NCBI RefSeq assembly: GCF_001610875.1 | Contig: NZ_CP011272.1 | Span: 4,817,988-4,881,987, forward strand | Source of the DNA: Pirellula sp. SH-Sr6A | GTDB taxonomy: Bacteria > Planctomycetota > Planctomycetia > Pirellulales > Pirellulaceae | Direction: 5' to 3' | Length of the DNA: 64,000 nt | Shown: positions 1-64,000 of the stretch, in pieces | How the letters are laid out: every line of letters starts with the position of its first letter | How positions within the stretch are numbered: position 1 is the stretch's first letter | Translations under genes and position numbers: made by a program | Notes under the pieces: generated by a model | Seen by the model: only the letters and a program-made list of their open reading frames with translations | Told to the model about the DNA's origin: nothing | Database searches by the model: none

Positions 1-332
1 CCTTGCACGAACTGGCGCATGCGTATCACTTTCGATTCCTTCCAAAGGGATTTCAAAACGAAGAGATCCAAAATGCATTCCTGCATGCCAAGAAGCTCGG
101 TATCTACGAACGCGTTGAGCGATCCTTCGGGAATGATTCTCCCAACACGTTCGAACGCGCGTACGGAATGAACAACGCCATGGAGTACTTTGCCGAAACC
201 ACCGAAGCCTATTTTTCTCGCAATGACTTCTTCCCGTTCACGCGAGAGGAACTTCAAAAGCATGACCCCGCCATGTACTCGTTACTCGAGAATCTCTGGG
301 GGGTTCGCGCCGCCTCTCCCAGTTCGCCGTAA
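1..332 (+). CDS. C-terminal part of a zinc metallopeptidase (anthrax lethal-factor-like fold)
   Basis: The gene begins before the window; only the last ~110 codons are visible. The visible part opens with the zinc-binding motif HELAH and further on carries NAMEYFAETTEAYF, where the glutamate of EYFAE fits the third zinc ligand of lethal-factor-type metallopeptidases. The ending, with DP..YSLLENLWG, is also typical of secreted planctomycete members of this family. Substrate and localisation cannot be read, because the N-terminus with any signal peptide lies outside the window. The family call rests on the HExxH and EYFAE motifs together; a related DUF family with the same fold is possible. Confidence 0.6.
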   Translation, partial: LHELAHAYHFRFLPKGFQNEEIQNAFLHAKKLGIYERVERSFGNDSPNTFERAYGMNNAMEYFAETTEAYFSRNDFFPFTREELQKHDPAMYSLLENLWGVRAASPSSP

Positions 333-356
333 CCCATCACTCACACTCTTCATCCG

Positions 357-1403
357 ATGAAAACCCCTTCGTTCGTCCATGCCTGCAGCCTTATTACATG
401 CCTGCTTCTTCCCACGCTCGCGTCCGCGCAACCAGCCACCGATTCCGATCTTTGGCTAACCTATCCGGGTTCCAATGGCCCAGGCAAGGGAAAACGCATC
501 GTGCTTATTGCAGCGGAGCAAGAGTACCGATGCGAGCAGTCCATGCCGATGCTGGCGAAGATCCTTTCTTCGCATCACGGTTTCGACTGCACCGTACTCT
601 TTGGAGTCAATGATCGCGGTGAAGTCGACCCGACCTTGCCTGTCTATCCCGAAAAAGGAAAAGAGTCCGGTTTCCAGGAACATCGCATCCCTGGCTTGGA
701 ACACCTAGCGACCGCGGATCTAGTTATCTTCTTCACTCGACTCCTAACACTACCGCCAAGCGAGCTTCAGCATATCGTTGAGTATGTTGATTCGGGAAAA
801 CCATTCATCGCATTGCGTACGGCCAATCACGGATTTCGCGGTCCACTCCCTTACAAGATCGATGGAAAGCAAGTCCGATGGGGAGAGGATATCCTCGGTG
901 GTACCTTTCTCAATCACCATGGACGATGGCATGCCGACTCCACGCGTGGCTTCTTCGATAAAGACCACTCGCAACATCCCATTCTCACGGGTGTCTCAGA
1001 AATTTGGGGGGATTCGGATGTTTACCGCACCTACAAAGAAGGAACGAGCCTGCCCACAGCTTGCTCAGCTCTCGTTTGGGGACAACCCTTGATGGGCCGC
1101 AAACCCGAAGACGCTCCCAATGAGAAACTAGAACCTCTTCCCGTCGCATGGGTTAAACCCTGGAAGACGAGCACGGGAAACAATGCGAGGGTTTTCCATT
1201 GCACCATGGGGAGCGGCATGGACTTGAAAAATGACGGACTTCGCCGCTTGATCGTCAATGCAATCTACTGGGGACTCCAAATGGAAAATTCCATTTCCGC
1301 GACTCGCAGCGTCGACATCGTAGGTTCCTACCAGCCCCTGGAGAGCGGATTCAATTACAAAGAGTTGGGCGTGCAACCTCGCCCCGTTTCCTATTACAAG
1401 TAA
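357..1403 (+). CDS. Secreted ThuA domain protein
   Basis: This 348-residue protein has a clear signal peptide (hydrophobic stretch to about residue 24, ending ASAQ) followed by a ThuA-like domain with the class I glutamine amidotransferase fold, about residues 45-310. The core shows alternating strands such as KRIVLIAAEQEY and ADLVIFFTRLL and the conserved WGEDILGGTFLNHHG region. ThuA was named for trehalose utilisation, but the enzymatic role of secreted planctomycete members is unknown; they sit with sugar-oxidation and cytochrome genes. It starts 25 bp after the preceding stop and lies 45 bp before the cytochrome gene, so the three genes from here to 7215 probably form one operon. Confidence 0.82.
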   Translation: MKTPSFVHACSLITCLLLPTLASAQPATDSDLWLTYPGSNGPGKGKRIVLIAAEQEYRCEQSMPMLAKILSSHHGFDCTVLFGVNDRGEVDPTLPVYPEKGKESGFQEHRIPGLEHLATADLVIFFTRLLTLPPSELQHIVEYVDSGKPFIALRTANHGFRGPLPYKIDGKQVRWGEDILGGTFLNHHGRWHADSTRGFFDKDHSQHPILTGVSEIWGDSDVYRTYKEGTSLPTACSALVWGQPLMGRKPEDAPNEKLEPLPVAWVKPWKTSTGNNARVFHCTMGSGMDLKNDGLRRLIVNAIYWGLQMENSISATRSVDIVGSYQPLESGFNYKELGVQPRPVSYYK

Positions 1404-1448
1404 AGATTCCAATTCCATGATCTCTAACAAATACGTCAAGCAACCATC

Positions 1449-3848
1449 ATGAGACTTTGGATGTGGATCGCGTGCACCTACGCATGCATGAGCGCCTTGG
1501 TACGGGCAGGGGACCCTTCGCTGCCGGGGCACCATCCCTTAACCCAATCCCAAGCGGGAAGTGTTCTGATTTCCGAACTCCGCTGTGCCGCTTGCCACTC
1601 GGGTGCACCGGATAGTTCACTACCGGAGAAGACCGCCCCGGACTTATCGCAAGTCGGAGGCCGGATCCGACCCGAGTATCTGCGTCGCTTTTTGGAGTCA
1701 CCTCGATCGGCACATCCTGGGACGACGATGCCGGATCTGCTGGCGTCGAAACCAGAATCGGATCGACGAAAAATTGCGGAAGCGCTCACCCATTTTCTGG
1801 TCGCTCAATCCAAACCCATAGCCGCTAAGGCCTCGACCGCAAATCCGGACAAGGAATCCGGCAAATCGCTCTTCCATTCCGTTGGGTGTGTCGCATGCCA
1901 TGGCCCTCAAGATGCCGAACTTGCGGAGAACCCAAATCGCAATCTCCCGGAGGAAGAGGAAGACGAGGAAGAAGATCCAGTGCTCGCAGCAAGGAAAAAG
2001 ATCAAACCCAATGCGTTCCCGCTCGGGCATGTCGCCCAGAAATACAGTTTGAAATCGCTGCAAGCATTTCTGTTTCAGCCCTTGCTCGTCCGAAGCTCGG
2101 GCCGCATGCCTGACATGAAGCTGACCGAAGACGAGGCGATGGCGATCGCGAGTTATCTCACCGCTGAAAAGGAGGAATCGGATGCGTTGTTGGTACCCTC
2201 TGCATCCCTCGTCACCGCAGGGAAGGAATACTTCCAGTCCCTCCGTTGCACGGCATGCCATGCTTTGCCAAACATGGAACCCAGTGATTTAGTGGGATCG
2301 CTCCAGTCGGCCGATCTATCGGAAGGATGTTTATCGACAAGCCGTGATGGAAGTACAATGAAACAGATTCCTCTATTCGGCCTGACATCCGAACAACGGA
2401 CTGCGATGGTGGCGGCACTTCGCGATAAAGGGCCAGTCGATACGGAGCAGATTGCGATCGCAAAGAATCTCACTGCATTCCGCTGCATCGATTGCCATGT
2501 TCGCGATGGCTACGGCGGTGTTCACGATGCGCACAATGGATTCTTCAAAGGGAGTGAACTGAATTTAGGGGACGATGGACGCATTCCACCACCTCTTACC
2601 TTGGTAGGAGCCAAGCTTCAACCAGCGTGGATGAAGAAGGTTCTCTTCGACGGCGAAAGCGTTCGTTCCTACATGAGCACTCGAATGCCACAGTACGGAG
2701 ATCGCAATCTCTCTCACCTGCCTGGTCTTTTCCGGCGAGTCGATATGTTGGATGGCCCGGAACTGAAAATACCGAAGCCGGAGAACCGCGAGGAATCGGA
2801 GCGGGAAAAGGAAAAAATCGTCCGGGCTGCAGGGTGCGAACTGCTGGGAGACAAGGGAGCCAATTGCGTTGCCTGCCACCGATTCAACGGTAAAGCCGCC
2901 AATGTCAATCAAGGGATCGATCTGTTGACCAGTTACGAGCGTCTGCAGCCAGAGTGGTTTTATCGGTATGTAAAGAATCCAGGATCCTTTCGACCTCGCA
3001 CGGTTATGCCTACCGCTTGGCCTGATGGGAAAGCGATCTACACCCATATTTTGGATGGAGACACCGACCGACAGATCGAGGCAATCTGGTATTACCTTTC
3101 CCTGGGTACATCCGCTGCCGACCCGAGTGGAGTGCGAGCGCAGAACACGAAGCTGCAAGTCAACGATGTCGCGCAGATTCACCGAGGACGAAGCCGAATT
3201 GCGGGCTTTCGGGGTATTGCAGTCGGGCTACCGGAGAAAATCCACTACGCATTCAATGCAGAAACCGGGACGCTATCCGCCATCTGGACTGGTGACTTCG
3301 TGAACGTGAACTGGAGTGGACAAGGTTCTGGTGACTTCAATCCAGCAAGCGAACCGATTGCATTCGCGCAAGATGTTTCGTTTGCATCTCTTTCCGATGC
3401 GAAAGCGTCTTGGCCGTCGCTGCCGTTGATGAGCAAAGAAACACCAACGAACCCGGATCCTCTCTACCCGAAAAATGTCGGTTACCAATTCCGCGGTTAT
3501 TTTCTCGACGAAGCTTTTATACCAACGTTTCAGTATCGAAGCGGGAATATCCGCATCGACGATCGCTCTCATGCTATCTCGAACGAAGACAAACTCGTCC
3601 TCCACCGAGTCATGCAATTTGAATCGGAGAGTCCCCAAACCATTTGGTTCCGGGTATGGGCAGGTCCCCTCGAACGGGAGTCGGATTCTGTGTTTCGAAA
3701 TGAACAAATCCGAATCACCATACCGGAGGTCGAAACAGTGATGAGAGGTGACTCAAGCCAGCTCTCGCGTCAAGAACTGTTGCTTCGATTGAAAATCCCA
3801 CAAGGCAAGTCAACACTGGAGATTCAGTATGAACCGATCAAAAAGTAA
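1449..3848 (+). CDS. Secreted pentaheme c-type cytochrome protein
   Basis: The protein has 799 residues and a signal peptide (MRLWMWIACTYACMSALVRAG). Five covalent heme motifs are visible: CAACH at residue 46, CVACH at 147, CTACH at 267, CIDCH at 346 and CVACH at 473. An acidic low-complexity patch (PEEEEDEEEDP) follows the second heme. After the last heme there is a ~250-residue beta-rich domain without a recognisable catalytic motif. Such proteins occur in Planctomycetes next to sugar-dehydrogenase-like propellers, where they probably accept electrons in the periplasm. The 3' end overlaps the next gene by 20 bp, which supports co-translation. Heme binding is clear; the redox partner is inferred. 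Confidence 0.85.
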   Translation: MRLWMWIACTYACMSALVRAGDPSLPGHHPLTQSQAGSVLISELRCAACHSGAPDSSLPEKTAPDLSQVGGRIRPEYLRRFLESPRSAHPGTTMPDLLASKPESDRRKIAEALTHFLVAQSKPIAAKASTANPDKESGKSLFHSVGCVACHGPQDAELAENPNRNLPEEEEDEEEDPVLAARKKIKPNAFPLGHVAQKYSLKSLQAFLFQPLLVRSSGRMPDMKLTEDEAMAIASYLTAEKEESDALLVPSASLVTAGKEYFQSLRCTACHALPNMEPSDLVGSLQSADLSEGCLSTSRDGSTMKQIPLFGLTSEQRTAMVAALRDKGPVDTEQIAIAKNLTAFRCIDCHVRDGYGGVHDAHNGFFKGSELNLGDDGRIPPPLTLVGAKLQPAWMKKVLFDGESVRSYMSTRMPQYGDRNLSHLPGLFRRVDMLDGPELKIPKPENREESEREKEKIVRAAGCELLGDKGANCVACHRFNGKAANVNQGIDLLTSYERLQPEWFYRYVKNPGSFRPRTVMPTAWPDGKAIYTHILDGDTDRQIEAIWYYLSLGTSAADPSGVRAQNTKLQVNDVAQIHRGRSRIAGFRGIAVGLPEKIHYAFNAETGTLSAIWTGDFVNVNWSGQGSGDFNPASEPIAFAQDVSFASLSDAKASWPSLPLMSKETPTNPDPLYPKNVGYQFRGYFLDEAFIPTFQYRSGNIRIDDRSHAISNEDKLVLHRVMQFESESPQTIWFRVWAGPLERESDSVFRNEQIRITIPEVETVMRGDSSQLSRQELLLRLKIPQGKSTLEIQYEPIKK

Positions 3849-6800
3849 ATGCTGGATCGCCAATGCTTGTTGTTGGTTCGCTCCAATCATCCCCTTGGCC
3901 GTATTCATAGTTTGTATATTCATGCCGCACTCTCTCCTGGCAGAGGATGTCGGCGAACGCTGGGGAACCGAAGAGCGAGAGCGCGAGTACTATCCCATCG
4001 TTAACATTCCAATGCCCAAAGATGCGGTCATTGAAGCCGGCGCTTTTGCTACTCTTCCCGATGGTCGAATAGCGGTAGGAACTCGTCATGGAGAGATTTA
4101 CTTTCTGGACGGGATCGACGCCAAAAAGCCCAATCCAACCTATCATCGCTTCGCGACTGGGCTAGACGAGATCTTTGGACTCGCTTGGGAAAAGGATTCC
4201 CTTCGAGTAACACAAAGTTGCGAGTTGACTCGAGTTCGCGACACAAACGGAGATGGCGTTGCCGATCGGTTCGAGACTTTGTCGGACGATTGGGGATATG
4301 CGAATTATCACGAGTACGCATTTGGCTCCCAGGTGGATCGTGAGGGGAATCAGTTTGTGGCGCTGGGGCTATCGGCGTCCTATCATTCCCACGCTTGGAA
4401 TCGTGGATTCATCATGAAGGTAGCGCCCGATGGCAAGACGACCGCGTTTGCAAGCGGGCTTCGTAGCCCTGGTGGTATTGGGTTCGATGAACATGACGCA
4501 CTCTTCTACGTGGAAAGCCAAGGACCTTGGAACTGCTCCTGTAGCTTGAAGGCGGTTGCTCCGCAAAGCTTCCACGGGCACCCCGCTAGCTTCCATTGGT
4601 ATCCCTACTCGCCCGAGTTAGGGCCGATTCCGGAGATGCCGAAACCGGGAAGCCGAATTGTCTTGGAAAAGAAACGGATCAAGCAACTAACGCCCTACGC
4701 TGTCATCTTTCCGTACGTACGAATGGGTCGATCGATCACGGCATTCAGCGTCGATCGAACCGGTGGGAAGTTTGGTCCTTTTGAGAACCAAATGTTCCTC
4801 GGTGATTACACGCAATCCATCTTGATGCGTGCGACCACCGAGCAGGTGAACGGCGTTTGGCAAGGAGCTTGCTATCCGTTTCGCGAAGGAATCTCGACCG
4901 GCATTCTCAATGTGGAGTTTACGCCGGAAGGAAATCTGGTTTCCGGGGGAACCAATCGCGGGTGGCCCGTGCGAGGCATTAAGCCGTTTGCGCTCGAACG
5001 TGTGGAATGGAGCGGCAAAATGCCGTTCGAGATCAACCGCATTACCATCGAACCGGATGGCTTTCAAATCACATTTACGAAGCCTGTCGAACCCGTGACT
5101 GGCAGTTCTCCAGCATCGTATTCTATTTCGGCCTTCACCCATCCTTACCATGGAGCCTATGGAGGACCGGAGATCGAGAAAAAGTCTCCTGCAGTCAAGA
5201 AGGTCGTGCTCGCACCCGATGGTCTTTCTGCCAAGATCTCGCTGGAAGAACTGGAGCAGGGGTTTGTGTACGAGTTCGACTTGGTCCGATTGCGTTCGCG
5301 AGACAGCGAAGAACTGCTGCACCGCAACGCCTTTTATACGGTCAACGAAGTACCTGCAAAGCGAAACGTCCTCGTGTCGACCAAGGCAATCGATGAGAAT
5401 CCATTGGTTCCAGGTGAAGACCGAATCGATACGCCGGACATTTCCGATGGCCTTTGTGTTCACAACCTCTTTCAATCCAACATGGTGGTTCAACGAGATA
5501 GGCCGATTCCCGTTTGGGGATGGGCTTCACCTGGCGAACAAGTCACTGTGACCTTGGGCGAGGAGTCGCGGGTGATCAAGGCAGCGGCCGACCGGACTTG
5601 GAAAGTGGAGTTCTCTCCCATGCCAGCCAGCACCAATCCACGATCGATCGTGGTCCAGGGCAAAGATGCAAAGATCGAACTGACCAATATTCTCGTCGGT
5701 GATGTCTGGCTTCTCGGTGGCCAAAGCAATATGGAGTTCGAACTCCATAAAGTGGAGGAGGGACCGCTCGAAATCCTCTCTGCCAACTTCGACCAGATTC
5801 GACTCTTCACAGTCCCCCAATTGAACGGACCAGAAACGAAGACATCTTTTCCACGTCAGTACCAATGGAATGACTTCTTCAGCCAGCACTTTCGACAAGG
5901 ATATTGGGATGTATGTACCCCTGAGTCTGTGCGCGACATGTCTGGAATCGGATACGTGTTTGGTCGTCGGATCCACATGGCGACCCGGGTACCGATCGGG
6001 ATCATGGATGTCTCTCGAGGAGGTACCACTCTGGCAGCTTGGACACCGATTGAGGTACTGACGAAGATCAATTCGCCTGAACTGCAAAGCACCTTGTTGG
6101 ATTGGGACACGCGAGTGGCTGAGTTCGATCCGCAGAAGGATCTGGAACGACGGATCAAGCAATTTGATGAACGGGAAGCGAACTTAAAAGCGCAGGGGAA
6201 ACCTATCCCCAAGAATCGCAAACGGCCGAATGAGTTGCTTCCGGGCCCAGCAGTCGACATGAATCGACCGGGGAATCTTTTTGCGGGTACGATTTCGACC
6301 ATCGCAGGACTGCCCGTCAAAGGGGCCATTTGGCATCAAGGCTACAACGACGCTTTGCAACCCAACGGACACAAACTGTATGCCGCTGTCTTTCCTGAAA
6401 TGATCAAGGCATGGCGTTCCGTATTGAATGATCCCAACATGCCGTTCGGTATCATTACCCAGGAAACGCAAGATCAGCCGCAAACACTAGAGAACTTTCT
6501 ACCACCTATGGTGGATGAAGGTGTCTACATTCGCGAAGTCCACTACCAAACCTTCCTCAAGCTTCGCGACCAGGGTGACAAGAATATTGGGTATGCCAGT
6601 AGCTTCGATCAACATCGCGCTTGGTACCATCCACAGATCAAAGTTCCGGTCGGCGAGCGGATTGCGAAATGGGCGTTAGCGACGCAGTACGGCAAGTCGA
6701 TACGATGGCTTCCACCGCAATTGCAGGAGTGCAAGATTGAGCCGGGGAAGATAACCTTGAAGCTCGATACTTGGGCGATCCCCTTTCACGATGGTCCGAT

Positions 6801-7215
6801 TCAAGGGTTCGCGATCGCCGGTAAGGATGGTCGCTTTCAGCCTGCCAAGGCGGTGTGGTTGGACAAGAACGAAGGGAAGGGAGAACCGAATTGGGAGCGT
6901 TCCACTATCGTCCTTTCCAGCGAACTGGTTCCCGAACCGATTTACTTCCGCTACGCGTGGGCTCGCAATCCATTGGAGAATTTGAAGTCGTCGGAGAATG
7001 CGGGACTCCCCTTCGATACACAGCGCAACGATTCATTCTCGCTCGCCGATATGGTCGAGATCTATACCGGAAAGAAAACGACAACACCTGGCGTGATCAG
7101 CCCCAAAGAGTCTCGTGAGCTTGTTCAAGCCCTCCAAGCGGAAGATAAAAAACGTCGATTCTTCGAAGCGAGAAAACTACTAGACGAGAAGTCTGGTTTT
7201 AGTTCTGGACGGTGA
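3829..7215 (+). CDS. Beta-propeller (sugar-dehydrogenase-like) fused to sialate O-acetylesterase
   Basis: This 1128-residue protein starts with an uncleaved anchor or signal segment (about residues 14-35). Residues ~60-420 resemble the NHL/PQQ-type propeller of planctomycete membrane-bound dehydrogenases (LPDGRIAVGTRHGEIYFLDG, DTNGDGVADRFETLSDDWG, GLRSPGGIGFDEHD). Residues ~545-1085 are a SASA esterase domain with the nucleophile motif GGQSNM (Ser633), WHQGYND in the middle and a late SFDQHRAWYHPQ segment containing the probable catalytic His. SASA enzymes remove O-acetyl groups from sialic acids or other acetylated glycans. The two activities on one chain, after ThuA and a pentaheme cytochrome, suggest deacetylation and oxidation of acetylated sugars in the periplasm. 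The reading frame is continuous, so the fusion is not an annotation artefact. Confidence 0.82.
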   Translation: MNRSKSKCWIANACCWFAPIIPLAVFIVCIFMPHSLLAEDVGERWGTEEREREYYPIVNIPMPKDAVIEAGAFATLPDGRIAVGTRHGEIYFLDGIDAKKPNPTYHRFATGLDEIFGLAWEKDSLRVTQSCELTRVRDTNGDGVADRFETLSDDWGYANYHEYAFGSQVDREGNQFVALGLSASYHSHAWNRGFIMKVAPDGKTTAFASGLRSPGGIGFDEHDALFYVESQGPWNCSCSLKAVAPQSFHGHPASFHWYPYSPELGPIPEMPKPGSRIVLEKKRIKQLTPYAVIFPYVRMGRSITAFSVDRTGGKFGPFENQMFLGDYTQSILMRATTEQVNGVWQGACYPFREGISTGILNVEFTPEGNLVSGGTNRGWPVRGIKPFALERVEWSGKMPFEINRITIEPDGFQITFTKPVEPVTGSSPASYSISAFTHPYHGAYGGPEIEKKSPAVKKVVLAPDGLSAKISLEELEQGFVYEFDLVRLRSRDSEELLHRNAFYTVNEVPAKRNVLVSTKAIDENPLVPGEDRIDTPDISDGLCVHNLFQSNMVVQRDRPIPVWGWASPGEQVTVTLGEESRVIKAAADRTWKVEFSPMPASTNPRSIVVQGKDAKIELTNILVGDVWLLGGQSNMEFELHKVEEGPLEILSANFDQIRLFTVPQLNGPETKTSFPRQYQWNDFFSQHFRQGYWDVCTPESVRDMSGIGYVFGRRIHMATRVPIGIMDVSRGGTTLAAWTPIEVLTKINSPELQSTLLDWDTRVAEFDPQKDLERRIKQFDEREANLKAQGKPIPKNRKRPNELLPGPAVDMNRPGNLFAGTISTIAGLPVKGAIWHQGYNDALQPNGHKLYAAVFPEMIKAWRSVLNDPNMPFGIITQETQDQPQTLENFLPPMVDEGVYIREVHYQTFLKLRDQGDKNIGYASSFDQHRAWYHPQIKVPVGERIAKWALATQYGKSIRWLPPQLQECKIEPGKITLKLDTWAIPFHDGPIQGFAIAGKDGRFQPAKAVWLDKNEGKGEPNWERSTIVLSSELVPEPIYFRYAWARNPLENLKSSENAGLPFDTQRNDSFSLADMVEIYTGKKTTTPGVISPKESRELVQALQAEDKKRRFFEARKLLDEKSGFSSGR

Positions 7216-7270
7216 CGGCAGAGAATAGCCGAGCGTTTCAACGGTGGGTTTTGAGTTCCCCAGATGTAAG

Positions 7271-7322
7271 AAGTCCCGATAGGGACGACAGACACTAACC
7301 CAGCACTTCAGTGCTGGGTTAG
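7271..7322 (+). repeat. Solitary REP-like double hairpin after the operon
   Basis: This lies 55 bp after the stop of the esterase fusion gene. It contains the small palindrome GTCCCGATAGGGAC, then a spacer, then CCCAGCACTTCAGTGCTGGG, a perfect hairpin with a 2-nt loop. The same module recurs at 7776-7827 and 8734-8785 and in reverse orientation at 8061-8112 and 9019-9070. Position and structure suit a REP-type element; it could also stabilise the 3' end of the operon transcript. Confidence 0.7.
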
Positions 7323-7336
7323 GAAATCGCGCTTAA

Positions 7337-8140
7337 AAGTCTTTAACATCCTCAGGTAGAGCACGACGACAACGACTTTCCCGAGATCCCCATCCTGGAC
7401 AATTACAGGTTAGCGAGGAAGGAACCAGGCAATTCTTTCGACATCTCACATTGATTTCCAGGCAATCGTGTGCTGCCGGACATGTGGTCGATAACCTATG
7501 ACTTCGCGACCAATCCACTCCTCGGATTACATGAGAGCAGAACACTAATCGTCGCTAATCAACACTAAAAAAAGGCAACAGGATTGTCTTGGTTTTGATT
7601 AGTGCGAATGAGTGGAAATTAGTGTTCCTGCGTTCTCAAGACGCTGAAATTCACATTCTAGCAATGTCCATGTTTGTTCTCTGACCGCTTGACCCATTTC
7701 TGCGGTTTCCCCTGGGTTGATGAGCAACCGTACATGCGGGGACTCCCAGTGTTATGAGGTTTCGGACAGGCTCTTAGTCCCGATAGGGACGGCAGACACT
7801 AGCCCAGCAATTCAGGGCTGGGTAAGGATCCCAAAGGCTCTTCAGTCCCGGCAGGGACGAAAGAACGCGTTGTGTGTTCGGACGAGTAATAATGTACTAC
7901 CGCGTAGCAATGCCACCGTCTCGATCCGGTCCCTGTTGCAAACGCGGTCGATGGAATGGGCAGGTCATGTTAACGAATCGATAACACGCAATTCATCGCG
8001 ACACCCGTTTGCCTCGTTGGGATTTCTTTCGTCCCTACCGGGACTTGGGCGACGCGGGCCCACCCAGCCTTGAAAGGCTGGGCTATTCTCTGCCGTCCCT
8101 ACCGGGACTAAGACAGACATTCGCACTTGGCAACGCCAAG
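7337..8140. repeat. Compound repeat unit 1 (~0.8 kb, BIME-like core)
   Basis: This non-coding stretch is repeated with high similarity about 954-958 bp further on. It contains, in order, a divergent leader (AAGTCTTTAACATCC), an ACTAAT palindrome (7540-7627), a REP module in + orientation (7776-7827), a short REP AGTCCCGGCAGGGAC (7844-7866), a ~155-bp spacer, the short REP inverted (8023-8045) and the REP module inverted (8061-8112). The nested inverted arrangement resembles a bacterial interspersed mosaic element. No convincing gene lies inside; the open frames are short, and read-through of the hairpins gives repeated peptides such as PGRDERNP. Confidence 0.75.
7540..7627. repeat. Imperfect palindrome of ACTAAT/ATTAGT motifs
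   Basis: The ends are perfect inverted repeats: GAACACTAAT at 7540 and ATTAGTGTTC ending at 7627. Inside, CTAATCAACACTAA and TTGATTAGTG add further pairing. A diverged copy lies at 8494-8585 in the second unit with the outer arms intact. It could be a structural RNA hairpin or a protein-binding site; nothing in the sequence decides. Confidence 0.6.
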
Positions 8141-8290
8141 GTGTGATTGCGTATCCATTTCGAGCCAAGCTCGAGAGTTTGACTAGGAACCGATCAAGAT
8201 TCAATTGCTCGTGGAATGCACCAATACTGGGGGCCGCGAGTGTTGCCCACCGGGATAGGTACTTGCCCGGTGGGGAAGACTAGTCCTTGA

Positions 8291-9098
8291 AAGTCTTTAA
8301 CATCCTCAGGTAAATCACGACGATAACGACTTTCCCGAGATCCGCATCCTGGACAATTACAGGATAGCTTGGAAGGAACCAGGCAATTCTTTCGTCATCT
8401 CACAGTGGTTTCCAGGTAATCGTGTGCTGCCGGACATGTGATCGACAACCCATGGCTTCGCGACCAATCAACTCCTCGGATTGCATGGGAGCAGAACACT
8501 AATCGTCGCTAATCAACACTAATAAGGAATATCAACAAGGTTGTCGCGGATTTTGATTAGTGTGAATCAGTGGAGATTAGTGTTCCTGCTTTCTCAAGAC
8601 GCTGAACATTTCATTCTAGCAATGCCCCTGTTTGTTCTCTGACCGCTTTCCCCAATTCTGCGGTTTCCCCTGGGTTGATGTGCAACCGTACATGCGGGGA
8701 CCCCCAGTGCAATGAGGTTTCGGACAGGCTCTCAGTCCCGATAGGGACGGCAGACAATAGCCCAGCACTTCAGTGCTGGGTAAGGATCCCAAAGGCTCTT
8801 CAGTCCCGGCAGGGACGAAAGAACGCGTTGTGTATTCGGACGAATAATAATGCACTACCGCGTAGCAATGCCATCGCCTCGATACGGTACCTGTTGCGAA
8901 CGCGGTCGATGGAATGGGCAGTTCATGTTAACGAATCGGTAACACGCAATTCATCGCGACACCCGTCTATCGCGATGGGATTTCTTTCGTCCCTACCGGG
9001 ACTTGGGCGACGCGGGCCCACCCAGCCTTGAAAGGCTGGGCTATTCTCTGCCGTCCCTACCGGGGCTAAGACAGGCATTCGCACTTGGCAACGCCAAG
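8291..9098. repeat. Compound repeat unit 2 (~0.8 kb, BIME-like core)
   Basis: This is the second copy of the unit at 7337-8140, in the same orientation, with scattered substitutions and small indels. The REP modules lie at 8734-8785 (+) and 9019-9070 (inverted), with the short REPs at 8802-8824 (+) and 8981-9003 (inverted). The stems are conserved while loop bases differ (CCCAGCAATTCAGGGCTGGG in unit 1, CCCAGCACTTCAGTGCTGGG here). Together with unit 1 it fills most of the gene-free stretch 7216-9220. Between the units (8141-8290) no feature is visible. Confidence 0.75.
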
Positions 9099-9220
9099 GC
9101 GTATATGTGTAAGCATGTTGAGCTAACTGCACTTTAGGAAATGATTTGAGACCAAGTCACTTGGCTGCAATACAAACGCTGAACGATTGTAGTCAAAGCA
9201 GCTATCACGAAGGATAGGCT

Positions 9221-10654
9221 CTAAGGAGCTTGGCTGAGAAGTTGAAGAAGTTCTGCAACAACAGCGGGGTTAGCGTCTGCATGGTTGTTCGTTTCTTCCG
9301 GATCCGTTTCGTAGTCGAACAGTTCCACTTGTGGAGCCTTTTCTCCGTTGGGCTTGCTTACGATCATTCGCCATCGATCCGTTCGAACAGTGCGCTGTCC
9401 ACCACCCCAAAATCCGACAGCAGGCTTGGTCGTCTTCATGCTTGGATCTGCAAGCTGCGGCACCAAACTGCGACCGTCGAGAGTGGCTGGAGCCTCCAAA
9501 CTGCAAAGTTCCGTTAAGGTCGGGAACACATCGATTGTCTCGACAATCGCGTCGCAATGCTTCCCCGGTTGCTTGATGTCAGGATGACGAATCATAAGTG
9601 GGGATCGCAAGGCGTTTTCGTAAAGACAATGCTTCCCCCAAATAGCGTGTTCACCCAACAGAAATCCATGATCGCTCCAGATCACGACAATGGTGTTGTC
9701 ATCGAGTCCCAATCGCTCCAGTTCTTTTAACACCTTCCCTACTTGGGCATCCATGTAACTCACGCAAGCTGCGTAGGCGCGTCGTAGCAGCCTCGCATAT
9801 TCGGCATCGGTGTCAGGATCGCGACCTGGCTCGTGCCCATAATTGCCTCGCAGCTCCCCGCTCTTATGCCACGTCGAAGGCCATTTCGGCTTCATTGCTG
9901 CCAATGGATTCAAATCGGGTATGCCATCGGCATGGAGATCGTACCAACGCTTCGGTGCAGCGAATGGCAAATGAGGTTTAAAAAAACCGACTCCAAAGAA
10001 CCATGGCTCCTGTTGTTTGGATAGATCCTCGAGCGTTTGGATCGCTTCCTTTGCCACCCAAGCATCTGGGTAGGATTCATCTGGACCGTCCTGGGATTCC
10101 CAAGGCAAAGACTTACCTGGTCGGCGTCGCGCGCCATCGGCATATCCGTGCATGATGGCTTCCGGGCTCTCCCATGGTCCATCTGGGATCCAAGCGTGAT
10201 CCCAAGCTCCTGGGAGCTCTTCCGGACCATCTCGCCATTCTTTTCCGGTTCGTCCACCGGGGTGATGCGTGATCTTGCCCAGTGCTAATGTCTTGTACCC
10301 TGCTCTGCGAAAGGTGGTCGGCAAACTTTGATGCCCCCACTCCTTGTGAGTCTGAGCAATCCCACCATTGTTGATCTGGGAAGGGACGGTCGGATATCGC
10401 CCTCGAAGCAGTGCGCATCGCGAGGCGCCGCACGTTGGCACTTGAACATAGTGCCGAGTAAAAACCCTTGCCGTCTGCGCAAACGCATCGAGCTGCGGTG
10501 TCTTTGCGTAAGGAACATCCATCGATCCAAGATCGCATCGTAAGTCATCGATTGCGATGAATAAGACGTTGGGGCGATCAGCGCTGTAAATCCGCCCGCC
10601 GAAGGAAAGAAGACACAACACTGCGAACAAGCAACTCAACATGACCGATCTCAT
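9221..10654 (-). CDS. Secreted sulfatase, iduronate-2-sulfatase-like
   Basis: The protein has 477 residues with a signal peptide to about residue 25 (ending IYSA). It has the sulfatase core: PNVLFIAIDDLRCDLG with metal-binding Asp residues, the activation motif CGASR with Cys75 as the formylglycine precursor, a KITHH-like lysine/histidine segment (LGKITHHPGG) and IVVIWSDHGFLLGEHAIWGKH, which carries the late Asp-His metal ligands. The absence of Pro at the third motif position (CGASR, not CxPSR) resembles iduronate-2-sulfatases. The enzyme hydrolyses sulfate esters on glycans after FGE maturation. It is transcribed leftward, downstream of the lipoprotein and sulfatase at 10700-12672. The substrate is unknown. 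Confidence 0.88.
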   Translation of the reverse strand: MRSVMLSCLFAVLCLLSFGGRIYSADRPNVLFIAIDDLRCDLGSMDVPYAKTPQLDAFAQTARVFTRHYVQVPTCGASRCALLRGRYPTVPSQINNGGIAQTHKEWGHQSLPTTFRRAGYKTLALGKITHHPGGRTGKEWRDGPEELPGAWDHAWIPDGPWESPEAIMHGYADGARRRPGKSLPWESQDGPDESYPDAWVAKEAIQTLEDLSKQQEPWFFGVGFFKPHLPFAAPKRWYDLHADGIPDLNPLAAMKPKWPSTWHKSGELRGNYGHEPGRDPDTDAEYARLLRRAYAACVSYMDAQVGKVLKELERLGLDDNTIVVIWSDHGFLLGEHAIWGKHCLYENALRSPLMIRHPDIKQPGKHCDAIVETIDVFPTLTELCSLEAPATLDGRSLVPQLADPSMKTTKPAVGFWGGGQRTVRTDRWRMIVSKPNGEKAPQVELFDYETDPEETNNHADANPAVVAELLQLLSQAP

Positions 10655-10699
10655 TCACAGCCCCCTAACTTTCATGCTGAAAACACAACCAAGCGACTC

Positions 10700-11176
10700 T
10701 CAGAAATTGTAGTAGTAATGACCTGCGAGCGTTCCACGGCTTGGTGAGCGACAAATCACGATCTGCATCCCCTTATCTCCTTCGCGACGATTTGGATTTG
10801 CAAAGTATTCATTGTCATCGGAAAGACATTCCTTGGGGATTCTGGTCTGGAAACGGTGGACATACAGCAAGTTCTTATCAATCCTCTCGAGTTTCCAACG
10901 ATCCTTGATCAATTCAAAAAAGGCATCGCAGTCGTCGCATTGAAAAACATACTCATCGTGATAGATCGCATACACTGTCAGCTGCGTAGCAAACGCCGTC
11001 GTATCGAGATCCTGACTATTCAACTCTTGGAGAAATTCCGGCCAGTCCTTTCGCTCTAATATCGCTCGGTTAGCGAGATAGTGCGGTGGTTCATAGCTGG
11101 TACAACTTTGAATTCCAAGGATCGATAGCGAAAACACTACCAAGTAAAAAACCAGACCAGCAAGGTCCTTTTTCAT
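10700..11176 (-). CDS. Small putative lipoprotein coupled to a sulfatase
   Basis: I do not recognise a family. The 158-residue product begins with a basic-hydrophobic leader ending in a lipobox-like SILGIQSC, so lipid anchoring at Cys25 is likely. The body contains a CDDC pair and aromatic-rich segments but no catalytic motif. Its ATG overlaps the stop codon of the upstream sulfatase by 4 bp (ATGA, 11173-11176), which is evidence of translational coupling and a functional link to that enzyme. Confidence 0.55.
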   Translation of the reverse strand: MKKDLAGLVFYLVVFSLSILGIQSCTSYEPPHYLANRAILERKDWPEFLQELNSQDLDTTAFATQLTVYAIYHDEYVFQCDDCDAFFELIKDRWKLERIDKNLLYVHRFQTRIPKECLSDDNEYFANPNRREGDKGMQIVICRSPSRGTLAGHYYYNF

Positions 11177-12672
11177 CGCGAGGTAATCCCATCATCCGGT
11201 TGATTCCAGAGTCGCCAAGGATCGTTCAGTCGCCGCATCTCGTCGAGGAGCAGCGATTGCATTTCTGCTAGCTTGTCGGCGTATTTTGGATCCGAAGCGA
11301 GATTCACTTGATGAGGCAACGGATTCGCCCCCGTCAGCGTCTTCACTTTGGGATCGTGATGCTCGATGAGGAACTCCTGCGGGTTATCTTTCAGATGAAA
11401 GAGCTGAGACTCTCTGACTTTACCGTTCAAAACGTCGTATTGAATCAGTTTCCAGTCCCCTTTCTTGACCGCTCGCATTCCAGGCTTGGTTCCACCGCAG
11501 TAAACACCATAAAGCGTATCGCGAATGGTTTTTTGTTGTCCTAGAAGCACGGGCTTGAAGCTCGTGCCTTCGTTGGTTTGGGGAGCGGGAATGCCTGCCA
11601 AGTCGCAAAGGGTCGCAAGCACATCGTGCAGGTAAACGTTTCCTTCGGCGCGGCTGCCAGCTTGGATCCCCGGTCCCTTTACGATGAGAGGGACTCGCCA
11701 AGTATGTTCGTAGAGATTTTGTTTTCCTTGCAAGCCATGCCGACCGATGGCCATACCGTGATCTGCGGTATAGATGACATAGGTATTGTCGAGTTCACCC
11801 ATCGCTTCGAGCTTGGATAAAACACGTCCAATCTGGATATCGATGTTTTCACTGCAAGCGAATTCGCGTCCCAGTTCATTGCGGATCGTCTGCTCGTCGC
11901 GTCGCTCCCATACGCCACTCACGGCAACCTCGTCACGCAATTTGGGATGGCCATGTGGAAAGGGATGAGCGGGCAGATAGTTTGGTGGAAGCTTTGGTTG
12001 TTTGGGGTTCGCAGGTGGCGGCGTGGATTTATCTGTGTGATTGGTCGCTCCATATTTGGCCAGCAACTTCGGTGTACCATCTCGTTCATCGTGTGGGTGC
12101 GAGAAACCGTAGTAGATCAAAAAGGGCTTCGTCTCCTTGGTCGATTCGCGCTCGGTGAGATAGTCCATCACTCTATCGCCGTGCCAAGCGCTACCCGTCT
12201 CGGGTGTTCCACCTCGCTTGGTGGCATCGTGACGCACGGTGAAGAGTTTGTTGGCTGCCTCGTAGCTGTTCCCTTGTTTGCATGTCCGCATGGTCGCATA
12301 TCCGTTGCGGTTGAAGACGGCGGGAATGGTCTGCTGTTCCAAATCGGGAGGACAAAGTCCTTTTTGCACGGCCTGCGGAGCAGTTGGCAAATGCCAAACC
12401 TTGCGCCCGCTCATGATCATGTGGCGTGATGGGGTACAAACGGCTCCCATGTTCGCTCCCATGTGGTAGGCACCGTCGAGAACGATCCCCTCGCGTGCGA
12501 GCCGATCGATGTTCGGTGAATCCAGCGCTGAACCCTGGTTGTAGCATTGGAGATCCCATGGGGACTGATCATCGACGAGGATGAAAAGAATATTCGGACG
12601 CTTCGCATCGCCGGCGACAGCCGTTGTGCAACATGCAATCAAGAGCACCAGGAAGGAGAGGAAAAGTCTCAT
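11173..12672 (-). CDS. Secreted sulfatase (CTPSR type)
   Basis: This 499-residue enzyme has a signal peptide (about residues 1-20, ending AVAG). The N-terminal motif PNILFILVDDQSPWDLQCY carries the first metal ligands, and the activation site is CTPSR with Cys79. Later segments include YYGFSHPHDERDG and YVIYTADHGMAIGRHGLQGKQ, which supplies the second Asp-His pair and a lysine. It belongs to the formylglycine-dependent alkaline-phosphatase superfamily and probably desulfates algal or host glycans in the periplasm. Its stop overlaps the start of a small lipoprotein gene. Assignment as a sulfatase is firm; the glycan specificity is not readable. Confidence 0.9.
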   Translation of the reverse strand: MRLFLSFLVLLIACCTTAVAGDAKRPNILFILVDDQSPWDLQCYNQGSALDSPNIDRLAREGIVLDGAYHMGANMGAVCTPSRHMIMSGRKVWHLPTAPQAVQKGLCPPDLEQQTIPAVFNRNGYATMRTCKQGNSYEAANKLFTVRHDATKRGGTPETGSAWHGDRVMDYLTERESTKETKPFLIYYGFSHPHDERDGTPKLLAKYGATNHTDKSTPPPANPKQPKLPPNYLPAHPFPHGHPKLRDEVAVSGVWERRDEQTIRNELGREFACSENIDIQIGRVLSKLEAMGELDNTYVIYTADHGMAIGRHGLQGKQNLYEHTWRVPLIVKGPGIQAGSRAEGNVYLHDVLATLCDLAGIPAPQTNEGTSFKPVLLGQQKTIRDTLYGVYCGGTKPGMRAVKKGDWKLIQYDVLNGKVRESQLFHLKDNPQEFLIEHHDPKVKTLTGANPLPHQVNLASDPKYADKLAEMQSLLLDEMRRLNDPWRLWNQPDDGITSR

Positions 12673-12758
12673 CGTATTGGATCTCTACTTTATGGAGTTG
12701 GGAGGGATATTGGGAAGGAATCAATCGTGAGATGAAATCCGAACGGCAATCTGCATAT

Positions 12759-14216
12759 CTAATCGAGCGTTCCATAGGGGGCGTTCACCTTGACATCGTT
12801 GGCTTGCTCCGTCCCTGGCGTACTGCGACCACGCTCGATGAAGCGTTTTAACAACTCCGACAATCTCGCAACCACATCGGGTTCGTGCTGAGCCATGTTA
12901 TTGGATTCCTCTGGATCGGTTTGCATATCGTAGAGTTGTGGAGAGGTGGTTTTCCCTTTCGACCAACCACCGCTCCCGTTGCACAAACACAACTTCCAAC
13001 GCTTATCGCGGATTGCAAATTTCCCTTGAATGCTATGGTGGACGATCGATTCCCGAACCACTGGCGTTTCCTTACCAAGCAGTGTTGGTAAGAAACTTAC
13101 GCTATCCTCACCGGCGGTATCAGGCAGCTTATGCCCAATGATTTCTGCACATGTCGCGATTACGTCGGTAAGGCAAATCAGTTGATCGCTTTGTGTTCCT
13201 GGCTTCACTTTGCCTGGCCAGCGAACGAATAGCGGAACGCGATGCCCTCCATCCCAGATATCCGCCTTGTACCCTCGATAGCGCTCGCTGGCGAAGTGCC
13301 CTGCCGCCTCCAACTTTTCGGTATCCGCTGCGGGAGAGCAACCGTTATCCGAAGAGAACAGCACAAGCGTATTGTCCGCGATCCCTTGCTCATCCAGTGC
13401 CTTGAGCACATCAGCTACGATGGCATCGGTTTGCATGACAAAGTCCCCGTAGTCACCCAAACCACTTTTACCTCGCCAACGATCGCTTGGTACGATGGGT
13501 GTATGGGGCGAGGTGAGAGGAAGATAAAGGAAAAATGGCGACTCCTTGCTCGAAGACGCGATGTGCGATTCGATGAATTGGACCGCTCGCTGTCCCAATC
13601 GTGGCAACATATCGACCGTCTCGATCATCTCGATAACACGATCACCCTCGATCAGGGACGACATCGTTCTCGCGTTGGAACAGCCCCAGAATGTATCGAA
13701 GCCTCGTGTGATGGGACCACCTAGAATCTTCGCTCCCACAGGGAGTCCGTTTTGTCCCATCGCCTTCCCTCCTTGGACCGTTCGGGCGTCGGACTGAAAA
13801 CCCAAGTGCCATTTGCCGATGCATGCGGCAACGTATCCATGGCCACTTAACATTGCCCCCAAGGTGAATCGGTCTTCTGCAATAAGAGGTTCGTCATTTC
13901 CTCCGTCGAGTACACCTTTCTGCAATCGCGTGCGCCAAGCATACCTACCCGTCAGGAGCCCGTAGCGTGTTGGCGTGCAGACGGATGATCCGCTGTGCGC
14001 ATCGGTGAATACCATTCCTTGTGTAGCGAGGCGATCCAAGTTGGGTGTTTGGATCTTTCCTCTCTGCGGATTGAGGCATTGCACGTCGCCGTATCCCAGA
14101 TCATCAGCCAGGATCAATACGATGTTCGGATGCTGTAATTCCGTTGCTATGGCGATGTTGTAAGAGAACGCTGCGAACACAATCAATGCGAGCCATAGCT
14201 TGACCGTTCTCTTCAT
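12759..14216 (-). CDS. Secreted arylsulfatase A-like sulfatase (CTPTR type)
   Basis: The protein has 485 residues from the ATG at 14216; a GTG one codon earlier is also in frame. A signal peptide (KLWLALIVFAAFSYNIAIA) is followed by PNIVLILADDLGYGDVQC, the activation motif CTPTRYGLLTG (Cys near residue 80), GKWHLG and TLVLFSSDNG, the full arylsulfatase set. The middle motif GKWHLGF holds the conserved Lys and His that contact the sulfate group. It lies leftward with the two other sulfatases and diverges from the oxidoreductase gene at 14513, with a 293-bp intergenic space that should hold both promoters. Desulfation of a polysaccharide is the likely role. Confidence 0.9.
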   Translation of the reverse strand: MKRTVKLWLALIVFAAFSYNIAIATELQHPNIVLILADDLGYGDVQCLNPQRGKIQTPNLDRLATQGMVFTDAHSGSSVCTPTRYGLLTGRYAWRTRLQKGVLDGGNDEPLIAEDRFTLGAMLSGHGYVAACIGKWHLGFQSDARTVQGGKAMGQNGLPVGAKILGGPITRGFDTFWGCSNARTMSSLIEGDRVIEMIETVDMLPRLGQRAVQFIESHIASSSKESPFFLYLPLTSPHTPIVPSDRWRGKSGLGDYGDFVMQTDAIVADVLKALDEQGIADNTLVLFSSDNGCSPAADTEKLEAAGHFASERYRGYKADIWDGGHRVPLFVRWPGKVKPGTQSDQLICLTDVIATCAEIIGHKLPDTAGEDSVSFLPTLLGKETPVVRESIVHHSIQGKFAIRDKRWKLCLCNGSGGWSKGKTTSPQLYDMQTDPEESNNMAQHEPDVVARLSELLKRFIERGRSTPGTEQANDVKVNAPYGTLD

Positions 14217-14512
14217 CACTGCCCCACACTTGCCGTAACAACTCGTCGTTTGTTCCTCGTTTCCGAGCCTGGCATTCTATCATCCTCCCAGCATGCTGTT
14301 CCCTATTGCGCTGCCGGAATCCCCCGTGCAGTACCGTTTCGCGTTGGACTTCTCTCGATCGGACCGAGGAACACACCAAGAGCGTGAAGAGAGCATTATG
14401 CGCGTTTTGACGGGACACGCTTCGAGAACGTGCAAGAAAACGTCATGTCGCTCCTATAAGCTGTGTTTCCACTGCGAATCTCACCTCTCCTACCTGCCAG
14501 CGACAACGAGTC

Positions 14513-15886
14513 ATGAAACGAAGAAATTTTTTGTCAGGGACGGCGTCTGCCTGTGCTGCGAGCGCTGTATTTCCAACTTTTGCTAGTGGTAAGGAAGGGA
14601 AATCCGCGAATAGCAAAGTGAATGTGGCCTTCATAGGTTCAGGAGGCTGGATCGCACAACAACCTTACAAACAAGGCTGCAGCGACGAGAACTTGGTCGC
14701 GTTTTGCGATGTGGACAGCGATCATTGCGCCGAGAATTTAAAAAGTTGGCGTACCACACAACCTTTCTTTGAAGACTTTCGGGTCATGTTCGACAAGATG
14801 GGGAAGGAGATCGATGCGGTCGTCGTATCGACGCCCGACCATACGCATTTTCCCGCAACGTTGGCAGCGATGGAACGGGGGATTCATGTCTACACGCAAA
14901 AACCCCTCACGCACAACATTTGGCAAGCCCGTACTTTGGTCAAGGCAAAAGAACGTTACCAAGTCGTAACTCAGATGGGGAATCAAGGACATGCAGGGGA
15001 TGGAATTCGTCAGTCGGTGGAGGCGTACCGCGCCGGACTTATTGGTGAAGTCTCCCAAGTCTTTTGTCGCAACAGCGGCCCGCAAATGGGTGGTCAGCAC
15101 TTTGCAAACCCTTCGACGATGCCCCCTCCGTCGGCACCCATTCCCAAGGGGCTTGCTTGGGATTTGTGGTTAGGCCCCGTCGCAGAGCGTCCCTTCAGCA
15201 GTGAGTACCACCCACTGAAGTGGCGATCGTTTTATGACTTCGGTCTCGGCATGCTCGGCGATTGGGGCTGCCATACACTCGACACGCCCGTATGGGCCCT
15301 CGACTTGGACCCTCCAACCGCAGTCGAGTGTTTAGATCGAAAGGATTCGCTCGACGGAGTGATCCCATCGGGAAGTCATATTCGTTTCCATTTCCCCGCC
15401 AAGGATCGGCGCGGTCCGGTAACACTCGATTGGTTTGACGGGCCTCAAGATTGGAAGAATGTGGGGCGAATCGACAAGTTCGGGGCGGAGAATGCAACCC
15501 ACAAGGGACAGGCCTGCTGGATGGTGGGAAGCAAGGGATTATTAGGGTGCGGAACCCATGCAGGAGTGCCGACCCTCGCCGACGAAGAACTGCATCAAAC
15601 TTGGTTAAAGAACCCACCCACGTCGACGATTGCTCGAGTCGCAGGAGGACCGTTTCGCGAATGGCTAAGAGCGATCAAAGGGGAAGGCCCCGAGCCAGGT
15701 TCTCATTTTTCTTATGGCGCCAAACTCACGGAGATCGTCCTACTTGGAGTGCTCGCCCAACGGTTCAATACTCGCATCGAGTGGGACGCAAAATCAGGGA
15801 AAATCACGAATCATCCCGAGTTGAATGCGTTCGTTAAAGAACCAGCCCGCGCGGGGTGGCAGTATGGCGAACAACTTTGGTCCTAA
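14513..15886 (+). CDS. Gfo/Idh/MocA family oxidoreductase with twin-arginine leader
   Basis: The protein has 457 residues. The N-terminus MKRRNFLSGTASACAASAVF is a twin-arginine signal, so it is exported folded, presumably with bound NAD(P). A Rossmann motif VNVAFIGSGGW begins near residue 37, followed by AFCDVDSDHC. TPDHTHFPATLAAMERGIHVYTQKPL matches the family signature, with QKP in place of the usual EKP. The C-terminal part is the substrate-binding alpha/beta domain. Such planctomycete enzymes oxidise or epimerise sugars, but the substrate cannot be told. It is followed at 56 bp by the DUF1080 gene and then a sulfatase, suggesting one catabolic unit. Confidence 0.87.
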   Translation: MKRRNFLSGTASACAASAVFPTFASGKEGKSANSKVNVAFIGSGGWIAQQPYKQGCSDENLVAFCDVDSDHCAENLKSWRTTQPFFEDFRVMFDKMGKEIDAVVVSTPDHTHFPATLAAMERGIHVYTQKPLTHNIWQARTLVKAKERYQVVTQMGNQGHAGDGIRQSVEAYRAGLIGEVSQVFCRNSGPQMGGQHFANPSTMPPPSAPIPKGLAWDLWLGPVAERPFSSEYHPLKWRSFYDFGLGMLGDWGCHTLDTPVWALDLDPPTAVECLDRKDSLDGVIPSGSHIRFHFPAKDRRGPVTLDWFDGPQDWKNVGRIDKFGAENATHKGQACWMVGSKGLLGCGTHAGVPTLADEELHQTWLKNPPTSTIARVAGGPFREWLRAIKGEGPEPGSHFSYGAKLTEIVLLGVLAQRFNTRIEWDAKSGKITNHPELNAFVKEPARAGWQYGEQLWS

Positions 15887-15941
15887 CCCCTGCGATTCAC
15901 GCACTCCCGTTCCTCCCTTCACCACGCGATGCGACCTCTCT

Positions 15942-16931
15942 ATGAAACCGATCTCGAATTCCCTCATCGTCTTTCCTCTCCTGGTGTCGTGGTTTGGTTC
16001 GCTCAACGCATTTGTTTTGGGTGAAGATAAAGTCTGGACAGATCCTGTTGTCGCTTGGAAAGAGGACCCTGACTTCCGTGTTCAAGGAGAATACGCAAGC
16101 GATGCGATGGGAGCTCAAGTCGTAGCGCTCGGGGACGGAAAGTTTGATGTTCATGTTCTGCCGGGTGGACTCCCCAGCGCGGGATGGGAGCCAGGCAAAG
16201 ATCGAATCAAACTCTCCGTACAAATTGACGGAAACGAATTGCGGCGATTGGATTCCATCAGTGGGTTTACCCTGAAATGGAATGGCAAACAATGGCTCGT
16301 GACGCCCCCAAATGGCGTCGAACATTCCCTCGCGCGAGTGGAGCGAAGCAGTCCGACACTAGGCAAAGCGCCACCTCCCGACGCAGTCGTGTTGTTCGAC
16401 GGCACATCGACAGACGCATGGTTGGGTGGCCAAATGAAGAATGGTTTGCTCCATGCCACGGGAACAACGACGAAAAGGACATTTGGAAACTACCATCTGC
16501 ACCTTGAGTTTCGGACTCCGTACAAGCCGTTTGCTCGCGGTCAGAAGCGGGGAAATAGCGGCGTCTACCACAGCGGTCGTTGGGAGACTCAGATTCTGGA
16601 TTCGTTTGGTCTTGAACCTCAGGACAACGAGTGCGGCGGTATCTATTCCATTGCGAAACCGCGATGGAACATGTGCTTCCCCCCGTTGGCTTGGCAAACG
16701 TACGACGTGGATTTTCAAGCCTCGAAATGGGATGCATCGGGTAAGCGGACGGCATGGCCACGCATCACCGTGCGTCTCAACGGGGTCATCATCCACGACG
16801 ATGTGGAGTTGAAAAAGGATTTCACGACTTCGGCACCTGAAACCGCTCCCTTGACAGGACCTCTCGGCCCCATTTTCCTCCAGGAACACGGTAACCCCGT
16901 CGAATTTCGTAACATATGGATCGTGCAGTAG
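15942..16931 (+). CDS. Secreted DUF1080 (3-keto-disaccharide hydrolase-like) protein
   Basis: The open frame extends back to 15825, overlapping the previous gene. The ATG at 15942 is preferred because it gives a proper signal peptide (MKPISNSLIVFPLLVSWFGS) and a 329-residue protein. The C-terminal ~200 residues are a DUF1080/LamG-like jelly roll with FDGTSTDAWLG, NYHLHLEFRTP, RGNSGVYHSGRWETQILDS and GPLGPIFLQEHGNPVEFRNIW, the last being the family's end signature. Members cleave 3-keto-glycosides or bind glycans. Pairing with the upstream Gfo/Idh/MocA enzyme fits a 3-keto pathway: oxidise the sugar, then cleave the ketoglycoside. The pathway is inferred; the fold is clear. Confidence 0.85.
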   Translation: MKPISNSLIVFPLLVSWFGSLNAFVLGEDKVWTDPVVAWKEDPDFRVQGEYASDAMGAQVVALGDGKFDVHVLPGGLPSAGWEPGKDRIKLSVQIDGNELRRLDSISGFTLKWNGKQWLVTPPNGVEHSLARVERSSPTLGKAPPPDAVVLFDGTSTDAWLGGQMKNGLLHATGTTTKRTFGNYHLHLEFRTPYKPFARGQKRGNSGVYHSGRWETQILDSFGLEPQDNECGGIYSIAKPRWNMCFPPLAWQTYDVDFQASKWDASGKRTAWPRITVRLNGVIIHDDVELKKDFTTSAPETAPLTGPLGPIFLQEHGNPVEFRNIWIVQ

Positions 16932-17029
16932 ATTTGGACAAACGTCTGGACCAGCACTCCGGTAGTGCCTGACTCGCGGATCCGGCATTCCCCTACTTGG
17001 ATAGCACCTCCCTCTCTGTGAAGTTCATC

Positions 17030-18523
17030 ATGAATCGCTTCTTCGTCTTCATCGGTGCATTGGTTTGCTCGATAACATCGATCCATGCCGCCGAGCCAGT
17101 TGCCGACAAGCCGAATATCGTCTTTTTCCTGGTGGACGATTTAGGTCAGCGGGATCTCGGATGTTACGGTAGCACGTTTTACGAAACGCCTCATCTAGAT
17201 CGTTTGGCCAAGGAAGGGATGCTCTTCACGGACGCTTATGCAGCTTGCCCCGTTTGTTCGCCGACGCGCGCCAGCATCTTGACCGGTCAATGGCCTCAGC
17301 GCACCGGGATTACCGATTACATTGGGGCTCCGTTGCGCCCCAACGATTGGAAACGCAACACGAAACAACTCCCTGCACCTTATTCGGATCGTCTGGATCT
17401 CTCATCACCCACATTGGCAAAATCGCTGAAGGGAGCTGGCTATGCTACCTTCTTCGCCGGCAAGTGGCATTTAGGTCCTGAAGGCTGGTGGCCGGAAGAC
17501 CAAGGCTTCGATATCAATCGCGGTGGCATCGATCGAGGGGGGCCCTACGGGGGCAACAAGTATTTTTCACCCTATGGTAATCCTCGATTGTCCGATGGGC
17601 CTGAGGGGGAGCATTTGCCAGATCGGTTGGCGACGGAGACGGCGAGCTTCATCGAGGCCAACAAAGACCGCCCCTTCTTGGCGTACTTCTCCTTCTATTC
17701 GGTCCATACCCCTTTGATGGCTCGGGAGGATCTCAAAACAAAGTACGAAGACAAACGCAAACGACTGGGGCTTGAGGAAAAGTGGGGCCGCGAATTCGAG
17801 AGAGATGTCCGGTTGGTTCAAGACCATGCGGTCTATGCCGCGATGGTCGAAGCGATGGACCAAGCTGTCGGCAAGGTTCTGACCAAACTCGATGAGTTGG
17901 GTTTGCGAGACAATACGCTCGTCATCTTCACCAGTGATAACGGGGGACTCTCGACGAGTGAGGGGTGGCCTACCTCCAACTCCCCGCTCCGAGGAGGGAA
18001 GGGCTGGCTCTATGAAGGTGGTATCCGTGAACCGTTATTGATCCGCTGGCCTACGAGGATTCAACCGGGGAGTGTGAACACAACCCCGGTGAGCAGCCCG
18101 GACTTTTTGCCCACTTTGTTGGAGGTCGCCGGAGCCCAGCCCGAAGAGAACCAGATTCTCGATGGCTCCAGTCTCGTCCCCTTGTTCCGTGGCGAGACGA
18201 TGCCGAAGCGCTCGCTCTATTGGCATTACCCGCATTATGGCAATCAAGGAGGTGCACCGGGTGCAGCCATGCGCCATGAAAACTGGAAGCTCATCGAGTG
18301 GTTCGAAGACGGGCGCACCGAGTTGTTTGATCTTTCGAAAGACATCGGGGAGCAAGTCGATCTCGCGGGGCAGGAGCCCGTGAAAGCGGCCCAGATGCTG
18401 CAGGAATTGCGCATGTGGCAGAAGGGTGTTGGTGCAAAGCATTCGATTCCCAATCCCGCCTACGATCCCAGCAAACCCAACGGACGAGCTGCCAAACGCC
18501 CAGATCCACAATCGAAACGTTAG
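17030..18523 (+). CDS. Secreted arylsulfatase (CSPTR type)
   Basis: The start at 17030 is chosen because it yields a signal peptide (MNRFFVFIGALVCSITSIHA); the frame stays open to 16997. The mature enzyme shows PNIVFFLVDDLGQRDLGCYG, the activation motif CSPTRASILTGQ with Cys76, FAGKWHLG and LVIFTSDNGG, all diagnostic of arylsulfatases. Total length is 497 residues. A PHYGNQGGAPGAAMRHENWK segment near residue 410 matches the C-terminal subdomain of this subfamily. The gene lies 98 bp after the DUF1080 gene in the same direction and is probably co-transcribed. Sulfatase activity depends on the FGE encoded at 19509-20738. Confidence 0.9.
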   Translation: MNRFFVFIGALVCSITSIHAAEPVADKPNIVFFLVDDLGQRDLGCYGSTFYETPHLDRLAKEGMLFTDAYAACPVCSPTRASILTGQWPQRTGITDYIGAPLRPNDWKRNTKQLPAPYSDRLDLSSPTLAKSLKGAGYATFFAGKWHLGPEGWWPEDQGFDINRGGIDRGGPYGGNKYFSPYGNPRLSDGPEGEHLPDRLATETASFIEANKDRPFLAYFSFYSVHTPLMAREDLKTKYEDKRKRLGLEEKWGREFERDVRLVQDHAVYAAMVEAMDQAVGKVLTKLDELGLRDNTLVIFTSDNGGLSTSEGWPTSNSPLRGGKGWLYEGGIREPLLIRWPTRIQPGSVNTTPVSSPDFLPTLLEVAGAQPEENQILDGSSLVPLFRGETMPKRSLYWHYPHYGNQGGAPGAAMRHENWKLIEWFEDGRTELFDLSKDIGEQVDLAGQEPVKAAQMLQELRMWQKGVGAKHSIPNPAYDPSKPNGRAAKRPDPQSKR

Positions 18524-18559
18524 GTGGGAAATGAGGATGGCGGTGGTGGGTGGTGGGAC

Positions 18560-18622
18560 AAGGTTGACGGGGGTGACGGGGGTGACGAGGTTGACGAGGG
18601 TGACGGGGGTGACGGGGGTGAC
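18560..18622 (+). repeat. 9-bp minisatellite (GGGGGTGAC), seven units
   Basis: Seven consecutive 9-bp units read AAGGTTGAC, GGGGGTGAC twice, GAGGTTGAC, GAGGGTGAC and GGGGGTGAC twice. The array lies 37 bp after the sulfatase stop and 48 bp before the four-helix-bundle gene. Units of the same family occur in inverted orientation at 19445-19480, on the other side of that gene. Confidence 0.85.
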
Positions 18623-18670
18623 AGACGGGAAATAGCGATGTAATGTATTGGTCGAAGGAGACCACCAACT

Positions 18671-19426
18671 ATGCCCGAATTGTTGGATCCGCATGGCGGC
18701 TTTCGCCGACTGCATACATTTACGCTCGCGACCATTATTCAATTGGAGACGCTTCGATTCTGTCGGCGGTTCTTCTCGCATGATTACCGGGAATTGGAAG
18801 CGAAGTTTTATGATCCCAAAGGCAGACAGTACGATCAAATGACGCAGGCCGCTCGAAGCGGCCGCCAGAATATAATCGAGGGATCTGAAAGGTCCTCGAC
18901 ATCAAAAGATACGGAAATGAAGCTCACCGATGTCGCTCGAGCCAGCCTTAGCGAGTTACGGGGCGACTTTGAGATATTTATTCTTGATCACGGGGATCTC
19001 CCATGGTCGGCTTACACGTCTGATGCGAAGGCGATCAACGCGATTTCGTTAGACGATCCCGTTTTCGCGAAAGATGTCGTTCACGAATCGGCGAAACATG
19101 CCCGGCTACAACGACGAAAGTATGCAGACTGGCTCGACTCCAACGATCCGGTGGTTGTTGCAAATGCCATGCTCGTCATTATTGGCCGAGCTCTCAATAT
19201 GCTGAAGAGCCAGATCGAGTCGCAGGGCAAAGCCTTTGAGAAGTCGGGAGGGTTCCAGGAGCGACTGACGGCGCGTCGTATCGCGGCACGCGATGGCCAA
19301 CATGGCGGGAACGCCCCCCCGCAGTGTCCGAATTGCACCCGACCCATGAGGCGAAGAAATTCATCGCGAGGTCCCTTTTGGGGCTGCTCTCAATTCCCAA
19401 CCTGCAAAGGGACTCTCCCTGCCTAA
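18671..19426 (+). CDS. Four-helix-bundle protein with C-terminal zinc ribbon
   Basis: This 251-residue protein has the helical core of the four-helix-bundle/23S-intervening-sequence protein family (QAARSGRQNIIEGSERSS, then KDTEMKLTDVARASLSELRG) preceded by a ~55-residue helical extension. The C-terminus is a topoisomerase-type C4 zinc ribbon, CPNC at 219-222 and C239/C245 in WGCSQFPTCKG, which suggests nucleic-acid binding. Family members accompany intervening sequences in rRNA genes, and related Avd proteins serve diversity-generating retroelements; the function here is not known. A ribosome site GAAGGAG precedes the ATG. The gene is framed by inverted 9-bp repeat arrays (18560-18622 and 19445-19480), which may mark it as a transferable unit. 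Confidence 0.78.
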   Translation: MPELLDPHGGFRRLHTFTLATIIQLETLRFCRRFFSHDYRELEAKFYDPKGRQYDQMTQAARSGRQNIIEGSERSSTSKDTEMKLTDVARASLSELRGDFEIFILDHGDLPWSAYTSDAKAINAISLDDPVFAKDVVHESAKHARLQRRKYADWLDSNDPVVVANAMLVIIGRALNMLKSQIESQGKAFEKSGGFQERLTARRIAARDGQHGGNAPPQCPNCTRPMRRRNSSRGPFWGCSQFPTCKGTLPA

Positions 19427-19444
19427 CCCCCGTTGTTCCACCCC

Positions 19445-19480
19445 GTCAACCTTGTCAACCTTGTCAACCTCGTCCCCCCG
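19445..19480 (-). repeat. Inverted 9-bp minisatellite (GTCAACCTT), three to four units
   Basis: The units are GTCAACCTT, GTCAACCTT, GTCAACCTC and a degenerate GTCCCCCCG. They are the reverse complement of the AAGGTTGAC/GAGGTTGAC variants in the array at 18560-18622. The array lies just after the stop of the four-helix-bundle gene and before the 3' end of the convergent FGE gene. Confidence 0.8.
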
Positions 19481-19508
19481 CCCCTTTCTCACCCAATTCA
19501 CCGTCCCA

Positions 19509-20738
19509 TCATTTGTTCGGCACTTGGACGCATCGGAATCCGACGTGATTGCTAGTCGAGCGGATTTCTCCTTTTCCTCGCGTACCTAGCAGATAGCGAT
19601 TGCAGTAAGAATCGCTGCACAAGAACGAGCCACCCCGATGAACGCGTTTCTGTTGGCCGGGTTCCTGCGGGTCAAACGAGTCTTCAGGACCCAATGGGTT
19701 CACGGCGACCTTCCCGGTCGCCTTGAGAGTGCTGTAGTAATCCTCGCGGTACCAATCGCCAATCCATTCCCATACGTTCCCGCTCATGTCGTACAGGCCG
19801 TATGCGTTCGGCTCGTATTGCTTGACCGGCGCGATTCCAGCAAAGCCATCTGAAGCGGCATCACCGTCCCGAACGGGAAACGCGCCTTGGTAGTAGTTCG
19901 CGAAGTAGCGATCTTGGACGCGCGCCGCGTTTCCCCACGGATACAGATCACCTGCTTTTCCACCGCGCGCGGCGAACTCCCACTCCGCTTCGGTAGGGAG
20001 TCGCTTTCCAGCCCATTTCGCATAGGCCTCGGCATCTTCGAACGCGATATGCACGACTGGATACGCGTCGAGCCCATCGAGGTTGGACTCCGGCCCAAGG
20101 GGATGCTTCCAGCAAGCGCCGGGAACATATTTCCACCACTGCAGGAATTGGTCCAAAGGAACGGTCCCGTCCGTGGGCTGAAAGACCGCAGAACCCGCGA
20201 CGAGCAACTCCTCCGGGACTCCCGGCAGTTCCTCGGGCGTTGGCTTTCGTTCTGCAATGGTGACGTAACCGGTCGCGTCGACGAAGGCGCGAAACTGCGC
20301 GTTGGTCACTTCCGTTTCATCCATCCAAAATCCATCGACATAGACGCGGTGGATGGGGACCGTGTCCATCGTGGTCCCAGGCGTTCCACAAAGCGATTCG
20401 TTCTTGGATTCACACCCCATGGAGAACTCGCCCCCTGGTATCCAACGCATCCCCGTGGGAGCAGTATCGGGAGCTGGGTCCGCATTCTCAATCGTAGGAA
20501 AAAAGGAGGCGGCTTGTATGGCCTCTAGTTGGTCTCGCTGGCGCACCATTTTGCTCCCCCCGCCTTCGTTCGGTGCATCACCTTGTTCAGGGCCCATCCG
20601 CGATGGAAAAGCAAAGTAGGCGATCAAACCTAGCCCCACTCCCCCCCCGGAAACGATCCCCCATCGCAAAAAGGTAGAAACCCCGTTTGTCTTGCGAGAA
20701 GAGTTCGACTGGGACGAAGAAGGGGATTTGGTTGGCAT
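19509..20738 (-). CDS. Formylglycine-generating enzyme (sulfatase maturase), membrane-anchored
   Basis: The protein has 409 residues with an N-terminal membrane anchor (about residues 27-47, GIVSGGGVGLGLIAYFAF). The FGE-sulfatase domain starts at MRWIPGGEFSMG (near 97) and includes EVTNAQFRAFV, PVVHIAFEDAEAYAKWAGKR, LPTEAEWEFAARGG and NVWEWIGDW. The two catalytic copper-binding cysteines of true FGEs are present: Cys374 and Cys379 in GGSFLCSDSYCNRY, followed by SNHVGFRC. Many SUMF1-domain proteins lack this pair, so this is a genuine maturase that converts the Cys of CxPxR-type motifs to formylglycine, and its substrates should include the four sulfatases at 9.2-18.5 kb. It is anchored so that the catalytic domain faces the periplasm or its equivalent. 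Confidence 0.88.
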   Translation of the reverse strand: MPTKSPSSSQSNSSRKTNGVSTFLRWGIVSGGGVGLGLIAYFAFPSRMGPEQGDAPNEGGGSKMVRQRDQLEAIQAASFFPTIENADPAPDTAPTGMRWIPGGEFSMGCESKNESLCGTPGTTMDTVPIHRVYVDGFWMDETEVTNAQFRAFVDATGYVTIAERKPTPEELPGVPEELLVAGSAVFQPTDGTVPLDQFLQWWKYVPGACWKHPLGPESNLDGLDAYPVVHIAFEDAEAYAKWAGKRLPTEAEWEFAARGGKAGDLYPWGNAARVQDRYFANYYQGAFPVRDGDAASDGFAGIAPVKQYEPNAYGLYDMSGNVWEWIGDWYREDYYSTLKATGKVAVNPLGPEDSFDPQEPGQQKRVHRGGSFLCSDSYCNRYLLGTRGKGEIRSTSNHVGFRCVQVPNK

Positions 20739-20791
20739 CGCGAGGGTTCCAGAGAGGTTGGGTTATCGTTCCGCGCTGGTTCCTGGAGGGA

Positions 20792-22144
20792 TCAGAACCG
20801 CTGCTGCGAAAGTTGGTTGGAGATTTCGAAGGCGATCTCGAGAGCTTGCTCGTAGTTCAATCGCGGATCGAGTTGAGTTTGGTATGCCGACTCGAGATCG
20901 GATTCTGTCAGCCCGCGTGAACCTCCGACGCATTCGGTGACATCTTCGCCGGTCAGCTCCAAGTGAGCGCCTCCCAGCGTGGAGCCGCAAGCTCGGTGGA
21001 TTGCAAACGAAAGACGCAGTTCATCCACAATGTCGTCGAAGCGACGGGTCTTGCGACCGCCGGCGGTGCTCACGGTATTACCGTGCATCGGATCGCACAC
21101 CCAAAGAACGGTTTTTTGTTCCCGAAGCACCGCATCGATCAGCGGTGGGAGTTGGGATTCAATTTTGTTCCTACCCATGCGGTGGATCAAGGTAAGGCGC
21201 CCCGGTTTGTTTTCCGGGTTAAGCTTGTCGATCATCTCGATCAGCTCTTCCGGTTGGATCGATCCTCCGATTTTCACCGCAACGGGATTTCGAATACCGC
21301 GGAAATATTCCAGGTGGGCGCCGCCCAGCTGTCGTGTGCGCTCTCCGATCCATGGAAAGTGGGTCCCCATATTGTAAAAACCGATGCCACGCACACTTTC
21401 CCGAGTCAACGCGGTTTCGTAATCCAGATGAAGCGCCTCGTGCGAGGTGTAGAAATCCACTCGCTTCAACTCCGGGGTCGATTCATGCAGGATGGTTTCC
21501 ATGAAGCGGATGGAGTCCCCGAGGGAGCGAACCAACTCTTTGTACCGCTCCGCAGCCTCTCCCTTCGCCGTGTTGACAAAAAGAAGATTCCAGTTCTCTG
21601 GATGATGCAAATCCGCAAAACCACCTTCGCTCAGCGCTCGGACAAAATTGAGGGTCAACGCCGAACGCTCGTATCCGCGAAGCAGCCTCAGCGGGTCAGG
21701 TATCCTCGCTTCCGGCGTGAACGAGTATCCATTAACAATATCGCCGCGATAACACGGAAGTGTGACGCCCCCCTGGGACTCGGTATCGCTCGAGCGAGGC
21801 TTGGCGTATTGCCCTGCCATCCGTCCGACCCGAATGATCCTCTTGCGAGCCCCAAAAACGATGGCCAAGCTCATCTGCAACAGCAACTTGAGTTTGCTGG
21901 CAATCGGCTCGGTTTGGCATTGCTCGAACGTTTCCGCGCAGTCCCCCCCTTGCAAAAGCCAAGCTTGCCCACGCTGTGCCAAGGCGATGTCTTGGTGAAG
22001 ACGATCGATCTCCCAACTGGTCACCAAGGGTGGCAAGGTTTTGATTTGCTTCACAACCGCAGAAAGTTGACCCGAATCAGGATAAAGCGGTTGTTGTGCG
22101 GCCGGAAAATTCTTCCACGAGGTCGGCGACCAAGTTTGAGACAT
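20792..22144 (-). CDS. 3-deoxy-7-phosphoheptulonate synthase, class II
   Basis: The ATG at 22144 gives a 450-residue protein (MSQTWSPTSWKNFPAAQQPL), the usual length for class II DAHP synthases; the frame stays open further upstream without coding character. Diagnostic segments are LLQGGDCAETF with the manganese-binding Cys, RVGRMAGQYAKPRS, GDIVNGY, RGIGFYNMGTHFPW, VAVKIGG, LTLIHRMG, VLWVCDPMHGN and GSTLGGAHLELTGEDVTEC. The enzyme condenses phosphoenolpyruvate with erythrose 4-phosphate, the first step of aromatic amino-acid synthesis. It diverges from the Tex gene at 22409. It is cytosolic, and no leader-peptide attenuator is visible upstream. Confidence 0.93.
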   Translation of the reverse strand: MSQTWSPTSWKNFPAAQQPLYPDSGQLSAVVKQIKTLPPLVTSWEIDRLHQDIALAQRGQAWLLQGGDCAETFEQCQTEPIASKLKLLLQMSLAIVFGARKRIIRVGRMAGQYAKPRSSDTESQGGVTLPCYRGDIVNGYSFTPEARIPDPLRLLRGYERSALTLNFVRALSEGGFADLHHPENWNLLFVNTAKGEAAERYKELVRSLGDSIRFMETILHESTPELKRVDFYTSHEALHLDYETALTRESVRGIGFYNMGTHFPWIGERTRQLGGAHLEYFRGIRNPVAVKIGGSIQPEELIEMIDKLNPENKPGRLTLIHRMGRNKIESQLPPLIDAVLREQKTVLWVCDPMHGNTVSTAGGRKTRRFDDIVDELRLSFAIHRACGSTLGGAHLELTGEDVTECVGGSRGLTESDLESAYQTQLDPRLNYEQALEIAFEISNQLSQQRF

Positions 22145-22408
22145 AGGACAAGGAAATGTTGAGGGTGGGCCGAAAGAATCGGCCGGCGGATGAAATTCGA
22201 ACGAATCTAAGATAAACCCGATCCAGGGTTCTCGTGAGGGCAAATTGTTGCGAGGGCTGAATTTAACGCAGGGGTCGCAACCGGCATCGATTCTTCCACA
22301 ATCCCTTAGAAAGCTTGACAAGCCGGTGGAACTCCCATAGATTCCCACCGTGCACTTTTGCCGCAAATCATTGCGGCAATTCGAGATAACGTCAATTGAC
22401 TACGACAT

Positions 22409-25400
22409 ATGAAACACCTCCAAGAGATCGCGCGCCGCGTGCGCCGTCCGGAAGAACAACTTCGTTTCCCTAGCGAATTGCTCCTTCAAGGCTACGAACC
22501 CAACTATTTGGCGAACTATCGTCCCGATGAGTTGGGGAACATGGATGAACGAACGCTATCGACCTTGAAGCGAACGTTGCAACAATTTGAACGGCTTGAA
22601 AACCATCGGAGCAAGGTCATCGCGGCCTTGGAAAAGGATTCGCTTTGGAGCGAAACCATCGCCGAGGTTGTTAACAAGGCGAGTTCGATTGCCGAGATCG
22701 ACACGACCATCCGTCATATTCGCGCTCGGAAGAATGCCCGCAGCATCGCAGAGAAATGCCCCGCCGCCCAACTGGTCGGGCAGGCCATTTTGACGATGCA
22801 GTCCGAGCCTCCTGCCGACTTTCAGGCCTGGGTGGCGCAGACCGCATCGATTCCCGCCGAACAAACCGCGGAGATCATTGAGCAAACCAAGCTCTGGATG
22901 ACCCACCTGCTGAGCGAGGACCTTCGGCTCATGCGAGAACTGCAACAGTATGTTCTTCGCAAAGGCGGCGCGTCGGTCAAGGTTCTGCCAGAGCCTCCCA
23001 AGGGAAGCGACGCGGAAAAGCGCCTCGAAGCATCCGAAGACCATGGCTCCGTTCCAGCCGAAGCCATGAGCACCGGACCGGCGAGTACCAGTACAGCAGG
23101 TGCCGGGACTTCAATCTCCGATGCCTCCGGTACCGATGCCTCGAGCAACGAGACAGCTCCGGAATCCACAACGGAGCAACTCCAAGCGTCTGAAAAATCC
23201 CACGCAGAGAATTCGGACGGGGCGGAGGCGGCGTCCGCCGAAAACGAGACCGCCGATCTCGAGCCTTCCCTCGATTCGTCGGTCGCTCCCTTGATCGCCG
23301 ACTTCAATCAGGGCAAGAAACCCTCCAAGCCGATCAAGACCAAGAGTCTTTCCGAAAAGCAGCTTTCTCCTCGACAACGACGTCGGCGTTGGCTTCGGAG
23401 CATCCTCGAGTCCTACGCTCGACTCAAGAAACCTGTCGGCAATATCACTCCGTATCAGATCTTGATGCTGGCGCGCGGATTGCGTTCCCAAATCATCCAG
23501 CTGAATATCGATTACGACAAGAAACCGCTGGTTCAAATGTGCCGCGAGGCGCTTTGTCCCGGACGGCATCCGATGCACAGCTTCCTCTTAGAAGTCGCCG
23601 AGTCCGCCCTGCATACGTTCTTGTTGCCTCGGGTGCATCAAGATGTCATGGCGATCCTGGAAGAGTATGCGAATGAGGAACTAACGGAATCTGCGGTCGC
23701 CCACCTGGAATCCTCGTTGCTGCAACGCCCCATTCGCGGGCACCGAATCTTGATGATCGATGCAGTCGGTCCCAAGATGGCTGCCGCAGCAATCGTCGAT
23801 GCGGAAGGACAGATCGTTTTCACCGGCGAGATTCCTTGCAACAGCAACCGTGCGGATATTGTGGCACAAAACGTTGTCACACTCGGACAATGGGTGCACG
23901 AGCATCGGGTGACCCTGATATCCCTGTCGAATGGTCCCGCCCGCCGCTATTTGATCCAGCCTATTGCAGAGTTGTTACGGCAATCGAGCGAAGGGTCGCT
24001 GTATTGGACCATGGTCGATCGAGCCGGCGCCGATGGCTACTGCAACTCGCGCATTTGCTTGGTAGAGCTTCCTAGCATCTCCCGCCGTCACCGCGCTGCG
24101 GTGTGGTTAGCTCGACGTTTGCAAGATCCGTTGCAACAGGTTCTCAAGGTGGACCCTTCGCGATTGCGACTGGGGTCCTACCAGCGAGAACTACCTCAAT
24201 CCGAATTAGAATTGGCTCTCCGCGATGCGGTCTCTTCGGCTATTTCGCGATCCGGTCTGGACATATTCACCACGGAACCAGAAGTACTCCAACGGGCGCC
24301 GGGGATGAATTTGGCTGCGGCCAAAGCGGTTTCGGCTGCTTGCCGCGAAGATCGAATCACCAATCGCGAATCGCTCTTGGCAGTACTCAAAGAGCATCTG
24401 ACCGACATGCAGGCTCGCCAGGCAATTGGCTTCCTGCGTGTGTACGGAAGCGATAAGACATTGGACGCCACAACGATCCACCCCGACGACTACCGACTTG
24501 CGGAACGGTTGATGGAGCATGCGAGTTTGCCGGCTCCCCCTGCAGCACCGGAAGGTTGGGTTAAACCGAACTACCAAGCCATCGCGGAAGCATCCGCGGC
24601 CGCAGACGAGGCATTCGCCAAACAGCAGGCCGAATTCGGAGCATCGCTCGATGCCGAACCCGAACCGTTCGGAATGGAAGCGAATCCGGATTCTGGAGAG
24701 CACTCGGAGGAGGCGAATACCTCCGCATCCGAGGAAACAAGCAGCGAAGGTGATTCCACAACGGCTGCCGTTTCCGAAGCTCCCAGCGAAACCGCGGATT
24801 CCAACGGGGCCTCCGACGAAGCTCAAGAATTGGACGCTGCCGATGCGTCCACCGTTGGCTCGGCTCCCACCGAAGCCGTCGATACCGAGTCGGCGGCACC
24901 TGCCGGTTCGAACGACGAATCCAACACAGCTCCAGCCGGACCTGCGGTCGCCATGCCGCCGATCGAGTCATCCCCTCGCGTTCGCGAAACGCTCGCGATC
25001 GACATCGAACGGTTGGCTCGCAGCTGGCAAGTCGGGCGAGAAAAGATGCGAAGGGTGGCGCATTCCTTGCACTCACCGTTCGAAGACGATCGAGAGTACA
25101 CCTTCCCGGTACCACTCGTCAGCAAATTCCCGAAGCTGGACACTCTCAAGCCAGGGGATATGGTTCAAGCGCTCGTGGTTGGCGTGACCGACTTCGGCGT
25201 ATTCGTCGATCTGGGCCCCGATTGCAGCGGATTGATTCATATCAGTCGGATCACTCCGAACTACGTCGAGGATCCACATCAGTATGTCCAAATGGGTGAC
25301 TTGCTCACCGTCTGGGTGCTGAGCATCGACGAAAAACGAAAGCGGGTCGCATTAACGGCCATCCCACCCGGTACACCTTCGCGCCGTGAGCAAGCAGGAT

Positions 25401-25924
25401 CGCAAGGCCGAGCCGAAGAGGGACGGGGTGAACGCCGAGGTACGCCGAATCGCGGGGACAATCGTGCTCGCTCCGACGCGCCACGCGCCGAGGGTGGAGA
25501 ACGAGGCCGCGGGGACCGACCCGCAGGCGATCGTGGCAGCCCCAGAGGAGGCGGTCGCAACGATCGAGGCACCGGAGGCGCTCCACGCGGAGGTAACGAT
25601 CGCAATCGAAACGATCGAGGTCGTGGCCGCGATCGCGATTACGAACAAAACTCTGCACCGAGGCGGGCACAGCGAGTCGATCCTCCAAAGCCTGTCACGC
25701 CGATCACCGATGCGATGCAACAAGGCAAGGAGCCGCTGCGTTCGTTCTCCGATTTGATGCAGTTCATGAAGAAGTCCAAGCCGGAGTCCGAGATCGTACC
25801 AGAGCAAAAAGGAACCGAGCCGACGCCGCCCGCCTCCACGGCTCCTGACTCCAGCGCGACTCCAAGTCAACCTTCGAGCGAGTCGACGCAATCGAGCGAT
25901 GCACCCAACGGCCCTGTTGCCTAA
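22409..25924 (+). CDS. Tex-type S1 RNA-binding protein with long disordered insertions
   Basis: This 1171-residue protein follows the Tex architecture: N-terminal helical Tex region (1-200), an RNase H-like YqgF fold (about 440-600, RILMIDAVGPKMAAAAIVD and ARRLQDPLQQVLKVDPSRL), helix-hairpin-helix region (about 610-700, ending LDATTIHPDDY) and an S1 domain (about 911-985, VQALVVGVTDFGVFVDLG). Unlike a normal ~750-residue Tex, it has Ser/Glu/Ala-rich acidic linkers at ~205-310 and ~720-850 and an Arg/Gly-rich tail (~990-1080) followed by a Ser/Thr/Pro end. Tex proteins bind RNA and affect transcription and ribosome function. Acidic linkers plus an RGG tail suggest phase-separating or multivalent RNA contacts, which is an inference. 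Confidence 0.85.
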   Translation: MKHLQEIARRVRRPEEQLRFPSELLLQGYEPNYLANYRPDELGNMDERTLSTLKRTLQQFERLENHRSKVIAALEKDSLWSETIAEVVNKASSIAEIDTTIRHIRARKNARSIAEKCPAAQLVGQAILTMQSEPPADFQAWVAQTASIPAEQTAEIIEQTKLWMTHLLSEDLRLMRELQQYVLRKGGASVKVLPEPPKGSDAEKRLEASEDHGSVPAEAMSTGPASTSTAGAGTSISDASGTDASSNETAPESTTEQLQASEKSHAENSDGAEAASAENETADLEPSLDSSVAPLIADFNQGKKPSKPIKTKSLSEKQLSPRQRRRRWLRSILESYARLKKPVGNITPYQILMLARGLRSQIIQLNIDYDKKPLVQMCREALCPGRHPMHSFLLEVAESALHTFLLPRVHQDVMAILEEYANEELTESAVAHLESSLLQRPIRGHRILMIDAVGPKMAAAAIVDAEGQIVFTGEIPCNSNRADIVAQNVVTLGQWVHEHRVTLISLSNGPARRYLIQPIAELLRQSSEGSLYWTMVDRAGADGYCNSRICLVELPSISRRHRAAVWLARRLQDPLQQVLKVDPSRLRLGSYQRELPQSELELALRDAVSSAISRSGLDIFTTEPEVLQRAPGMNLAAAKAVSAACREDRITNRESLLAVLKEHLTDMQARQAIGFLRVYGSDKTLDATTIHPDDYRLAERLMEHASLPAPPAAPEGWVKPNYQAIAEASAAADEAFAKQQAEFGASLDAEPEPFGMEANPDSGEHSEEANTSASEETSSEGDSTTAAVSEAPSETADSNGASDEAQELDAADASTVGSAPTEAVDTESAAPAGSNDESNTAPAGPAVAMPPIESSPRVRETLAIDIERLARSWQVGREKMRRVAHSLHSPFEDDREYTFPVPLVSKFPKLDTLKPGDMVQALVVGVTDFGVFVDLGPDCSGLIHISRITPNYVEDPHQYVQMGDLLTVWVLSIDEKRKRVALTAIPPGTPSRREQAGSQGRAEEGRGERRGTPNRGDNRARSDAPRAEGGERGRGDRPAGDRGSPRGGGRNDRGTGGAPRGGNDRNRNDRGRGRDRDYEQNSAPRRAQRVDPPKPVTPITDAMQQGKEPLRSFSDLMQFMKKSKPESEIVPEQKGTEPTPPASTAPDSSATPSQPSSESTQSSDAPNGPVA

Positions 25925-25938
25925 CCCTGAGTGCAATC

Positions 25939-26424
25939 ATGAGCGATTTTGAGGAGCGACTCAAACAAGCCGCAGCGCGCGGTGCCAACCGCGCGAGCCA
26001 ATCGATGAGCGAAGCGGATCGAAAGAAGGCCGAACAAGAGGTCTTAAAGGGTCTGCACAGCAAGTATCGTCTGGTTCTCTCCGAACGGATCGAACAGGTG
26101 ATGCGCAAGGTGATCGATCTCTTCCCTGGATTCCGATTCCAAACCGTCTTCGGAGAGTCCGGCTGGGGCGCCGCCTGCATGCGAGACGATTTGGTTTTGC
26201 GCAAAGGCCAGAGAGAAAATCGCTATAGCAGATTTGAGATGGCAGTGCGTCCCCTGAACGAGTTCTACGTGCTGGACTTGCAAGCCAAAGGGACAATCGC
26301 TAATCGAGAGCTTCTTACCCGCAGCTTCTATCAACCGCTCGGAGAAGTAGACCTGGACAAATTCAAAGAACTCGTCGAGCAATGGTCGCTCGCCTACGCG
26401 GAACTCTATACCGCGAATCGTTGA
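25939..26424 (+). CDS. Conserved-type hypothetical protein
   Basis: The 161-residue product has no recognised family or signal peptide. The first ~70 residues are helical and charged (FEERLKQAAARG, SEADRKKAEQEV), and the rest is mixed alpha/beta with FPGFRFQTVFGESGWGA and NRYSRFEMAVRPLNEFYVLDL. It starts 15 bp after the Tex gene with the same orientation, so co-transcription is likely. A cytosolic role is probable. Confidence 0.6.
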   Translation: MSDFEERLKQAAARGANRASQSMSEADRKKAEQEVLKGLHSKYRLVLSERIEQVMRKVIDLFPGFRFQTVFGESGWGAACMRDDLVLRKGQRENRYSRFEMAVRPLNEFYVLDLQAKGTIANRELLTRSFYQPLGEVDLDKFKELVEQWSLAYAELYTANR

Positions 26425-26555
26425 TCGAGAGCGTTGAGCTCCACCGGGTGCATGGAACGTACTCACCACGTTGCGCTAACTGTGCCCGTCTTCCTCGGAG
26501 GTCCGCAAACCGCCAGTACGACACAGCGCACAAGCGGTCGAGCAGAGCCAGAGGA

Positions 26556-26580
26556 GTGTCCGCGCGAGTTACGCGGACAC
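26556..26580. terminator. Hairpin between convergent genes
   Basis: A perfect 9-bp stem, GTGTCCGCG and CGCGGACAC with a 7-nt loop, lies between the convergent ends of the hypothetical gene (26424) and pgk (26604). No T-run follows on either strand, so it may be a weak bidirectional terminator or a 3'-end stabiliser. Confidence 0.4.
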
Positions 26581-26603
26581 TAGGCCATTCATCCGTATGG
26601 CGA

Positions 26604-27791
26604 TTAGGCTTCATCCAGGATTTCAACCGCCTTGAACTTCTCACCTTCAAGCATTTGAAGGCTCGCGCCACCGCCGGTGCTGACGTGCGTCACCGTGTCT
26701 GCGAATCCAAGCTGCTCGATGGCCGCAGCGCTGTCCCCTCCGCCGATGATGCTCACTGCGTCGCTATCGGCAACCGCCTTGGCCACGGCCACCGTTCCTT
26801 GATCGAAAGGAGGCATTTCGAATACGCCCATCGGTCCGTTCCACACGACTGTTTTTGCGGAGCGAACGATCGCAGCAAACATCTCGGCAGACTTAGGACC
26901 GATATCGAGCCCTTCCCATCCATCGGGAATCTTTCCCGCCTCGACGACTTGCTTATTGCACTGACTATTGAAATCATCACCGCAGTGGGTATCGACGGGA
27001 AGAACCAACTTATTCCCACCTTTGGCGATCAATTCTTTGGCCAACTCGACCTTATCTTTTTCTACCAAGCTCTTGCCGGTCGCTCCACCTTGTGCGAGCG
27101 AGAACGTGTAAGCCATCGCACCACCGATGATGACTTTGTCGCAGACGCCGAGCAAGTTGCTAATGACGTTGATCTTATCGCTTACCTTCGCTCCGCCGAG
27201 AATCGCGACGAAAGGACGAGCGGGATTTGCGATTGTGTCGCTCAGATATTTGATTTCTTTTTCGACCAAGAATCCAACCACCTTCGGCTTGCTTCCCATG
27301 GCTAGAGGGACCGCGACCATCGATGCCTCTTCACGATGGCAAGTGCCAAACGCGTCATTGCAATAGATATCGGCCCAGCCGGCTAGTCTTCCAGCGAACT
27401 CCGGATCGCCGGTCTTTTCACCTGGATTGAAACGGACGTTTTCCAAGCAGACGACATCTCCATCCTTCATGTTGGAAATGGCCGCTTCCGCTTCCGGGCC
27501 AACTGTATCGCCCGCAAAGACAACCGGCTTTCCGAGCATTTCTGCCAAGCGATCGGCCGCTGGCTTTAACGTGAATTCAGGCTCGGGTCCCTTTCCTTTG
27601 GGGCGCCCCAAGTGGCTCATCAACACGAGCTTGCCACCTCGATGGACAACCGATTCGATCGACGGCAGCGCCATACGGATCCGGCGATCATCCGTAATAG
27701 CTCCCGAATCGTCCTGCGGGACGTTGAAATCGACTCGCATCAAAACGACTTTGCCTTTGCAGTCTACTGCGGAGATACTCTTTTTTGCCAT
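26604..27791 (-). CDS. pgk: Phosphoglycerate kinase
   Basis: The 395-residue protein is a full-length bacterial Pgk. It has [13 protein letters not shown] at the start, the substrate-binding [39 protein letters not shown] (Cys replaces the usual Ala), [30 protein letters not shown] and the nucleotide-binding [12 protein letters not shown]. It transfers phosphate from 1,3-bisphosphoglycerate to ADP in glycolysis and works in reverse in gluconeogenesis. It is monocistronic here, divergent from the gamma-glutamyltransferase gene. A long open frame on the opposite strand (26382-27305) is a shadow. Confidence 0.97.
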
Positions 27792-27922
27792 CGGATTCCC
27801 GTTTCTTAGGAGATTGGTACGCGGAGAAGCGAGTATTCTTAAACGGATTGACCGGGCTGTCCAGACGCACCCCGGCCGCCGGTAGGATTCGACATGTCTT
27901 CAAATGTTGGAGGATGATCCAT

Positions 27923-29677
27923 ATGAAGTTCCGCTTGCTATCGCTCGTGCTTTCAGGTTGGCTTTTCGCGCCCCCAGGACTTGTGGCACAGACCCCTCGC
28001 TCCGAATCGGTCCCCGCGGTTATTGGAACATATGACCGTCCTTTTGGGCCGATTCACCAGAGCCGATCGGTAGTCACCGCCAAAAAAGGGATGGCCTGTA
28101 CGAGCGATCCACGGGCAACCCAGGCGGCCATTGAAATCCTGCGACGCGGTGGTAGTGCCGTAGATGCCGCGATCGCAGCCAATGCCGTTCTCGGAGTCGT
28201 CGAACCGATGAGCTGCGGAATCGGCGGAGATCTTTATTCGATTGTCTGGGACTCCCGCTCCGGTTCCGTGCACGGACTCAATGCGAGCGGCCGGAGCCCC
28301 CAGGGACTGGATCGAGACGTTTTTCGTTCGAAGAACTTGAAGGAGATCCCTCTCTACGGCCCTCTTTCGTGGAGTGTTCCCGGTTGTGTGGCGGGATGGA
28401 GCGATCTGCATCAACGCTTCGGCAAACTCCCCATCGCCGATGTCCTCGCACCTGCCATCCACTTGGCAGAAGAGGGCTTCGCCGTCTCGCCGGTGATTGG
28501 AGGGTACTGGTCCCGCGCCGTTTCTAACTTGAAAAAACACGATTCCTCCGCAGCGACCTATCTCCGCGCCGACGGGAAAGCCCCCGAAGTGGGTGAAGTC
28601 TTTCGCAACCCCCGACTCGCCGCCAGCTATCGCAAGCTCGCGTCGGAGGGTTGGATGAGCTATTACACAGGCTCGATTGCCGACCAAATCGTCCAATACA
28701 GCCGGGAACAAGGCGGATACTTTGCCAAAGAAGATTTCACCCAACATACCAACGAATGGGTCCAACCGGTCTCGACAAACTATCGCGGCTACGACGTTTG
28801 GCAGATTCCACCCAACGGGCAGGGCCTGTCGGTTCTTCAGATCCTTAACGTTCTCAAGCGATTCGATATCAAGCAGATGGGCTGGGGCTCACCCCAGTAC
28901 AGCCACTTGTTCATCGAAGCAAAGAAATTAGCGTATGCGGACCGCGCCAAGTTCTACGCTGACATGGCGTTTGAAAAGGTACCGGTCGACGCATTGAATT
29001 CGGACACTTATGCGGAAAAGCAAGCGGCCCGTATCGATCTCCAACATGCAGCGATGCAGGTTCCAGCTGGGGATCCGAAACTCCGAGACGGGGATACCGT
29101 TTACCTTTGTGTGGTCGATAGCGATCGCAACTGCTGTTCGCTGATCCAAAGCAACTACCATGGATTCGGAAGCCAAATGGTTCCAGGTGAACTCGGTTTC
29201 GCATTGCAAAATCGAGGTAATCTCTTCTCCCTCTCCGCCGATCATGCCAACCGATTGGAACCGGGCAAACGTCCCTTCCACACCATCATCCCATCCATGG
29301 TCACCACTGAAAGCAAACCAATCTTTGTCTTTGGTGTGATGGGGGGCGACATGCAACCGCAGGGACAAACGCAAGTTCTTGTGAATTGGATCGATTTTGG
29401 AATGAACATTCAAATGGCGGGGGACGCCTCGCGCATCCGTCACGAGGGGAGCGCGACCCCAACAGGTACCCCGGAAGAACCCAAAGGGGGAACCGTGCAT
29501 GTCGAATCGGGCCTTCCCGCAGAGACGATCGACAAACTCCGAGCGATGGGACATAACGTGGAGTTAAGCCGTACCTCGATGGGTGGCTATCAAGGAATCT
29601 TGATCGATCACGAAAAAGGGACACTTCAAGGGGCGACCGAGAGCCGAAACGACGGCCTGTCGCTCGGATTGGATTGA
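27923..29677 (+). CDS. ggt: Secreted gamma-glutamyltransferase
   Basis: The start at 27923 is set by GGAGG nine bases upstream and by the signal peptide it gives (MKFRLLSLVLSGWLFAPPGL); the frame is open back to 27785. The 584-residue product shows ATQAAIEILRRGGSAVDAAIAANAVLGVVEP and SCGIGGDLYSIVWD of the large subunit. The autoprocessing nucleophile is Thr392 in GDTVYLCVVDSD, one residue away from the E. coli numbering. The sequence after the Thr (VYL) departs from the classical THFS, so substrate preference may differ. GGTs cleave glutathione and gamma-glutamyl compounds in the periplasm. GGT family membership is clear. Confidence 0.88.
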   Translation: MKFRLLSLVLSGWLFAPPGLVAQTPRSESVPAVIGTYDRPFGPIHQSRSVVTAKKGMACTSDPRATQAAIEILRRGGSAVDAAIAANAVLGVVEPMSCGIGGDLYSIVWDSRSGSVHGLNASGRSPQGLDRDVFRSKNLKEIPLYGPLSWSVPGCVAGWSDLHQRFGKLPIADVLAPAIHLAEEGFAVSPVIGGYWSRAVSNLKKHDSSAATYLRADGKAPEVGEVFRNPRLAASYRKLASEGWMSYYTGSIADQIVQYSREQGGYFAKEDFTQHTNEWVQPVSTNYRGYDVWQIPPNGQGLSVLQILNVLKRFDIKQMGWGSPQYSHLFIEAKKLAYADRAKFYADMAFEKVPVDALNSDTYAEKQAARIDLQHAAMQVPAGDPKLRDGDTVYLCVVDSDRNCCSLIQSNYHGFGSQMVPGELGFALQNRGNLFSLSADHANRLEPGKRPFHTIIPSMVTTESKPIFVFGVMGGDMQPQGQTQVLVNWIDFGMNIQMAGDASRIRHEGSATPTGTPEEPKGGTVHVESGLPAETIDKLRAMGHNVELSRTSMGGYQGILIDHEKGTLQGATESRNDGLSLGLD

Positions 29678-29688
29678 AAGAACGCACC

Positions 29689-30111
29689 ATGACAGGTCCA
29701 AAGTGGATTGTTATCCTCGCCGCTTGCTTCGGTTTCATCGCAGTGGCGATCGGCGCTCTCGGCGCGCACGGCCTTCCGGATCAACTCCAATCGCAAGGCT
29801 TTGAACCGGATATCGTGGCGAAGAAACTAGATCAATGCGAGATCGGCGTCCGTTACCAGATCGCTCATGCCTTGGCCATACTTGCGATCGGGCTCTCTCC
29901 ATTGCCCGCTCGATCCTCCTTGGCCCGCGCTGCATGCGGGATGTTCTTGGCAGGCATCCTCTTTTTTAGCGGAGGTCTGTATGCCATCGCTCTCGCCGAT
30001 ACCATCGGACACTGGAGCATCGTTCCCATGGGCGGAATGATGTTCCTGATCGGATGGTTTTTGCTCTTTCTGTCGGCGTGCCGAGTGTCCATCGATACCA
30101 GCACGCCATAA
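29689..30111 (+). CDS. DUF423 small integral membrane protein
   Basis: The 140-residue product has four predicted membrane segments (about 5-25, 65-82, 85-105, 112-130). It has the DUF423/YgdD signature of an AIGALGAHGL stretch near the start and RYQIAHALAILAIG in the second half. The ATG at 29689 is preferred to the TTG at 29674, which overlaps the previous stop. It follows the gamma-glutamyltransferase gene by 11 bp and is probably in its operon. The biochemical role of DUF423 proteins is unknown. Confidence 0.82.
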   Translation: MTGPKWIVILAACFGFIAVAIGALGAHGLPDQLQSQGFEPDIVAKKLDQCEIGVRYQIAHALAILAIGLSPLPARSSLARAACGMFLAGILFFSGGLYAIALADTIGHWSIVPMGGMMFLIGWFLLFLSACRVSIDTSTP

Positions 30112-30151
30112 GAGCCTGCCACGCGAACAGACAAGTCGCCAGTCGGAATAC

Positions 30152-33100
30152 TTACTGACGAGATTGCGGTGTTACCTTCAAACGGAGCGTTTGCTCCCCT
30201 CGCTTCACGAGGATCTCGGTTTCTTGCCCCGCCTTGATCGCTTCGATGGCATAGGTGTAGTCGTAGATATTCTCGACCTTGCGTCCAGCCAGTTCGACGA
30301 TGATATCCTTTCCTTGAACGCCCGCTTTGGAAGCAGGACCGTCCTTGGCGACCCCTGAAAGCATGACCCCCTTGATGTCCCCTTGCGCGTAGTCGGGAAT
30401 GGTTCCCAAATACGCCGTCATCACCGCGCGGGCGCCTTGGTTTTCCGGCGCGGCCTGCTCCTGGTACTTCGGTGCATCGACTTGTGTAGCTACCGAGCGT
30501 GCGATGAGACCCATCAACTTGGCGGTCGACGCAGCTCCTTCGTAATTAAGAAGCTCCGGCGTATCGCGTGGCGTATGGTACTCGCTGTGCGACCCGGTGA
30601 ACGCAGAAAGGATGGGCACACCATCGAGGAAGAAGGTGCTCGCGTCCGTTGGGAGGTAGCTGTCGTTTTGCAGCGTCAGTGGGAGGCCGACGACCGCATT
30701 GCGTTTTTCAATTTCTTTCGGCCACAAATCGGACGATCCGATTCCTTGCAGGACCAAGTTATCGCGAAGCCGACCCACCATATCGAGATTGAAGCATGCA
30801 ATCACCGCTGGATAGAGCTTGCCAGCCCCCGACTCGGTCATGTGTGGATAGAGTTCAAAGAAGTGATCGGAGAAGTAGGCTGAACCGAGCAGCCCCATCT
30901 CTTCCCCCGACCATGCTGCGAAGAGGACATCGTGCTCAAGTTTGAGTTTGCCTGACTTCTTTTGGGTGACCATCGACTGCGCGATTTCGAGCATGGCCGC
31001 TACACCCGAAGCATTGTCATCGGCTCCGCGATGCATGCCACCTTTCTCGTTATCGAGGGCCAAGCTGGAGCCACTCGAGCCGACGCCAAGGTGGTCGATG
31101 TGTGCGCCGACTATCACGATGCTTTTCGCCGGGGCATCCCCTGCCATAAGAAGTCCCAAGGCATTTCGGCCCGTGCGTTTGACCTGTTGGATCTCGATCG
31201 TACAACTCACGAGAACTTCGGGAAGAGCGAATCCCATCATCATCTCTCCTCGATCCAATTCCTTTTGCAGATCAAGCAACTTGTCCTCGCTCTTTTCGAA
31301 CCATTTTTCCGCAACGGCATCGGTTACGCTGATGGCGGCGATGCTCGTACCGGACAAACTGCCATCGACTTGAAGGGGTACGAGCTGTTGGCGAACGCCA
31401 CTATTGGGTCCGCTCACGACAATAATTCCCTTGGCTCCTCGATCGCGCGCCGCCATCGCTTTGAATCGAAGAGAGCTATAGCGAGCGAGATGCTGGCGGC
31501 GTTCTGGTGTGATATCGCTCGGCATTTGACGAAGGACCATGACCCATTTGTTCTCGACGTCGAGATGGACATAGGAGTCGTACTCGGCTTGTTCCCCATC
31601 GCGAGGTGCTACGATCCCATATCCGGCGAAGATTACTTCCGTAGGCTCGATCTGTGTGCTCTTCGAAAAGACCAAGGGCCGCCAGTCTTCGTTCAATTTC
31701 CAGTTGGTCGAGCCGGATTGGAGCGCATTGGATTGCGCCAATTCAACCCCGGCCGTAAACGGAAACTCTTGAAAGAAATCCCCCTTGGCCCCACCGGGTG
31801 CGAGACCGAGAGAATCGAGATAGCTAGCCACGTACGCCGTCGCGAGCCTCTCGCCTTGCGTACCCGTCAAACGACCTCCGAGTTCGGGCCGACAAAGAAA
31901 ATCCACATGCCTGGCGACGTCTTGTGCGCGATAATCGATTTCCGTTGCTCCCGCCGCTTCTCGTGCAGCAGTCCGAACCGAATCCAGTTGGATCGGGGTT
32001 GGCTCAGCCAGTTCGTTTCCAGGTAGGACGTTCGATTTATCCAGCCCCATGGCTTTGCGAGCGGCATCGTGATTCCAATCCGCAATGTAGATTTGAGACC
32101 TCTTATCGCTGGAGCGATTGGATGTCCATGCGATCTGCTTGCCGTCCGGGGTGAATACAGGCAGACCGTCAAATCCATCGGTGGAAGTGATTCGTTGCGG
32201 AGCCTGCTTACCCGCTGCATCGACGATATAGAGTTCAAAGTTGGCGAAGCCTTGAAGGTTTGTCGTGAAGATCAAGTATTCGCCGGAAGGATGGTAGAAG
32301 GGAGCCCAGCTCATCGCCCCCAGTGTGGTAAGCCGTTGGATGTCGGTCCCGTCGACGTTCGCCGAGTAGATCTCGGCGGTCGCTCCGTCTTCGGAGAATC
32401 GACGCCAACAAATCCGCTTGCCGTCGGGGGAGAAGAAGGGACCTCCGTCGTAGCCAAACACGTCGGTGATCCGACGGACATCGGACCCATCGCTCTTCAT
32501 GACATAAAGATCCAATGCAGCGGAGGGATCATTGGCGAAGATCGCTTTTTCTCGATCGGTCAATGCACCTTCGAAGGCGCGGCGGTTGGAACTGAACGCA
32601 ATCAACGAACCATCCGGGGAGTAGGAGGCCTCCGCGTCGTACCCCGTCGCATCGGTCAGTTGCTTGTAGGCACCGGTCTTCCTGTTCCACTCCACCAACT
32701 CGAACGCGGGATCGTAGTCCCAACTGTAACGCCTCGTTTGTCCCGAAGCTCGAAACTCCAACTCATCCTTTTGCTTCTGCAGCGAATTGGGGTCGAACTG
32801 AGTGGATGCGAACAAAACGCGTTCGCCATCGGGATGAATCCACGCACAGGTCGTCTTTCCGAATCCAGGCGAGACCCTTTCCACATCCCCTGTTTCGCGA
32901 TCCATCAAATAGATTTGGTAGAACGGATTTTCTTTTTCTCGCTCGCTCTGAAAGACCATCCAACGGCCATCTTGACTGAAGTATCCCTCTCCAGAACGGA
33001 GACCGTCGAGGGTCAATTGCCGTGTCTTGGTGAGGAACTTCGATTCATCGACTTCGGAGGCCGCTGGTGGAGTTGTCTCCGTCGCCGCGGGCTCTTGGCA

Positions 33101-33196
33101 GAGAGCGATCTGGGTGACGAACAAGCTGATTGCCCAGCAGTAGACGGTCTGGTGGAGCTGTCGTTTTGGTGTCATGGTTTTGTCAAAGAGGGCCAT
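30152..33196 (-). CDS. Secreted TolB-like propeller / M28 aminopeptidase / PDZ protein
   Basis: This is a three-domain protein of up to 1014 residues. The ATG at 33175 (MTPKRQLHQTVYCWAISLF) starts the signal peptide and may be the real start. Residues ~50-380 hold TolB/PD40 propeller repeats (YSPDGSLIAFSSNR, FSPDGKRICWRR, FTPDGKQIAWTSNR). A PA-like insert (KGIIVVSGPNSGVRQQ) precedes the M28 zinc peptidase core at about 680-860, with GAHIDHLG, HRGADDNASGVAAMLEIA and FAAWSGEEMGLLGSAYF giving the di-zinc ligands and the catalytic Glu. A C-terminal PDZ domain (about 930-1010, DGPASKAGVQGKDIIVELAG) follows. It probably trims peptides outside the cytoplasm, with propeller and PDZ selecting substrates. 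Confidence 0.88.
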   Translation of the reverse strand: MALFDKTMTPKRQLHQTVYCWAISLFVTQIALCQEPAATETTPPAASEVDESKFLTKTRQLTLDGLRSGEGYFSQDGRWMVFQSEREKENPFYQIYLMDRETGDVERVSPGFGKTTCAWIHPDGERVLFASTQFDPNSLQKQKDELEFRASGQTRRYSWDYDPAFELVEWNRKTGAYKQLTDATGYDAEASYSPDGSLIAFSSNRRAFEGALTDREKAIFANDPSAALDLYVMKSDGSDVRRITDVFGYDGGPFFSPDGKRICWRRFSEDGATAEIYSANVDGTDIQRLTTLGAMSWAPFYHPSGEYLIFTTNLQGFANFELYIVDAAGKQAPQRITSTDGFDGLPVFTPDGKQIAWTSNRSSDKRSQIYIADWNHDAARKAMGLDKSNVLPGNELAEPTPIQLDSVRTAAREAAGATEIDYRAQDVARHVDFLCRPELGGRLTGTQGERLATAYVASYLDSLGLAPGGAKGDFFQEFPFTAGVELAQSNALQSGSTNWKLNEDWRPLVFSKSTQIEPTEVIFAGYGIVAPRDGEQAEYDSYVHLDVENKWVMVLRQMPSDITPERRQHLARYSSLRFKAMAARDRGAKGIIVVSGPNSGVRQQLVPLQVDGSLSGTSIAAISVTDAVAEKWFEKSEDKLLDLQKELDRGEMMMGFALPEVLVSCTIEIQQVKRTGRNALGLLMAGDAPAKSIVIVGAHIDHLGVGSSGSSLALDNEKGGMHRGADDNASGVAAMLEIAQSMVTQKKSGKLKLEHDVLFAAWSGEEMGLLGSAYFSDHFFELYPHMTESGAGKLYPAVIACFNLDMVGRLRDNLVLQGIGSSDLWPKEIEKRNAVVGLPLTLQNDSYLPTDASTFFLDGVPILSAFTGSHSEYHTPRDTPELLNYEGAASTAKLMGLIARSVATQVDAPKYQEQAAPENQGARAVMTAYLGTIPDYAQGDIKGVMLSGVAKDGPASKAGVQGKDIIVELAGRKVENIYDYTYAIEAIKAGQETEILVKRGEQTLRLKVTPQSRQ

Positions 33197-33240
33197 GGTA
33201 GGTCAGTCTGGGGGAGCAATTCGCGGCGAGATTGTAATTG

Positions 33241-33260
33241 TTGCAATGCCAGCATTGCAA
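33241..33260. promoter_or_regulatory. 20-bp inverted repeat upstream of the peptidase gene
   Basis: TTGCAATGCCAGCATTGCAA has perfect 9-bp arms with a 2-bp centre. It lies 45-85 bp upstream of the divergent peptidase start and at the left border of the hairpin-rich stretch. It fits an operator for a dimeric regulator; a small hairpin followed by TTTTT (a terminator reading rightward) is an alternative. Confidence 0.45.
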
Positions 33261-33269
33261 TTTTTACAA

Positions 33270-33658
33270 ACGGAGCACGCTATTTGGAAACCCCTGGTCG
33301 AGGATCCGGTCCGGTTGGGAGGTTTGGGCGCCCTGGACAAACCCAGTGTAGCACTGGAGCAACAGGAGTAGGAGAATCTCGGTCGGCCGTCGAACTTGGC
33401 ACGGCATGTGCATCTGAAGAAGATCATGAGCAGATGCTCAAAGGGGTCCCGGTGGAACCGGGATACGGTCTGGACTGGGAGAGTTGACCCGGTTCGGATT
33501 CCTGAACATGGAGGTACCGTGATCTTAGCGGCGTCCAAGTTTGACTCGATCAAACGCAGCGGACAGACCTTTCTACAAGGTTAGGCCCACCTTTCACGGT
33601 TAGAAAAGGGCCTGCCTCGGTTGTCGAATAGACAGTCGGGGCAGGCCCTTTTTCTTTT
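33270..33658 (+). ncRNA. Candidate structured non-coding RNA ending in a strong terminator
   Basis: There is no convincing gene between 33197 and 33850. The + strand contains a series of perfect hairpins: CCAGTG/CACTGG (33344-33358), CATCTG/CAGATG (33410-33437), TCCCGGT/ACCGGGA (33446-33462) and GTTTGA/TCAAAC (33539-33555). It ends with an intrinsic terminator at 33604-33658. No coding sequence on the + strand needs this terminator, because the gene to the left is on the - strand. The exact 5' end is unknown. I compared it by eye with the conserved cores of RNase P RNA, tmRNA and SRP RNA and found no match. Confidence 0.4.
33604..33658 (+). terminator. Strong intrinsic terminator
   Basis: A 13-bp perfect stem pairs AAAAGGGCCTGCC (33604-33616) with GGCAGGCCCTTTT (33640-33652), with a 23-nt loop, and is followed by TTCTTTT. 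The T-run is longer for rightward transcripts, but the stem also has TTTT on the other strand. Confidence 0.85.
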
Positions 33659-33850
33659 GGTTCTCGAATGTTCGAGAGGGAATAGTGCGAACCAAATGCG
33701 CGATGATTTTCCGCGTCTATGGTATCATTCCATTCGACCGGCTTCGGTTCGCGGTCTGGAAATCGATCTTCCGCCCGCGCCGTGGATCCACGACGGCATC
33801 GAACCAGGGGCGGATCCTCCTCTAGACGCTAATCGCTATATCGACGTTGC

Positions 33851-34540
33851 ATGCCCTTTCGAATTCTTTGTGCGGACAGTAGCGCTATCGCGCAGCGTGG
33901 TATCGATTCGCTATGCCGGCAACACTCTCACTGCCGCATCGACCGGTTTGTCTCCTCGCGAACAGAACTCCGACAAGCATTGGCAGAGGAACATTTCGAC
34001 GTTCTTGTCGCCGACTCTCGCTTGGAAAATGTCGATTTCATGGCGGACGCGTTCGACATTCGGTGCCAGATGAAGGATTTGCGAATGCTCCTTTTCGCCG
34101 AATACCGTTCGTCGACCCTCGTGGCGCGCGCTGTCGCCTACGAGTGCTACGATGTCGTCTTCCGCGATAGTCCGGGATCCGAATTCATTGAGTCGCTGCA
34201 ATCTCTCGAACAGGGACGCCCACCTGAGCGATCGGTTTTGGTGCAGTTTCGTTCCTCCATGACCCGCACCGAGTGGCCAGCGATTCCCAAGTTCCCTTTC
34301 TTGACAAAGCGAGAAACACAGATCGTTGCGTTGCTCGGATTGGGACTTAGCAATCGCGAGGTCAGCTTGACCCTCGGAATTGGTATCGAAACAACTAAAG
34401 AGCACATGCGCAACATACTTCGCAAAACCAAACAACCCGATCGGACTGCGGTTGCGGTGTGGGGATTGAAGCAACCCTCGCTTGCAGCATGCCTGCCCAT
34501 CCTGGAACCTGCTCCCAACTGGGTCAGTTCCTCTGCTTGA
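33851..34540 (+). CDS. LuxR/NarL-type response regulator with a degenerate receiver
   Basis: The 229-residue protein has an N-terminal receiver domain and a C-terminal LuxR HTH (about 155-215, FLTKRETQIVALLGLGLSNR, then KEHMRNILRKT). The receiver keeps Asp55 (FDVLVADSR) and an acidic pocket residue (Asp9). The switch Thr/Ser is replaced (RMLLFAEY) and the conserved Lys appears as Arg (DVVFRDSP). Phosphorylation may therefore be weak or absent. No histidine kinase gene is adjacent. It binds DNA as a dimer by family analogy. The upstream terminator at 33.6 kb isolates it from read-through. Confidence 0.8.
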   Translation: MPFRILCADSSAIAQRGIDSLCRQHSHCRIDRFVSSRTELRQALAEEHFDVLVADSRLENVDFMADAFDIRCQMKDLRMLLFAEYRSSTLVARAVAYECYDVVFRDSPGSEFIESLQSLEQGRPPERSVLVQFRSSMTRTEWPAIPKFPFLTKRETQIVALLGLGLSNREVSLTLGIGIETTKEHMRNILRKTKQPDRTAVAVWGLKQPSLAACLPILEPAPNWVSSSA

Positions 34541-34607
34541 GACGAACTGCCCGACCTAAGCCGAGGGTTCGCTCGATCTGTCTACCGTCTCTTCTAGCGA
34601 TAGTCGC

Positions 34608-35696
34608 CTAACCGGATTTTAAGAGATCCTTCAAGACAACAAACAGTGCATCGATTTGTTCATCGGTGCCAACACTCATTCGTAATCCATCGCTCCATCC
34701 TGGATAGTTCATGTACCGGACCAAGATCCCTCGCTGCTTGAGCGCTTCGTAGATCGGCTTCACGGGTCGATCCGAACGCGTGCACCATACGAAGTTTGCA
34801 TGCGATGGCAAGACATCGAACCCCATCGCTCGCAGTTCCGTTTCCATCCTGCCTCGGGTGCCACAAATCTTTGCGACGTTGTCGCGCAACCAAGCTTGAT
34901 CCGATATTGCGGCGGTCGCGCCCGCCAAGGAGAGCATATCCGTATTGTACGAATCCTTTACTTTTCTCAGCGAGGCAACAATCTCGGGATGCGCGATGAG
35001 GTAACCGAATCGAAGCCCTGCCAGCGCATACGATTTGCTCAAGGTTCGCGTTACGATGATCTTGGGATTTCGATGTACCAATCCGATCGCATGGGTCGGA
35101 GCAAAATCGACGTACGCTTCATCGATAACCACGGGGCAAGGTGCCCGATCCACTAGATCCAGGATCGACTCGTGATCCACCATGGTTCCAGTAGGGCTAT
35201 TCGGATTGGGAAGGTAAATAAGCTTGACGTCGGGTGCTACCGTTTTGAATGCGTCGCTCAGCTGAAAGTCTTCCGCGAAAGGGACTTCTTCGAATTGAGC
35301 CGCTTGGAGTTCCGCCAAAGTGCGGTAGAGGATGTAGCTCGGGTAAGGGAGTCTTAGTTTATCGGAGGAGCCAACGAACGCACGCGTCAGCACGGTCAAA
35401 CAATCGTCGCTCCCATTGCCGCAAAGGATCATGTCCGGGTCGATTCCGTGAACGTCGGCCGCCGCCCGCCGGAATGCGGTTCCCAAGGGATCGGGATAGC
35501 GTTCGAGCCGCCCTGCCGCGGACTGGATCGCTTCGAGCACGCGATGCGAAGGAGGATAGGGATTCTCGTTGGTATTGAGTTTGATCGCCTTCCCCGTTTG
35601 CGGTTGCTCCCCCGGTATGTAGGGGCTCATGGCTTGGATCTCGGGCCGAAACATACCTTGAAGAAGGGATGAGAGAGATTCTGCTGTTTTGTCCAC
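34608..35696 (-). CDS. hisC: Histidinol-phosphate aminotransferase
   Basis: The 362-residue class II aminotransferase has KLNTNENPYPPS near the start, ERYPDPLGTAFRRAAA, LCGNGSDDCLTVLTRAF, YLPNPNSPTG, VIDEAYVDF and the PLP-binding lysine Lys221 in TRTLSKSYALAGLRFGY. The ending has HANFVWCTR and RGILVRYMNYPGWSDGLRMSVG, the usual HisC pattern. The enzyme converts imidazole acetol phosphate and glutamate into histidinol phosphate in histidine synthesis. Length and motifs are complete. It may also serve aromatic amino acids, as many HisC proteins do. No other his genes lie in the window. Confidence 0.93.
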   Translation of the reverse strand: MDKTAESLSSLLQGMFRPEIQAMSPYIPGEQPQTGKAIKLNTNENPYPPSHRVLEAIQSAAGRLERYPDPLGTAFRRAAADVHGIDPDMILCGNGSDDCLTVLTRAFVGSSDKLRLPYPSYILYRTLAELQAAQFEEVPFAEDFQLSDAFKTVAPDVKLIYLPNPNSPTGTMVDHESILDLVDRAPCPVVIDEAYVDFAPTHAIGLVHRNPKIIVTRTLSKSYALAGLRFGYLIAHPEIVASLRKVKDSYNTDMLSLAGATAAISDQAWLRDNVAKICGTRGRMETELRAMGFDVLPSHANFVWCTRSDRPVKPIYEALKQRGILVRYMNYPGWSDGLRMSVGTDEQIDALFVVLKDLLKSG

Positions 35697-35762
35697 GGGT
35701 GTCGCTTTAGAGCAAGGAAGAAACGTCGATCTTTCTATCCTAACCGAACGTTCTAGGAGAGT

Positions 35763-37097
35763 CTAACGACGAAGCCAGGAGTCTTGCGTTCCGACTGGCT
35801 GTGCGAGAAGGGGTGGCTCGGATGCGTAGGTGGGAGCCCCCATCGATTGCGAGGCAATCATCCCCGGCTGCGCGAGAATGATGCCCGGCGAAACCGATTC
35901 CATACTCGGCTCCTGCAACGGTCGAACGGGGTCGCTCAAGTGCGCGAACGACATATCGAGCATGGACTGCAACCGCTGCACCTCCGCATTGGATGCGTGA
36001 TTCTCGCGAATCCGACCGAGTGTGAGCCGAGCCGAAACCAGCTCGCCGATCCGATGCTGAGCGCGCACGATTTGCAAGTGCTTGTCCACCTCCTGAGGCG
36101 GCAATCGTTCCGAGGCCTTGGCCAAAGCATCCGACGCCTCCTCGTGACGTTGGAGATCCGAAAGAGCCAGACCGCGATGGAGAAGGGCTACTGGGTCGTG
36201 TCTTGCTGTGTCGTGCAAATCGACCATCCGATCGAGAACGGCAAGCGATCGTTCGGGCTTTCCAATATTGCGATAGACCTCGGCCAAGGCCAACTGCACT
36301 TTGGGATAGTCCGCCTGGATCAGCAACGCATGGTGATAACACTCCATCGCGGTCGCCCATCTTTTTTCTGCAGTGTGCGTGTCTCCCAACAACGCCCAAG
36401 CGGCCGAGTGGTTGCGATTGGCGGCCAACACCGACTCCGCGGTGCTCCTGGCTTTTAGATGGTCTCCAACCTCCAGGTACATTTCTCCGAGCTTGACGGC
36501 GTATTCGGGATTGCTTCCGGACAAGCGAAGAGACTCCTCCATATGCTGAATCGCTTTTGCTTTGTCCCCTCGCTCCCACAATGTGGACGCGTATCCCCAG
36601 TGGGCCCTTTCGTCGAGCGTCGACTGCTTGAGCGCCTCCGAGAACAGCAACTCGGCATCCTGGTACCGCTGCCGTTGAATCGCATCGGTACCCCGCAGCG
36701 ATAATTGACGGGCCTGGACCAGCTTCTGGTTTGCCGAACGATCCCGAAGCGATCGGCAACCCATCGACGTCAAGACGACAACCCCACCCAAGCACAACGT
36801 CAGGGCGCACCGCCTCCCCCCTCGGCCAAGGGGCGAGGTTGGAGGTGAGAGCGTCGATAAGATTTGGCCCCAACAGTTCAAATCCAGGGATTCCGTTCCT
36901 CTGAAGACTTGTGAACGCGCGAGCACCTTTTTCGCCCGGTCGGTCGAGTTCGCCCGAGCAAGTCTCTTCGCCCGACAAATAACAGGTCTCCCAGAGGGAT
37001 TCAAGTGAATCTGCGCAATCTGGAAAGCTAGCTTAGCGCGACAACATCGCCTGCTGCAAGACCGCGACGTGGGGAGATTGTTCCTCGCTGATCGCAA
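35763..37097 (-). CDS. TPR-repeat probable lipoprotein (start uncertain)
   Basis: The frame is open for 444 codons, but the first ~70 codons look non-coding, contain an imperfect hairpin and overlap the upstream gene end by 65 bp. A leader RRCALTLCLGGVVVLTSMGC ends at a plausible lipid-anchor Cys (residue 114 of the open frame), so translation probably begins at a rare codon such as the TTG at 36881. The mature part holds about six TPR units (QRQRYQDAELLFSEALK, AHWGYASTLWERGDKAKAI, AAWALLGDTHTAEKRWATAM, VQLALAEVYRNIGKPERSL) and a Pro/Ser-rich tail. TPR lipoproteins act as scaffolds. The neighbouring gene at 37033-39603 may be co-transcribed. Confidence 0.7.
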   Translation of the reverse strand: MRSARNNLPTSRSCSRRCCRAKLAFQIAQIHLNPSGRPVICRAKRLARANSTDRAKKVLARSQVFRGTESLDLNCWGQILSTLSPPTSPLGRGGRRCALTLCLGGVVVLTSMGCRSLRDRSANQKLVQARQLSLRGTDAIQRQRYQDAELLFSEALKQSTLDERAHWGYASTLWERGDKAKAIQHMEESLRLSGSNPEYAVKLGEMYLEVGDHLKARSTAESVLAANRNHSAAWALLGDTHTAEKRWATAMECYHHALLIQADYPKVQLALAEVYRNIGKPERSLAVLDRMVDLHDTARHDPVALLHRGLALSDLQRHEEASDALAKASERLPPQEVDKHLQIVRAQHRIGELVSARLTLGRIRENHASNAEVQRLQSMLDMSFAHLSDPVRPLQEPSMESVSPGIILAQPGMIASQSMGAPTYASEPPLLAQPVGTQDSWLRR

Positions 37098-39603
37098 TGG
37101 CTAGCCATCCATCGCGCATCTCGAACTGGGAAACCGCCAACCCAGCCACCCGTTCGTCGCGAAGCAGCGACTCGGCCACCATGGGCACCGATTGCCGATT
37201 CGACAAGATGCGGTCGAAGATGACTCGCAACGCCAATCGATCGCGGGACGCGAGCTTGTGGCCATCGATGCTGATGACACCATCTCGCTCCAGCTCCGCG
37301 TTCAATCCACTGATCTTCGGTGCGTAGGACGCCCGCACGATAAAGTTCTTAAGATGGATTCGGCCGGGTTCTTCCAAAGAGTCGATGCGAAGGCTCAACC
37401 ACAGTTTGTTGTGCTCGAATTCAACTGTGATGGGATTGTTAGCATGGAATCGAATACGAACGTCCTTGGCTTGCTCCGAATCGATAACATATCGCGGTTG
37501 CTGAAGGAGTTCTGCGATCTGATCGGATAAATCCTGGGCGGTCCAATCCCGGTCAGCCGTGGCAATCTGACTCGCCACATTGTTGAATGCTGACTGATGG
37601 ACTTGCATAGAAATCAAACTGTCAGCGGGAGCGATAGGTCGGGCGGTGTGCGCACCGATCTGATGCTCGCTTGCGACGCGGTATCGAACGATCAATCTGC
37701 TATCGGTCGACTGCATGTCCATAATCATCGGTTGCAAACTCAATACCTGTAGCGGACCAAAGAGCCGAGTCTCGAGCTGGGCTTGGGACTCCTGCAGTTT
37801 GCTGTTGAGTTGCTTGTCAAACTCGCGGTCTGTCTCTTTGGCGATGGTGCTCTGCATGATCCGCGTGGCGATCGGGCGAGATTCCACGAATTCCTGGTGG
37901 GCGATATTGCGAACAACATCTCCCAAGATGGGTAGGTTATCCCACTCGGTGGAGAACTTCTTCAGGGAATCATTCGACTTAACGCTCGCAGGTTTTCCGT
38001 CCACTTGGAAACCGGCCGAGTGGATTCGAATTTCGCGTGACGACTGCACGTTCGCGAGGGAAGTGTTGTAGAAGGTCGCACCATTTCGACTGGAGCGGGT
38101 GTTGCTAGAAATGTCGCCGTCCAATTGCAGGGCAACTTTCCAAGCCGAAGGATCTTCAACAAAATCGACTCGCAGCTTCGTCGAAATCTGGCTCGCCCCA
38201 CGTGTGTCAGCGCCGAGTATGGTCTGCCTGACTGGCTTCTGGGTGAACGACTGCTTCGGCAGCATCCGATTCGCGAATTCTTCGGAGACGGCGATTCGGA
38301 TGTTCGCGTTCCGATAATGCGCTGCCAGAGCGTGACTGATCGCGGCTTGCTCGGGATGCTCGGAGAACCGAAGCGACTGGATGGCCTCGGCCAAGCTCAG
38401 GCTGCTACGGTGTGTCGGATCGGCTTCCAAAGTCTCTACGTCTTGCATCAACCGAACGTAATCGACGGGTCGGATCGTAAGCGGGTGCATCAAGTCGGCC
38501 AAATCATGCACTTCGGGTGACGTGAGGATCGCCCGCTGCTCGTCCATGGTATTCGGATTCAATACGCGTGCCAAAAACTCTCGCGCCAACGTGACTTGCT
38601 CATCATCTCCGCGTATTCCAGCGGTAGCCATGTCGCGCACACGATCCAACAGCAAATACTGTTTCCAATTTGCCGCGTCACCCGTTCGTTGGAGGACGGA
38701 CTCGAGCGTTGCAATTCTCTCTTGGACCGATTGCGAACTGACTTCGTGCTGTCGGAGCGACACAAGTTGTTCTCCTCGCGCGACACAATCATGTACCGCC
38801 ATCCAAATCGAAGCCCGCCGTTCGATCGCGTAGGCCACGCGGAGGAGCGCACTGGAAAGCAGCCCATTCTCCGCAGCGACTTGATTGGAAATCTCGGAAC
38901 AGCGAAGTCCGCAGTCTCGCAAGAACTCGAGATGCCCTCGCGAACGCCCGTCTTTGATTTCAACTTCGGCCAATGCTTCGAGCGCTTCGGCAATCTGATT
39001 CAAGGCGACGCGAGCTTCGTTCGACTGCTCGGCTTCCACGACGGTGAAGGTTTCGAGGAGCAGATTTCGAAGTTGCGGAGATTGCGGCCAAGTCCTTCGG
39101 CCGGACGGTGCATCGATATGTTCGACAGATGGGGGAACGCGGTGAATGGATACGGACCAGTTGTCGCGTGCCGTGGAAACGAGGGAGGTGCGGACCTCGA
39201 CATCTTGGGCGGCGTCGGTGGCGATTTGCACGGGATCTCTACCATAACTCGGCGATGGGAGCAAATCTTCGCTCGGATGGCGAACAGGCGCCATAAGCCG
39301 TACGCCGGCGGGTGGCTCAAGCAATGCGATCGAATGGGTGTATTCTCGACGGTAGTCGGTCCAAGCCTGAGAGGCGAGCACCTGTTCGAGAGGCTCAATT
39401 TCCAACGGAATATTGTCCGTGGCGATTCGCTTCGGCGATTTTGGCATCGTCGAAACCGTGAGCACTGTCGTACGCGGGTCCCGATAGGAGACGCCGCGAC
39501 GCTGCGCGACGATCCCGCCTACGTAGAACAATAACAACAGGCAAATCGCAACGAGAATCGCATAGATCCATCCCCTTCCGCCGCGAGTTGTCTCTCGTCT
39601 CAT
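37033..39603 (-). CDS. Large membrane-anchored hypothetical protein
   Basis: The ATG at 39603 is chosen because GAGGGA lies six bases upstream and the product then starts MRRETTRGGRGWIYAILVAI, a positively charged N-terminus followed by one membrane helix (about 14-35). The remaining ~820 residues would lie outside the cytoplasm. They contain helical stretches and two beta-rich regions with NWKVAL-like strands and repeated RIHS/VRIRFH segments, but no catalytic motif I recognise. The family is unknown. The next gene in the same direction is the TPR protein, whose possible start overlaps this stop. Confidence 0.65.
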   Translation of the reverse strand: MRRETTRGGRGWIYAILVAICLLLLFYVGGIVAQRRGVSYRDPRTTVLTVSTMPKSPKRIATDNIPLEIEPLEQVLASQAWTDYRREYTHSIALLEPPAGVRLMAPVRHPSEDLLPSPSYGRDPVQIATDAAQDVEVRTSLVSTARDNWSVSIHRVPPSVEHIDAPSGRRTWPQSPQLRNLLLETFTVVEAEQSNEARVALNQIAEALEALAEVEIKDGRSRGHLEFLRDCGLRCSEISNQVAAENGLLSSALLRVAYAIERRASIWMAVHDCVARGEQLVSLRQHEVSSQSVQERIATLESVLQRTGDAANWKQYLLLDRVRDMATAGIRGDDEQVTLAREFLARVLNPNTMDEQRAILTSPEVHDLADLMHPLTIRPVDYVRLMQDVETLEADPTHRSSLSLAEAIQSLRFSEHPEQAAISHALAAHYRNANIRIAVSEEFANRMLPKQSFTQKPVRQTILGADTRGASQISTKLRVDFVEDPSAWKVALQLDGDISSNTRSSRNGATFYNTSLANVQSSREIRIHSAGFQVDGKPASVKSNDSLKKFSTEWDNLPILGDVVRNIAHQEFVESRPIATRIMQSTIAKETDREFDKQLNSKLQESQAQLETRLFGPLQVLSLQPMIMDMQSTDSRLIVRYRVASEHQIGAHTARPIAPADSLISMQVHQSAFNNVASQIATADRDWTAQDLSDQIAELLQQPRYVIDSEQAKDVRIRFHANNPITVEFEHNKLWLSLRIDSLEEPGRIHLKNFIVRASYAPKISGLNAELERDGVISIDGHKLASRDRLALRVIFDRILSNRQSVPMVAESLLRDERVAGLAVSQFEMRDGWLAIAISEEQSPHVAVLQQAMLSR

Positions 39604-39896
39604 ACTCATTCCCTCAGTAACCACCCCGACCAGAAGGCAAGGTGTCGTTCGATCCATGAACACCGATGACGCCTGCAACAATCCTGTCGCTTGGGGTGAC
39701 ACCGGTCCTCTTTCGTTTTCGGTTCGAGAGGTAGCCAAGATCGAACGGGAACTGAGTGGATTGTTGATACTCATACGCCGAGTCGCGCCACTCGTTCTAG
39801 TTGCGCAAGTCGTTCCGATCGCGTGGGGCGAAGAAACGAGCTAAGGATTAGCGATTGTCGAAATTAGGAGAGATGTAACACCTCCCCCTTCTCCGC

Positions 39897-40430
39897 GCCA
39901 AAACCGAAGAAAATGCGCGCCACGGCGCAAAGCCCGCGACGGGCGGGGAAGATTAGGACAGGGAGAGCGAGCAGCACCTAGGGAACTAGAAAAACACGCG
40001 ATCCAGCCACCTGCCAACCCAAACCTCAGGTATTTCCCTTCGCGAGCGTGGCGCCTTGGCGCGCCCCTTTTCCACTCCAAAACCGAAGAAAATGCGTGCC
40101 ACGGCGCAAAGCCCGCGACGGGAGGGGGCAGATTAGGACAGGGAGAACGAGCAGCACCCTGGGAGTCGGCAAAACACTCGATCTAGGCACCTGCCAACCC
40201 AAACCTCAGGTATTTCCCTTCGCGAGCGTGGCGCCGTGGCGCGCCCCTTTTCCACTCCGAACCGAAGAAAATACGCGCCACGGCGCAAAGCCCGCGACGG
40301 GAGGAGGCAGATTAAGACAGGGAGAACGAGCAGCACCCAGGGAACTGGAAAAACACGCGATCCAGGCACCTGCCAACCCAAACCTCAGGTATTTCCCTTC
40401 GCGAGCGTGGCGCCGTGGCGCGCCCCTTCT
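39897..40430. repeat. Three tandem copies of a 179-bp GC-rich repeat
   Basis: The anchor AACCGAAGAAAATGCG occurs at about 39902, 40081 and 40260, a period of 179 bp. Each unit contains the inverted pair CGCGCCACGGCGC and GCGCCGTGGCGCG about 140 bp apart (one arm of the first unit is changed to GCGCCTTGGCGCG). Copies differ by a few substitutions. Open frames across the array (for example 40048-40743) are a by-product of the repeat period. The third copy ends directly before the 3' junction of the group II intron. The preceding 39604-39896 holds no gene I can support. Confidence 0.85.
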
Positions 40431-40470
40431 AAATGAAAATCGGGTAGGAGGCGGGATTACTCCCGCCGTC

Positions 40471-40511
40471 CTCCCACACCACCGTACGTACGGTTCCGTA
40501 TACGGCGGTTC
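40471..40511 (-). ncRNA. Group II intron domain V
   Basis: The - strand reads AACCGCCGTATACGGAACCG followed by TACGTACGGTGGT, a ~34-nt hairpin with the GAAC-type loop and CGT bulge region expected for the catalytic domain V. It lies a few bases after the maturase stop, as in intact introns, and is followed by the domain VI hairpin at about 40442-40465. Confidence 0.75.
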
Positions 40512-40515
40512 AGGT

Positions 40516-41895
40516 CTAACGACGATTCAGCTCAGTGCCTTTCTGGACGAGGCTTATCAGCCCAAGTTGCGTGAGGTGGCGAGTAGGCAGGGCCTGATTC
40601 ATGTGGCTAGCGCCAGCATTCCACCAGGGGCCATGACCATTGCCAGCACAGACCCACGCTCGCACGCGGTCAATGCCAAGGCGAGTCAGTTCGCGGGCTC
40701 GTTTGGGCGGACGCTTCCATTGGCGCCAGTAGATGGCGCGTAACTTCCTGCGTAACCAGCTATCAAGTTCCTCGAACGTTTTCTTCACTTCACTCTTCCG
40801 GTAGTACGACACCCAACCGATCAGGACCGGCTGCAACTGAGCAAGCACCGTACGCACATTGCGACCTCGTGCCTTGCGGAGTTCCTCGCGTAGGCGACCC
40901 TTGAAGCGTTTGACCGATTCAGGAGACACCTTAAACTTCGGTTGGTGATGGTGCGTGAACGTATAGCCCAGGAACTTGCGGTTCCAGGGGCGGTCCACGG
41001 CACTCTTGGCTCGATTCACTGTCAGTCGCAGTTTCTCGCTCAGGAAGCGTTCGACACCATTAAGCACTCGCTCACCGGCGCGGTGACTGCGAACGTAAAT
41101 GTTACAGTCATCAGCGTAGCGAACGAATTTGTGGCCTCGGCGTTCCAGCTCCTTGTCCAGCTCATCGAGCAGGACGTTGGACAGAAGCGGTGATAAGGGA
41201 CCGCCTTGCGGCGTTCCCTCGCTGCGTGGACTCACGATGCCGCCTTCCATGATGCCAGCTTGCAGATACAAGCGGATCAGTTTCAGGATGCGTTTGTCTT
41301 GGATCTGACGTGCAAGGCGACTCATCAGGATGTCGTGATTGACGCGATCGAAGAACTTTTCCAAGTCCATGTCGACAACCCAGCGATGCCCTGAAGCAAT
41401 GTGTTCCTTGGCACGATCCAACGCCTGATGCGTACTCCGGCCTGGGCGAAACCCAAAGCTAGAATCCGAAAACATTGGATCGTAGAGCCTCGTGAGCACT
41501 TGCAGTAAAGCTTGCTGGATCAAGCGATCTAGCACTGTCGGTATGCCCAGCATGCGCATCCCTTTGCCACCGGGTTTAGGTATTTCTACCTTTCGCACAG
41601 GGCTCGGACGATACGTTCCGCTGAACAGTTCTTCCCGGTGGCGTTCCCAATGCTCTCGGCAGTAGCCTGGCAGTTCATCGACGGTCACCCCATCAACGCC
41701 TGCGGCTCCTTTATTACCGACAACACGGCTCAACGCCTGCAACATATTGCTGCGGCTTAGCACCTCCTCCATCGTGACGGTGACTGAATGTTCAGTGTTC
41801 TCATTGCATGCCGGAAGTGTTTGACGCGCGTACGAATTACCCTCAGCGGTTCCGCCGCATACTCTTGTTCGCCGCTCAGGCTTCTCAGCCGTCAT
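40516..41895 (-). CDS. ltrA: Group II intron reverse transcriptase/maturase (class C)
   Basis: The 459-residue protein has RT blocks in order: GAAGVDGV, RPSPVRKVEIPKPGGKG, FGFRPGRSTHQAL, VVDMDLEKFFDRVNHDILMS, GTPQGGPLSPLLSNVLLDEL and the catalytic YADD (residues 260-263), followed by SAVDRPWNRKFLGYTF and an X/maturase domain (WLRRKLRAIYWRQWKRPPKR). There is no En endonuclease domain, in agreement with class C; the blocks closely resemble the thermostable GsI-IIC enzyme. It splices and mobilises its own intron RNA by target-primed reverse transcription. All RT blocks are intact, so the intron may be active. A shorter product from Met42 (MEEVLSRSN) is possible. Confidence 0.95.
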   Translation of the reverse strand: MTAEKPERRTRVCGGTAEGNSYARQTLPACNENTEHSVTVTMEEVLSRSNMLQALSRVVGNKGAAGVDGVTVDELPGYCREHWERHREELFSGTYRPSPVRKVEIPKPGGKGMRMLGIPTVLDRLIQQALLQVLTRLYDPMFSDSSFGFRPGRSTHQALDRAKEHIASGHRWVVDMDLEKFFDRVNHDILMSRLARQIQDKRILKLIRLYLQAGIMEGGIVSPRSEGTPQGGPLSPLLSNVLLDELDKELERRGHKFVRYADDCNIYVRSHRAGERVLNGVERFLSEKLRLTVNRAKSAVDRPWNRKFLGYTFTHHHQPKFKVSPESVKRFKGRLREELRKARGRNVRTVLAQLQPVLIGWVSYYRKSEVKKTFEELDSWLRRKLRAIYWRQWKRPPKRARELTRLGIDRVRAWVCAGNGHGPWWNAGASHMNQALPTRHLTQLGLISLVQKGTELNRR

Positions 41896-42380
41896 CTCTG
41901 CGTCTACCTCACATCACGAATACTTTGCACCAAACGGTTAAACTTGTTCGGCCCTTCGTCAGCTAAAGCCTCCGACTACTATGGCCTCTGCTGACTTCTA
42001 CGGTGACATCGTAACCTCTTGCGAGGCAACTAGCTTTGCAGCATCCCCGTAGATCTCTCAGGGTAAGACGCGTAACTTTCCTCTCGTATATTCGCCGCAT
42101 ATACGCCGACTCGGTCCGAATGACATTGGGCTTTGAATCTTCGTGCCTTCTCGCCCACCGGGTCGTCGCCTCGTATACGGTTCGTGTACCTCGAACCGAG
42201 AGTTTGCCTGCTGCTTCCTTCAGATTCAGAGTTGCCCCTGACACCCTTGCAGTCGACTAGGAGTTCCTGTCATCAAGGCCTCCATCGGGACTTGCACCCG
42301 ACAAGTTACTTCCTGGTTCACTTTCGCTTGCCAGTTGCGAGCGTCAGTCAATGACGCTCCGCGTCATGCCTGACGCACAC

Positions 42381-42408
42381 GAAAAAAGCCAGTGTTTTCA
42401 CTGGCTTT
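42381..42408 (-). terminator. tRNA-associated terminator used as the intron target
   Basis: On the - strand AAAAGCCAGTGAAAACACTGGCTTTTTT has a perfect 7-bp GC-rich stem with four flanking A-T pairs, a 4-nt loop and a T6 run. It lies 5 nt after the tRNA 3' remnant and immediately before the intron 5' end. This suits the terminator of the original tRNA gene; the intron interrupts the chromosome just past its T-run. Confidence 0.8.
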
Positions 42409-42412
42409 TCAA

Positions 42413-42430
42413 GCGGAGGACAAGGGATTC
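42413..42430 (-). tRNA. 3' remnant of a tRNA gene, probably tRNA-Ser (prophage attachment site)
   Basis: Read on the - strand, CGAATCCCTTGTCCTCCG equals the end of a T-loop (CGAAT), the 3' strand of a 5-bp T-stem (CCCTT), the 3' acceptor strand (GTCCTCC) and a G73 discriminator. G73 and the acceptor sequence favour tRNA-Ser. Upstream of this the tRNA sequence stops and phage sequence begins (GGGCGAAT where TTCGAAT is expected). It is therefore one arm of the prophage attachment site. CCA is not encoded. Confidence 0.7.
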
Positions 42431-42518
42431 GCCCAATCTGCGTCACCTCCAAGAGACACGCAGCAAACAAAAGCGCCGCGAATGGACACAATTTCCAAGA
42501 AAGGAAGCATTTTTTTGA

Positions 42519-42540
42519 CACCCCCACTTTCGGGGGCTAG
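42519..42540 (+). promoter_or_regulatory. Hairpin in the integrase leader
   Basis: CCCCC and GGGGG pair around ACTTTC just before the integrase gene, directly after TTTTTTTGACA, which could be a -35 element. A GAAAGGAAA ribosome site lies between the hairpin and the ATG at 42574. The hairpin may be a terminator remnant from the tRNA side or a control element of integrase expression. Confidence 0.35.
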
Positions 42541-42573
42541 TTTTGCGGGTCACCGTACCCGAAAGGAAAAATC

Positions 42574-43449
42574 ATGCTCCTAACCGAACTACTGGACGTT
42601 TACGCCAAAAAGAGACTACGACTAGCATCACCACACACGCTGCGGTTGTACAAACACTCAATCGCAGCTTTCGAAAAAACGCTTGGGCATCGTGCGACCC
42701 TTGCGGACTTTAACGATGATTCCGTTGAGGAGCACATCTACGCGGTGGTCCAGCGAGGGCTGTCGATCGCTTCAGGAAACAAGGATCTAGCACAGCTCAC
42801 CGCGTTATGGAGGTTCGCCCACAGGAACCGGTTCGTTGATGTATGGCCGAACGTGCGACCTCTGAAAGAGCCAGAGCGGATCCCGATGGGGTGGATGCAA
42901 GACGATCTCGAGCGGATATTCTCCGCGGTGCAGAAGCTCGAGTACGACATCAGCGGGGTGCCTGCGAAGTTGTGGTGGACAGGATTTCTTTCTGTTTTGC
43001 TCGAGACCGGCGAGCGTTCTGGGGCAATCCGGGTAATGGCTCGAGAGCATCTTCGCGGTTCCTACGTGTTCGTGCCCGCGGAAAATCGCAAAGGCAAGAC
43101 TCGAGACCGAATCTACCCGCTGACACCGGAGGCACTGGCGACCGTCACCGCGGTATTGCGTTCTCACCGGGAGCCTCTCGCCTTTCCGTGGGACCGCTCG
43201 AGCACCTACATTTACAAACGATTTTCGAAGATTCTCGAGCTTGCTGGACTACCTGACGGACCAAAGAACAAGCTGCACTCGATGCGACGCACCAGCGCAT
43301 CCGCGGTAAAGGCTCAAGGGGGTGATCCGACCGCGGCAATGGACCACTCGAGCCCGAGGACCACCAAGCGATACATCGACCCGCGGATAGCTCCAGACAC
43401 CCCCACATGCCAGCTCGTTTCCCAGTGGCGGCAAAAAGCGATTCCATAG
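42574..43449 (+). CDS. int: Phage-type tyrosine recombinase (integrase)
   Basis: The 291-residue protein shows a SAM-like N-terminal domain (about 1-95) and a catalytic domain with Arg148 (TGERSGAIRV), a Lys in ENRKGKTRDR, His235 and Arg238 (LHSMRRTSAS), His258 (AMDHSSPRTT) and the nucleophile Tyr267 (KRYIDP). All catalytic residues are present. Its position 143 bp from the tRNA remnant and its outward-facing orientation away from that site are typical of integrases recombining at a tRNA 3' end. It should cut within the attachment core and, with an excisionase not seen here, excise the prophage. It belongs to the phage integrase family, not to XerC/D. Confidence 0.9.
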   Translation: MLLTELLDVYAKKRLRLASPHTLRLYKHSIAAFEKTLGHRATLADFNDDSVEEHIYAVVQRGLSIASGNKDLAQLTALWRFAHRNRFVDVWPNVRPLKEPERIPMGWMQDDLERIFSAVQKLEYDISGVPAKLWWTGFLSVLLETGERSGAIRVMAREHLRGSYVFVPAENRKGKTRDRIYPLTPEALATVTAVLRSHREPLAFPWDRSSTYIYKRFSKILELAGLPDGPKNKLHSMRRTSASAVKAQGGDPTAAMDHSSPRTTKRYIDPRIAPDTPTCQLVSQWRQKAIP

Positions 43450-43519
43450 CGCCCCGTTGCGGCGAGAACTCAGCCGAACTAGGATTCTGGAAAAGTACCC
43501 GAATCCTAGGAGTTGAAGA

Positions 43520-43729
43520 GTGAGTAAGATTACGGCTGGATACTGCGTCGTTGGCGGATTGCTTTGCGGTGGATTCTGCATCATGGCAGCGAGAACTTTT
43601 TCGCAGATGGAAGGAAACCCAAACTCCGACTTGATACAAGATCTGGCTACATACGGATTCGGAGGATTGGCGATTCTGTCACTCGGCGTCTTTGCCTACG
43701 GTGCGTCTAAGTTCACCAACGCCAAATGA
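43520..43729 (+). CDS. Small two-helix membrane protein
   Basis: The start is a GTG at 43520, with AGGAG seven bases upstream. The 69-residue product has two hydrophobic segments (about 6-24 and 45-62, GFGGLAILSLGVFAYGASKF) separated by a polar linker. The family is unknown; size and topology would suit a holin-like or superinfection-related phage protein. It overlaps the next micro-ORF by ATGA. Confidence 0.5.
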   Translation: MSKITAGYCVVGGLLCGGFCIMAARTFSQMEGNPNSDLIQDLATYGFGGLAILSLGVFAYGASKFTNAK

Positions 43730-43824
43730 AACCACTTGATCGCTTCCTGTTCGGTTTCGCACTCTTGCTAATCGGCTGCGCGGTGGCGATAGTCGCCGTT
43801 GCTATCGAGCAGATGAAACGCTAG
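43726..43824 (+). CDS. 32-residue single-helix membrane micro-protein
   Basis: The ATG at 43726 overlaps the previous stop (ATGA), so translation is probably coupled. The product starts MKPLDRFLFGFALLLIGCAV and ends IEQMKR: one hydrophobic helix with charged ends and a possible lipid-modified Cys18. Its stop lies inside the end of the convergent gene 43802-44200. Holin, toxin or regulator roles are all possible; the family is unknown. Confidence 0.45.
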   Translation: MKPLDRFLFGFALLLIGCAVAIVAVAIEQMKR

Positions 43825-44200
43825 ACCAGAACTGCCTAGCTTCTTCCAGCGTCAAGTCAGCGTGACCGAGCTTTCGATTGACTGCCGATTTGAGAGACCA
43901 TTTCCATTCGAACGGGATCTCGCCATTCACTTCCGCTGGCTGGTTCTTCGACTTCCAGTGCAGATAGAACGACTGGCAAGTGCAGTCGTAGTTTGGAACT
44001 CGCTTTTCCCATGCTTCCAAATCATGGATGGTGGAGACGGATTGGAAAAGTTCAGCCCACAACCTGCTGCCAAGCTCAGCGAGCGTATTGGCATCCTCTT
44101 CCATCTGCGCGATGATCTCCGCCGCTTGCCCGCACAAGCAAAGCAAAAGAGGCATGCTGCATCCAGGGCACTGGGGAAACCCGTTACGACAATGCGACAT
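43802..44200 (-). CDS. Distal phage protein with a Cys cluster
   Basis: The ATG at 44200 is chosen because AAAGGA lies five bases upstream; the frame extends to 44230 without a ribosome site. The 132-residue product begins with C4, C11, C14, C21 and C23 (SHCRNGFPQCPGCSMPLLLC), a probable metal-binding knot, followed by a helical region with LHWKSK. It overlaps the end of the upstream gene by 17 bp and is the last leftward gene of the tail module. The function is unknown. Confidence 0.55.
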   Translation of the reverse strand: MSHCRNGFPQCPGCSMPLLLCLCGQAAEIIAQMEEDANTLAELGSRLWAELFQSVSTIHDLEAWEKRVPNYDCTCQSFYLHWKSKNQPAEVNGEIPFEWKWSLKSAVNRKLGHADLTLEEARQFWSSVSSAR

Positions 44201-45251
44201 AGAAATCCTTTGGAATCGTGATGTAGTCACGCACGGTTGTCCACGTTCCGCAACCTCCGATAGGGGTAGTAAACGTGTCCGTGTAGCCGGTTACATCGGT
44301 GTACGACGGGTACTTCTTCATCTGGATGCTTGACGGGATCGCATCGCACGGAAACGGGTCTGATTCGTATGTGTACGATGCGTTGTACCCAAGTCCAGCA
44401 ATAGCCCCGCATATAGACGGAGGTGTCCCGAATAGCCTCGTTTCCCATCCAGGCTCGATGACGTTTACTGCGACATCTCCACCGACATCAAGCTCGCACG
44501 GACCTCCGTCATTGTTTATTTTGTCCCATCTACCAACTTCCTTTTGCGGCCACGACACTAGGTAATCGTCTGTGGCATAGTCCCAGTTGCATGTCGACAA
44601 GTCCGGAACATATCCGATAACATCCTGACGATATGGAACGGAAGGAAACGAAGGCGAGGAAGGAATGGTGTCTACATTGTCCGACCCGTTTGTTACCACC
44701 CAGTCAAACGTGGGATCATCCCATCGCGTATCGCTGTATCTCCATCGCGCAGCCAGTCCGATCATCGCTTGCCATGTTGAACAGAATCGAAAGTTGAAGG
44801 TGGCTGTCAGAGCAAGTTGGTTAAGTGGTCCGTAGTTGATGATGTCGATAGATAGCTGGTATCTATCCTGCTGGATCAGCCTGAACTTTTGGTTCGTCAA
44901 AACTGATGATTGCCAACGTCTTTGCGTTGGGTGAGAACTAGGAAACCCAACGTCGCAGTTTGTGGCGGATGTACTCAAAACGATCGTGTACTGCGGAGTA
45001 AGAAACGGCCATGTAAACGGTCCCCAGGAACTCGACCCCGTTTCGTGCGTGCTCTTCTCAGTCCAGCTAGTTCGGTGGCAAGCAGTCCCAGCAAAAAAGC
45101 ACTTTTGTGTTGGGTTGGTACTCTGATCCAGAGTAACCTCAAACGGAACAACAAGCCCGGTAGTAGTCGCTGTGTAGGATGTTTTCGCCGAGTGCACTGG
45201 ACATGCGGTTTCGCAAGTAGTCGCGCAGCAGCATTTACCAATCTTCCCCAT
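44184..45251 (-). CDS. Distal tail or appendage protein (hypothetical)
   Basis: The start ATG at 45251 overlaps the preceding stop (TAATG). The product is 355 residues, with a Cys-rich beginning (GKCCCATTCETACPVH) and a beta-rich, Trp/Tyr/Thr-rich body resembling an extracellular phage structural protein. No enzyme motif is visible. By position, after the tape measure and two smaller structural genes, it could be a receptor-binding or tail-tip protein; a head decoration role is less likely. The call rests on position only. Confidence 0.5.
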   Translation of the reverse strand: MGKIGKCCCATTCETACPVHSAKTSYTATTTGLVVPFEVTLDQSTNPTQKCFFAGTACHRTSWTEKSTHETGSSSWGPFTWPFLTPQYTIVLSTSATNCDVGFPSSHPTQRRWQSSVLTNQKFRLIQQDRYQLSIDIINYGPLNQLALTATFNFRFCSTWQAMIGLAARWRYSDTRWDDPTFDWVVTNGSDNVDTIPSSPSFPSVPYRQDVIGYVPDLSTCNWDYATDDYLVSWPQKEVGRWDKINNDGGPCELDVGGDVAVNVIEPGWETRLFGTPPSICGAIAGLGYNASYTYESDPFPCDAIPSSIQMKKYPSYTDVTGYTDTFTTPIGGCGTWTTVRDYITIPKDFYVALS

Positions 45252-45919
45252 TAGCAAATCTCCGTCGCCAGCCACCTGCCGTTTACGGGGAAGAGAATAA
45301 CATCCTCTCCGCTGGCTATGTTGCTGACCAGTGCGTATGCCGTATGGGTCTTCGAACCAGCAGACCAATTACCGCTTCCGTTTGCTTTCCAAATCAAAAC
45401 GTTACCGCTACTGCCAGCCGTGATAGACGCTGATGTCTTTCCGTACGCGCATGAGTCGTCTCGGCAACAAAGGACAATATCATCTTCGATAGGATCGGTT
45501 CCGATGACGCTGAAAAGGCAACCGTTCGTTGCTTCGAAAGAACTTGCTTTCCATCCGATCCGGTCACCTGCGGAATATGTCCCTCCATCGGATAGGATCT
45601 TGTAGTACGGTCCGGGTTGCGTTGTTCCGTATCCGTCCACCTTCACTTCCTGCGGACCGTTGACTAGATAGATTGACTGAGCCGCTGCGTAGTCAAAAGG
45701 TCTCTCAACCGTAACATAGTTGACATTGCTTACCTTTGCTGTTCCAGATGCCTGGATGATGCCGTAAGCAGGAATAACTTGTCCGGTATCGTTTCGGAAA
45801 TAGGTCTTGGCTTCACTGCTGCGAAACTGATTGGGCGATTCCATTCGCGAACGCTCTACGAACTGGACTGCATCCATGATTCGCTTGAAGGTAGCTTCTT
45901 TTAGAGTGATCGCAGACAT
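45251..45919 (-). CDS. Phage structural hypothetical protein
   Basis: The 222-residue product begins with a helix (FKRIMDAVQFVERSRM), then a polar linker, then a beta-sandwich-like region with NDTGQVIPAYGIIQASG, a pattern seen in phage proteins with N-terminal attachment and C-terminal beta domains. It may be a distal tail component. Its stop overlaps the next gene by one base. It has no signal peptide. Confidence 0.5.
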   Translation of the reverse strand: MSAITLKEATFKRIMDAVQFVERSRMESPNQFRSSEAKTYFRNDTGQVIPAYGIIQASGTAKVSNVNYVTVERPFDYAAAQSIYLVNGPQEVKVDGYGTTQPGPYYKILSDGGTYSAGDRIGWKASSFEATNGCLFSVIGTDPIEDDIVLCCRDDSCAYGKTSASITAGSSGNVLIWKANGSGNWSAGSKTHTAYALVSNIASGEDVILFPVNGRWLATEIC

Positions 45920-45924
45920 CGAAT

Positions 45925-46293
45925 CTACTGACTGAAAATGGTATAGTCGAGAGATACGGAAGCCGTATTCGCCTTTGCGTATGGAGCGTTCGTCGCTAGC
46001 CGTGGAGCGAATGCAAAGTCCCCAGGCATCAGACGAATAAGTCCGTAGAAAGTCCCGCCAACATCCACTCCAATGTCGACATAGTTGGTCGGGTCCGTAT
46101 TGACGAAGTACGCAGCTCCGCAGTTCGTTACGTCTCCGAGAACCAACGCTTCGTGCGTAGTACCAACCGTTTGCGTGTTGCTGATCTTTGGATAGCTTGC
46201 AGAGTCAACTTGCAGTTGCTTTCCTGGGATGCTTAGGCGTGATTCACCTTTTGCGTAGGTGAGCGAAAATGTTGTTGTGATTTCGTCAGCCAT
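45925..46293 (-). CDS. Small phage structural hypothetical protein
   Basis: The 122-residue beta-rich product (ITTTFSLTYAKGESRLSIPG, later NTDPTNYVDIGVDVGGTFYG and LMPGDFAFAPR) resembles small jelly-roll phage proteins. It is separated by a few bases from both neighbours, in the tail-distal part of the operon. The function is unknown. Confidence 0.5.
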   Translation of the reverse strand: MADEITTTFSLTYAKGESRLSIPGKQLQVDSASYPKISNTQTVGTTHEALVLGDVTNCGAAYFVNTDPTNYVDIGVDVGGTFYGLIRLMPGDFAFAPRLATNAPYAKANTASVSLDYTIFSQ

Positions 46294-46295
46294 TA

Positions 46296-47405
46296 TTAAA
46301 GTAGTCCTAACGCATTAAATGGTAAGCTGCCATATATAGGAATCTCAATCCAAAACGCTGCCGTCACGTCTCGCTGTCTCGTTCCGTCTGGTTTGAGAAG
46401 AACTGGCTTGCTTGTTGGATCGCCTCTGTCGTCTAGCGCACGAACGATCTTCGACTTGTATCCGCTTCCGTCTGCTGTAACGGTAACGCTGGTCACAATT
46501 CCATCAGTGACGGTAGCGGTAGCGGTTGCTCCTGTTCCTGTTCCACCGATTGCCACTGTAGGCGCGGACGTGTAACCGGTCCCACCATTGAGGACGTGAA
46601 TAGACTCGATTCCTTCACTTGGGTTTACGATCGCCACCGCAGTCGCTCCAGTTCCACCACCACCGGAAAACGTAATGGGAACATCCCCGATTCTCTCTTG
46701 ATACCCTTCGTGCCTCACTCGCTTCCACCATGCCTTGGCTGGTATGGTTCGGTAAGGTCTCCGGCAAACAAACTGGGCTTGCACCTGGAAGTACTTGTAC
46801 GGTGCTTGCGAAACTTCTCTAGCAGTCAGCGACTTTACCCTGACCGTTCCAGGCGGCCAGTCTAGGAAAGTGTCTGAGTTGGTTGCGTTGCGGTACAAAG
46901 CCTGTGCGTAGGAACTGAAAGTAAACAGGTTCCTACTGACAGTGTAAACCTGATCGGTGAATGGTCGCGTAACGCCTTCGATGATTTCCCCGTTAGCGTT
47001 GATTAACGGGTTGCCATAGAAGTCCTCGTCAATCTCCTCTTCCGACTCCTCGTCATTCAGATCAATAACCGGAGGAGTGAAAACAGGATGGTTTTCCGCT
47101 GGATTGCTAGGATTCTGCGCCCCAAACTCGCCTCGGTACTCCAGGTCCATCCGGTAGTAGATCGGAGAAACTTTCTCCAGGTTTGCCTTCTCGAAAAACG
47201 CAAACGTAGTACCTGGAAATGGATCTCCTCGGTTTGGCATCTCGCTGATGCTGTAGACGTCCAAGTCTGTAGCGTCGAAATCCGTGATGATGTGCAGCCG
47301 CCGTGACAGCGTAAGCTCAGTCTTGCGGAAGTTATCCGTGTGCGCAAGATTGCTCGGCCCACGGCTCCATCCCTCTGTAACGCTTTGAATCTTTGACGAT
47401 ACCAT
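46296..47405 (-). CDS. Tail-associated protein with glycine-rich beta repeats
   Basis: The protein has 369 residues. The first two thirds are alpha/beta with YKYFQVQAQFVCRRPYRTIP. Near residue 245 comes a glycine-threonine-rich stretch with NGGTGYTSAPTVAIGGTG and ATVTDGIVTSVTVTADGSGY, a beta motif that recurs in phage tail and fibre proteins. It ends with a short globular region. It directly follows the tape measure gene (TAATG overlap), where distal tail proteins are usually encoded. A distal tail or baseplate role is inferred from position. Confidence 0.55.
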   Translation of the reverse strand: MVSSKIQSVTEGWSRGPSNLAHTDNFRKTELTLSRRLHIITDFDATDLDVYSISEMPNRGDPFPGTTFAFFEKANLEKVSPIYYRMDLEYRGEFGAQNPSNPAENHPVFTPPVIDLNDEESEEEIDEDFYGNPLINANGEIIEGVTRPFTDQVYTVSRNLFTFSSYAQALYRNATNSDTFLDWPPGTVRVKSLTAREVSQAPYKYFQVQAQFVCRRPYRTIPAKAWWKRVRHEGYQERIGDVPITFSGGGGTGATAVAIVNPSEGIESIHVLNGGTGYTSAPTVAIGGTGTGATATATVTDGIVTSVTVTADGSGYKSKIVRALDDRGDPTSKPVLLKPDGTRQRDVTAAFWIEIPIYGSLPFNALGLL

Positions 47406-48880
47406 TAGCGTTGCTCCAGATTAACGGGGACTGGCTTGTTCTGCTTGGTGGCTTCAATCAAGTCGGCTTGCAGCTTTCGCATTTCGGCTAGGATGTCCGC
47501 CGCCTTTTTGGTGCTATCAGCTATCTTGACTTGGAAGCCTTCGCCACCTCCTCGAAGGAGAGTGCGAGACTGGACAGCTTGGAGCGGACCGCTAGCTGTA
47601 ACCTGTTCCTTTACGACTTGTTGCTTCTGTTGCTCCATGCGTTGAAGCTCCTGTTCGCGTGCTGCTATGCGAGCAGCATCGGCTGCGTCAAGACCTTCGA
47701 ACTCTAGGGCTTGCCTCCTGGCTGCCTCTGCACCGTCTTCGAGTGCGATCCTCCTTATCTCCAAAGCTCTGTTCAGAGAAATTGTTTTCTCTTCAAGTCG
47801 CATTGTTTGATTGAACTCTTCGTCAGCAGCTCTTTTCCTTGCCTCTTCTTGCTGTCGCTCAAACTCCTGCTGCTTCCTCTGGTCCTCAAGAATCCTTTTC
47901 TCTTCTTCTAGTTTTGCGGCCTTTTCGTCAGCGATTCGGTTCGCTTCTTTTTGCGACTCGATGTTTTTCTGAACCTCTATCTGCTGGTCACGAATCAACT
48001 GTAAAGATTCCTTTTGCGACGCAATATTCCTTTCAATTTCTTCTCGCTGCAGTTCCGCTGCACTCTTGCCGGTAGCAAAAGAGAAGATATTTCCATCCTC
48101 GTCAAATGTGCTGATCGCTTTCTTTTGTTCGTCCATTTTGGCGATTGTCTTTCCAATCGCCAGAGCTTGGTCATCTAACCTTTCTATCAGCTTGAGCTGG
48201 GCTTCCTCCTGCGCAGCCGGATCTTCAATATGAGCGATGTCTTGCATATCTCTCGAAAATCTATCGGATGCAAACATCCTTTGCTTTTGATTAAGCTTGT
48301 CCTGTAACGCAATGGAATCTTCGAGTGCCTTATTCCACTTTTCAGTTTCGAATACAAGGTCTCCAATAGCTTTTCCTATTCCGAATCCTATTGCTGCCGC
48401 CGCAGAAACCAGTCCAGCTTTGAACGCCAAAGCTCCAGCTCCTCCTAGCTTAGACACCTCTGAAAACTGGCTTATCTTCTCTGTCAGGCTTCCAACCTGA
48501 CCTGCTACAGATCCAACCTGACCGGCTCCTGCGAGTGATGATACAGACCCGAGAAACTCTACAGTTGCCTTTGTTCCTTTGGCTCCTGTGGGTCCCTGGC
48601 TGGCTTTGTCTTGCTCAGCCTTGATTTTCTTGAGTTGTTCGACGTGAGCCTTTTCTTTTGCGATCAAATTGGCAGTAGCTTCGTCCAGTCCCTGTAGCTG
48701 CAGCTTGTACGAATAAGCAGCTTCCTCGCCTTGCTCAAGTGCGATACGTTCAAGCTTCAATGCCTCCAGTTCCTTGTCTCGAATTTTAAGGAACTTCTCA
48801 AACTCCTTTTCGACTTTCTTTAGTTCTGCGGTAGCTTTGTCTTCGGCAGAAATCAGAATCCCTACGCTTTCAGTCGTCAT
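47405..48880 (-). CDS. Tail tape measure protein
   Basis: The 491-residue protein begins with a typical ILISAEDKATAELKKVEKEF leader, followed by coiled coils, a hydrophobic Gly/Ala stretch (about 145-175, KAGLVSAAAAIGFGIGKAIG) and long heptad-rich Lys/Glu/Gln segments (about 270-420). Two related blocks occur near residues 42-80 (LERIALEQGEEAA) and 375-416 (IRRIALEDGAEAA), an internal duplication. The protein would set tail length; 491 residues suggests a fairly short tail. It overlaps the chaperone gene at its start by 11 bp. The tape measure call is supported by gene order as well as by composition. Confidence 0.8.
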   Translation of the reverse strand: MTTESVGILISAEDKATAELKKVEKEFEKFLKIRDKELEALKLERIALEQGEEAAYSYKLQLQGLDEATANLIAKEKAHVEQLKKIKAEQDKASQGPTGAKGTKATVEFLGSVSSLAGAGQVGSVAGQVGSLTEKISQFSEVSKLGGAGALAFKAGLVSAAAAIGFGIGKAIGDLVFETEKWNKALEDSIALQDKLNQKQRMFASDRFSRDMQDIAHIEDPAAQEEAQLKLIERLDDQALAIGKTIAKMDEQKKAISTFDEDGNIFSFATGKSAAELQREEIERNIASQKESLQLIRDQQIEVQKNIESQKEANRIADEKAAKLEEEKRILEDQRKQQEFERQQEEARKRAADEEFNQTMRLEEKTISLNRALEIRRIALEDGAEAARRQALEFEGLDAADAARIAAREQELQRMEQQKQQVVKEQVTASGPLQAVQSRTLLRGGGEGFQVKIADSTKKAADILAEMRKLQADLIEATKQNKPVPVNLEQR

Positions 48881-49196
48881 AGTCTTCTGCCCTCAATGCT
48901 GCTTCTTCGTTTTTGAAAACTGATACCGCGTCCAGGAACCAAGCCGATTGGTCCAGCGATCCGCCTAATACTGGCGGTATTCCTTTTTCGAACAGACCTG
49001 CAAGCCTTACAGCCATCGCAACGTCACTGCACATTTCACCAGGACAACCATCAATTGATACAAACCCGTCTTGGCAACTGTCGCATCCTTGACCGTCACA
49101 CGAACCGCATTCGATTTCGATTGGTGAATCGGGGGTTCCTTTGCTTTTGCATTCCGTGCGAGTGCATAAACTACAAAGCCTCCCGCGACGAATCAT
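48870..49196 (-). CDS. Tail assembly chaperone, frameshift extension (T part)
   Basis: The 108-residue frame begins at an ATG but is probably translated mainly as a -1 frameshift extension of the preceding gene. It contains a DnaJ-like zinc cluster: CGSCDGQGCDSC with CSLC near the start. Position directly before the tape measure gene equals lambda gene T. The frame is exactly -1 relative to the upstream gene after the A9 run. The zinc knot may bind the tape measure protein. The product is called a chaperone by position and frameshift, not by sequence similarity. Confidence 0.65.
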   Translation of the reverse strand: MIRRGRLCSLCTRTECKSKGTPDSPIEIECGSCDGQGCDSCQDGFVSIDGCPGEMCSDVAMAVRLAGLFEKGIPPVLGGSLDQSAWFLDAVSVFKNEEAALRAEDYDD

Positions 49197-49207
49197 CGCC
49201 GCGATCC

Positions 49208-49558
49208 TTAGCTTTTTTTTTCTTCCACCGAAACGAACCCGCTATACAGCAATCGTCCAAGTACGTTTCGAATGTCCGTTGTGTTAAGCGTGTCTAATAC
49301 GTTATCCAGCGTTAACGGTTTATCACCAACGTTTTCCCACCCGCTAACATGACGCAGAAAGCATTCAGCACATGCTTTTGTCCATGTCGCCAGATCGCTG
49401 CTTCGGAGAATCTCTGAAAGTTCGTCGATTTCTTTTCCAAGCTCTACTTGTCCCCGACACGTTTTTGCCTTTGCTAGAAACAAAGGCTTTTGACTCTTTG
49501 GGAGATGGTCGTGTTCTGGGAGACAAATGCGCTGGGTTTCTGTTGGATCTAGAATCAT
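49208..49558 (-). CDS. Tail assembly chaperone (G part)
   Basis: The 116-residue helical product (LGKEIDELSEILRSSDLATW and DNVLDTLNTTDIRNVLGRLL) lies between the tail tube gene and the tape measure gene, where siphoviruses encode gpG. Its end reads GAA GAA AAA AAA AGC TAA, so the last codons lie on a nine-A slippery run just before the stop. A -1 shift would join it in frame to the next gene through KLRIAA, giving about 229 residues. Both products, short and long, are expected. Confidence 0.65.
   Translation of the reverse strand: MILDPTETQRICLPEHDHLPKSQKPLFLAKAKTCRGQVELGKEIDELSEILRSSDLATWTKACAECFLRHVSGWENVGDKPLTLDNVLDTLNTTDIRNVLGRLLYSGFVSVEEKKS
49211..49225 (-). promoter_or_regulatory. A9 slippery sequence for -1 programmed frameshift
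   Basis: On the - strand GAAGAAAAAAAAAGC contains a run of nine A (49213-49221) that includes the heptamer A AAA AAA in the correct phase for tandem -1 slippage. The stop codon TAA follows after one codon, and the -1 frame enters the downstream gene without a stop. Confidence 0.7.
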
Positions 49559-49560
49559 AG

Positions 49561-50499
49561 TTACGCTGCTGGAGTGAAGACGATTGAAAATTCTTGGTCA
49601 GGAGTCGAGCCGTTTTGGTTGAACTGAAGCTGTATGTCATCGGTTTCAACACCTCCTCGGTCACCTTCTTGGATGCTCACGATCTGTGCTTTGGGAGCCG
49701 CGATGGTCACGTAGCTTGTCGTTGGGCCTGGGATGGTCATAGAGAACGCTTCCTCTGCCATCGACTCGAACATGCCGTAGCGGTCTTGCGTCGCAACGAG
49801 CACGGCTTCTGGATCTCCGGAGAGGACTGGCGTTCGGTCTAGGATGAGTCCGTATGCGTACCCCTCTACATCGGCTTGGCATTCGTGCGGAGTGACTGTG
49901 TTGCCGAAATCCAGGCTCAGGCTTGAAGAGCACAACGCAACGCCATCCAAGGTCGTCGTGCTGTTCTTGTAGAACATCTTGGAAACGGTCGGGTACGTCG
50001 GGGCAATCAATGCCTCGTCCTCAACAGGAACCCAAATTCCAGTGAATGTGAACGTTGTGAATGGAGTCTTGTTCGTTGGGAATTCCGTCACAGCGGTACC
50101 CGATGCGCCTCGAAGTTTCTTCAGCTTGCCATCGATGTATGTCGCAATGGTAAGCGTCTTGACGTTCGCCCCTGGAGCTTCCGTTCGTGGTGTGAATGTC
50201 AGTGTGGACTTAACCAACCCACACGCAGGAAAGAGGGTATCAACCCATTTAGGCAGAGTCGAAGTTCCGTCCCATTCCCAATCGTGGACGAAGCTGATAA
50301 CGCCAATCTTCCCAGCGACGACTGAGGCTCTCTTGCCAAATGCACCTTGCCCGGGTCGAGATTGCACGTCAAAGTTCGGCTGCGGAGATTCAATGTTGTA
50401 GGCATTGAACTGTGCGTCTGACGTGGTTAGCGATTCTGCGGTGCCTGCTGCTGTCTCGATCTTCGCAGCAAAAACCCTTTTCATTTTTAGCCTTGGCAT
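49561..50499 (-). CDS. Major tail (tube) protein
   Basis: The 312-residue beta-rich protein starts KRVFAAKIETAAGTAESLT, the usual N-terminus of phage tail tube proteins. It has segments such as FTFTGIWVPVEDEALIAPTY and DFGNTVTPHECQADVEGYAY, and ends with a ~75-residue Ig-like extension (AAPKAQIVSIQEGDRGGVET). It lies between the tail terminator/completion genes and the chaperone pair, the conserved position of the tail tube gene. It would form the hexameric tube rings. No sheath gene is present, which supports a siphovirus. Confidence 0.75.
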   Translation of the reverse strand: MPRLKMKRVFAAKIETAAGTAESLTTSDAQFNAYNIESPQPNFDVQSRPGQGAFGKRASVVAGKIGVISFVHDWEWDGTSTLPKWVDTLFPACGLVKSTLTFTPRTEAPGANVKTLTIATYIDGKLKKLRGASGTAVTEFPTNKTPFTTFTFTGIWVPVEDEALIAPTYPTVSKMFYKNSTTTLDGVALCSSSLSLDFGNTVTPHECQADVEGYAYGLILDRTPVLSGDPEAVLVATQDRYGMFESMAEEAFSMTIPGPTTSYVTIAAPKAQIVSIQEGDRGGVETDDIQLQFNQNGSTPDQEFSIVFTPAA

Positions 50500-50503
50500 C
50501 TAT

Positions 50504-51091
50504 CTAGTTCCCTTGTTGGTTTCCGCGAAGTTTGCCTTGTGATTTGAGAATCAGGAATCTGATTCGTCTTTGAATTTGCTTTGGCAGTTCTTCCCTTGCG
50601 ACTCGCTCGGCGAGCGCTGGAATTCCTGCTTTTTCGTATCTGTCTCCAGGAGCTGGTCCATTCATTCGAATGATCCTGCCTCTAGGCTTTCCTTCACGCT
50701 TGAAAACGTGGCCCTTGTACTTGTCGACGATGAACAAGTCTCGCTGAACCGAACGGCTGTTGAACTTTGGATCGATTCGGAAACTGACTCCGCCTTTTCG
50801 CGTGTTCACCTTTCGCGCCCCAAAGTATTTGAGCGGTATCGGAAACCCATACAGCAAAAGAATCGTTGCACGCAAGCTATCCACGCTCGCTTCCCGTCTC
50901 GACTTGATCGCCTTTTTCAGGATCTTCGACGGAACAGCGAGTTCTTTTCTTAGTGCACGTGAAGCCTGTATCCGCACCTGCTTAGCGGTCTGGTTGATCG
51001 CCTTGTGGACTTCCTTTCGCATGTCCTTTCCTAGGTTGCCGAACAAGTCCCGCAACCTCTGAACGGAGCCTTCATCGATCTTGATTTCCAT
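50504..51091 (-). CDS. Minor tail protein Z-like / neck protein
   Basis: The 195-residue basic helical protein has IDEGSVQRLRDLFGNLGKDM, then KAINQTAKQVRIQASRALRK, which matches the beginning of prophage minor tail protein Z and HK97 gp10-like families. It ends with a strongly basic tail. These proteins complete the head-tail connector or tail end. The position between connector and tail terminator genes agrees. Confidence 0.65.
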   Translation of the reverse strand: MEIKIDEGSVQRLRDLFGNLGKDMRKEVHKAINQTAKQVRIQASRALRKELAVPSKILKKAIKSRREASVDSLRATILLLYGFPIPLKYFGARKVNTRKGGVSFRIDPKFNSRSVQRDLFIVDKYKGHVFKREGKPRGRIIRMNGPAPGDRYEKAGIPALAERVAREELPKQIQRRIRFLILKSQGKLRGNQQGN

Positions 51092-51092
51092 A

Positions 51093-51590
51093 CTAAGACC
51101 TCACTTGATATGGGTCGTTTTCGGAAACTCGATAGGTAATCGAGATTGGCAGGTTGACCCCATCAAAGGAACCGTCTGCTTGGATTGCTTCCATGCTTTG
51201 CCATGTTGCATCGATTGCCTTATCGCCGAATGTGTGCCAACGGCTATCGACTGCGCAGACCGCTTTTTTGACGTCTGCTGCAAACGTGTGAATGACCTTA
51301 TCGATTGGTTCACACTTGCTTTCGTCGTTTTGCACATGGAGGTAAAGGTTGAAAGTGATTCGCCAAGCCTGTGCCGGTGGATTGCCTTCGTGGTCCAGTT
51401 CGGGAACTCGATCGTGCGAGGCGTCAGTCATAACGATCTGACGGTCCTTAATCGTTCGGTCCTCTAGTCGTCTCGGACGAATGACCTCTCTGACCTTCGT
51501 GTTATAGATCGTGTTGTTTACCATCGGCGTTAGACGCAGGTAAAGCGTTTCCGCAATGCTCTCGACAACGGTTGTTTGACCTATCGACAT
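51093..51590 (-). CDS. Probable tail terminator (gpU-like)
   Basis: The 165-residue alpha/beta protein has VVESIAETLYLRLTPMVNNT, WRITFNLYLHVQND and a late NLPISITYRVSENDPYQ strand, a pattern of small tail terminator or completion proteins. It starts 10 bp inside the preceding gene and lies directly before the minor tail protein Z. There is no firm sequence signature; position decides. Confidence 0.5.
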   Translation of the reverse strand: MSIGQTTVVESIAETLYLRLTPMVNNTIYNTKVREVIRPRRLEDRTIKDRQIVMTDASHDRVPELDHEGNPPAQAWRITFNLYLHVQNDESKCEPIDKVIHTFAADVKKAVCAVDSRWHTFGDKAIDATWQSMEAIQADGSFDGVNLPISITYRVSENDPYQVRS

Positions 51591-51931
51591 TCCAGTATCA
51601 GCATCCCTTCGTCATGCGAGACAAGACGAACGATCGCGCGTCTAGCAGGATCTTTTCCGATTCGGTCGGAGAACTCGAAAAAGTCTCCGCCTAGGTTAAG
51701 CTCCTCCGAAGTGATACCAGTCTCCGCGTTATTGGCGACATGGATCTCGAACAACGGAAGAACGTAAGCGCCACCGTCTTCATTGACTCCCGCATAGCTC
51801 TGACGGTCCACGACTGCGCGAATAGTACGAGCCCCGCCGTCTCTCTTGTGATAAACAAGAGTTTCGGCGAAGTCGTCTAGGTTGCAGAAAACTGCAACCG
51901 CATCTTCTTGCATCACGTCATGGAGCGTCAT
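51581..51931 (-). CDS. Head-tail joining protein (gpFII-like)
   Basis: The ATG at 51931 (MTLHDVMQEDAVAVFCNLDD) is preferred because the longer frame overlaps the upstream stop. The 116-residue protein has DFAETLVYHKRDGGARTIRA and VLPLFEIHVANNAETG, with the ending KDPARRAIVRLVSHDEGMLI. This is the pattern of ATP-binding sugar transporter-like phage proteins (gpFII family), which form the head-tail joint. Confidence 0.6.
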   Translation of the reverse strand: MTLHDVMQEDAVAVFCNLDDFAETLVYHKRDGGARTIRAVVDRQSYAGVNEDGGAYVLPLFEIHVANNAETGITSEELNLGGDFFEFSDRIGKDPARRAIVRLVSHDEGMLILECR

Positions 51932-51936
51932 GGAGA

Positions 51937-52605
51937 CTAGGATCGCTTGCAAATGACTGACACGTAATCAATCGTCACGGAGTCCACGTTTGTGTTTGCT
52001 GCTTTCTGCAACTGAATGATCGGTTGCAATCCAGCAGAGTAACCAGACATGTCAAAGACCTGCGAAGCTGCAACGCGAGCACCGTCGATGTAGAACTTGA
52101 CGCTCGACTTTCCACCTGTGAAGTCGATATAGAACCGCTTGTACGTGGTTCCGAGAGTAACTCCGCTGGAGATGTCGTCAACGTCGCGAGTTCCATCGTC
52201 GGTCTCGCAGTAAACAACGGTTGTGCTGTTTGCACCTTCCATGCGAAACCAAGCGTTGGCAGCAACATCGTTTGCCGTGTCGCTTCTAGCAGATCCAAGA
52301 CCAAAAGTAAGAATGGAACCGCTGGTGAAAGTCGCTGCGCCAATCTTGACGCGCATCTCGATTGACTGAATCAGATCGATGTCGAAGTCAAGTGCGTCCC
52401 CAAAGTGAAGGGCAACCACTTCGGCTTCGTTCGTACTAACGAGAGTAAGAACGGCTTCCGAAGTACCCTTGGTGTAGGTTGGGGTTCCAGACGACGAAAC
52501 GTCATCAACGAGCCACGGAGATGCAGGATCTGCCGAAGTTGGGAACGTAGCGACAGTTCCGTTGAAATCGTCGCTCCATTCCTGGAAATCTTTAATACCA
52601 GCCAT
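51937..52605 (-). CDS. Concanavalin-like beta-sandwich phage protein (possible decoration)
   Basis: The ATG at 52605 (MAGIKDFQEWSDDFNGTVAT), with AAGGA 10 bases upstream, gives 222 residues; the frame extends to 52656. The body has the jelly-roll pattern of laminin G/ConA-like proteins: DALDFDIDLIQSIEMRVKIG, ILTFGLGS, TYKRFYIDFTGGKSSVKFYI and DSVTIDYVSVICKRS. Its place between capsid and connector suggests a capsid decoration or a host-surface binding role. Confidence 0.6.
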   Translation of the reverse strand: MAGIKDFQEWSDDFNGTVATFPTSADPASPWLVDDVSSSGTPTYTKGTSEAVLTLVSTNEAEVVALHFGDALDFDIDLIQSIEMRVKIGAATFTSGSILTFGLGSARSDTANDVAANAWFRMEGANSTTVVYCETDDGTRDVDDISSGVTLGTTYKRFYIDFTGGKSSVKFYIDGARVAASQVFDMSGYSAGLQPIIQLQKAANTNVDSVTIDYVSVICKRS

Positions 52606-52691
52606 TTGTTTTTGTTCCTTGTCGGATTTTGTTTTGTATCGGAAAGACCTCGCCACCTATGCAGCGAGGTTATTTTTTGCCACTAGACAGG

Positions 52692-54938
52692 TCACGCAGA
52701 GTTGCGGAACAACCCACGCCAATCGATCGCCTTCGCACCCATCGTCTGGCGAATCCTGTACTTGTAGGTGTCGGTGTCGAAGTCTTCCTCTGTGTCGATC
52801 ACTGGGCTTTCCTCACCTTGCAGGAAGGTGATTTCGACGGTATCGACCTGCGAAGGATCGGCAGCCAAGTACCAATTCGTGGAGCTTGCAGCGTCCAAAA
52901 GAGGCTCGGCAACAAGCGTTAGGTTCTTACGTTGTCCGCCTGGTCCGTAGATGTTCAGCGTATTGCTGTTACCAGCAGCACTACCACCTACAACAGGGTC
53001 GGAGAACGAGCCAAGAAGCTGCATTGCTGTCGCTTCGTAGTTGACCGGCACAATCAAGTAGCGAGGCTCGATGTTGAGAATAGCACTGGTGTTGAGACCA
53101 GTTTGCTTTCGCATTTTGAGGAACCCTGCGTTGAGTGTCGCCACGGCTGGAGCCGCTGCACTTCCAGACGTGTTATCGCCAGAAGCATGGCTGGAGCTGA
53201 ACAGTGCGTTACCGTCGCCCATTGTTGGGTTCGAGGTCAGAACGCTATAGACCAACGCGTTTTGCGTGCGTCGTGCAGCAACACCCATTTTCGCGGTCGT
53301 TCGGCTGATGGCGTCCAAATCATCATTGATGATTGTTTCCCAAGAGACCGTAAACTCTGCACCGTACTTGCTGATCTGGTACGACTCTTTCGAATCGCTC
53401 ATTCGGTTTTCTGGGTACTTCGCGTTTTCCGGAACCATTTCCAGGTTCGGGAATTCGCTTATCCGAGTACGGTAAATAGTCTTCAAGTCTGGAACAGAAG
53501 CAGCTTGACGCGCCCACATGCTCCAGGTGTATGGTGCTTCTTCGTACTCAGCCAGAAGCGACTTATTGATTGCATCCAAGAGGATGTTCGGGAAGCTGCC
53601 AGTGGTGTGGTACGCGGACCGCATCAGGATGTTGTGATTCTTGAGAACGCGAGGGTTACCCATCGCGGCCAGAACAACATCCTTCCTCGACATTCGCTCG
53701 ATCTTTGCTCCGCTTCGAAGCAAACATTCGCGTGCGATTTCGTCCAATGGCTTGTTGACGAAATCTTGACCTCCTTCCAGTTTCAACTTCTTGGAAGCCT
53801 TGTTATGGCTTCGCATGATGATCCCGGCACTTACGGCACTGGCGAACTTGTCGTCTGCGCTCTCAGTGATCCGAACGTCAGCACCGACCGACGTTCCTAA
53901 TGGTTCAGTTGCCATACGTTCAATGATCCTTTTTCGAGCGTCAGAAACACTTACAAAGCCATCGCAAAGCTCGTCTGCAAAGGAACGCTCAATCCTTGCG
54001 AGCTTGACGGCGGCTTGAATTTCTTTTCGGCGTGCAGCATCGGCATCGAGTGCACGTTTGATTTGCAACTCTGCGTCTTGCTTGCTGCGTTCGATTTTCT
54101 GATTTCCCATGCTGTTCTCGACCTTCTCAACAGGTGCAACAGGCGATTCGGCAGGTGCAGCCTCTGCTTGCTGCATGTTTTCTACTACAGGGTTTTCCGT
54201 CGACATGTTTTCAACAGGTGCAGCCTGTTCAACTGGTTCCATCTCCATCTTGGTCATCAACCAAGAAAGGATTTCGGTTGGGTCGGTAACGCCTTCTGGC
54301 AGACCCATAGAGGACAACTTCGCCATCTGGCTACCGTCCATAAGTTCTCTCCTTTGGTCTGCAAAAGACCGTTTGACATAGGAATAGTTGTCAGCGCCTG
54401 TAACGCATAACGTTGCGTTCATTGGTCGCCAACGGGAAACGATGATCGCAGGGCCTTCAACAAGAGTGCCCGCTTGTGTCGTGTAAGTACGCCCAGGAGA
54501 AAGCTCAAAGGCTTCCAGCGTCTCGGCGGTAATCGAGAAGTCGGTAAGGTGTCCCTCTTCGTATCGCGTCGCGATCTTTTGCGACTCTGGATCGCTCGCG
54601 AATAGTGGACGCGCTTGGAACTCAGACCCTACGATCGAAATATCTTTGAGCGATCCGAAGACGTTGTGAACGGTCGTATCGTCGTGCGAGTCAACGATCG
54701 GGATCGAGTGATTCCCTGGCCGCATCTCGCAACCAGCCATTTCAAGGACATGGACGATCGGCTTCTTGTTTTCTGGATGCAAATGCTCAACAGGGTTCTC
54801 CGTGGCGATCACGGCGAGACCATCGGTGAGTGACTGGAACTGCCTCTTGATGACAGAGCCACCGGCGAACACAACAGGCTTTCTCGCGTCCAAGTCTTTG
54901 CGTCTTTTGATCAATGCGGATTTATTCACTGGCGACAT
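52692..54938 (-). CDS. Prohead protease-major capsid protein fusion
   Basis: One continuous frame of 748 residues joins two proteins that are usually separate. Residues ~30-215 are a prohead protease of the HK97/S78 type with His85 in VDSHDDTTVHNVFGSLKDI and Ser135 in LTDFSITAETLE. A Pro/Ala/Glu/Val-rich linker (about 232-285) leads to a helical scaffold-like segment (about 290-350) and a capsid domain (about 400-748) resembling Mu-like gpT: WETIINDDLDAISRTTAKMG, NALFSSSHASGDNTSGSA and EPRYLIVPVNYEATAMQLLG. The protease probably frees the capsid part and removes the scaffold during maturation. Its start overlaps the portal gene by 17 bp. Confidence 0.82.
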   Translation of the reverse strand: MSPVNKSALIKRRKDLDARKPVVFAGGSVIKRQFQSLTDGLAVIATENPVEHLHPENKKPIVHVLEMAGCEMRPGNHSIPIVDSHDDTTVHNVFGSLKDISIVGSEFQARPLFASDPESQKIATRYEEGHLTDFSITAETLEAFELSPGRTYTTQAGTLVEGPAIIVSRWRPMNATLCVTGADNYSYVKRSFADQRRELMDGSQMAKLSSMGLPEGVTDPTEILSWLMTKMEMEPVEQAAPVENMSTENPVVENMQQAEAAPAESPVAPVEKVENSMGNQKIERSKQDAELQIKRALDADAARRKEIQAAVKLARIERSFADELCDGFVSVSDARKRIIERMATEPLGTSVGADVRITESADDKFASAVSAGIIMRSHNKASKKLKLEGGQDFVNKPLDEIARECLLRSGAKIERMSRKDVVLAAMGNPRVLKNHNILMRSAYHTTGSFPNILLDAINKSLLAEYEEAPYTWSMWARQAASVPDLKTIYRTRISEFPNLEMVPENAKYPENRMSDSKESYQISKYGAEFTVSWETIINDDLDAISRTTAKMGVAARRTQNALVYSVLTSNPTMGDGNALFSSSHASGDNTSGSAAAPAVATLNAGFLKMRKQTGLNTSAILNIEPRYLIVPVNYEATAMQLLGSFSDPVVGGSAAGNSNTLNIYGPGGQRKNLTLVAEPLLDAASSTNWYLAADPSQVDTVEITFLQGEESPVIDTEEDFDTDTYKYRIRQTMGAKAIDWRGLFRNSA

Positions 54939-56730
54939 CCTCCGCAGGAATTGGGTTGTCTACCGTTCCATCCGAGGCATCTGCGACGATCGCCTCGATG
55001 TTCTTTTCCGTCAGTCCGATCATGCTGAGTTGTGCTCTCGCAAGGGCTGGAGACATTGATCCGTCCGAGAGGCCATTGAGCACATCTTGGAGGGCCTTGC
55101 GGTTTCTGTTCCATTGCAAGCGAGAGAGTCCCATCCATTCGCCGGTCGCTCCCTCTGCGTCTTCTTCTGCTCGCACTTCATCCGCTGGCCCCGATGCTCC
55201 GGTTTGAGCGGCCATCATCTGCGCGGTCTGCTCCTCCGAAGTCAGCAAACCGAGCTTCATGCGAAGTTTCTTTTCCTTGCTCGCTTGGTAGAAGGTCGCA
55301 CGCCAGGACCGACCACGCGAGCCAAGCTCGTCTTGGTAAGTCGACATGTAACGATCGATGGATTGCTGCGCGGCTGTTTGCTCTGCTGCCGGATCGACCC
55401 ATTCTTGCTCAGGCAATTGCCATTCAACTGGAGCAACACCACGGCGGTCTTCTAGTAGTTCGGATGACGTAGGAAAGTTCTCTGCGTTCACAACGGCAGC
55501 CTTGTTGCAGAACTCGTCCCAGACTGGTTGGCAAAGATGCCAAACCATGTAGTTTTGCCATCGCTTGTATCGAGTGCGATCTTCCAGCTTGCTAGTTCGG
55601 CTGGAACTGTACGAAGTGTTCGAGAAGTCTTTTGCAACCGCTTCGTAATTGGTGCCAGTGCCAGCAGCAATACCGCGAAGCATCAGAGAAATCCACGGCT
55701 CCGCTGCGCTGTTAGGTCGCGATGGGTTGATAACTTCGATGGACTCTTCAACGCCGATCCTTGTTACCATCCCTGGCTCAAGATATTCAAGCGTGTTTCC
55801 GTTGTTGTCCGTCGACTCATCGCCAGTGGGATTCTGTAATCCACGGCTCGGAGTGTTTGTCTTAACCACTACTCCAAAGCAAGACGCGACAGCAGATGCT
55901 TGCAGTTCGTTGTCGATGTAGATTCCCAGGTCTCGCATTGGAGACATCACAGGAGCAAACCAACTAACGCCGCGAGTTTGACCGATTCTGTCCAGTCGGA
56001 AAAGATGAATCACTTCATCCGCTGGAACTCGCTCAGGAACTTGGTTACCAACGCTGTACGGGCTGTTCGGGTGTTGCTGGTAGATCCAGTACGCTACAGG
56101 TCTACCTTTCTGATCAACCTCGATTCCACGTACTACTCGGTTTCCTTCCGCACGCGCCATCGACGACTTGTACGTGTCGCGCTCTAAGGATAGACGGTCG
56201 GCTTCGATCAACTCCAATGCCAACGGAACAGGGCGGGTAATTCCGCGATACTCTTTGCCGGGAGTCCGAATCTTCCGAATGAGAACTTCGCCAGCCTCGA
56301 CAATCTCTCGCTGTGCGATTACCTGGATTTCCGCAAAGGTCAACTGCCCGTTGATGTCTGCGACTTCGCACCATTCAGCCCATAGCTTTTCCCGCGACTC
56401 GTTAACGTCTTCTACGTCTTCGCCATCCTTGGTTTCGTACACGCTTTGGAGCGTGATTCCGTCACCGATGACGTTTGAAACAATGGTATCAACAACGTTC
56501 CATGCGTAAGCATTATTTCGAACCATCGAGCGAGCCCAAGCACGCATGGCGTCAGCACCATACGGACCCATCAGTTCTTGGTCGGCTGATTGGTTCTTTG
56601 GTTTGGTGCCTGATGTTAGACGGTTCGATTCCGCGCCAGCGTAGCTTCGCTGCAATACTTTTCGAGCTTGTGCGCGTCTGAGACCTGCCGTTGGAGAAAC
56701 GTAACCGATAATGCGATCTAGGACGTTCAT
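54922..56730 (-). CDS. Portal protein, lambda family
   Basis: The 602-residue protein has the lambda-type portal signatures: LRRAQARKVLQRSYAGAESN near the start, MRAWARSMVRNNAYAWNVVD, IVSNVIGDGITLQ, PLALELIEADRLS, ADEVIHLFRLDRIGQTRGVS and EYLEPGMVTRIGVEESIEVI. It forms the ring through which DNA is packaged into and leaves the head. Its N-terminus overlaps the gpW-like gene (ATGA), and its C-terminal tail has a DE-rich region before the overlap with the capsid fusion. Length is typical. Confidence 0.9.
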   Translation of the reverse strand: MNVLDRIIGYVSPTAGLRRAQARKVLQRSYAGAESNRLTSGTKPKNQSADQELMGPYGADAMRAWARSMVRNNAYAWNVVDTIVSNVIGDGITLQSVYETKDGEDVEDVNESREKLWAEWCEVADINGQLTFAEIQVIAQREIVEAGEVLIRKIRTPGKEYRGITRPVPLALELIEADRLSLERDTYKSSMARAEGNRVVRGIEVDQKGRPVAYWIYQQHPNSPYSVGNQVPERVPADEVIHLFRLDRIGQTRGVSWFAPVMSPMRDLGIYIDNELQASAVASCFGVVVKTNTPSRGLQNPTGDESTDNNGNTLEYLEPGMVTRIGVEESIEVINPSRPNSAAEPWISLMLRGIAAGTGTNYEAVAKDFSNTSYSSSRTSKLEDRTRYKRWQNYMVWHLCQPVWDEFCNKAAVVNAENFPTSSELLEDRRGVAPVEWQLPEQEWVDPAAEQTAAQQSIDRYMSTYQDELGSRGRSWRATFYQASKEKKLRMKLGLLTSEEQTAQMMAAQTGASGPADEVRAEEDAEGATGEWMGLSRLQWNRNRKALQDVLNGLSDGSMSPALARAQLSMIGLTEKNIEAIVADASDGTVDNPIPAEDVASE

Positions 56731-56942
56731 CGAGGTCGCCCGATCTTCGCAAGCGTGAACATCCCCCCGCCAGACTGCCTAGCCAGTTCAGTCTGCAACA
56801 TACGGCGTTGCTCAAACAGAGAATCTAGGTCGAGCTTAGTAACGTTGCGAGAACCAATAGCGTAAGACTGCACGTTGCCCGTAAGCAACTGCTCTATTGC
56901 TGTCTCGACCTGGTTAAGAAGATTTGCGACGTCTAAAGCCAT
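56727..56942 (-). CDS. gpW-like head-tail joining protein
   Basis: The 71-residue product has LLNQVETAIEQLLTGNVQSY and DLDSLFEQRRMLQTELARQ, close in size and helical pattern to lambda gpW. It lies directly before the portal gene (overlap ATGA), as in lambda. gpW plugs the portal after packaging. A hairpin (56943-56958) abuts its ATG and no ribosome site is visible, which may lower its translation. Confidence 0.65.
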   Translation of the reverse strand: MALDVANLLNQVETAIEQLLTGNVQSYAIGSRNVTKLDLDSLFEQRRMLQTELARQSGGGMFTLAKIGRPR

Positions 56943-56958
56943 GCCTACAACGGTAGGC
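56943..56958 (-). promoter_or_regulatory. Hairpin abutting the gpW-like start codon
   Basis: GCCTAC and GTAGGC pair around AACG and end at the base before the ATG (56942). There is no Shine-Dalgarno sequence in between. The element could control initiation or processing. Confidence 0.4.
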
Positions 56959-56994
56959 TAGCCATATCGATTGGTCACGCATCGCAATAGCGTA

Positions 56995-57014
56995 TTTACC
57001 AGCTAGCTGGTAAA
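56995..57014. promoter_or_regulatory. Perfect 20-bp palindrome between packaging and head genes
   Basis: TTTACCAGCTAGCTGGTAAA is a perfect palindrome, just after the stop of the zinc-ribbon gene and 53 bp before the gpW-like ATG. It could be an operator or an mRNA-processing hairpin separating the packaging genes from the head genes. Confidence 0.45.
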
Positions 57015-57018
57015 CGGG

Positions 57019-57267
57019 TTAGACTTTTTGCTTCCATGTGTGACCACAATTGCCGCATTTGCAATAGCGAAGGTTTCCCGCAGTGTGGTAGACGAATGAA
57101 TAGCTAGTCTCTGGATCTTCCCGCAGTGCAACGCACATCGAGCAATCTTGCGGAACAAACTTCTGCCGTGCCTTTGGTTGTTCTTGGGTTACAGGTTGAG
57201 TTTGCTCGGTCTCTTGCTCTTTTGTTTCCATTTGCCGCCGTTGCTTCCTTGTCATTGTCGCCACCAT
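57019..57267 (-). CDS. Small zinc-ribbon phage protein
   Basis: The ATG at 57267 has AGGAG 11 bases upstream. The 82-residue product starts with a basic/Gln-Glu-rich segment and has two Cys pairs, CSMC and CKCGNCGH, forming a zinc ribbon at the C-terminus. It follows the terminase gene by a few bases. It may be a packaging accessory or a transcription-related protein; the family is unknown. Confidence 0.5.
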   Translation of the reverse strand: MVATMTRKQRRQMETKEQETEQTQPVTQEQPKARQKFVPQDCSMCVALREDPETSYSFVYHTAGNLRYCKCGNCGHTWKQKV

Positions 57268-57271
57268 ATCG

Positions 57272-59617
57272 CTAGTATCTCCTCTTAGGTATCCAGCCGC
57301 CCGGACGTGTTCGGAAGTTCTTGTTCTGCCTGTGCGTGTCTTGCCGCTGCTGTCTTGGCTTCTCCGGTCCCTTCACCATCGCCGTTACTTCCTGTTCTGA
57401 TGGTGCCAGCAACTTGATACCGTAGATTTCCGAAGCAGCCGCCGCCATGTAAGTCGCATCTAGCCAATGGTTATCGTCTCGCTTGCTATTCCAATACGTC
57501 TTGGTTCCCTTACCCTCGACGAACTCAGTAACCAACTCTTCCGCTGTAATGTGTTGCGAATAAAGAGAGTGGCGACTGTCGGATTGATAAAGCGATAGCG
57601 AACCGCGTCGAAGCATTAGGTTTTCATCGAATGGCGGAGTAAGGAACCGTTCGTGTACCCACTGCTTCCAGTAGTCCGTGTCAAGTTCGTACAACGCAAC
57701 CCGCTGCGCTGGCAAAAACTCTGCGTGCAAGTTCTCGCCAACGAAAATCCTGTTCGTCTCCGCCTTCTTCTTCTTGTAGCTTCCAATCCCCTTCGATGGA
57801 TGGAAGATTCCTCGCACCTGTCGGCAGAACTCGTAAGCGCAATTGGTAAACGTTCCGGAGTCAACCAAAACGTGGTCTATCCTTCGTGGAACGCCTGTAG
57901 CGTCAACGAACGCTTTCTGTTGCAACTCCTCACGCCAATCAAGAAGTGCAGCGAGAATATGCGGCTCCGCGCCGTAGCGATCCTGCGTGCGGTCGGTCCC
58001 AAGAACAGACTTGAAGCCGTAATCAACAACGCAACCTCCTGCACCATGCCACCACGCGCAGATAACCCAATGGCAGTAATACTTGCCAAGGTCGATTGCC
58101 GCTGTCACGCATTGCGTGTTCGCAGGTAGTTGCCGCTTAGACAAACCGTTCATTCGCGATGCTACGGTTTCGGGAGTAAGACCGTTTCCGACTGGTCCCG
58201 CTTCTTCCGGTGGGTCGTTGTCAATCTCTGTCGCTACTGCTTTCTTACCGAAGTCCGCGACGCGGTTGTAATAGCTCTGTATGGCGGAAAGCTCCATTGG
58301 CTCGCCATCCGCGTGAATCTTTTTGGAGTAGCTATACGGGTTCGATATTTCGCAACCGTGCTCGATCTCCTTTTGATTGTCCCGCCAAAAACGAAACGCT
58401 TCTCTTGCTTGCGGGTCATCCGCTTTACGTTGCTGCCGCATGTCGATGTACTGCTCAACCAAATCGATGCGGTCTGGTGGCTTAATCATTTTGCGATAGC
58501 GGCGACCGTTGAACGACGGCTTTTGCTTGCGGTCTGTGTACTTGTATGCGTTGCACTTTCTGTTTAGCGTTGTGCAAAGGTAGACCCGTGCGATACGTTC
58601 CGCAGAAGCCCCCATCCCACCAATATCCTCTTCGATGATGGATTCAATCTTGGCGATCTGTTCATCGGAACGAACCGAATCTTTGTCCTCAACATCATCG
58701 ATAATCCCGACCGTAGGACGACGCGACCGGAACTTCATGCCGCGAATCTTGCCTTCTATCCCGACCGCCCCCATCACCTGGCCGTTGGCAAGTGATTCCA
58801 TATGGTCCGGCCAGTGTGGTAGCAATCTCTTGGGAATAGTCGGCAAGCAAAAGAACTTGTCAGAGATTACCATTCGAATGTACTCACCTCCGACCGTCTG
58901 CAATCGTGCGTTGGCAGTGGCAGCACCTATCGCAAGAATCGGAGCTGCGATCTCTGGAAAGTCGGCTGCAAAATCATCGGAGTCAGCGATCCGGTCGACC
59001 AGTTCTCGAAGGTCCTTTGTCGATGCGTCTTGATTTTTTCCGATGACAACTGGGAAAGGCGAAAGACTCTTGAGCATCAAGCAATACGCACCATCCATTG
59101 CCAGCGTCGTCTTTCCCTCGCCGCGAGGTGCAGCAATCGCTTGGTCGCCTCCAAAGCGTGCAGCGTTCCAAATAGACCAAAGCATATCCCTACGGTCGCT
59201 GGTAAACGCTTCGCTGTACGTTCTTGGGAAGTACGTGGTAAGCAATAGCTCAGGATCTTCTAAGCACGCCAAGCGGCGTTCGTAGTCCGCTGGGACCGGA
59301 ATGTAAACCTCCCGACCTGCTGCACGCTGCTTTGCCTTGCGCTCGCGGTCGTATGCTTTTTCGTCCCACTTCTTAGGCTCGACTAACTCAACAACATCAT
59401 CCGACTTCGCGTCCGGATGGTTGCGAATCCATGCTTCCAATTCCTGGACCGACAGGTTTAACAAGTCCGAGCTTGACGGCAGCGTCGAGTAGTTGAAGTT
59501 TCCTTGTGTGCTCAGCGTCCAATCTCCTCTGTTCTTCCGCACGCTTTTTGATGTTGATTTGATCAGCAGATTGCAAAGCTTTTGCGGCAGCCACCTGCAC
59601 TGAATGCTTCTCGCCAA
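57272..59617 (-). CDS. terL: Large terminase subunit (start uncertain)
   Basis: The frame covers 781 codons. Residues ~140-330 hold the packaging ATPase: a P-loop variant APRGEGKTT (near 163-171), a Walker B-like VGIIDDVED (303-311) and TTLNRKC downstream. The C-terminal half has the nuclease fold with AAIDLGKYYCHWVICAWW and the late DDNHWLDATYMAAAASEIYG. The first ~50 codons overlap the upstream small gene in another frame and look non-coding; translation may start at the TTG at 59464. The enzyme cuts and pumps phage DNA into the procapsid. It is a distant type, not clearly GpA or TerL-HK97. Confidence 0.82.
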   Translation of the reverse strand: MARSIQCRWLPQKLCNLLIKSTSKSVRKNRGDWTLSTQGNFNYSTLPSSSDLLNLSVQELEAWIRNHPDAKSDDVVELVEPKKWDEKAYDRERKAKQRAAGREVYIPVPADYERRLACLEDPELLLTTYFPRTYSEAFTSDRRDMLWSIWNAARFGGDQAIAAPRGEGKTTLAMDGAYCLMLKSLSPFPVVIGKNQDASTKDLRELVDRIADSDDFAADFPEIAAPILAIGAATANARLQTVGGEYIRMVISDKFFCLPTIPKRLLPHWPDHMESLANGQVMGAVGIEGKIRGMKFRSRRPTVGIIDDVEDKDSVRSDEQIAKIESIIEEDIGGMGASAERIARVYLCTTLNRKCNAYKYTDRKQKPSFNGRRYRKMIKPPDRIDLVEQYIDMRQQRKADDPQAREAFRFWRDNQKEIEHGCEISNPYSYSKKIHADGEPMELSAIQSYYNRVADFGKKAVATEIDNDPPEEAGPVGNGLTPETVASRMNGLSKRQLPANTQCVTAAIDLGKYYCHWVICAWWHGAGGCVVDYGFKSVLGTDRTQDRYGAEPHILAALLDWREELQQKAFVDATGVPRRIDHVLVDSGTFTNCAYEFCRQVRGIFHPSKGIGSYKKKKAETNRIFVGENLHAEFLPAQRVALYELDTDYWKQWVHERFLTPPFDENLMLRRGSLSLYQSDSRHSLYSQHITAEELVTEFVEGKGTKTYWNSKRDDNHWLDATYMAAAASEIYGIKLLAPSEQEVTAMVKGPEKPRQQRQDTHRQNKNFRTRPGGWIPKRRY

Positions 59618-59738
59618 ACTCCTGCAAGTACACCAGCCGATCGATAACCTTCTTTCGAATCTCTGGAGTTACCGGCCATTCGTCGTTGATAGCCCTACCT
59701 GCCAGCCGAACATCGGCAACGGTGTTAATGTCTACCAT
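59397..59738 (-). CDS. Possible small terminase subunit
   Basis: The 113-residue helical protein (VTPEIRKKVIDRLVYLQEFG and KHSVQVAAAKALQSADQINI) has a coiled-coil-like middle (KKRAEEQRRLDAEHTRKLQL) and lies before the large terminase gene. Its size and position suit a small terminase with DNA-recognition and oligomerisation helices. It overlaps the annotated terminase frame by 221 bp. Confidence 0.5.
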   Translation of the reverse strand: MVDINTVADVRLAGRAINDEWPVTPEIRKKVIDRLVYLQEFGEKHSVQVAAAKALQSADQINIKKRAEEQRRLDAEHTRKLQLLDAAVKLGLVKPVGPGIGSMDSQPSGREVG

Positions 59739-59881
59739 TTCCCCCTACCCCAAACCGCCAAGTACCGGACGGACGGAGTTTTTGTAACTTTTTTGGGCGA
59801 AGGTTCCGCCGCAAGGCTTTTTAGGGTCCAGGAAGGACCCGTTGACTATGGGGGGGAGTGCCCCCTTGTTTGATTGTGCTA

Positions 59882-60520
59882 TCACGTCTGCTTCTCCACT
59901 AGCGCCGTCGTGCAATCGGACATAACACGTGTAATCACTGTGCCGTTGTATTGAACTCCAACGCTCCATCGATATTGCCCAGGCTCCAAGTTCGCAGTGT
60001 CCGTGTCTTCAAGATTAAATCGAAGAGTCCACGTACCATCTTCGTTGTCGACCACGGTGCCGGTGACAAGCCAAGTATTGTCTTTGTACTTACCTCCGAA
60101 TGTGCAGGTGCAGCTACCTGCTACGAATCCAGTCACCTCGTCCACTGTCCATTCGAACCCTCTGCCGTTGGCTAACAGGTAATCATCACCGATGATAATC
60201 TTGGCAATGGTTCCATCCGTTGCGACAGCGGCCGATGTAGTAACGCCGTTAGTGGTCTTGCTCAGAAGTTCAAGCAAATCGATTTCCCATTGCAAATTGA
60301 CTGATGCAATATGGTCATCGAAAGAAGTTGGCGCTGTGGACCCTTCGAAAAAGTACCAAACAGGACCATAAGTGTCATCGTCAACACTGGCTTCAAACTC
60401 ACCTACTGTTTCCGTTGCAAGCACGCGCAGAGATGCCCAGTTCGCAAAGTTCGCTTGCGAGCCTGGAAAGGCGTAAACCGTCGCTCCTGTCGTGTGCGTT
60501 GTGCTGATAATGGTTGCCAA
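59882..60520 (-). CDS. Phage hypothetical beta protein (BppU-like)
   Basis: The start is a TTG at 60520 with GAGG upstream. The 212-residue beta-rich product ends with TWTLRFNLEDTDTANLEPGQYRWSVGVQ-type strands, as in BppU-like baseplate N-terminal domains, and contains CTCTFGGKY. The gene lies upstream of the terminase genes, away from the tail module, so it may be a moron or adsorption-related protein. The 140 bp after its stop (59739-59881) hold the hairpin GGGTCC/GGACCC but no clear terminator. Confidence 0.45.
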   Translation of the reverse strand: MATIISTTHTTGATVYAFPGSQANFANWASLRVLATETVGEFEASVDDDTYGPVWYFFEGSTAPTSFDDHIASVNLQWEIDLLELLSKTTNGVTTSAAVATDGTIAKIIIGDDYLLANGRGFEWTVDEVTGFVAGSCTCTFGGKYKDNTWLVTGTVVDNEDGTWTLRFNLEDTDTANLEPGQYRWSVGVQYNGTVITRVMSDCTTALVEKQT

Positions 60521-60618
60521 GGTTCCCTCGCGTAGAATGATTCACAATCGATTCTACGGGATTGCTTGGTATCAACCAATGGTTTGTGGAATGGATGGTA
60601 CGTTGCGTATCATGGCGG

Positions 60619-61008
60619 TTATTTGGTCAAGTCGTACTTCGTAAGCATTCGCAAAACCTTGCTGTGATCCGTCGTTCGGTACATTGCAAGCCGGATTTGC
60701 TTTCCGGTGTGAAAGTCAATGAAAGATCGATGCTTTCCTTTCTTTTCAAATGACACGACCACTTCGGCTGTTCCGTCATGCTTAAAATCAATCCAAAGAA
60801 ATGTCAAGAAACATGACTCTCGACTGTGTTTACCTTGCTTTCGGCTGTTGACTGTTTCATTCATATCCAAAAGCGACATTCTCACTTTGTTCGCAATCTC
60901 ATGCGGAACGCAGTACGTCTTTTCAATAACTGGAATCTTCTTCACGCACTGGACGCCTGTTTCGCTAATTCTTGCGACGACGTTCGTTTTTTGCCTTGTA
61001 GTCACCAT
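60619..61008 (-). CDS. Hypothetical early phage protein
   Basis: The 129-residue basic protein (VTTRQKTNVVARISETGVQC, later FLTFLWIDFKHDGTAEVVVS) has no recognised family. The C-terminus is Lys/Arg-rich (MYRTTDHSKVLRMLTKYDLT). It lies at the end of the small-gene cluster, leftward like its neighbours. Confidence 0.5.
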   Translation of the reverse strand: MVTTRQKTNVVARISETGVQCVKKIPVIEKTYCVPHEIANKVRMSLLDMNETVNSRKQGKHSRESCFLTFLWIDFKHDGTAEVVVSFEKKGKHRSFIDFHTGKQIRLAMYRTTDHSKVLRMLTKYDLTK

Positions 61009-61024
61009 CTTTTCTCCCTAGCGG

Positions 61025-61291
61025 TTATTTGGTCCGCAATGATTTCAAAACAGACGACATTTGGTCCTCTGTAATTTCCGCGAACACTTCTTCCTCGGAT
61101 TGCACGCGGAACTGCTTATCCCAATCCGCGTTTCGTCGGTCAAGTTCGTCCGCAATGAATCTCAACACTGCCGCACTCATCGCGACACCACCGGACGCAG
61201 GCCAAAAGTGAATGTAGCCACAATCTAGGGGAGCGAAGCAATCGCACTCTTCCAGCTTTTCAATGATGCGTTTTTTAGTTTCTTCGTTCAT
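61025..61291 (-). CDS. Hypothetical early phage protein
   Basis: The 88-residue acidic product has a helical start (NEETKKRIIEKLEECDCFAP), an aromatic middle (CGYIHFWPASGGV) and ends in TEDQMSSVLKSLRTK. Its ATG overlaps the upstream stop (61288). The family is unknown. Confidence 0.5.
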   Translation of the reverse strand: MNEETKKRIIEKLEECDCFAPLDCGYIHFWPASGGVAMSAAVLRFIADELDRRNADWDKQFRVQSEEEVFAEITEDQMSSVLKSLRTK

Positions 61292-61554
61292 TTGCTCCGA
61301 ACTTGTTCAAACGGTTCAATTCCAAACGTCTCGACGAAACATTGCCGCAATTGGCTTTCCATATAGTCCAAAGCGTCTGATGCTCCGTGATCAAATCCGT
61401 TTAGTTCGCAATGACGCAAAAGTTTGTGCATGTCTGATGCGAGTTGGGCGGTTCTGATGCTGTAGTTACATATAGCATCCCATCTAGCGTGCTTTGAATT
61501 CGCGAGCATTTCGCGTGTTTTTGCTTTGACCAATTCAGTGTAATCGCTTTTCAT
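61288..61554 (-). CDS. Hypothetical early phage protein
   Basis: The ATG at 61554 overlaps the stop of the upstream gene (ATGA). The longer frame to 61857 covers neighbouring genes and is not used. The 88-residue helical product (KAKTREMLANSKHARWDAIC, GFDHGASDALDYMESQLRQC) has no recognised family. Confidence 0.5.
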   Translation of the reverse strand: MKSDYTELVKAKTREMLANSKHARWDAICNYSIRTAQLASDMHKLLRHCELNGFDHGASDALDYMESQLRQCFVETFGIEPFEQVRSK

Positions 61555-61754
61555 TTCTGCACGTTCTCCTGTAACTTTACCGACCATTGCCAAACCATTT
61601 GAGCAGCTCCAGCGAGTTCTTCCGCGTGCTGCTTGGCTTCGTCGTCGCCGATTTCTGCTACCATCGCGTTGGCAACAATAGTCATGTGTTGGCTCAACAT
61701 TTCCAAGCGTTTGCGTATCGTGAATAATTTGCTTTCGTCGTCGGTCTTTTTCAT
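61551..61754 (-). CDS. Hypothetical early phage protein
   Basis: The 67-residue helical product (KKTDDESKLFTIRKRLEMLS) overlaps both neighbours by 4 bp. It could be a small coiled-coil protein. The family is unknown. Confidence 0.5.
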   Translation of the reverse strand: MKKTDDESKLFTIRKRLEMLSQHMTIVANAMVAEIGDDEAKQHAEELAGAAQMVWQWSVKLQENVQK

Positions 61755-61978
61755 GGCCGCACGTTCTCCTCTCGCTCCGCCAGATACTTCGTGACCGTGT
61801 ACTTGACCTTCCGCCGTTCGAGATGCTTAACCTCCACGTCCAGCGACTTCTCATCACACCATACTTGCATGCGTCGAATGTCTGGCTTGCCGTTGTACTC
61901 TCCCTCGATATGGTCCCACTGAACTAGGAAAACGAGCTTTGGCGGGTGTACCGATGTCCAAGTTGTGTGAGCACTCAT
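61751..61978 (-). CDS. Hypothetical early phage protein
   Basis: The ATG at 61978 is set by the ATGA overlap with the upstream gene. The 75-residue basic product has SVHPPKLVFLVQWDHIEGEY and VKHLERRKVKYTVTKYLAE. It has no recognised family; it may be a small regulatory or nucleic-acid-related protein. Confidence 0.5.
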   Translation of the reverse strand: MSAHTTWTSVHPPKLVFLVQWDHIEGEYNGKPDIRRMQVWCDEKSLDVEVKHLERRKVKYTVTKYLAEREENVRP

Positions 61979-62214
61979 TCCAAGCACTCCCTGACCCGCC
62001 TTTCGTACTCCGCTTGGCACCATGCCTTGGCGTCCTCTATGTCTAAAAAATCGGGGCAAACGCCACAGTCGAAAGGTGCCATGTACACTATGGCAGACTT
62101 GTCTTGGTATCGCTTTATGACGCGAAACTTGCCGAGTGGCGTTTCCGCTGTCCATTCGCTTATGTTTGGGTTTCCTTTGACCCATGCCAATGGCTTGATC
62201 TTCACTCCAGACAT
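61975..62214 (-). CDS. Small phage protein, paralogue A
   Basis: The ATG at 62214 (MSGVKIKPLAWVKGNPNISE) gives 79 residues. It shares IKPL.WV near the start and the ending AKAWCQAEYERRVRECLE with the next gene upstream, a tandem duplicate. The pattern KPLxW...TPxG...A-AxxxYExRI is common in small hypothetical proteins of enterobacterial phages. The function is unknown. Confidence 0.6.
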   Translation of the reverse strand: MSGVKIKPLAWVKGNPNISEWTAETPLGKFRVIKRYQDKSAIVYMAPFDCGVCPDFLDIEDAKAWCQAEYERRVRECLE

Positions 62215-62441
62215 TCTCGCACCCGTCGCTCGTATTCGGCTTGACACCACGCCTTGGCTTCAAGAACTGACTTGAAATCCGTATCGTCACAATCAAAAGG
62301 ATCAACTAACAGAAAAGCACCATCTTCGTAGCCATGTAGGTTGATCAGTCCAAATGGGGTTGTTGCGTTATGCACTGAGTTACGTCCGCTACAAACATCC
62401 ACCCACACTAGCGGCTTGATCTTCGGCACTTGCTCAGTCAT
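62202..62441 (-). CDS. Small phage protein, paralogue B
   Basis: The ATG at 62441 (MTEQVPKIKPLVWVDVCSGR) is used, since the longer frame to 62537 lies within the upstream gene. The 79-residue product ends AKAWCQAEYERRVRECLE, identical to paralogue A in that segment. The two genes overlap by 13 bp. Synonymous positions differ, so the duplication is old and protein-level selection keeps the end. Confidence 0.6.
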   Translation of the reverse strand: MTEQVPKIKPLVWVDVCSGRNSVHNATTPFGLINLHGYEDGAFLLVDPFDCDDTDFKSVLEAKAWCQAEYERRVRECLE

Positions 62442-62841
62442 CGATCCGCCCTCCCTTTGCTTCGTGGATCTTGACCCACACCCAAACCGGAATCGCTCTC
62501 GGCTCGCCAACTTCCTTATCCCAATGCACCCACACACCTAGATAGTCCGATACTGCCTTTAGTTTGCGTAACGCTCGCTTTGTGCTGCACCACTGCAAAC
62601 CATCGATCTCTTTTCCCTGCATAGCATCCCAAGCCAAATGCTCGATTCCGCTGTACCATCCAGCAGCCCAACCATCTTCGCTAATCTCTTGGACCGTTTG
62701 CACCATCCACTCAACGAGGCATTGCCGAACAATGTCGGGTATCTTCGGCACGTCTGGCGGGTAATGCTCGCAGCCAGTGGTATAGCCCGCTGGCGAGTCT
62801 AAGCATGGTGCACCGCAGTGTTCGCAGTTGAAGCTACTCAT
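62434..62841 (-). CDS. Hypothetical phage protein with N-terminal Cys pairs
   Basis: The 135-residue product starts SSFNCEHCGAPCLDSPAGYT, a small zinc-binding knot, and has a Trp-rich middle (EDGWAAGWYSGIEHLAWDAM) and end (WVHWDKEVGEPRAIPVWVWV). It overlaps the genes on both sides by 8 bp. The family is unknown. Confidence 0.5.
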   Translation of the reverse strand: MSSFNCEHCGAPCLDSPAGYTTGCEHYPPDVPKIPDIVRQCLVEWMVQTVQEISEDGWAAGWYSGIEHLAWDAMQGKEIDGLQWCSTKRALRKLKAVSDYLGVWVHWDKEVGEPRAIPVWVWVKIHEAKGGRIDD

Positions 62842-63076
62842 TTACGCTCACCGTTACCGAGACAACCTTTCCATACGTCAACAGCCTTTCCCATTCTGTG
62901 TCCCTGCAATACCGATCTGGATGCCCGAATCTCCAACCCATGCTTGATTCGAGCATGTTCCACTTAACCTCATCTTCCGTTTTTGCGATCGAATTCAAAT
63001 CGATACCGCTCGAATCCACGAACGCAAAGCCTCGATAGAGAGGCGGATTGCTTGCTGCGTTTTTTTTGCAACTCAT
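62834..63076 (-). CDS. Hypothetical early phage protein
   Basis: The ATG at 63076 overlaps the upstream stop (ATGA). The 80-residue product has PPLYRGFAFVDSSGIDLNSI and SMGWRFGHPDRYCRDTEWER. It has no recognised family. Confidence 0.5.
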   Translation of the reverse strand: MSCKKNAASNPPLYRGFAFVDSSGIDLNSIAKTEDEVKWNMLESSMGWRFGHPDRYCRDTEWERLLTYGKVVSVTVSVNE

Positions 63077-63309
63077 TTTACCCCCAGTGCATTCTTGATT
63101 TGTTCCTGGCAAGCGGCGATGCCGTCGTTGTAGGCTTGACGATAGACGGACCTAATGAGGTTTCGAAGTTGTGCCGCGAGAACTTCACCATCCTCTTTTG
63201 TGGGCGATTGAACAGGCCATTGAGTACACCAACCATTCACAGAACTGTATACCCAGTAAAGATCGAACTCTTCGACGACTCTGGTTTCGATTCGTGGTGT
63301 ATGGCTCAT
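63073..63309 (-). CDS. Hypothetical early phage protein
   Basis: The 78-residue product (VVEEFDLYWVYSSVNGWCTQ, then a helical YRQAYNDGIAACQEQIKNAL) has no recognised family. It is the first member of a run of overlapping genes continuing leftward to 61288. Confidence 0.5.
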   Translation of the reverse strand: MSHTPRIETRVVEEFDLYWVYSSVNGWCTQWPVQSPTKEDGEVLAAQLRNLIRSVYRQAYNDGIAACQEQIKNALGVK

Positions 63310-63348
63310 CGTCCTACCTTTTTGTTGACGCCGCTAATGCTGATAGGC

Positions 63349-63612
63349 TCACTCATTAAATGCTCTCCATTCTTCAAATGACTTGACAGCATTGGCGACC
63401 AAGGGCGCTATCATTTGCTCTATCCTGGCAATCTCTTCGTTTGTGACGTGGAATCCGCACGTTGGGCACTTGATCCCGAACACGCGAGGCTCACCGGGAA
63501 TCATCCAGCTTCGTTGCATCAAAACCGGATCGTGTACAGCGTGGCACTTTGGACAGCTACCTTGCGCAAGCTCGCAACGCACAAAGTCCAATACGTCGAC
63601 ATCAACTTTCAT
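63349..63612 (-). CDS. Zinc-ribbon phage protein
   Basis: The ATG at 63612 has GGAGAAAGC directly upstream; the frame extends to 63678. The 87-residue product has two Cys pairs, CPKC and CPTC, 30-35 residues apart, forming a zinc ribbon, and a helical end (EEIARIEQMIAPLVANAVKS). It may bind nucleic acid. The function is unknown. Confidence 0.55.
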   Translation of the reverse strand: MKVDVDVLDFVRCELAQGSCPKCHAVHDPVLMQRSWMIPGEPRVFGIKCPTCGFHVTNEEIARIEQMIAPLVANAVKSFEEWRAFNE

Positions 63613-63647
63613 GCTTTCTCCATTGCGGATCTCACAACCGCTAGTGC

Positions 63648-63779
63648 TTATCCGTGTATGATCGTCGCGACTCGCCATGCAGTTCGAATATCCATCAATC
63701 CACCCGCTGGAGACTCTCTCCAGACGATTCGCACAAACAGCCAGAAGCGTCGAAATGCTTTTCTACAAAACGATGTCAT
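63648..63779 (-). CDS. Questionable small basic ORF
   Basis: An ATG at 63779, with AGGA a few bases upstream, opens a 43-codon frame (TSFCRKAFRRFWLFVRIVWR). It is very basic and aromatic. It fills most of the gap between its neighbours, but there is no other support, and it may not be translated. Confidence 0.25.
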   Translation of the reverse strand: MTSFCRKAFRRFWLFVRIVWRESPAGGLMDIRTAWRVATIIHG

Positions 63780-63883
63780 TATTCCTGTCCTTCCACATTC
63801 CCCACGCTGCCAAACAACCACATGCAACAATCATTACTTCAAACGCTAATTGCATTTCATCTCCCTTGCCGTCTTAACAGCCG

Positions 63884-64000
63884 CTAGTCTTTGTCTTCGT
63901 TCAACAGCAACAGTCCATCTTCTGTCACTCTTCCGCGACGCGGCTTTATCTGTTCCATTTCGCGAGTTGATTCAAGCTCGTCGATCCTGGATCGCATCGA
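63884..64000 (-). CDS. Partial phage protein at the window edge
   Basis: The last 38 codons of a leftward gene are visible, ending RRGRVTEDGLLLLNEDKD. The visible part (RSRIDELESTREMEQIKP) is helical and charged. An ATG at 63997 is in frame, but the frame stays open to the edge, so the true start may lie outside. The family cannot be told. Confidence 0.45.
   Translation of the reverse strand, partial: SMRSRIDELESTREMEQIKPRRGRVTEDGLLLLNEDKD

Follow-up and report, generated by a model that had tools for sequence, protein, structure and literature searches.

A conserved A-rich slip site in a planctomycete prophage probably joins two tail assembly chaperone reading frames by −1 ribosomal frameshifting

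Two open reading frames (ORFs) of a long-tailed prophage very probably form a tail assembly chaperone pair of the lambda G/GT type, joined by −1 ribosomal frameshifting (probability about 0.9). They lie in the window, by which we mean the whole 64,000-nucleotide stretch of DNA that was analyzed. This reading of the sequence comparisons is based on the relation between the two frames, the slippery heptamer at their junction, its conservation in relatives, the absence, in about one third of the clusters of relatives, of a start codon that would allow separate translation, an excess of RNA stability downstream, and the gene neighborhood; the slipping itself, its ribosomal nature, its frequency and the roles of the proteins are what we infer. 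A −1 frameshift tail chaperone pair had been proposed in a preliminary description of this DNA, and the comparative evidence supports that proposal. The features at the junction are as follows.

49208..49558, minus strand: first ORF (0 frame), putative gpG-like tail assembly chaperone, 116 aa, ending in EEKKS and the stop
49213..49221, minus strand: run of nine A (A9), read from the sequence
49214..49220, minus strand: slippery heptamer A_AAA_AAA in the 0 frame, read from the sequence; A_AAA_AAN in 53 of 53 cluster representatives
48870..49217, minus strand: −1 frame extension, putative gpT-like, from the slip to the stop, 114 residues past the slip

The 116-codon ORF, 49558..49208 on the minus strand, ends in GAA GAA AAA AAA AGC TAA, with the A9 run at 49221..49213, just as the preliminary description had read it. 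At the junction the −1 frame reads AAG CTA AGG ATC GCG GCG ATG, and the earlier claim that it is open into the next ORF was confirmed, as it contains no stop down to 48870. A heptamer of the X_XXY_YYZ type, the kind expected of a −1 programmed frameshift signal, thus stands in the 0 frame near the end of the first ORF, and the second ORF lies in the −1 frame, the arrangement of a pair of the lambda G/GT kind. A −1 slip on A_AAA_AAA would yield a fusion of 115 + 114 = 229 residues, in agreement with the earlier estimate of about 229. The predicted junction-spanning peptide of this fusion after Glu-C cleavage is KKKLRIAAMIRRGRLCSLCTRTE; trypsin would cut its KKK junction to pieces.

In the mechanism that we propose, most ribosomes would end at the stop codon of the first ORF, giving the short gpG-like chaperone of 116 residues. 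A minority would reach A_AAA_AAA holding two Lys tRNAs, be slowed by an RNA hairpin about 9 nt downstream, and slip one base backward into the second frame, giving the 229-residue gpGT-like protein. By analogy with lambda, the tape measure protein would be the binding partner of the first domain and the tail tube protein that of the extension.

Relatives were gathered by protein similarity to the extension, not by slip site. Besides IMG/VR contigs, they comprise another prophage of the window's genome and a prophage in a further genome of the family; three of the contig searches contributed the best 80 of 161, the best 80 of 104 and the best 80 of 100 matches, respectively. A first set of 86 loci gave 30 clusters. 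For the full set, 221 locus rows were reduced to 104 nucleotide-distinct loci, the window included, which fell into 53 clusters at 90% identity; these 104 loci represent 100 distinct 160-nt cores, with four pairs having an identical core. Weak matches (L005, L006 and L096 to L102), duplicates (L001, L002, L093 and L103), and also L015, L016 and L104 were left out before counting. The heptamer was searched for in the 104 loci at no more than 30 nt from the start of homology and in one register relative to the extension.

A_AAA_AAN was present at the junction in all 104 loci and all 53 clusters, as A_AAA_AAA in 44 clusters, A_AAA_AAC in 6 and A_AAA_AAG in 3. The A run is nine bases long in 22 clusters, eight in 18, seven in 10 and six in 3. 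The preliminary description had named the loss of the slippery run in relatives as evidence against its proposal; the slippery site is found throughout, and the unit that is conserved is the heptamer and not the A9 run, which is present in only those 22 of 53 clusters. The distant member L095, outside the 53 clusters, reads A_AAA_AAA TAG at the junction when inspected by eye. The prophage belongs to a large uncultured phage family in which the slip site is kept in every member examined, and the three heptamer endings, the A6 to A9 runs and the RNA structure signal described below make up a natural series on the requirements of a slip site.

All three upstream frames of the 104 loci were compared with an alignment of the chaperone (A2). 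The extension lies at −1 relative to the homologous chaperone frame in 100 loci and in the +1 frame only in L138; the other three, L184, L217 and L235, gave no match to the chaperone alignment in any upstream frame. Unrelated frames in related prophages were what the preliminary description had named as evidence against a programmed slip, and the near-uniform −1 relation thus speaks for it. The A run of L138 is one base shorter than that of its close relative L122, and this exception might reflect a sequencing error, a broken copy or a different mechanism. As one exception among 101 loci with a recognizable chaperone, it does not shift the choice between explanations. With the exception of L048, which is cut by its contig edge, each of the 104 loci, including L184, L217 and L235, has at least 95 open codons in the 0 frame.

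In the 30 clusters of the first set, A_AAA_AAR is present at the junction in every cluster, and 2 of 6452 codon positions in the rest of the two ORFs carry it in phase. We considered the A run as a mere by-product of a conserved Glu-Lys-Lys sequence and found this account insufficient, because AAA represents only 41% of the 327 Lys codons found elsewhere in these clusters. It also fails on the six A_AAA_AAC clusters, in which the second Lys is replaced with Asn. The window prophage and the second prophage of its genome share an identical 20-base island at the slip site; the DNA upstream of the island is identical in 145 of 310 aligned columns, and the first protein at 30 of 116 positions.

When 297 genomes of the class were searched with a profile, only the window's own genome gave a match. 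An extension-profile scan of named genomes returned 69 stretches and a viral scan with the distant member L094 returned 23, none of which was confirmed in either case. The window extension had no match among 50,697 phage records, nor did the distant extension of L012 match phage records; that of L014 gave two partial matches (E 0.02 and 0.1).

The predicted RNA structure downstream of the slip site in the window is the following.

49183..49204, minus strand: predicted 9-bp RNA hairpin, candidate stimulator, 9 nt after the heptamer (−14.2 kcal/mol, z −2.74)

A downstream structure at 5 to 9 nt is common in −1 frameshift signals, though not obligatory. The 53 clusters show such a signal as excess stability at +8. 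Indeed, 48-nt windows that begin 8 nt past the heptamer had a mean z of −1.42 (SE 0.19) relative to synonymous-codon shuffles, with z below −1.5 in 26 of the 53 clusters, and for windows from +32 onward z ranged from −0.34 to +0.17. With dinucleotide shuffles of 30 clusters, a dip of −2.16 was found at the slip, and lesser dips at +210 (−1.19), −300 (−0.92) and −60 (−0.91). The window's own 54-nt region past the slip is unremarkable (z −1.62). A single consensus stem was abandoned, as RNAalifold gave no single consensus structure downstream of the heptamer in the relatives. Base-pair covariation in this region is slight, little above that of shuffles. The slight covariation and the lack of a consensus fold suggest that different members probably use different hairpins. 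We also discarded a Shine-Dalgarno-like element at −27 to −15, which is present in 7 of 53 clusters; four stretches lying further upstream contain one in 4, 7, 18 and 0 of 53.

The same 229-residue protein would be made from part of the mRNAs if RNA polymerase added one A on the A9 run. Runs of nine A are documented sites of bacterial transcriptional slippage, according to a passage of PMC5009743. The A9 runs of 22 clusters and the A8 runs of 18 are compatible with such a mechanism. However, ten clusters have A7 and three have A6, several of them ending in A_AAA_AAC or A_AAA_AAG, and runs of this length would be too short for efficient polymerase slippage. In addition, of the 101 loci with a recognizable chaperone, 100 share one register relative to the 0 frame, and the RNA structure signal lies downstream at the spacing of a ribosomal stimulator. 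The A6 and A7 runs in 13 clusters, the near-constant register and the downstream RNA structure thus favor a slip of the ribosome, and slippage of the polymerase appears unlikely. As an extra A in the mRNA yields the same protein, detection of the fusion peptide by mass spectrometry would fit ribosomal and transcriptional slippage equally.

A further explanation dispenses with the fusion altogether and concerns the following codon.

49194..49196, minus strand: internal ATG of the second ORF, possible start, not conserved (sequence and cluster comparison)

The ATG at 49196 would then serve as the start of the second ORF, whose translation would be coupled to termination on the first ORF but give a protein of its own. 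This ATG is found 11 nt past the stop codon of the first ORF, with an AAGG stretch upstream of it, and in nine clusters the stop codon comes directly after the heptamer, seven of them having an ATG that overlaps the stop. Nevertheless, in the stretch from the previous stop of the extension frame to 45 nt past the heptamer, no ATG is present in 33 of the 53 clusters, and none of ATG, GTG and TTG in 19. Residues that precede the ATG are conserved, with R3, A5 and A6 of the extension present in 53, 49 and 49 of the 53 clusters, respectively, and conservation extends back to the slip. Moreover, a separate gene would have no need of a slippery heptamer in all members. Since the start codon is not conserved in the clusters, we reject initiation at its own ATG as the main route to the second protein and regard it as highly improbable. 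The internal ATG is not a feature of the family, and it may give rise to some extra, separate product.

The window's first-ORF protein matches no named family. Among 26 members, three have matches to Phage_TAC_4 (best E 0.0043) and two to phrog_313, 'Tail assembly chaperone' (best E 0.011), all of them weak. The top PDB fold match of a model of the 0-frame protein (pLDDT 89.5) is the HK97 tail assembly chaperone 2ob9, again weak (E 0.48). Fold matches in BFVD include entries named 'Tape measure chaperone' or tail assembly chaperone (E 0.0058 and weaker), and two matches at E ≤ 0.001 are to unnamed or uncharacterized proteins. Individually weak, these chaperone matches, the position of the gene and the frameshift all point one way, to a tail assembly chaperone.

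The pair is flanked by two genes.

49561..50499, minus strand: tail tube homologue of 312 aa, matching the 'tail tube protein' of Agrobacterium phage JP1 (E 3e-8)
47405..48880, minus strand: tape measure gene by position and family, 491 aa; its start overlaps the end of the extension (synteny)

The 312-residue protein is homologous to the tail tube protein of JP1 and to proteins of six other phages, including Alteromonas phage P24 and Synechococcus phage S-LBS1. In 7 of 21 family members, the window's own not among them, the upstream neighbor matches phrog_290, 'minor tail protein'. Of 30 loci examined on the other side, 27 have a downstream ORF, which in 25 of them starts before the end of the extension. 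This ORF matches PHROG tape measure families in L012 and L014 (E 3.4e-25 and 6.2e-23), whereas the corresponding proteins of the window and of L013 have no match to these families, and the name tape measure is therefore based on family and position. The chaperone pair is thus located between a tail tube gene and a tape measure gene, the latter identified from L012 and L014, so that the lambda-like gene order put forward earlier was borne out. Further upstream are found a lambda-family portal, a capsid, a neck or gpZ-like protein, and a terminase-like protein.

Frameshifting in tail chaperones is well known, as passages of PMC5009743 and PMC10885494 attest. The window pair resembles lambda G/GT in its gene order (major tail protein, G, T, tape measure), its −1 frame relation, and the presence of an XXXYYYZ slippery heptamer near the end of the first ORF (GGGAAAG in lambda). 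It differs in the heptamer itself, which is A_AAA_AAN in the window's family and G_GGA_AAG in lambda, and the window's proteins match no lambda-type family. In HK022, too, the genes that lie between major tail protein and tape measure, gp13 and gp14, are paired by a −1 frameshift, but the gp14 extension has a single cysteine.

The extension of the window pair carries two overlapping cysteine features.

49044..49175, minus strand: eight-cysteine module of the extension (C15 to C58, the extension being numbered from KK)
49074..49109, minus strand: CxxCxGxGCxxC knuckle, CGSCDGQGCDSC (sequence and cluster alignment)

The extension begins with an N-terminal helix, continues with the eight-cysteine module, and ends in a helical C-terminal part, whose KGxPPxxGGxLDQ motif is common to other tail chaperone extensions; its model has a pLDDT of 86. 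The cysteines are spaced as C-x2-C-x4-C ... C-x2-C-x4-C-x2-C ... CP, and each of the eight is present in at least 52 of the 53 clusters. This putative zinc-binding module probably holds two zinc ions, and it represents a recognizable and testable part of the poorly understood T domain. The window extension has no Pfam or PHROG assignment, and a fold search of BFVD with its model gave no good match (best E 0.39). A sequence-profile search of the PDB yielded two matches over the cysteine stretch, both to phenylalanyl-tRNA synthetases (best E 0.004). Among the open-access articles listed as matches, we recognized in titles and abstract openings no description of zinc or cysteine clusters of this kind in tail chaperones or planctomycete prophages.

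A −1 extension with a CxxC...C...CP pattern is found in seven phages, namely RHph_TM16, RHph_I4 and vB_RleS_L338C (Rhizobium), RcZahn and RcTiptonus (Rhodobacter), JP1 (Agrobacterium) and P24 (Alteromonas). Most of these extensions also have a GG-x-x-x-Q-like motif, and the slip sites of the seven phages are A_AAA_AAC, A_AAA_AAG or G_GGA_AAC. JP1, P24, RcZahn, RHph_TM16 and RHph_I4 have a tail tube protein homologous to that of the window, and alignment with hhalign matched 38 C-terminal columns, the GGxLDQ part, to the extensions of P24, JP1 and RcZahn (E 2.2e-7). Unlike the window extension, those of the seven phages have the outer four cysteines without the CxxC-x4-CxxC knuckle, some with one further lone cysteine, and the knuckle was seen in the window's family only among the phages compared. 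The cysteine cluster had been described as not known from lambda gpT, and gpT indeed has no cysteine, but other phages carry this four-cysteine version in the same place. Synechococcus phage S-LBS1 has a homologous tail tube protein, an A_AAA_AAC slip site and a 0-frame protein that matches phrog_313, Tail assembly chaperone (E 2.1e-5), but its extension lacks a cysteine cluster.

The records of RcZahn and RcTiptonus name a tail assembly chaperone at this place, and those of the other five phages show hypothetical ORFs or no annotation. In P24, JP1, RcZahn, L338C, RHph_I4 and RHph_TM16 (L240, L241, L243, L245, L246 and L247, respectively), the apparent −1 fusions, with A_AAA_AAC or G_GGA_AAC as slip sites, are not annotated as fusions.

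From the cysteine patterns we infer that one metal site would be common to the four-cysteine phages and that a second, inserted site would be special to the window's family. It is conceivable, if on balance somewhat doubtful, that the extensions of this family form a class of their own, in which an ancestral one-zinc, four-cysteine T domain, surviving in the seven phages above, gained the CxxC-x4-CxxC knuckle and became a two-zinc recruiter of tail tube subunits, which would make tail assembly metal-dependent.

The preliminary description had called the zinc cluster DnaJ-like, and the CxxCxGxGCxxC motif is present as described, but membership in the DnaJ domain was rejected: no DnaJ Pfam family appeared at E ≤ 0.1 in 27 members. 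DnaJ carries four CxxCxGxG units; its central zinc domain would be recognized by these four repeats and a profile match, and the module has one unit and no family match. That the module is a genuine zinc domain of the DnaJ type, acquired by the phage and serving as a general protein-folding chaperone, is hardly credible, since the local CxxCxGxG resemblance and a phylum-wide profile search, in which 7 of 10 genomes matched over the cysteine stretch alone and inside long ORFs as DnaJ-like proteins would, are set against the single unit, the absence of a DnaJ Pfam match, the BFVD search without a good fold match, and the four-cysteine version without a CxxCxGxG unit in the same place in other phages.

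Other observations were made in the same prophage and around it. The Pfam capsid domain covers only residues 402 to 746 of the 748-residue product of the capsid gene (window 52692-54938, minus strand), and the first 400 residues, which have no assignment, are perhaps a fused protease or scaffold. In the gene after the tape measure (46296-47405, minus strand), a stretch of about 76 residues matches many virion structural and baseplate PHROGs and probably represents a shared surface domain. The same genome also contains a second relative of the prophage, a diverged one (L015, G000:C1:563500-583400); its ORFs of 602, 748, 239, 123, 165, 195, 311, 119 and 476 aa have the same or nearly the same sizes as those of the window prophage. 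About 5 kb beyond the tape measure gene lies a complete-looking group II intron (window 40439-42241, minus strand) with Rfam matches for D1-D4 and the catalytic domain, whose ORF at 40516-41895 encodes a reverse transcriptase/maturase (RVT_1, GIIM). Finally, four matches to Acido-Lenti-1 RNA, on both strands, are found within 1.8 kb at window positions 7272-9067.
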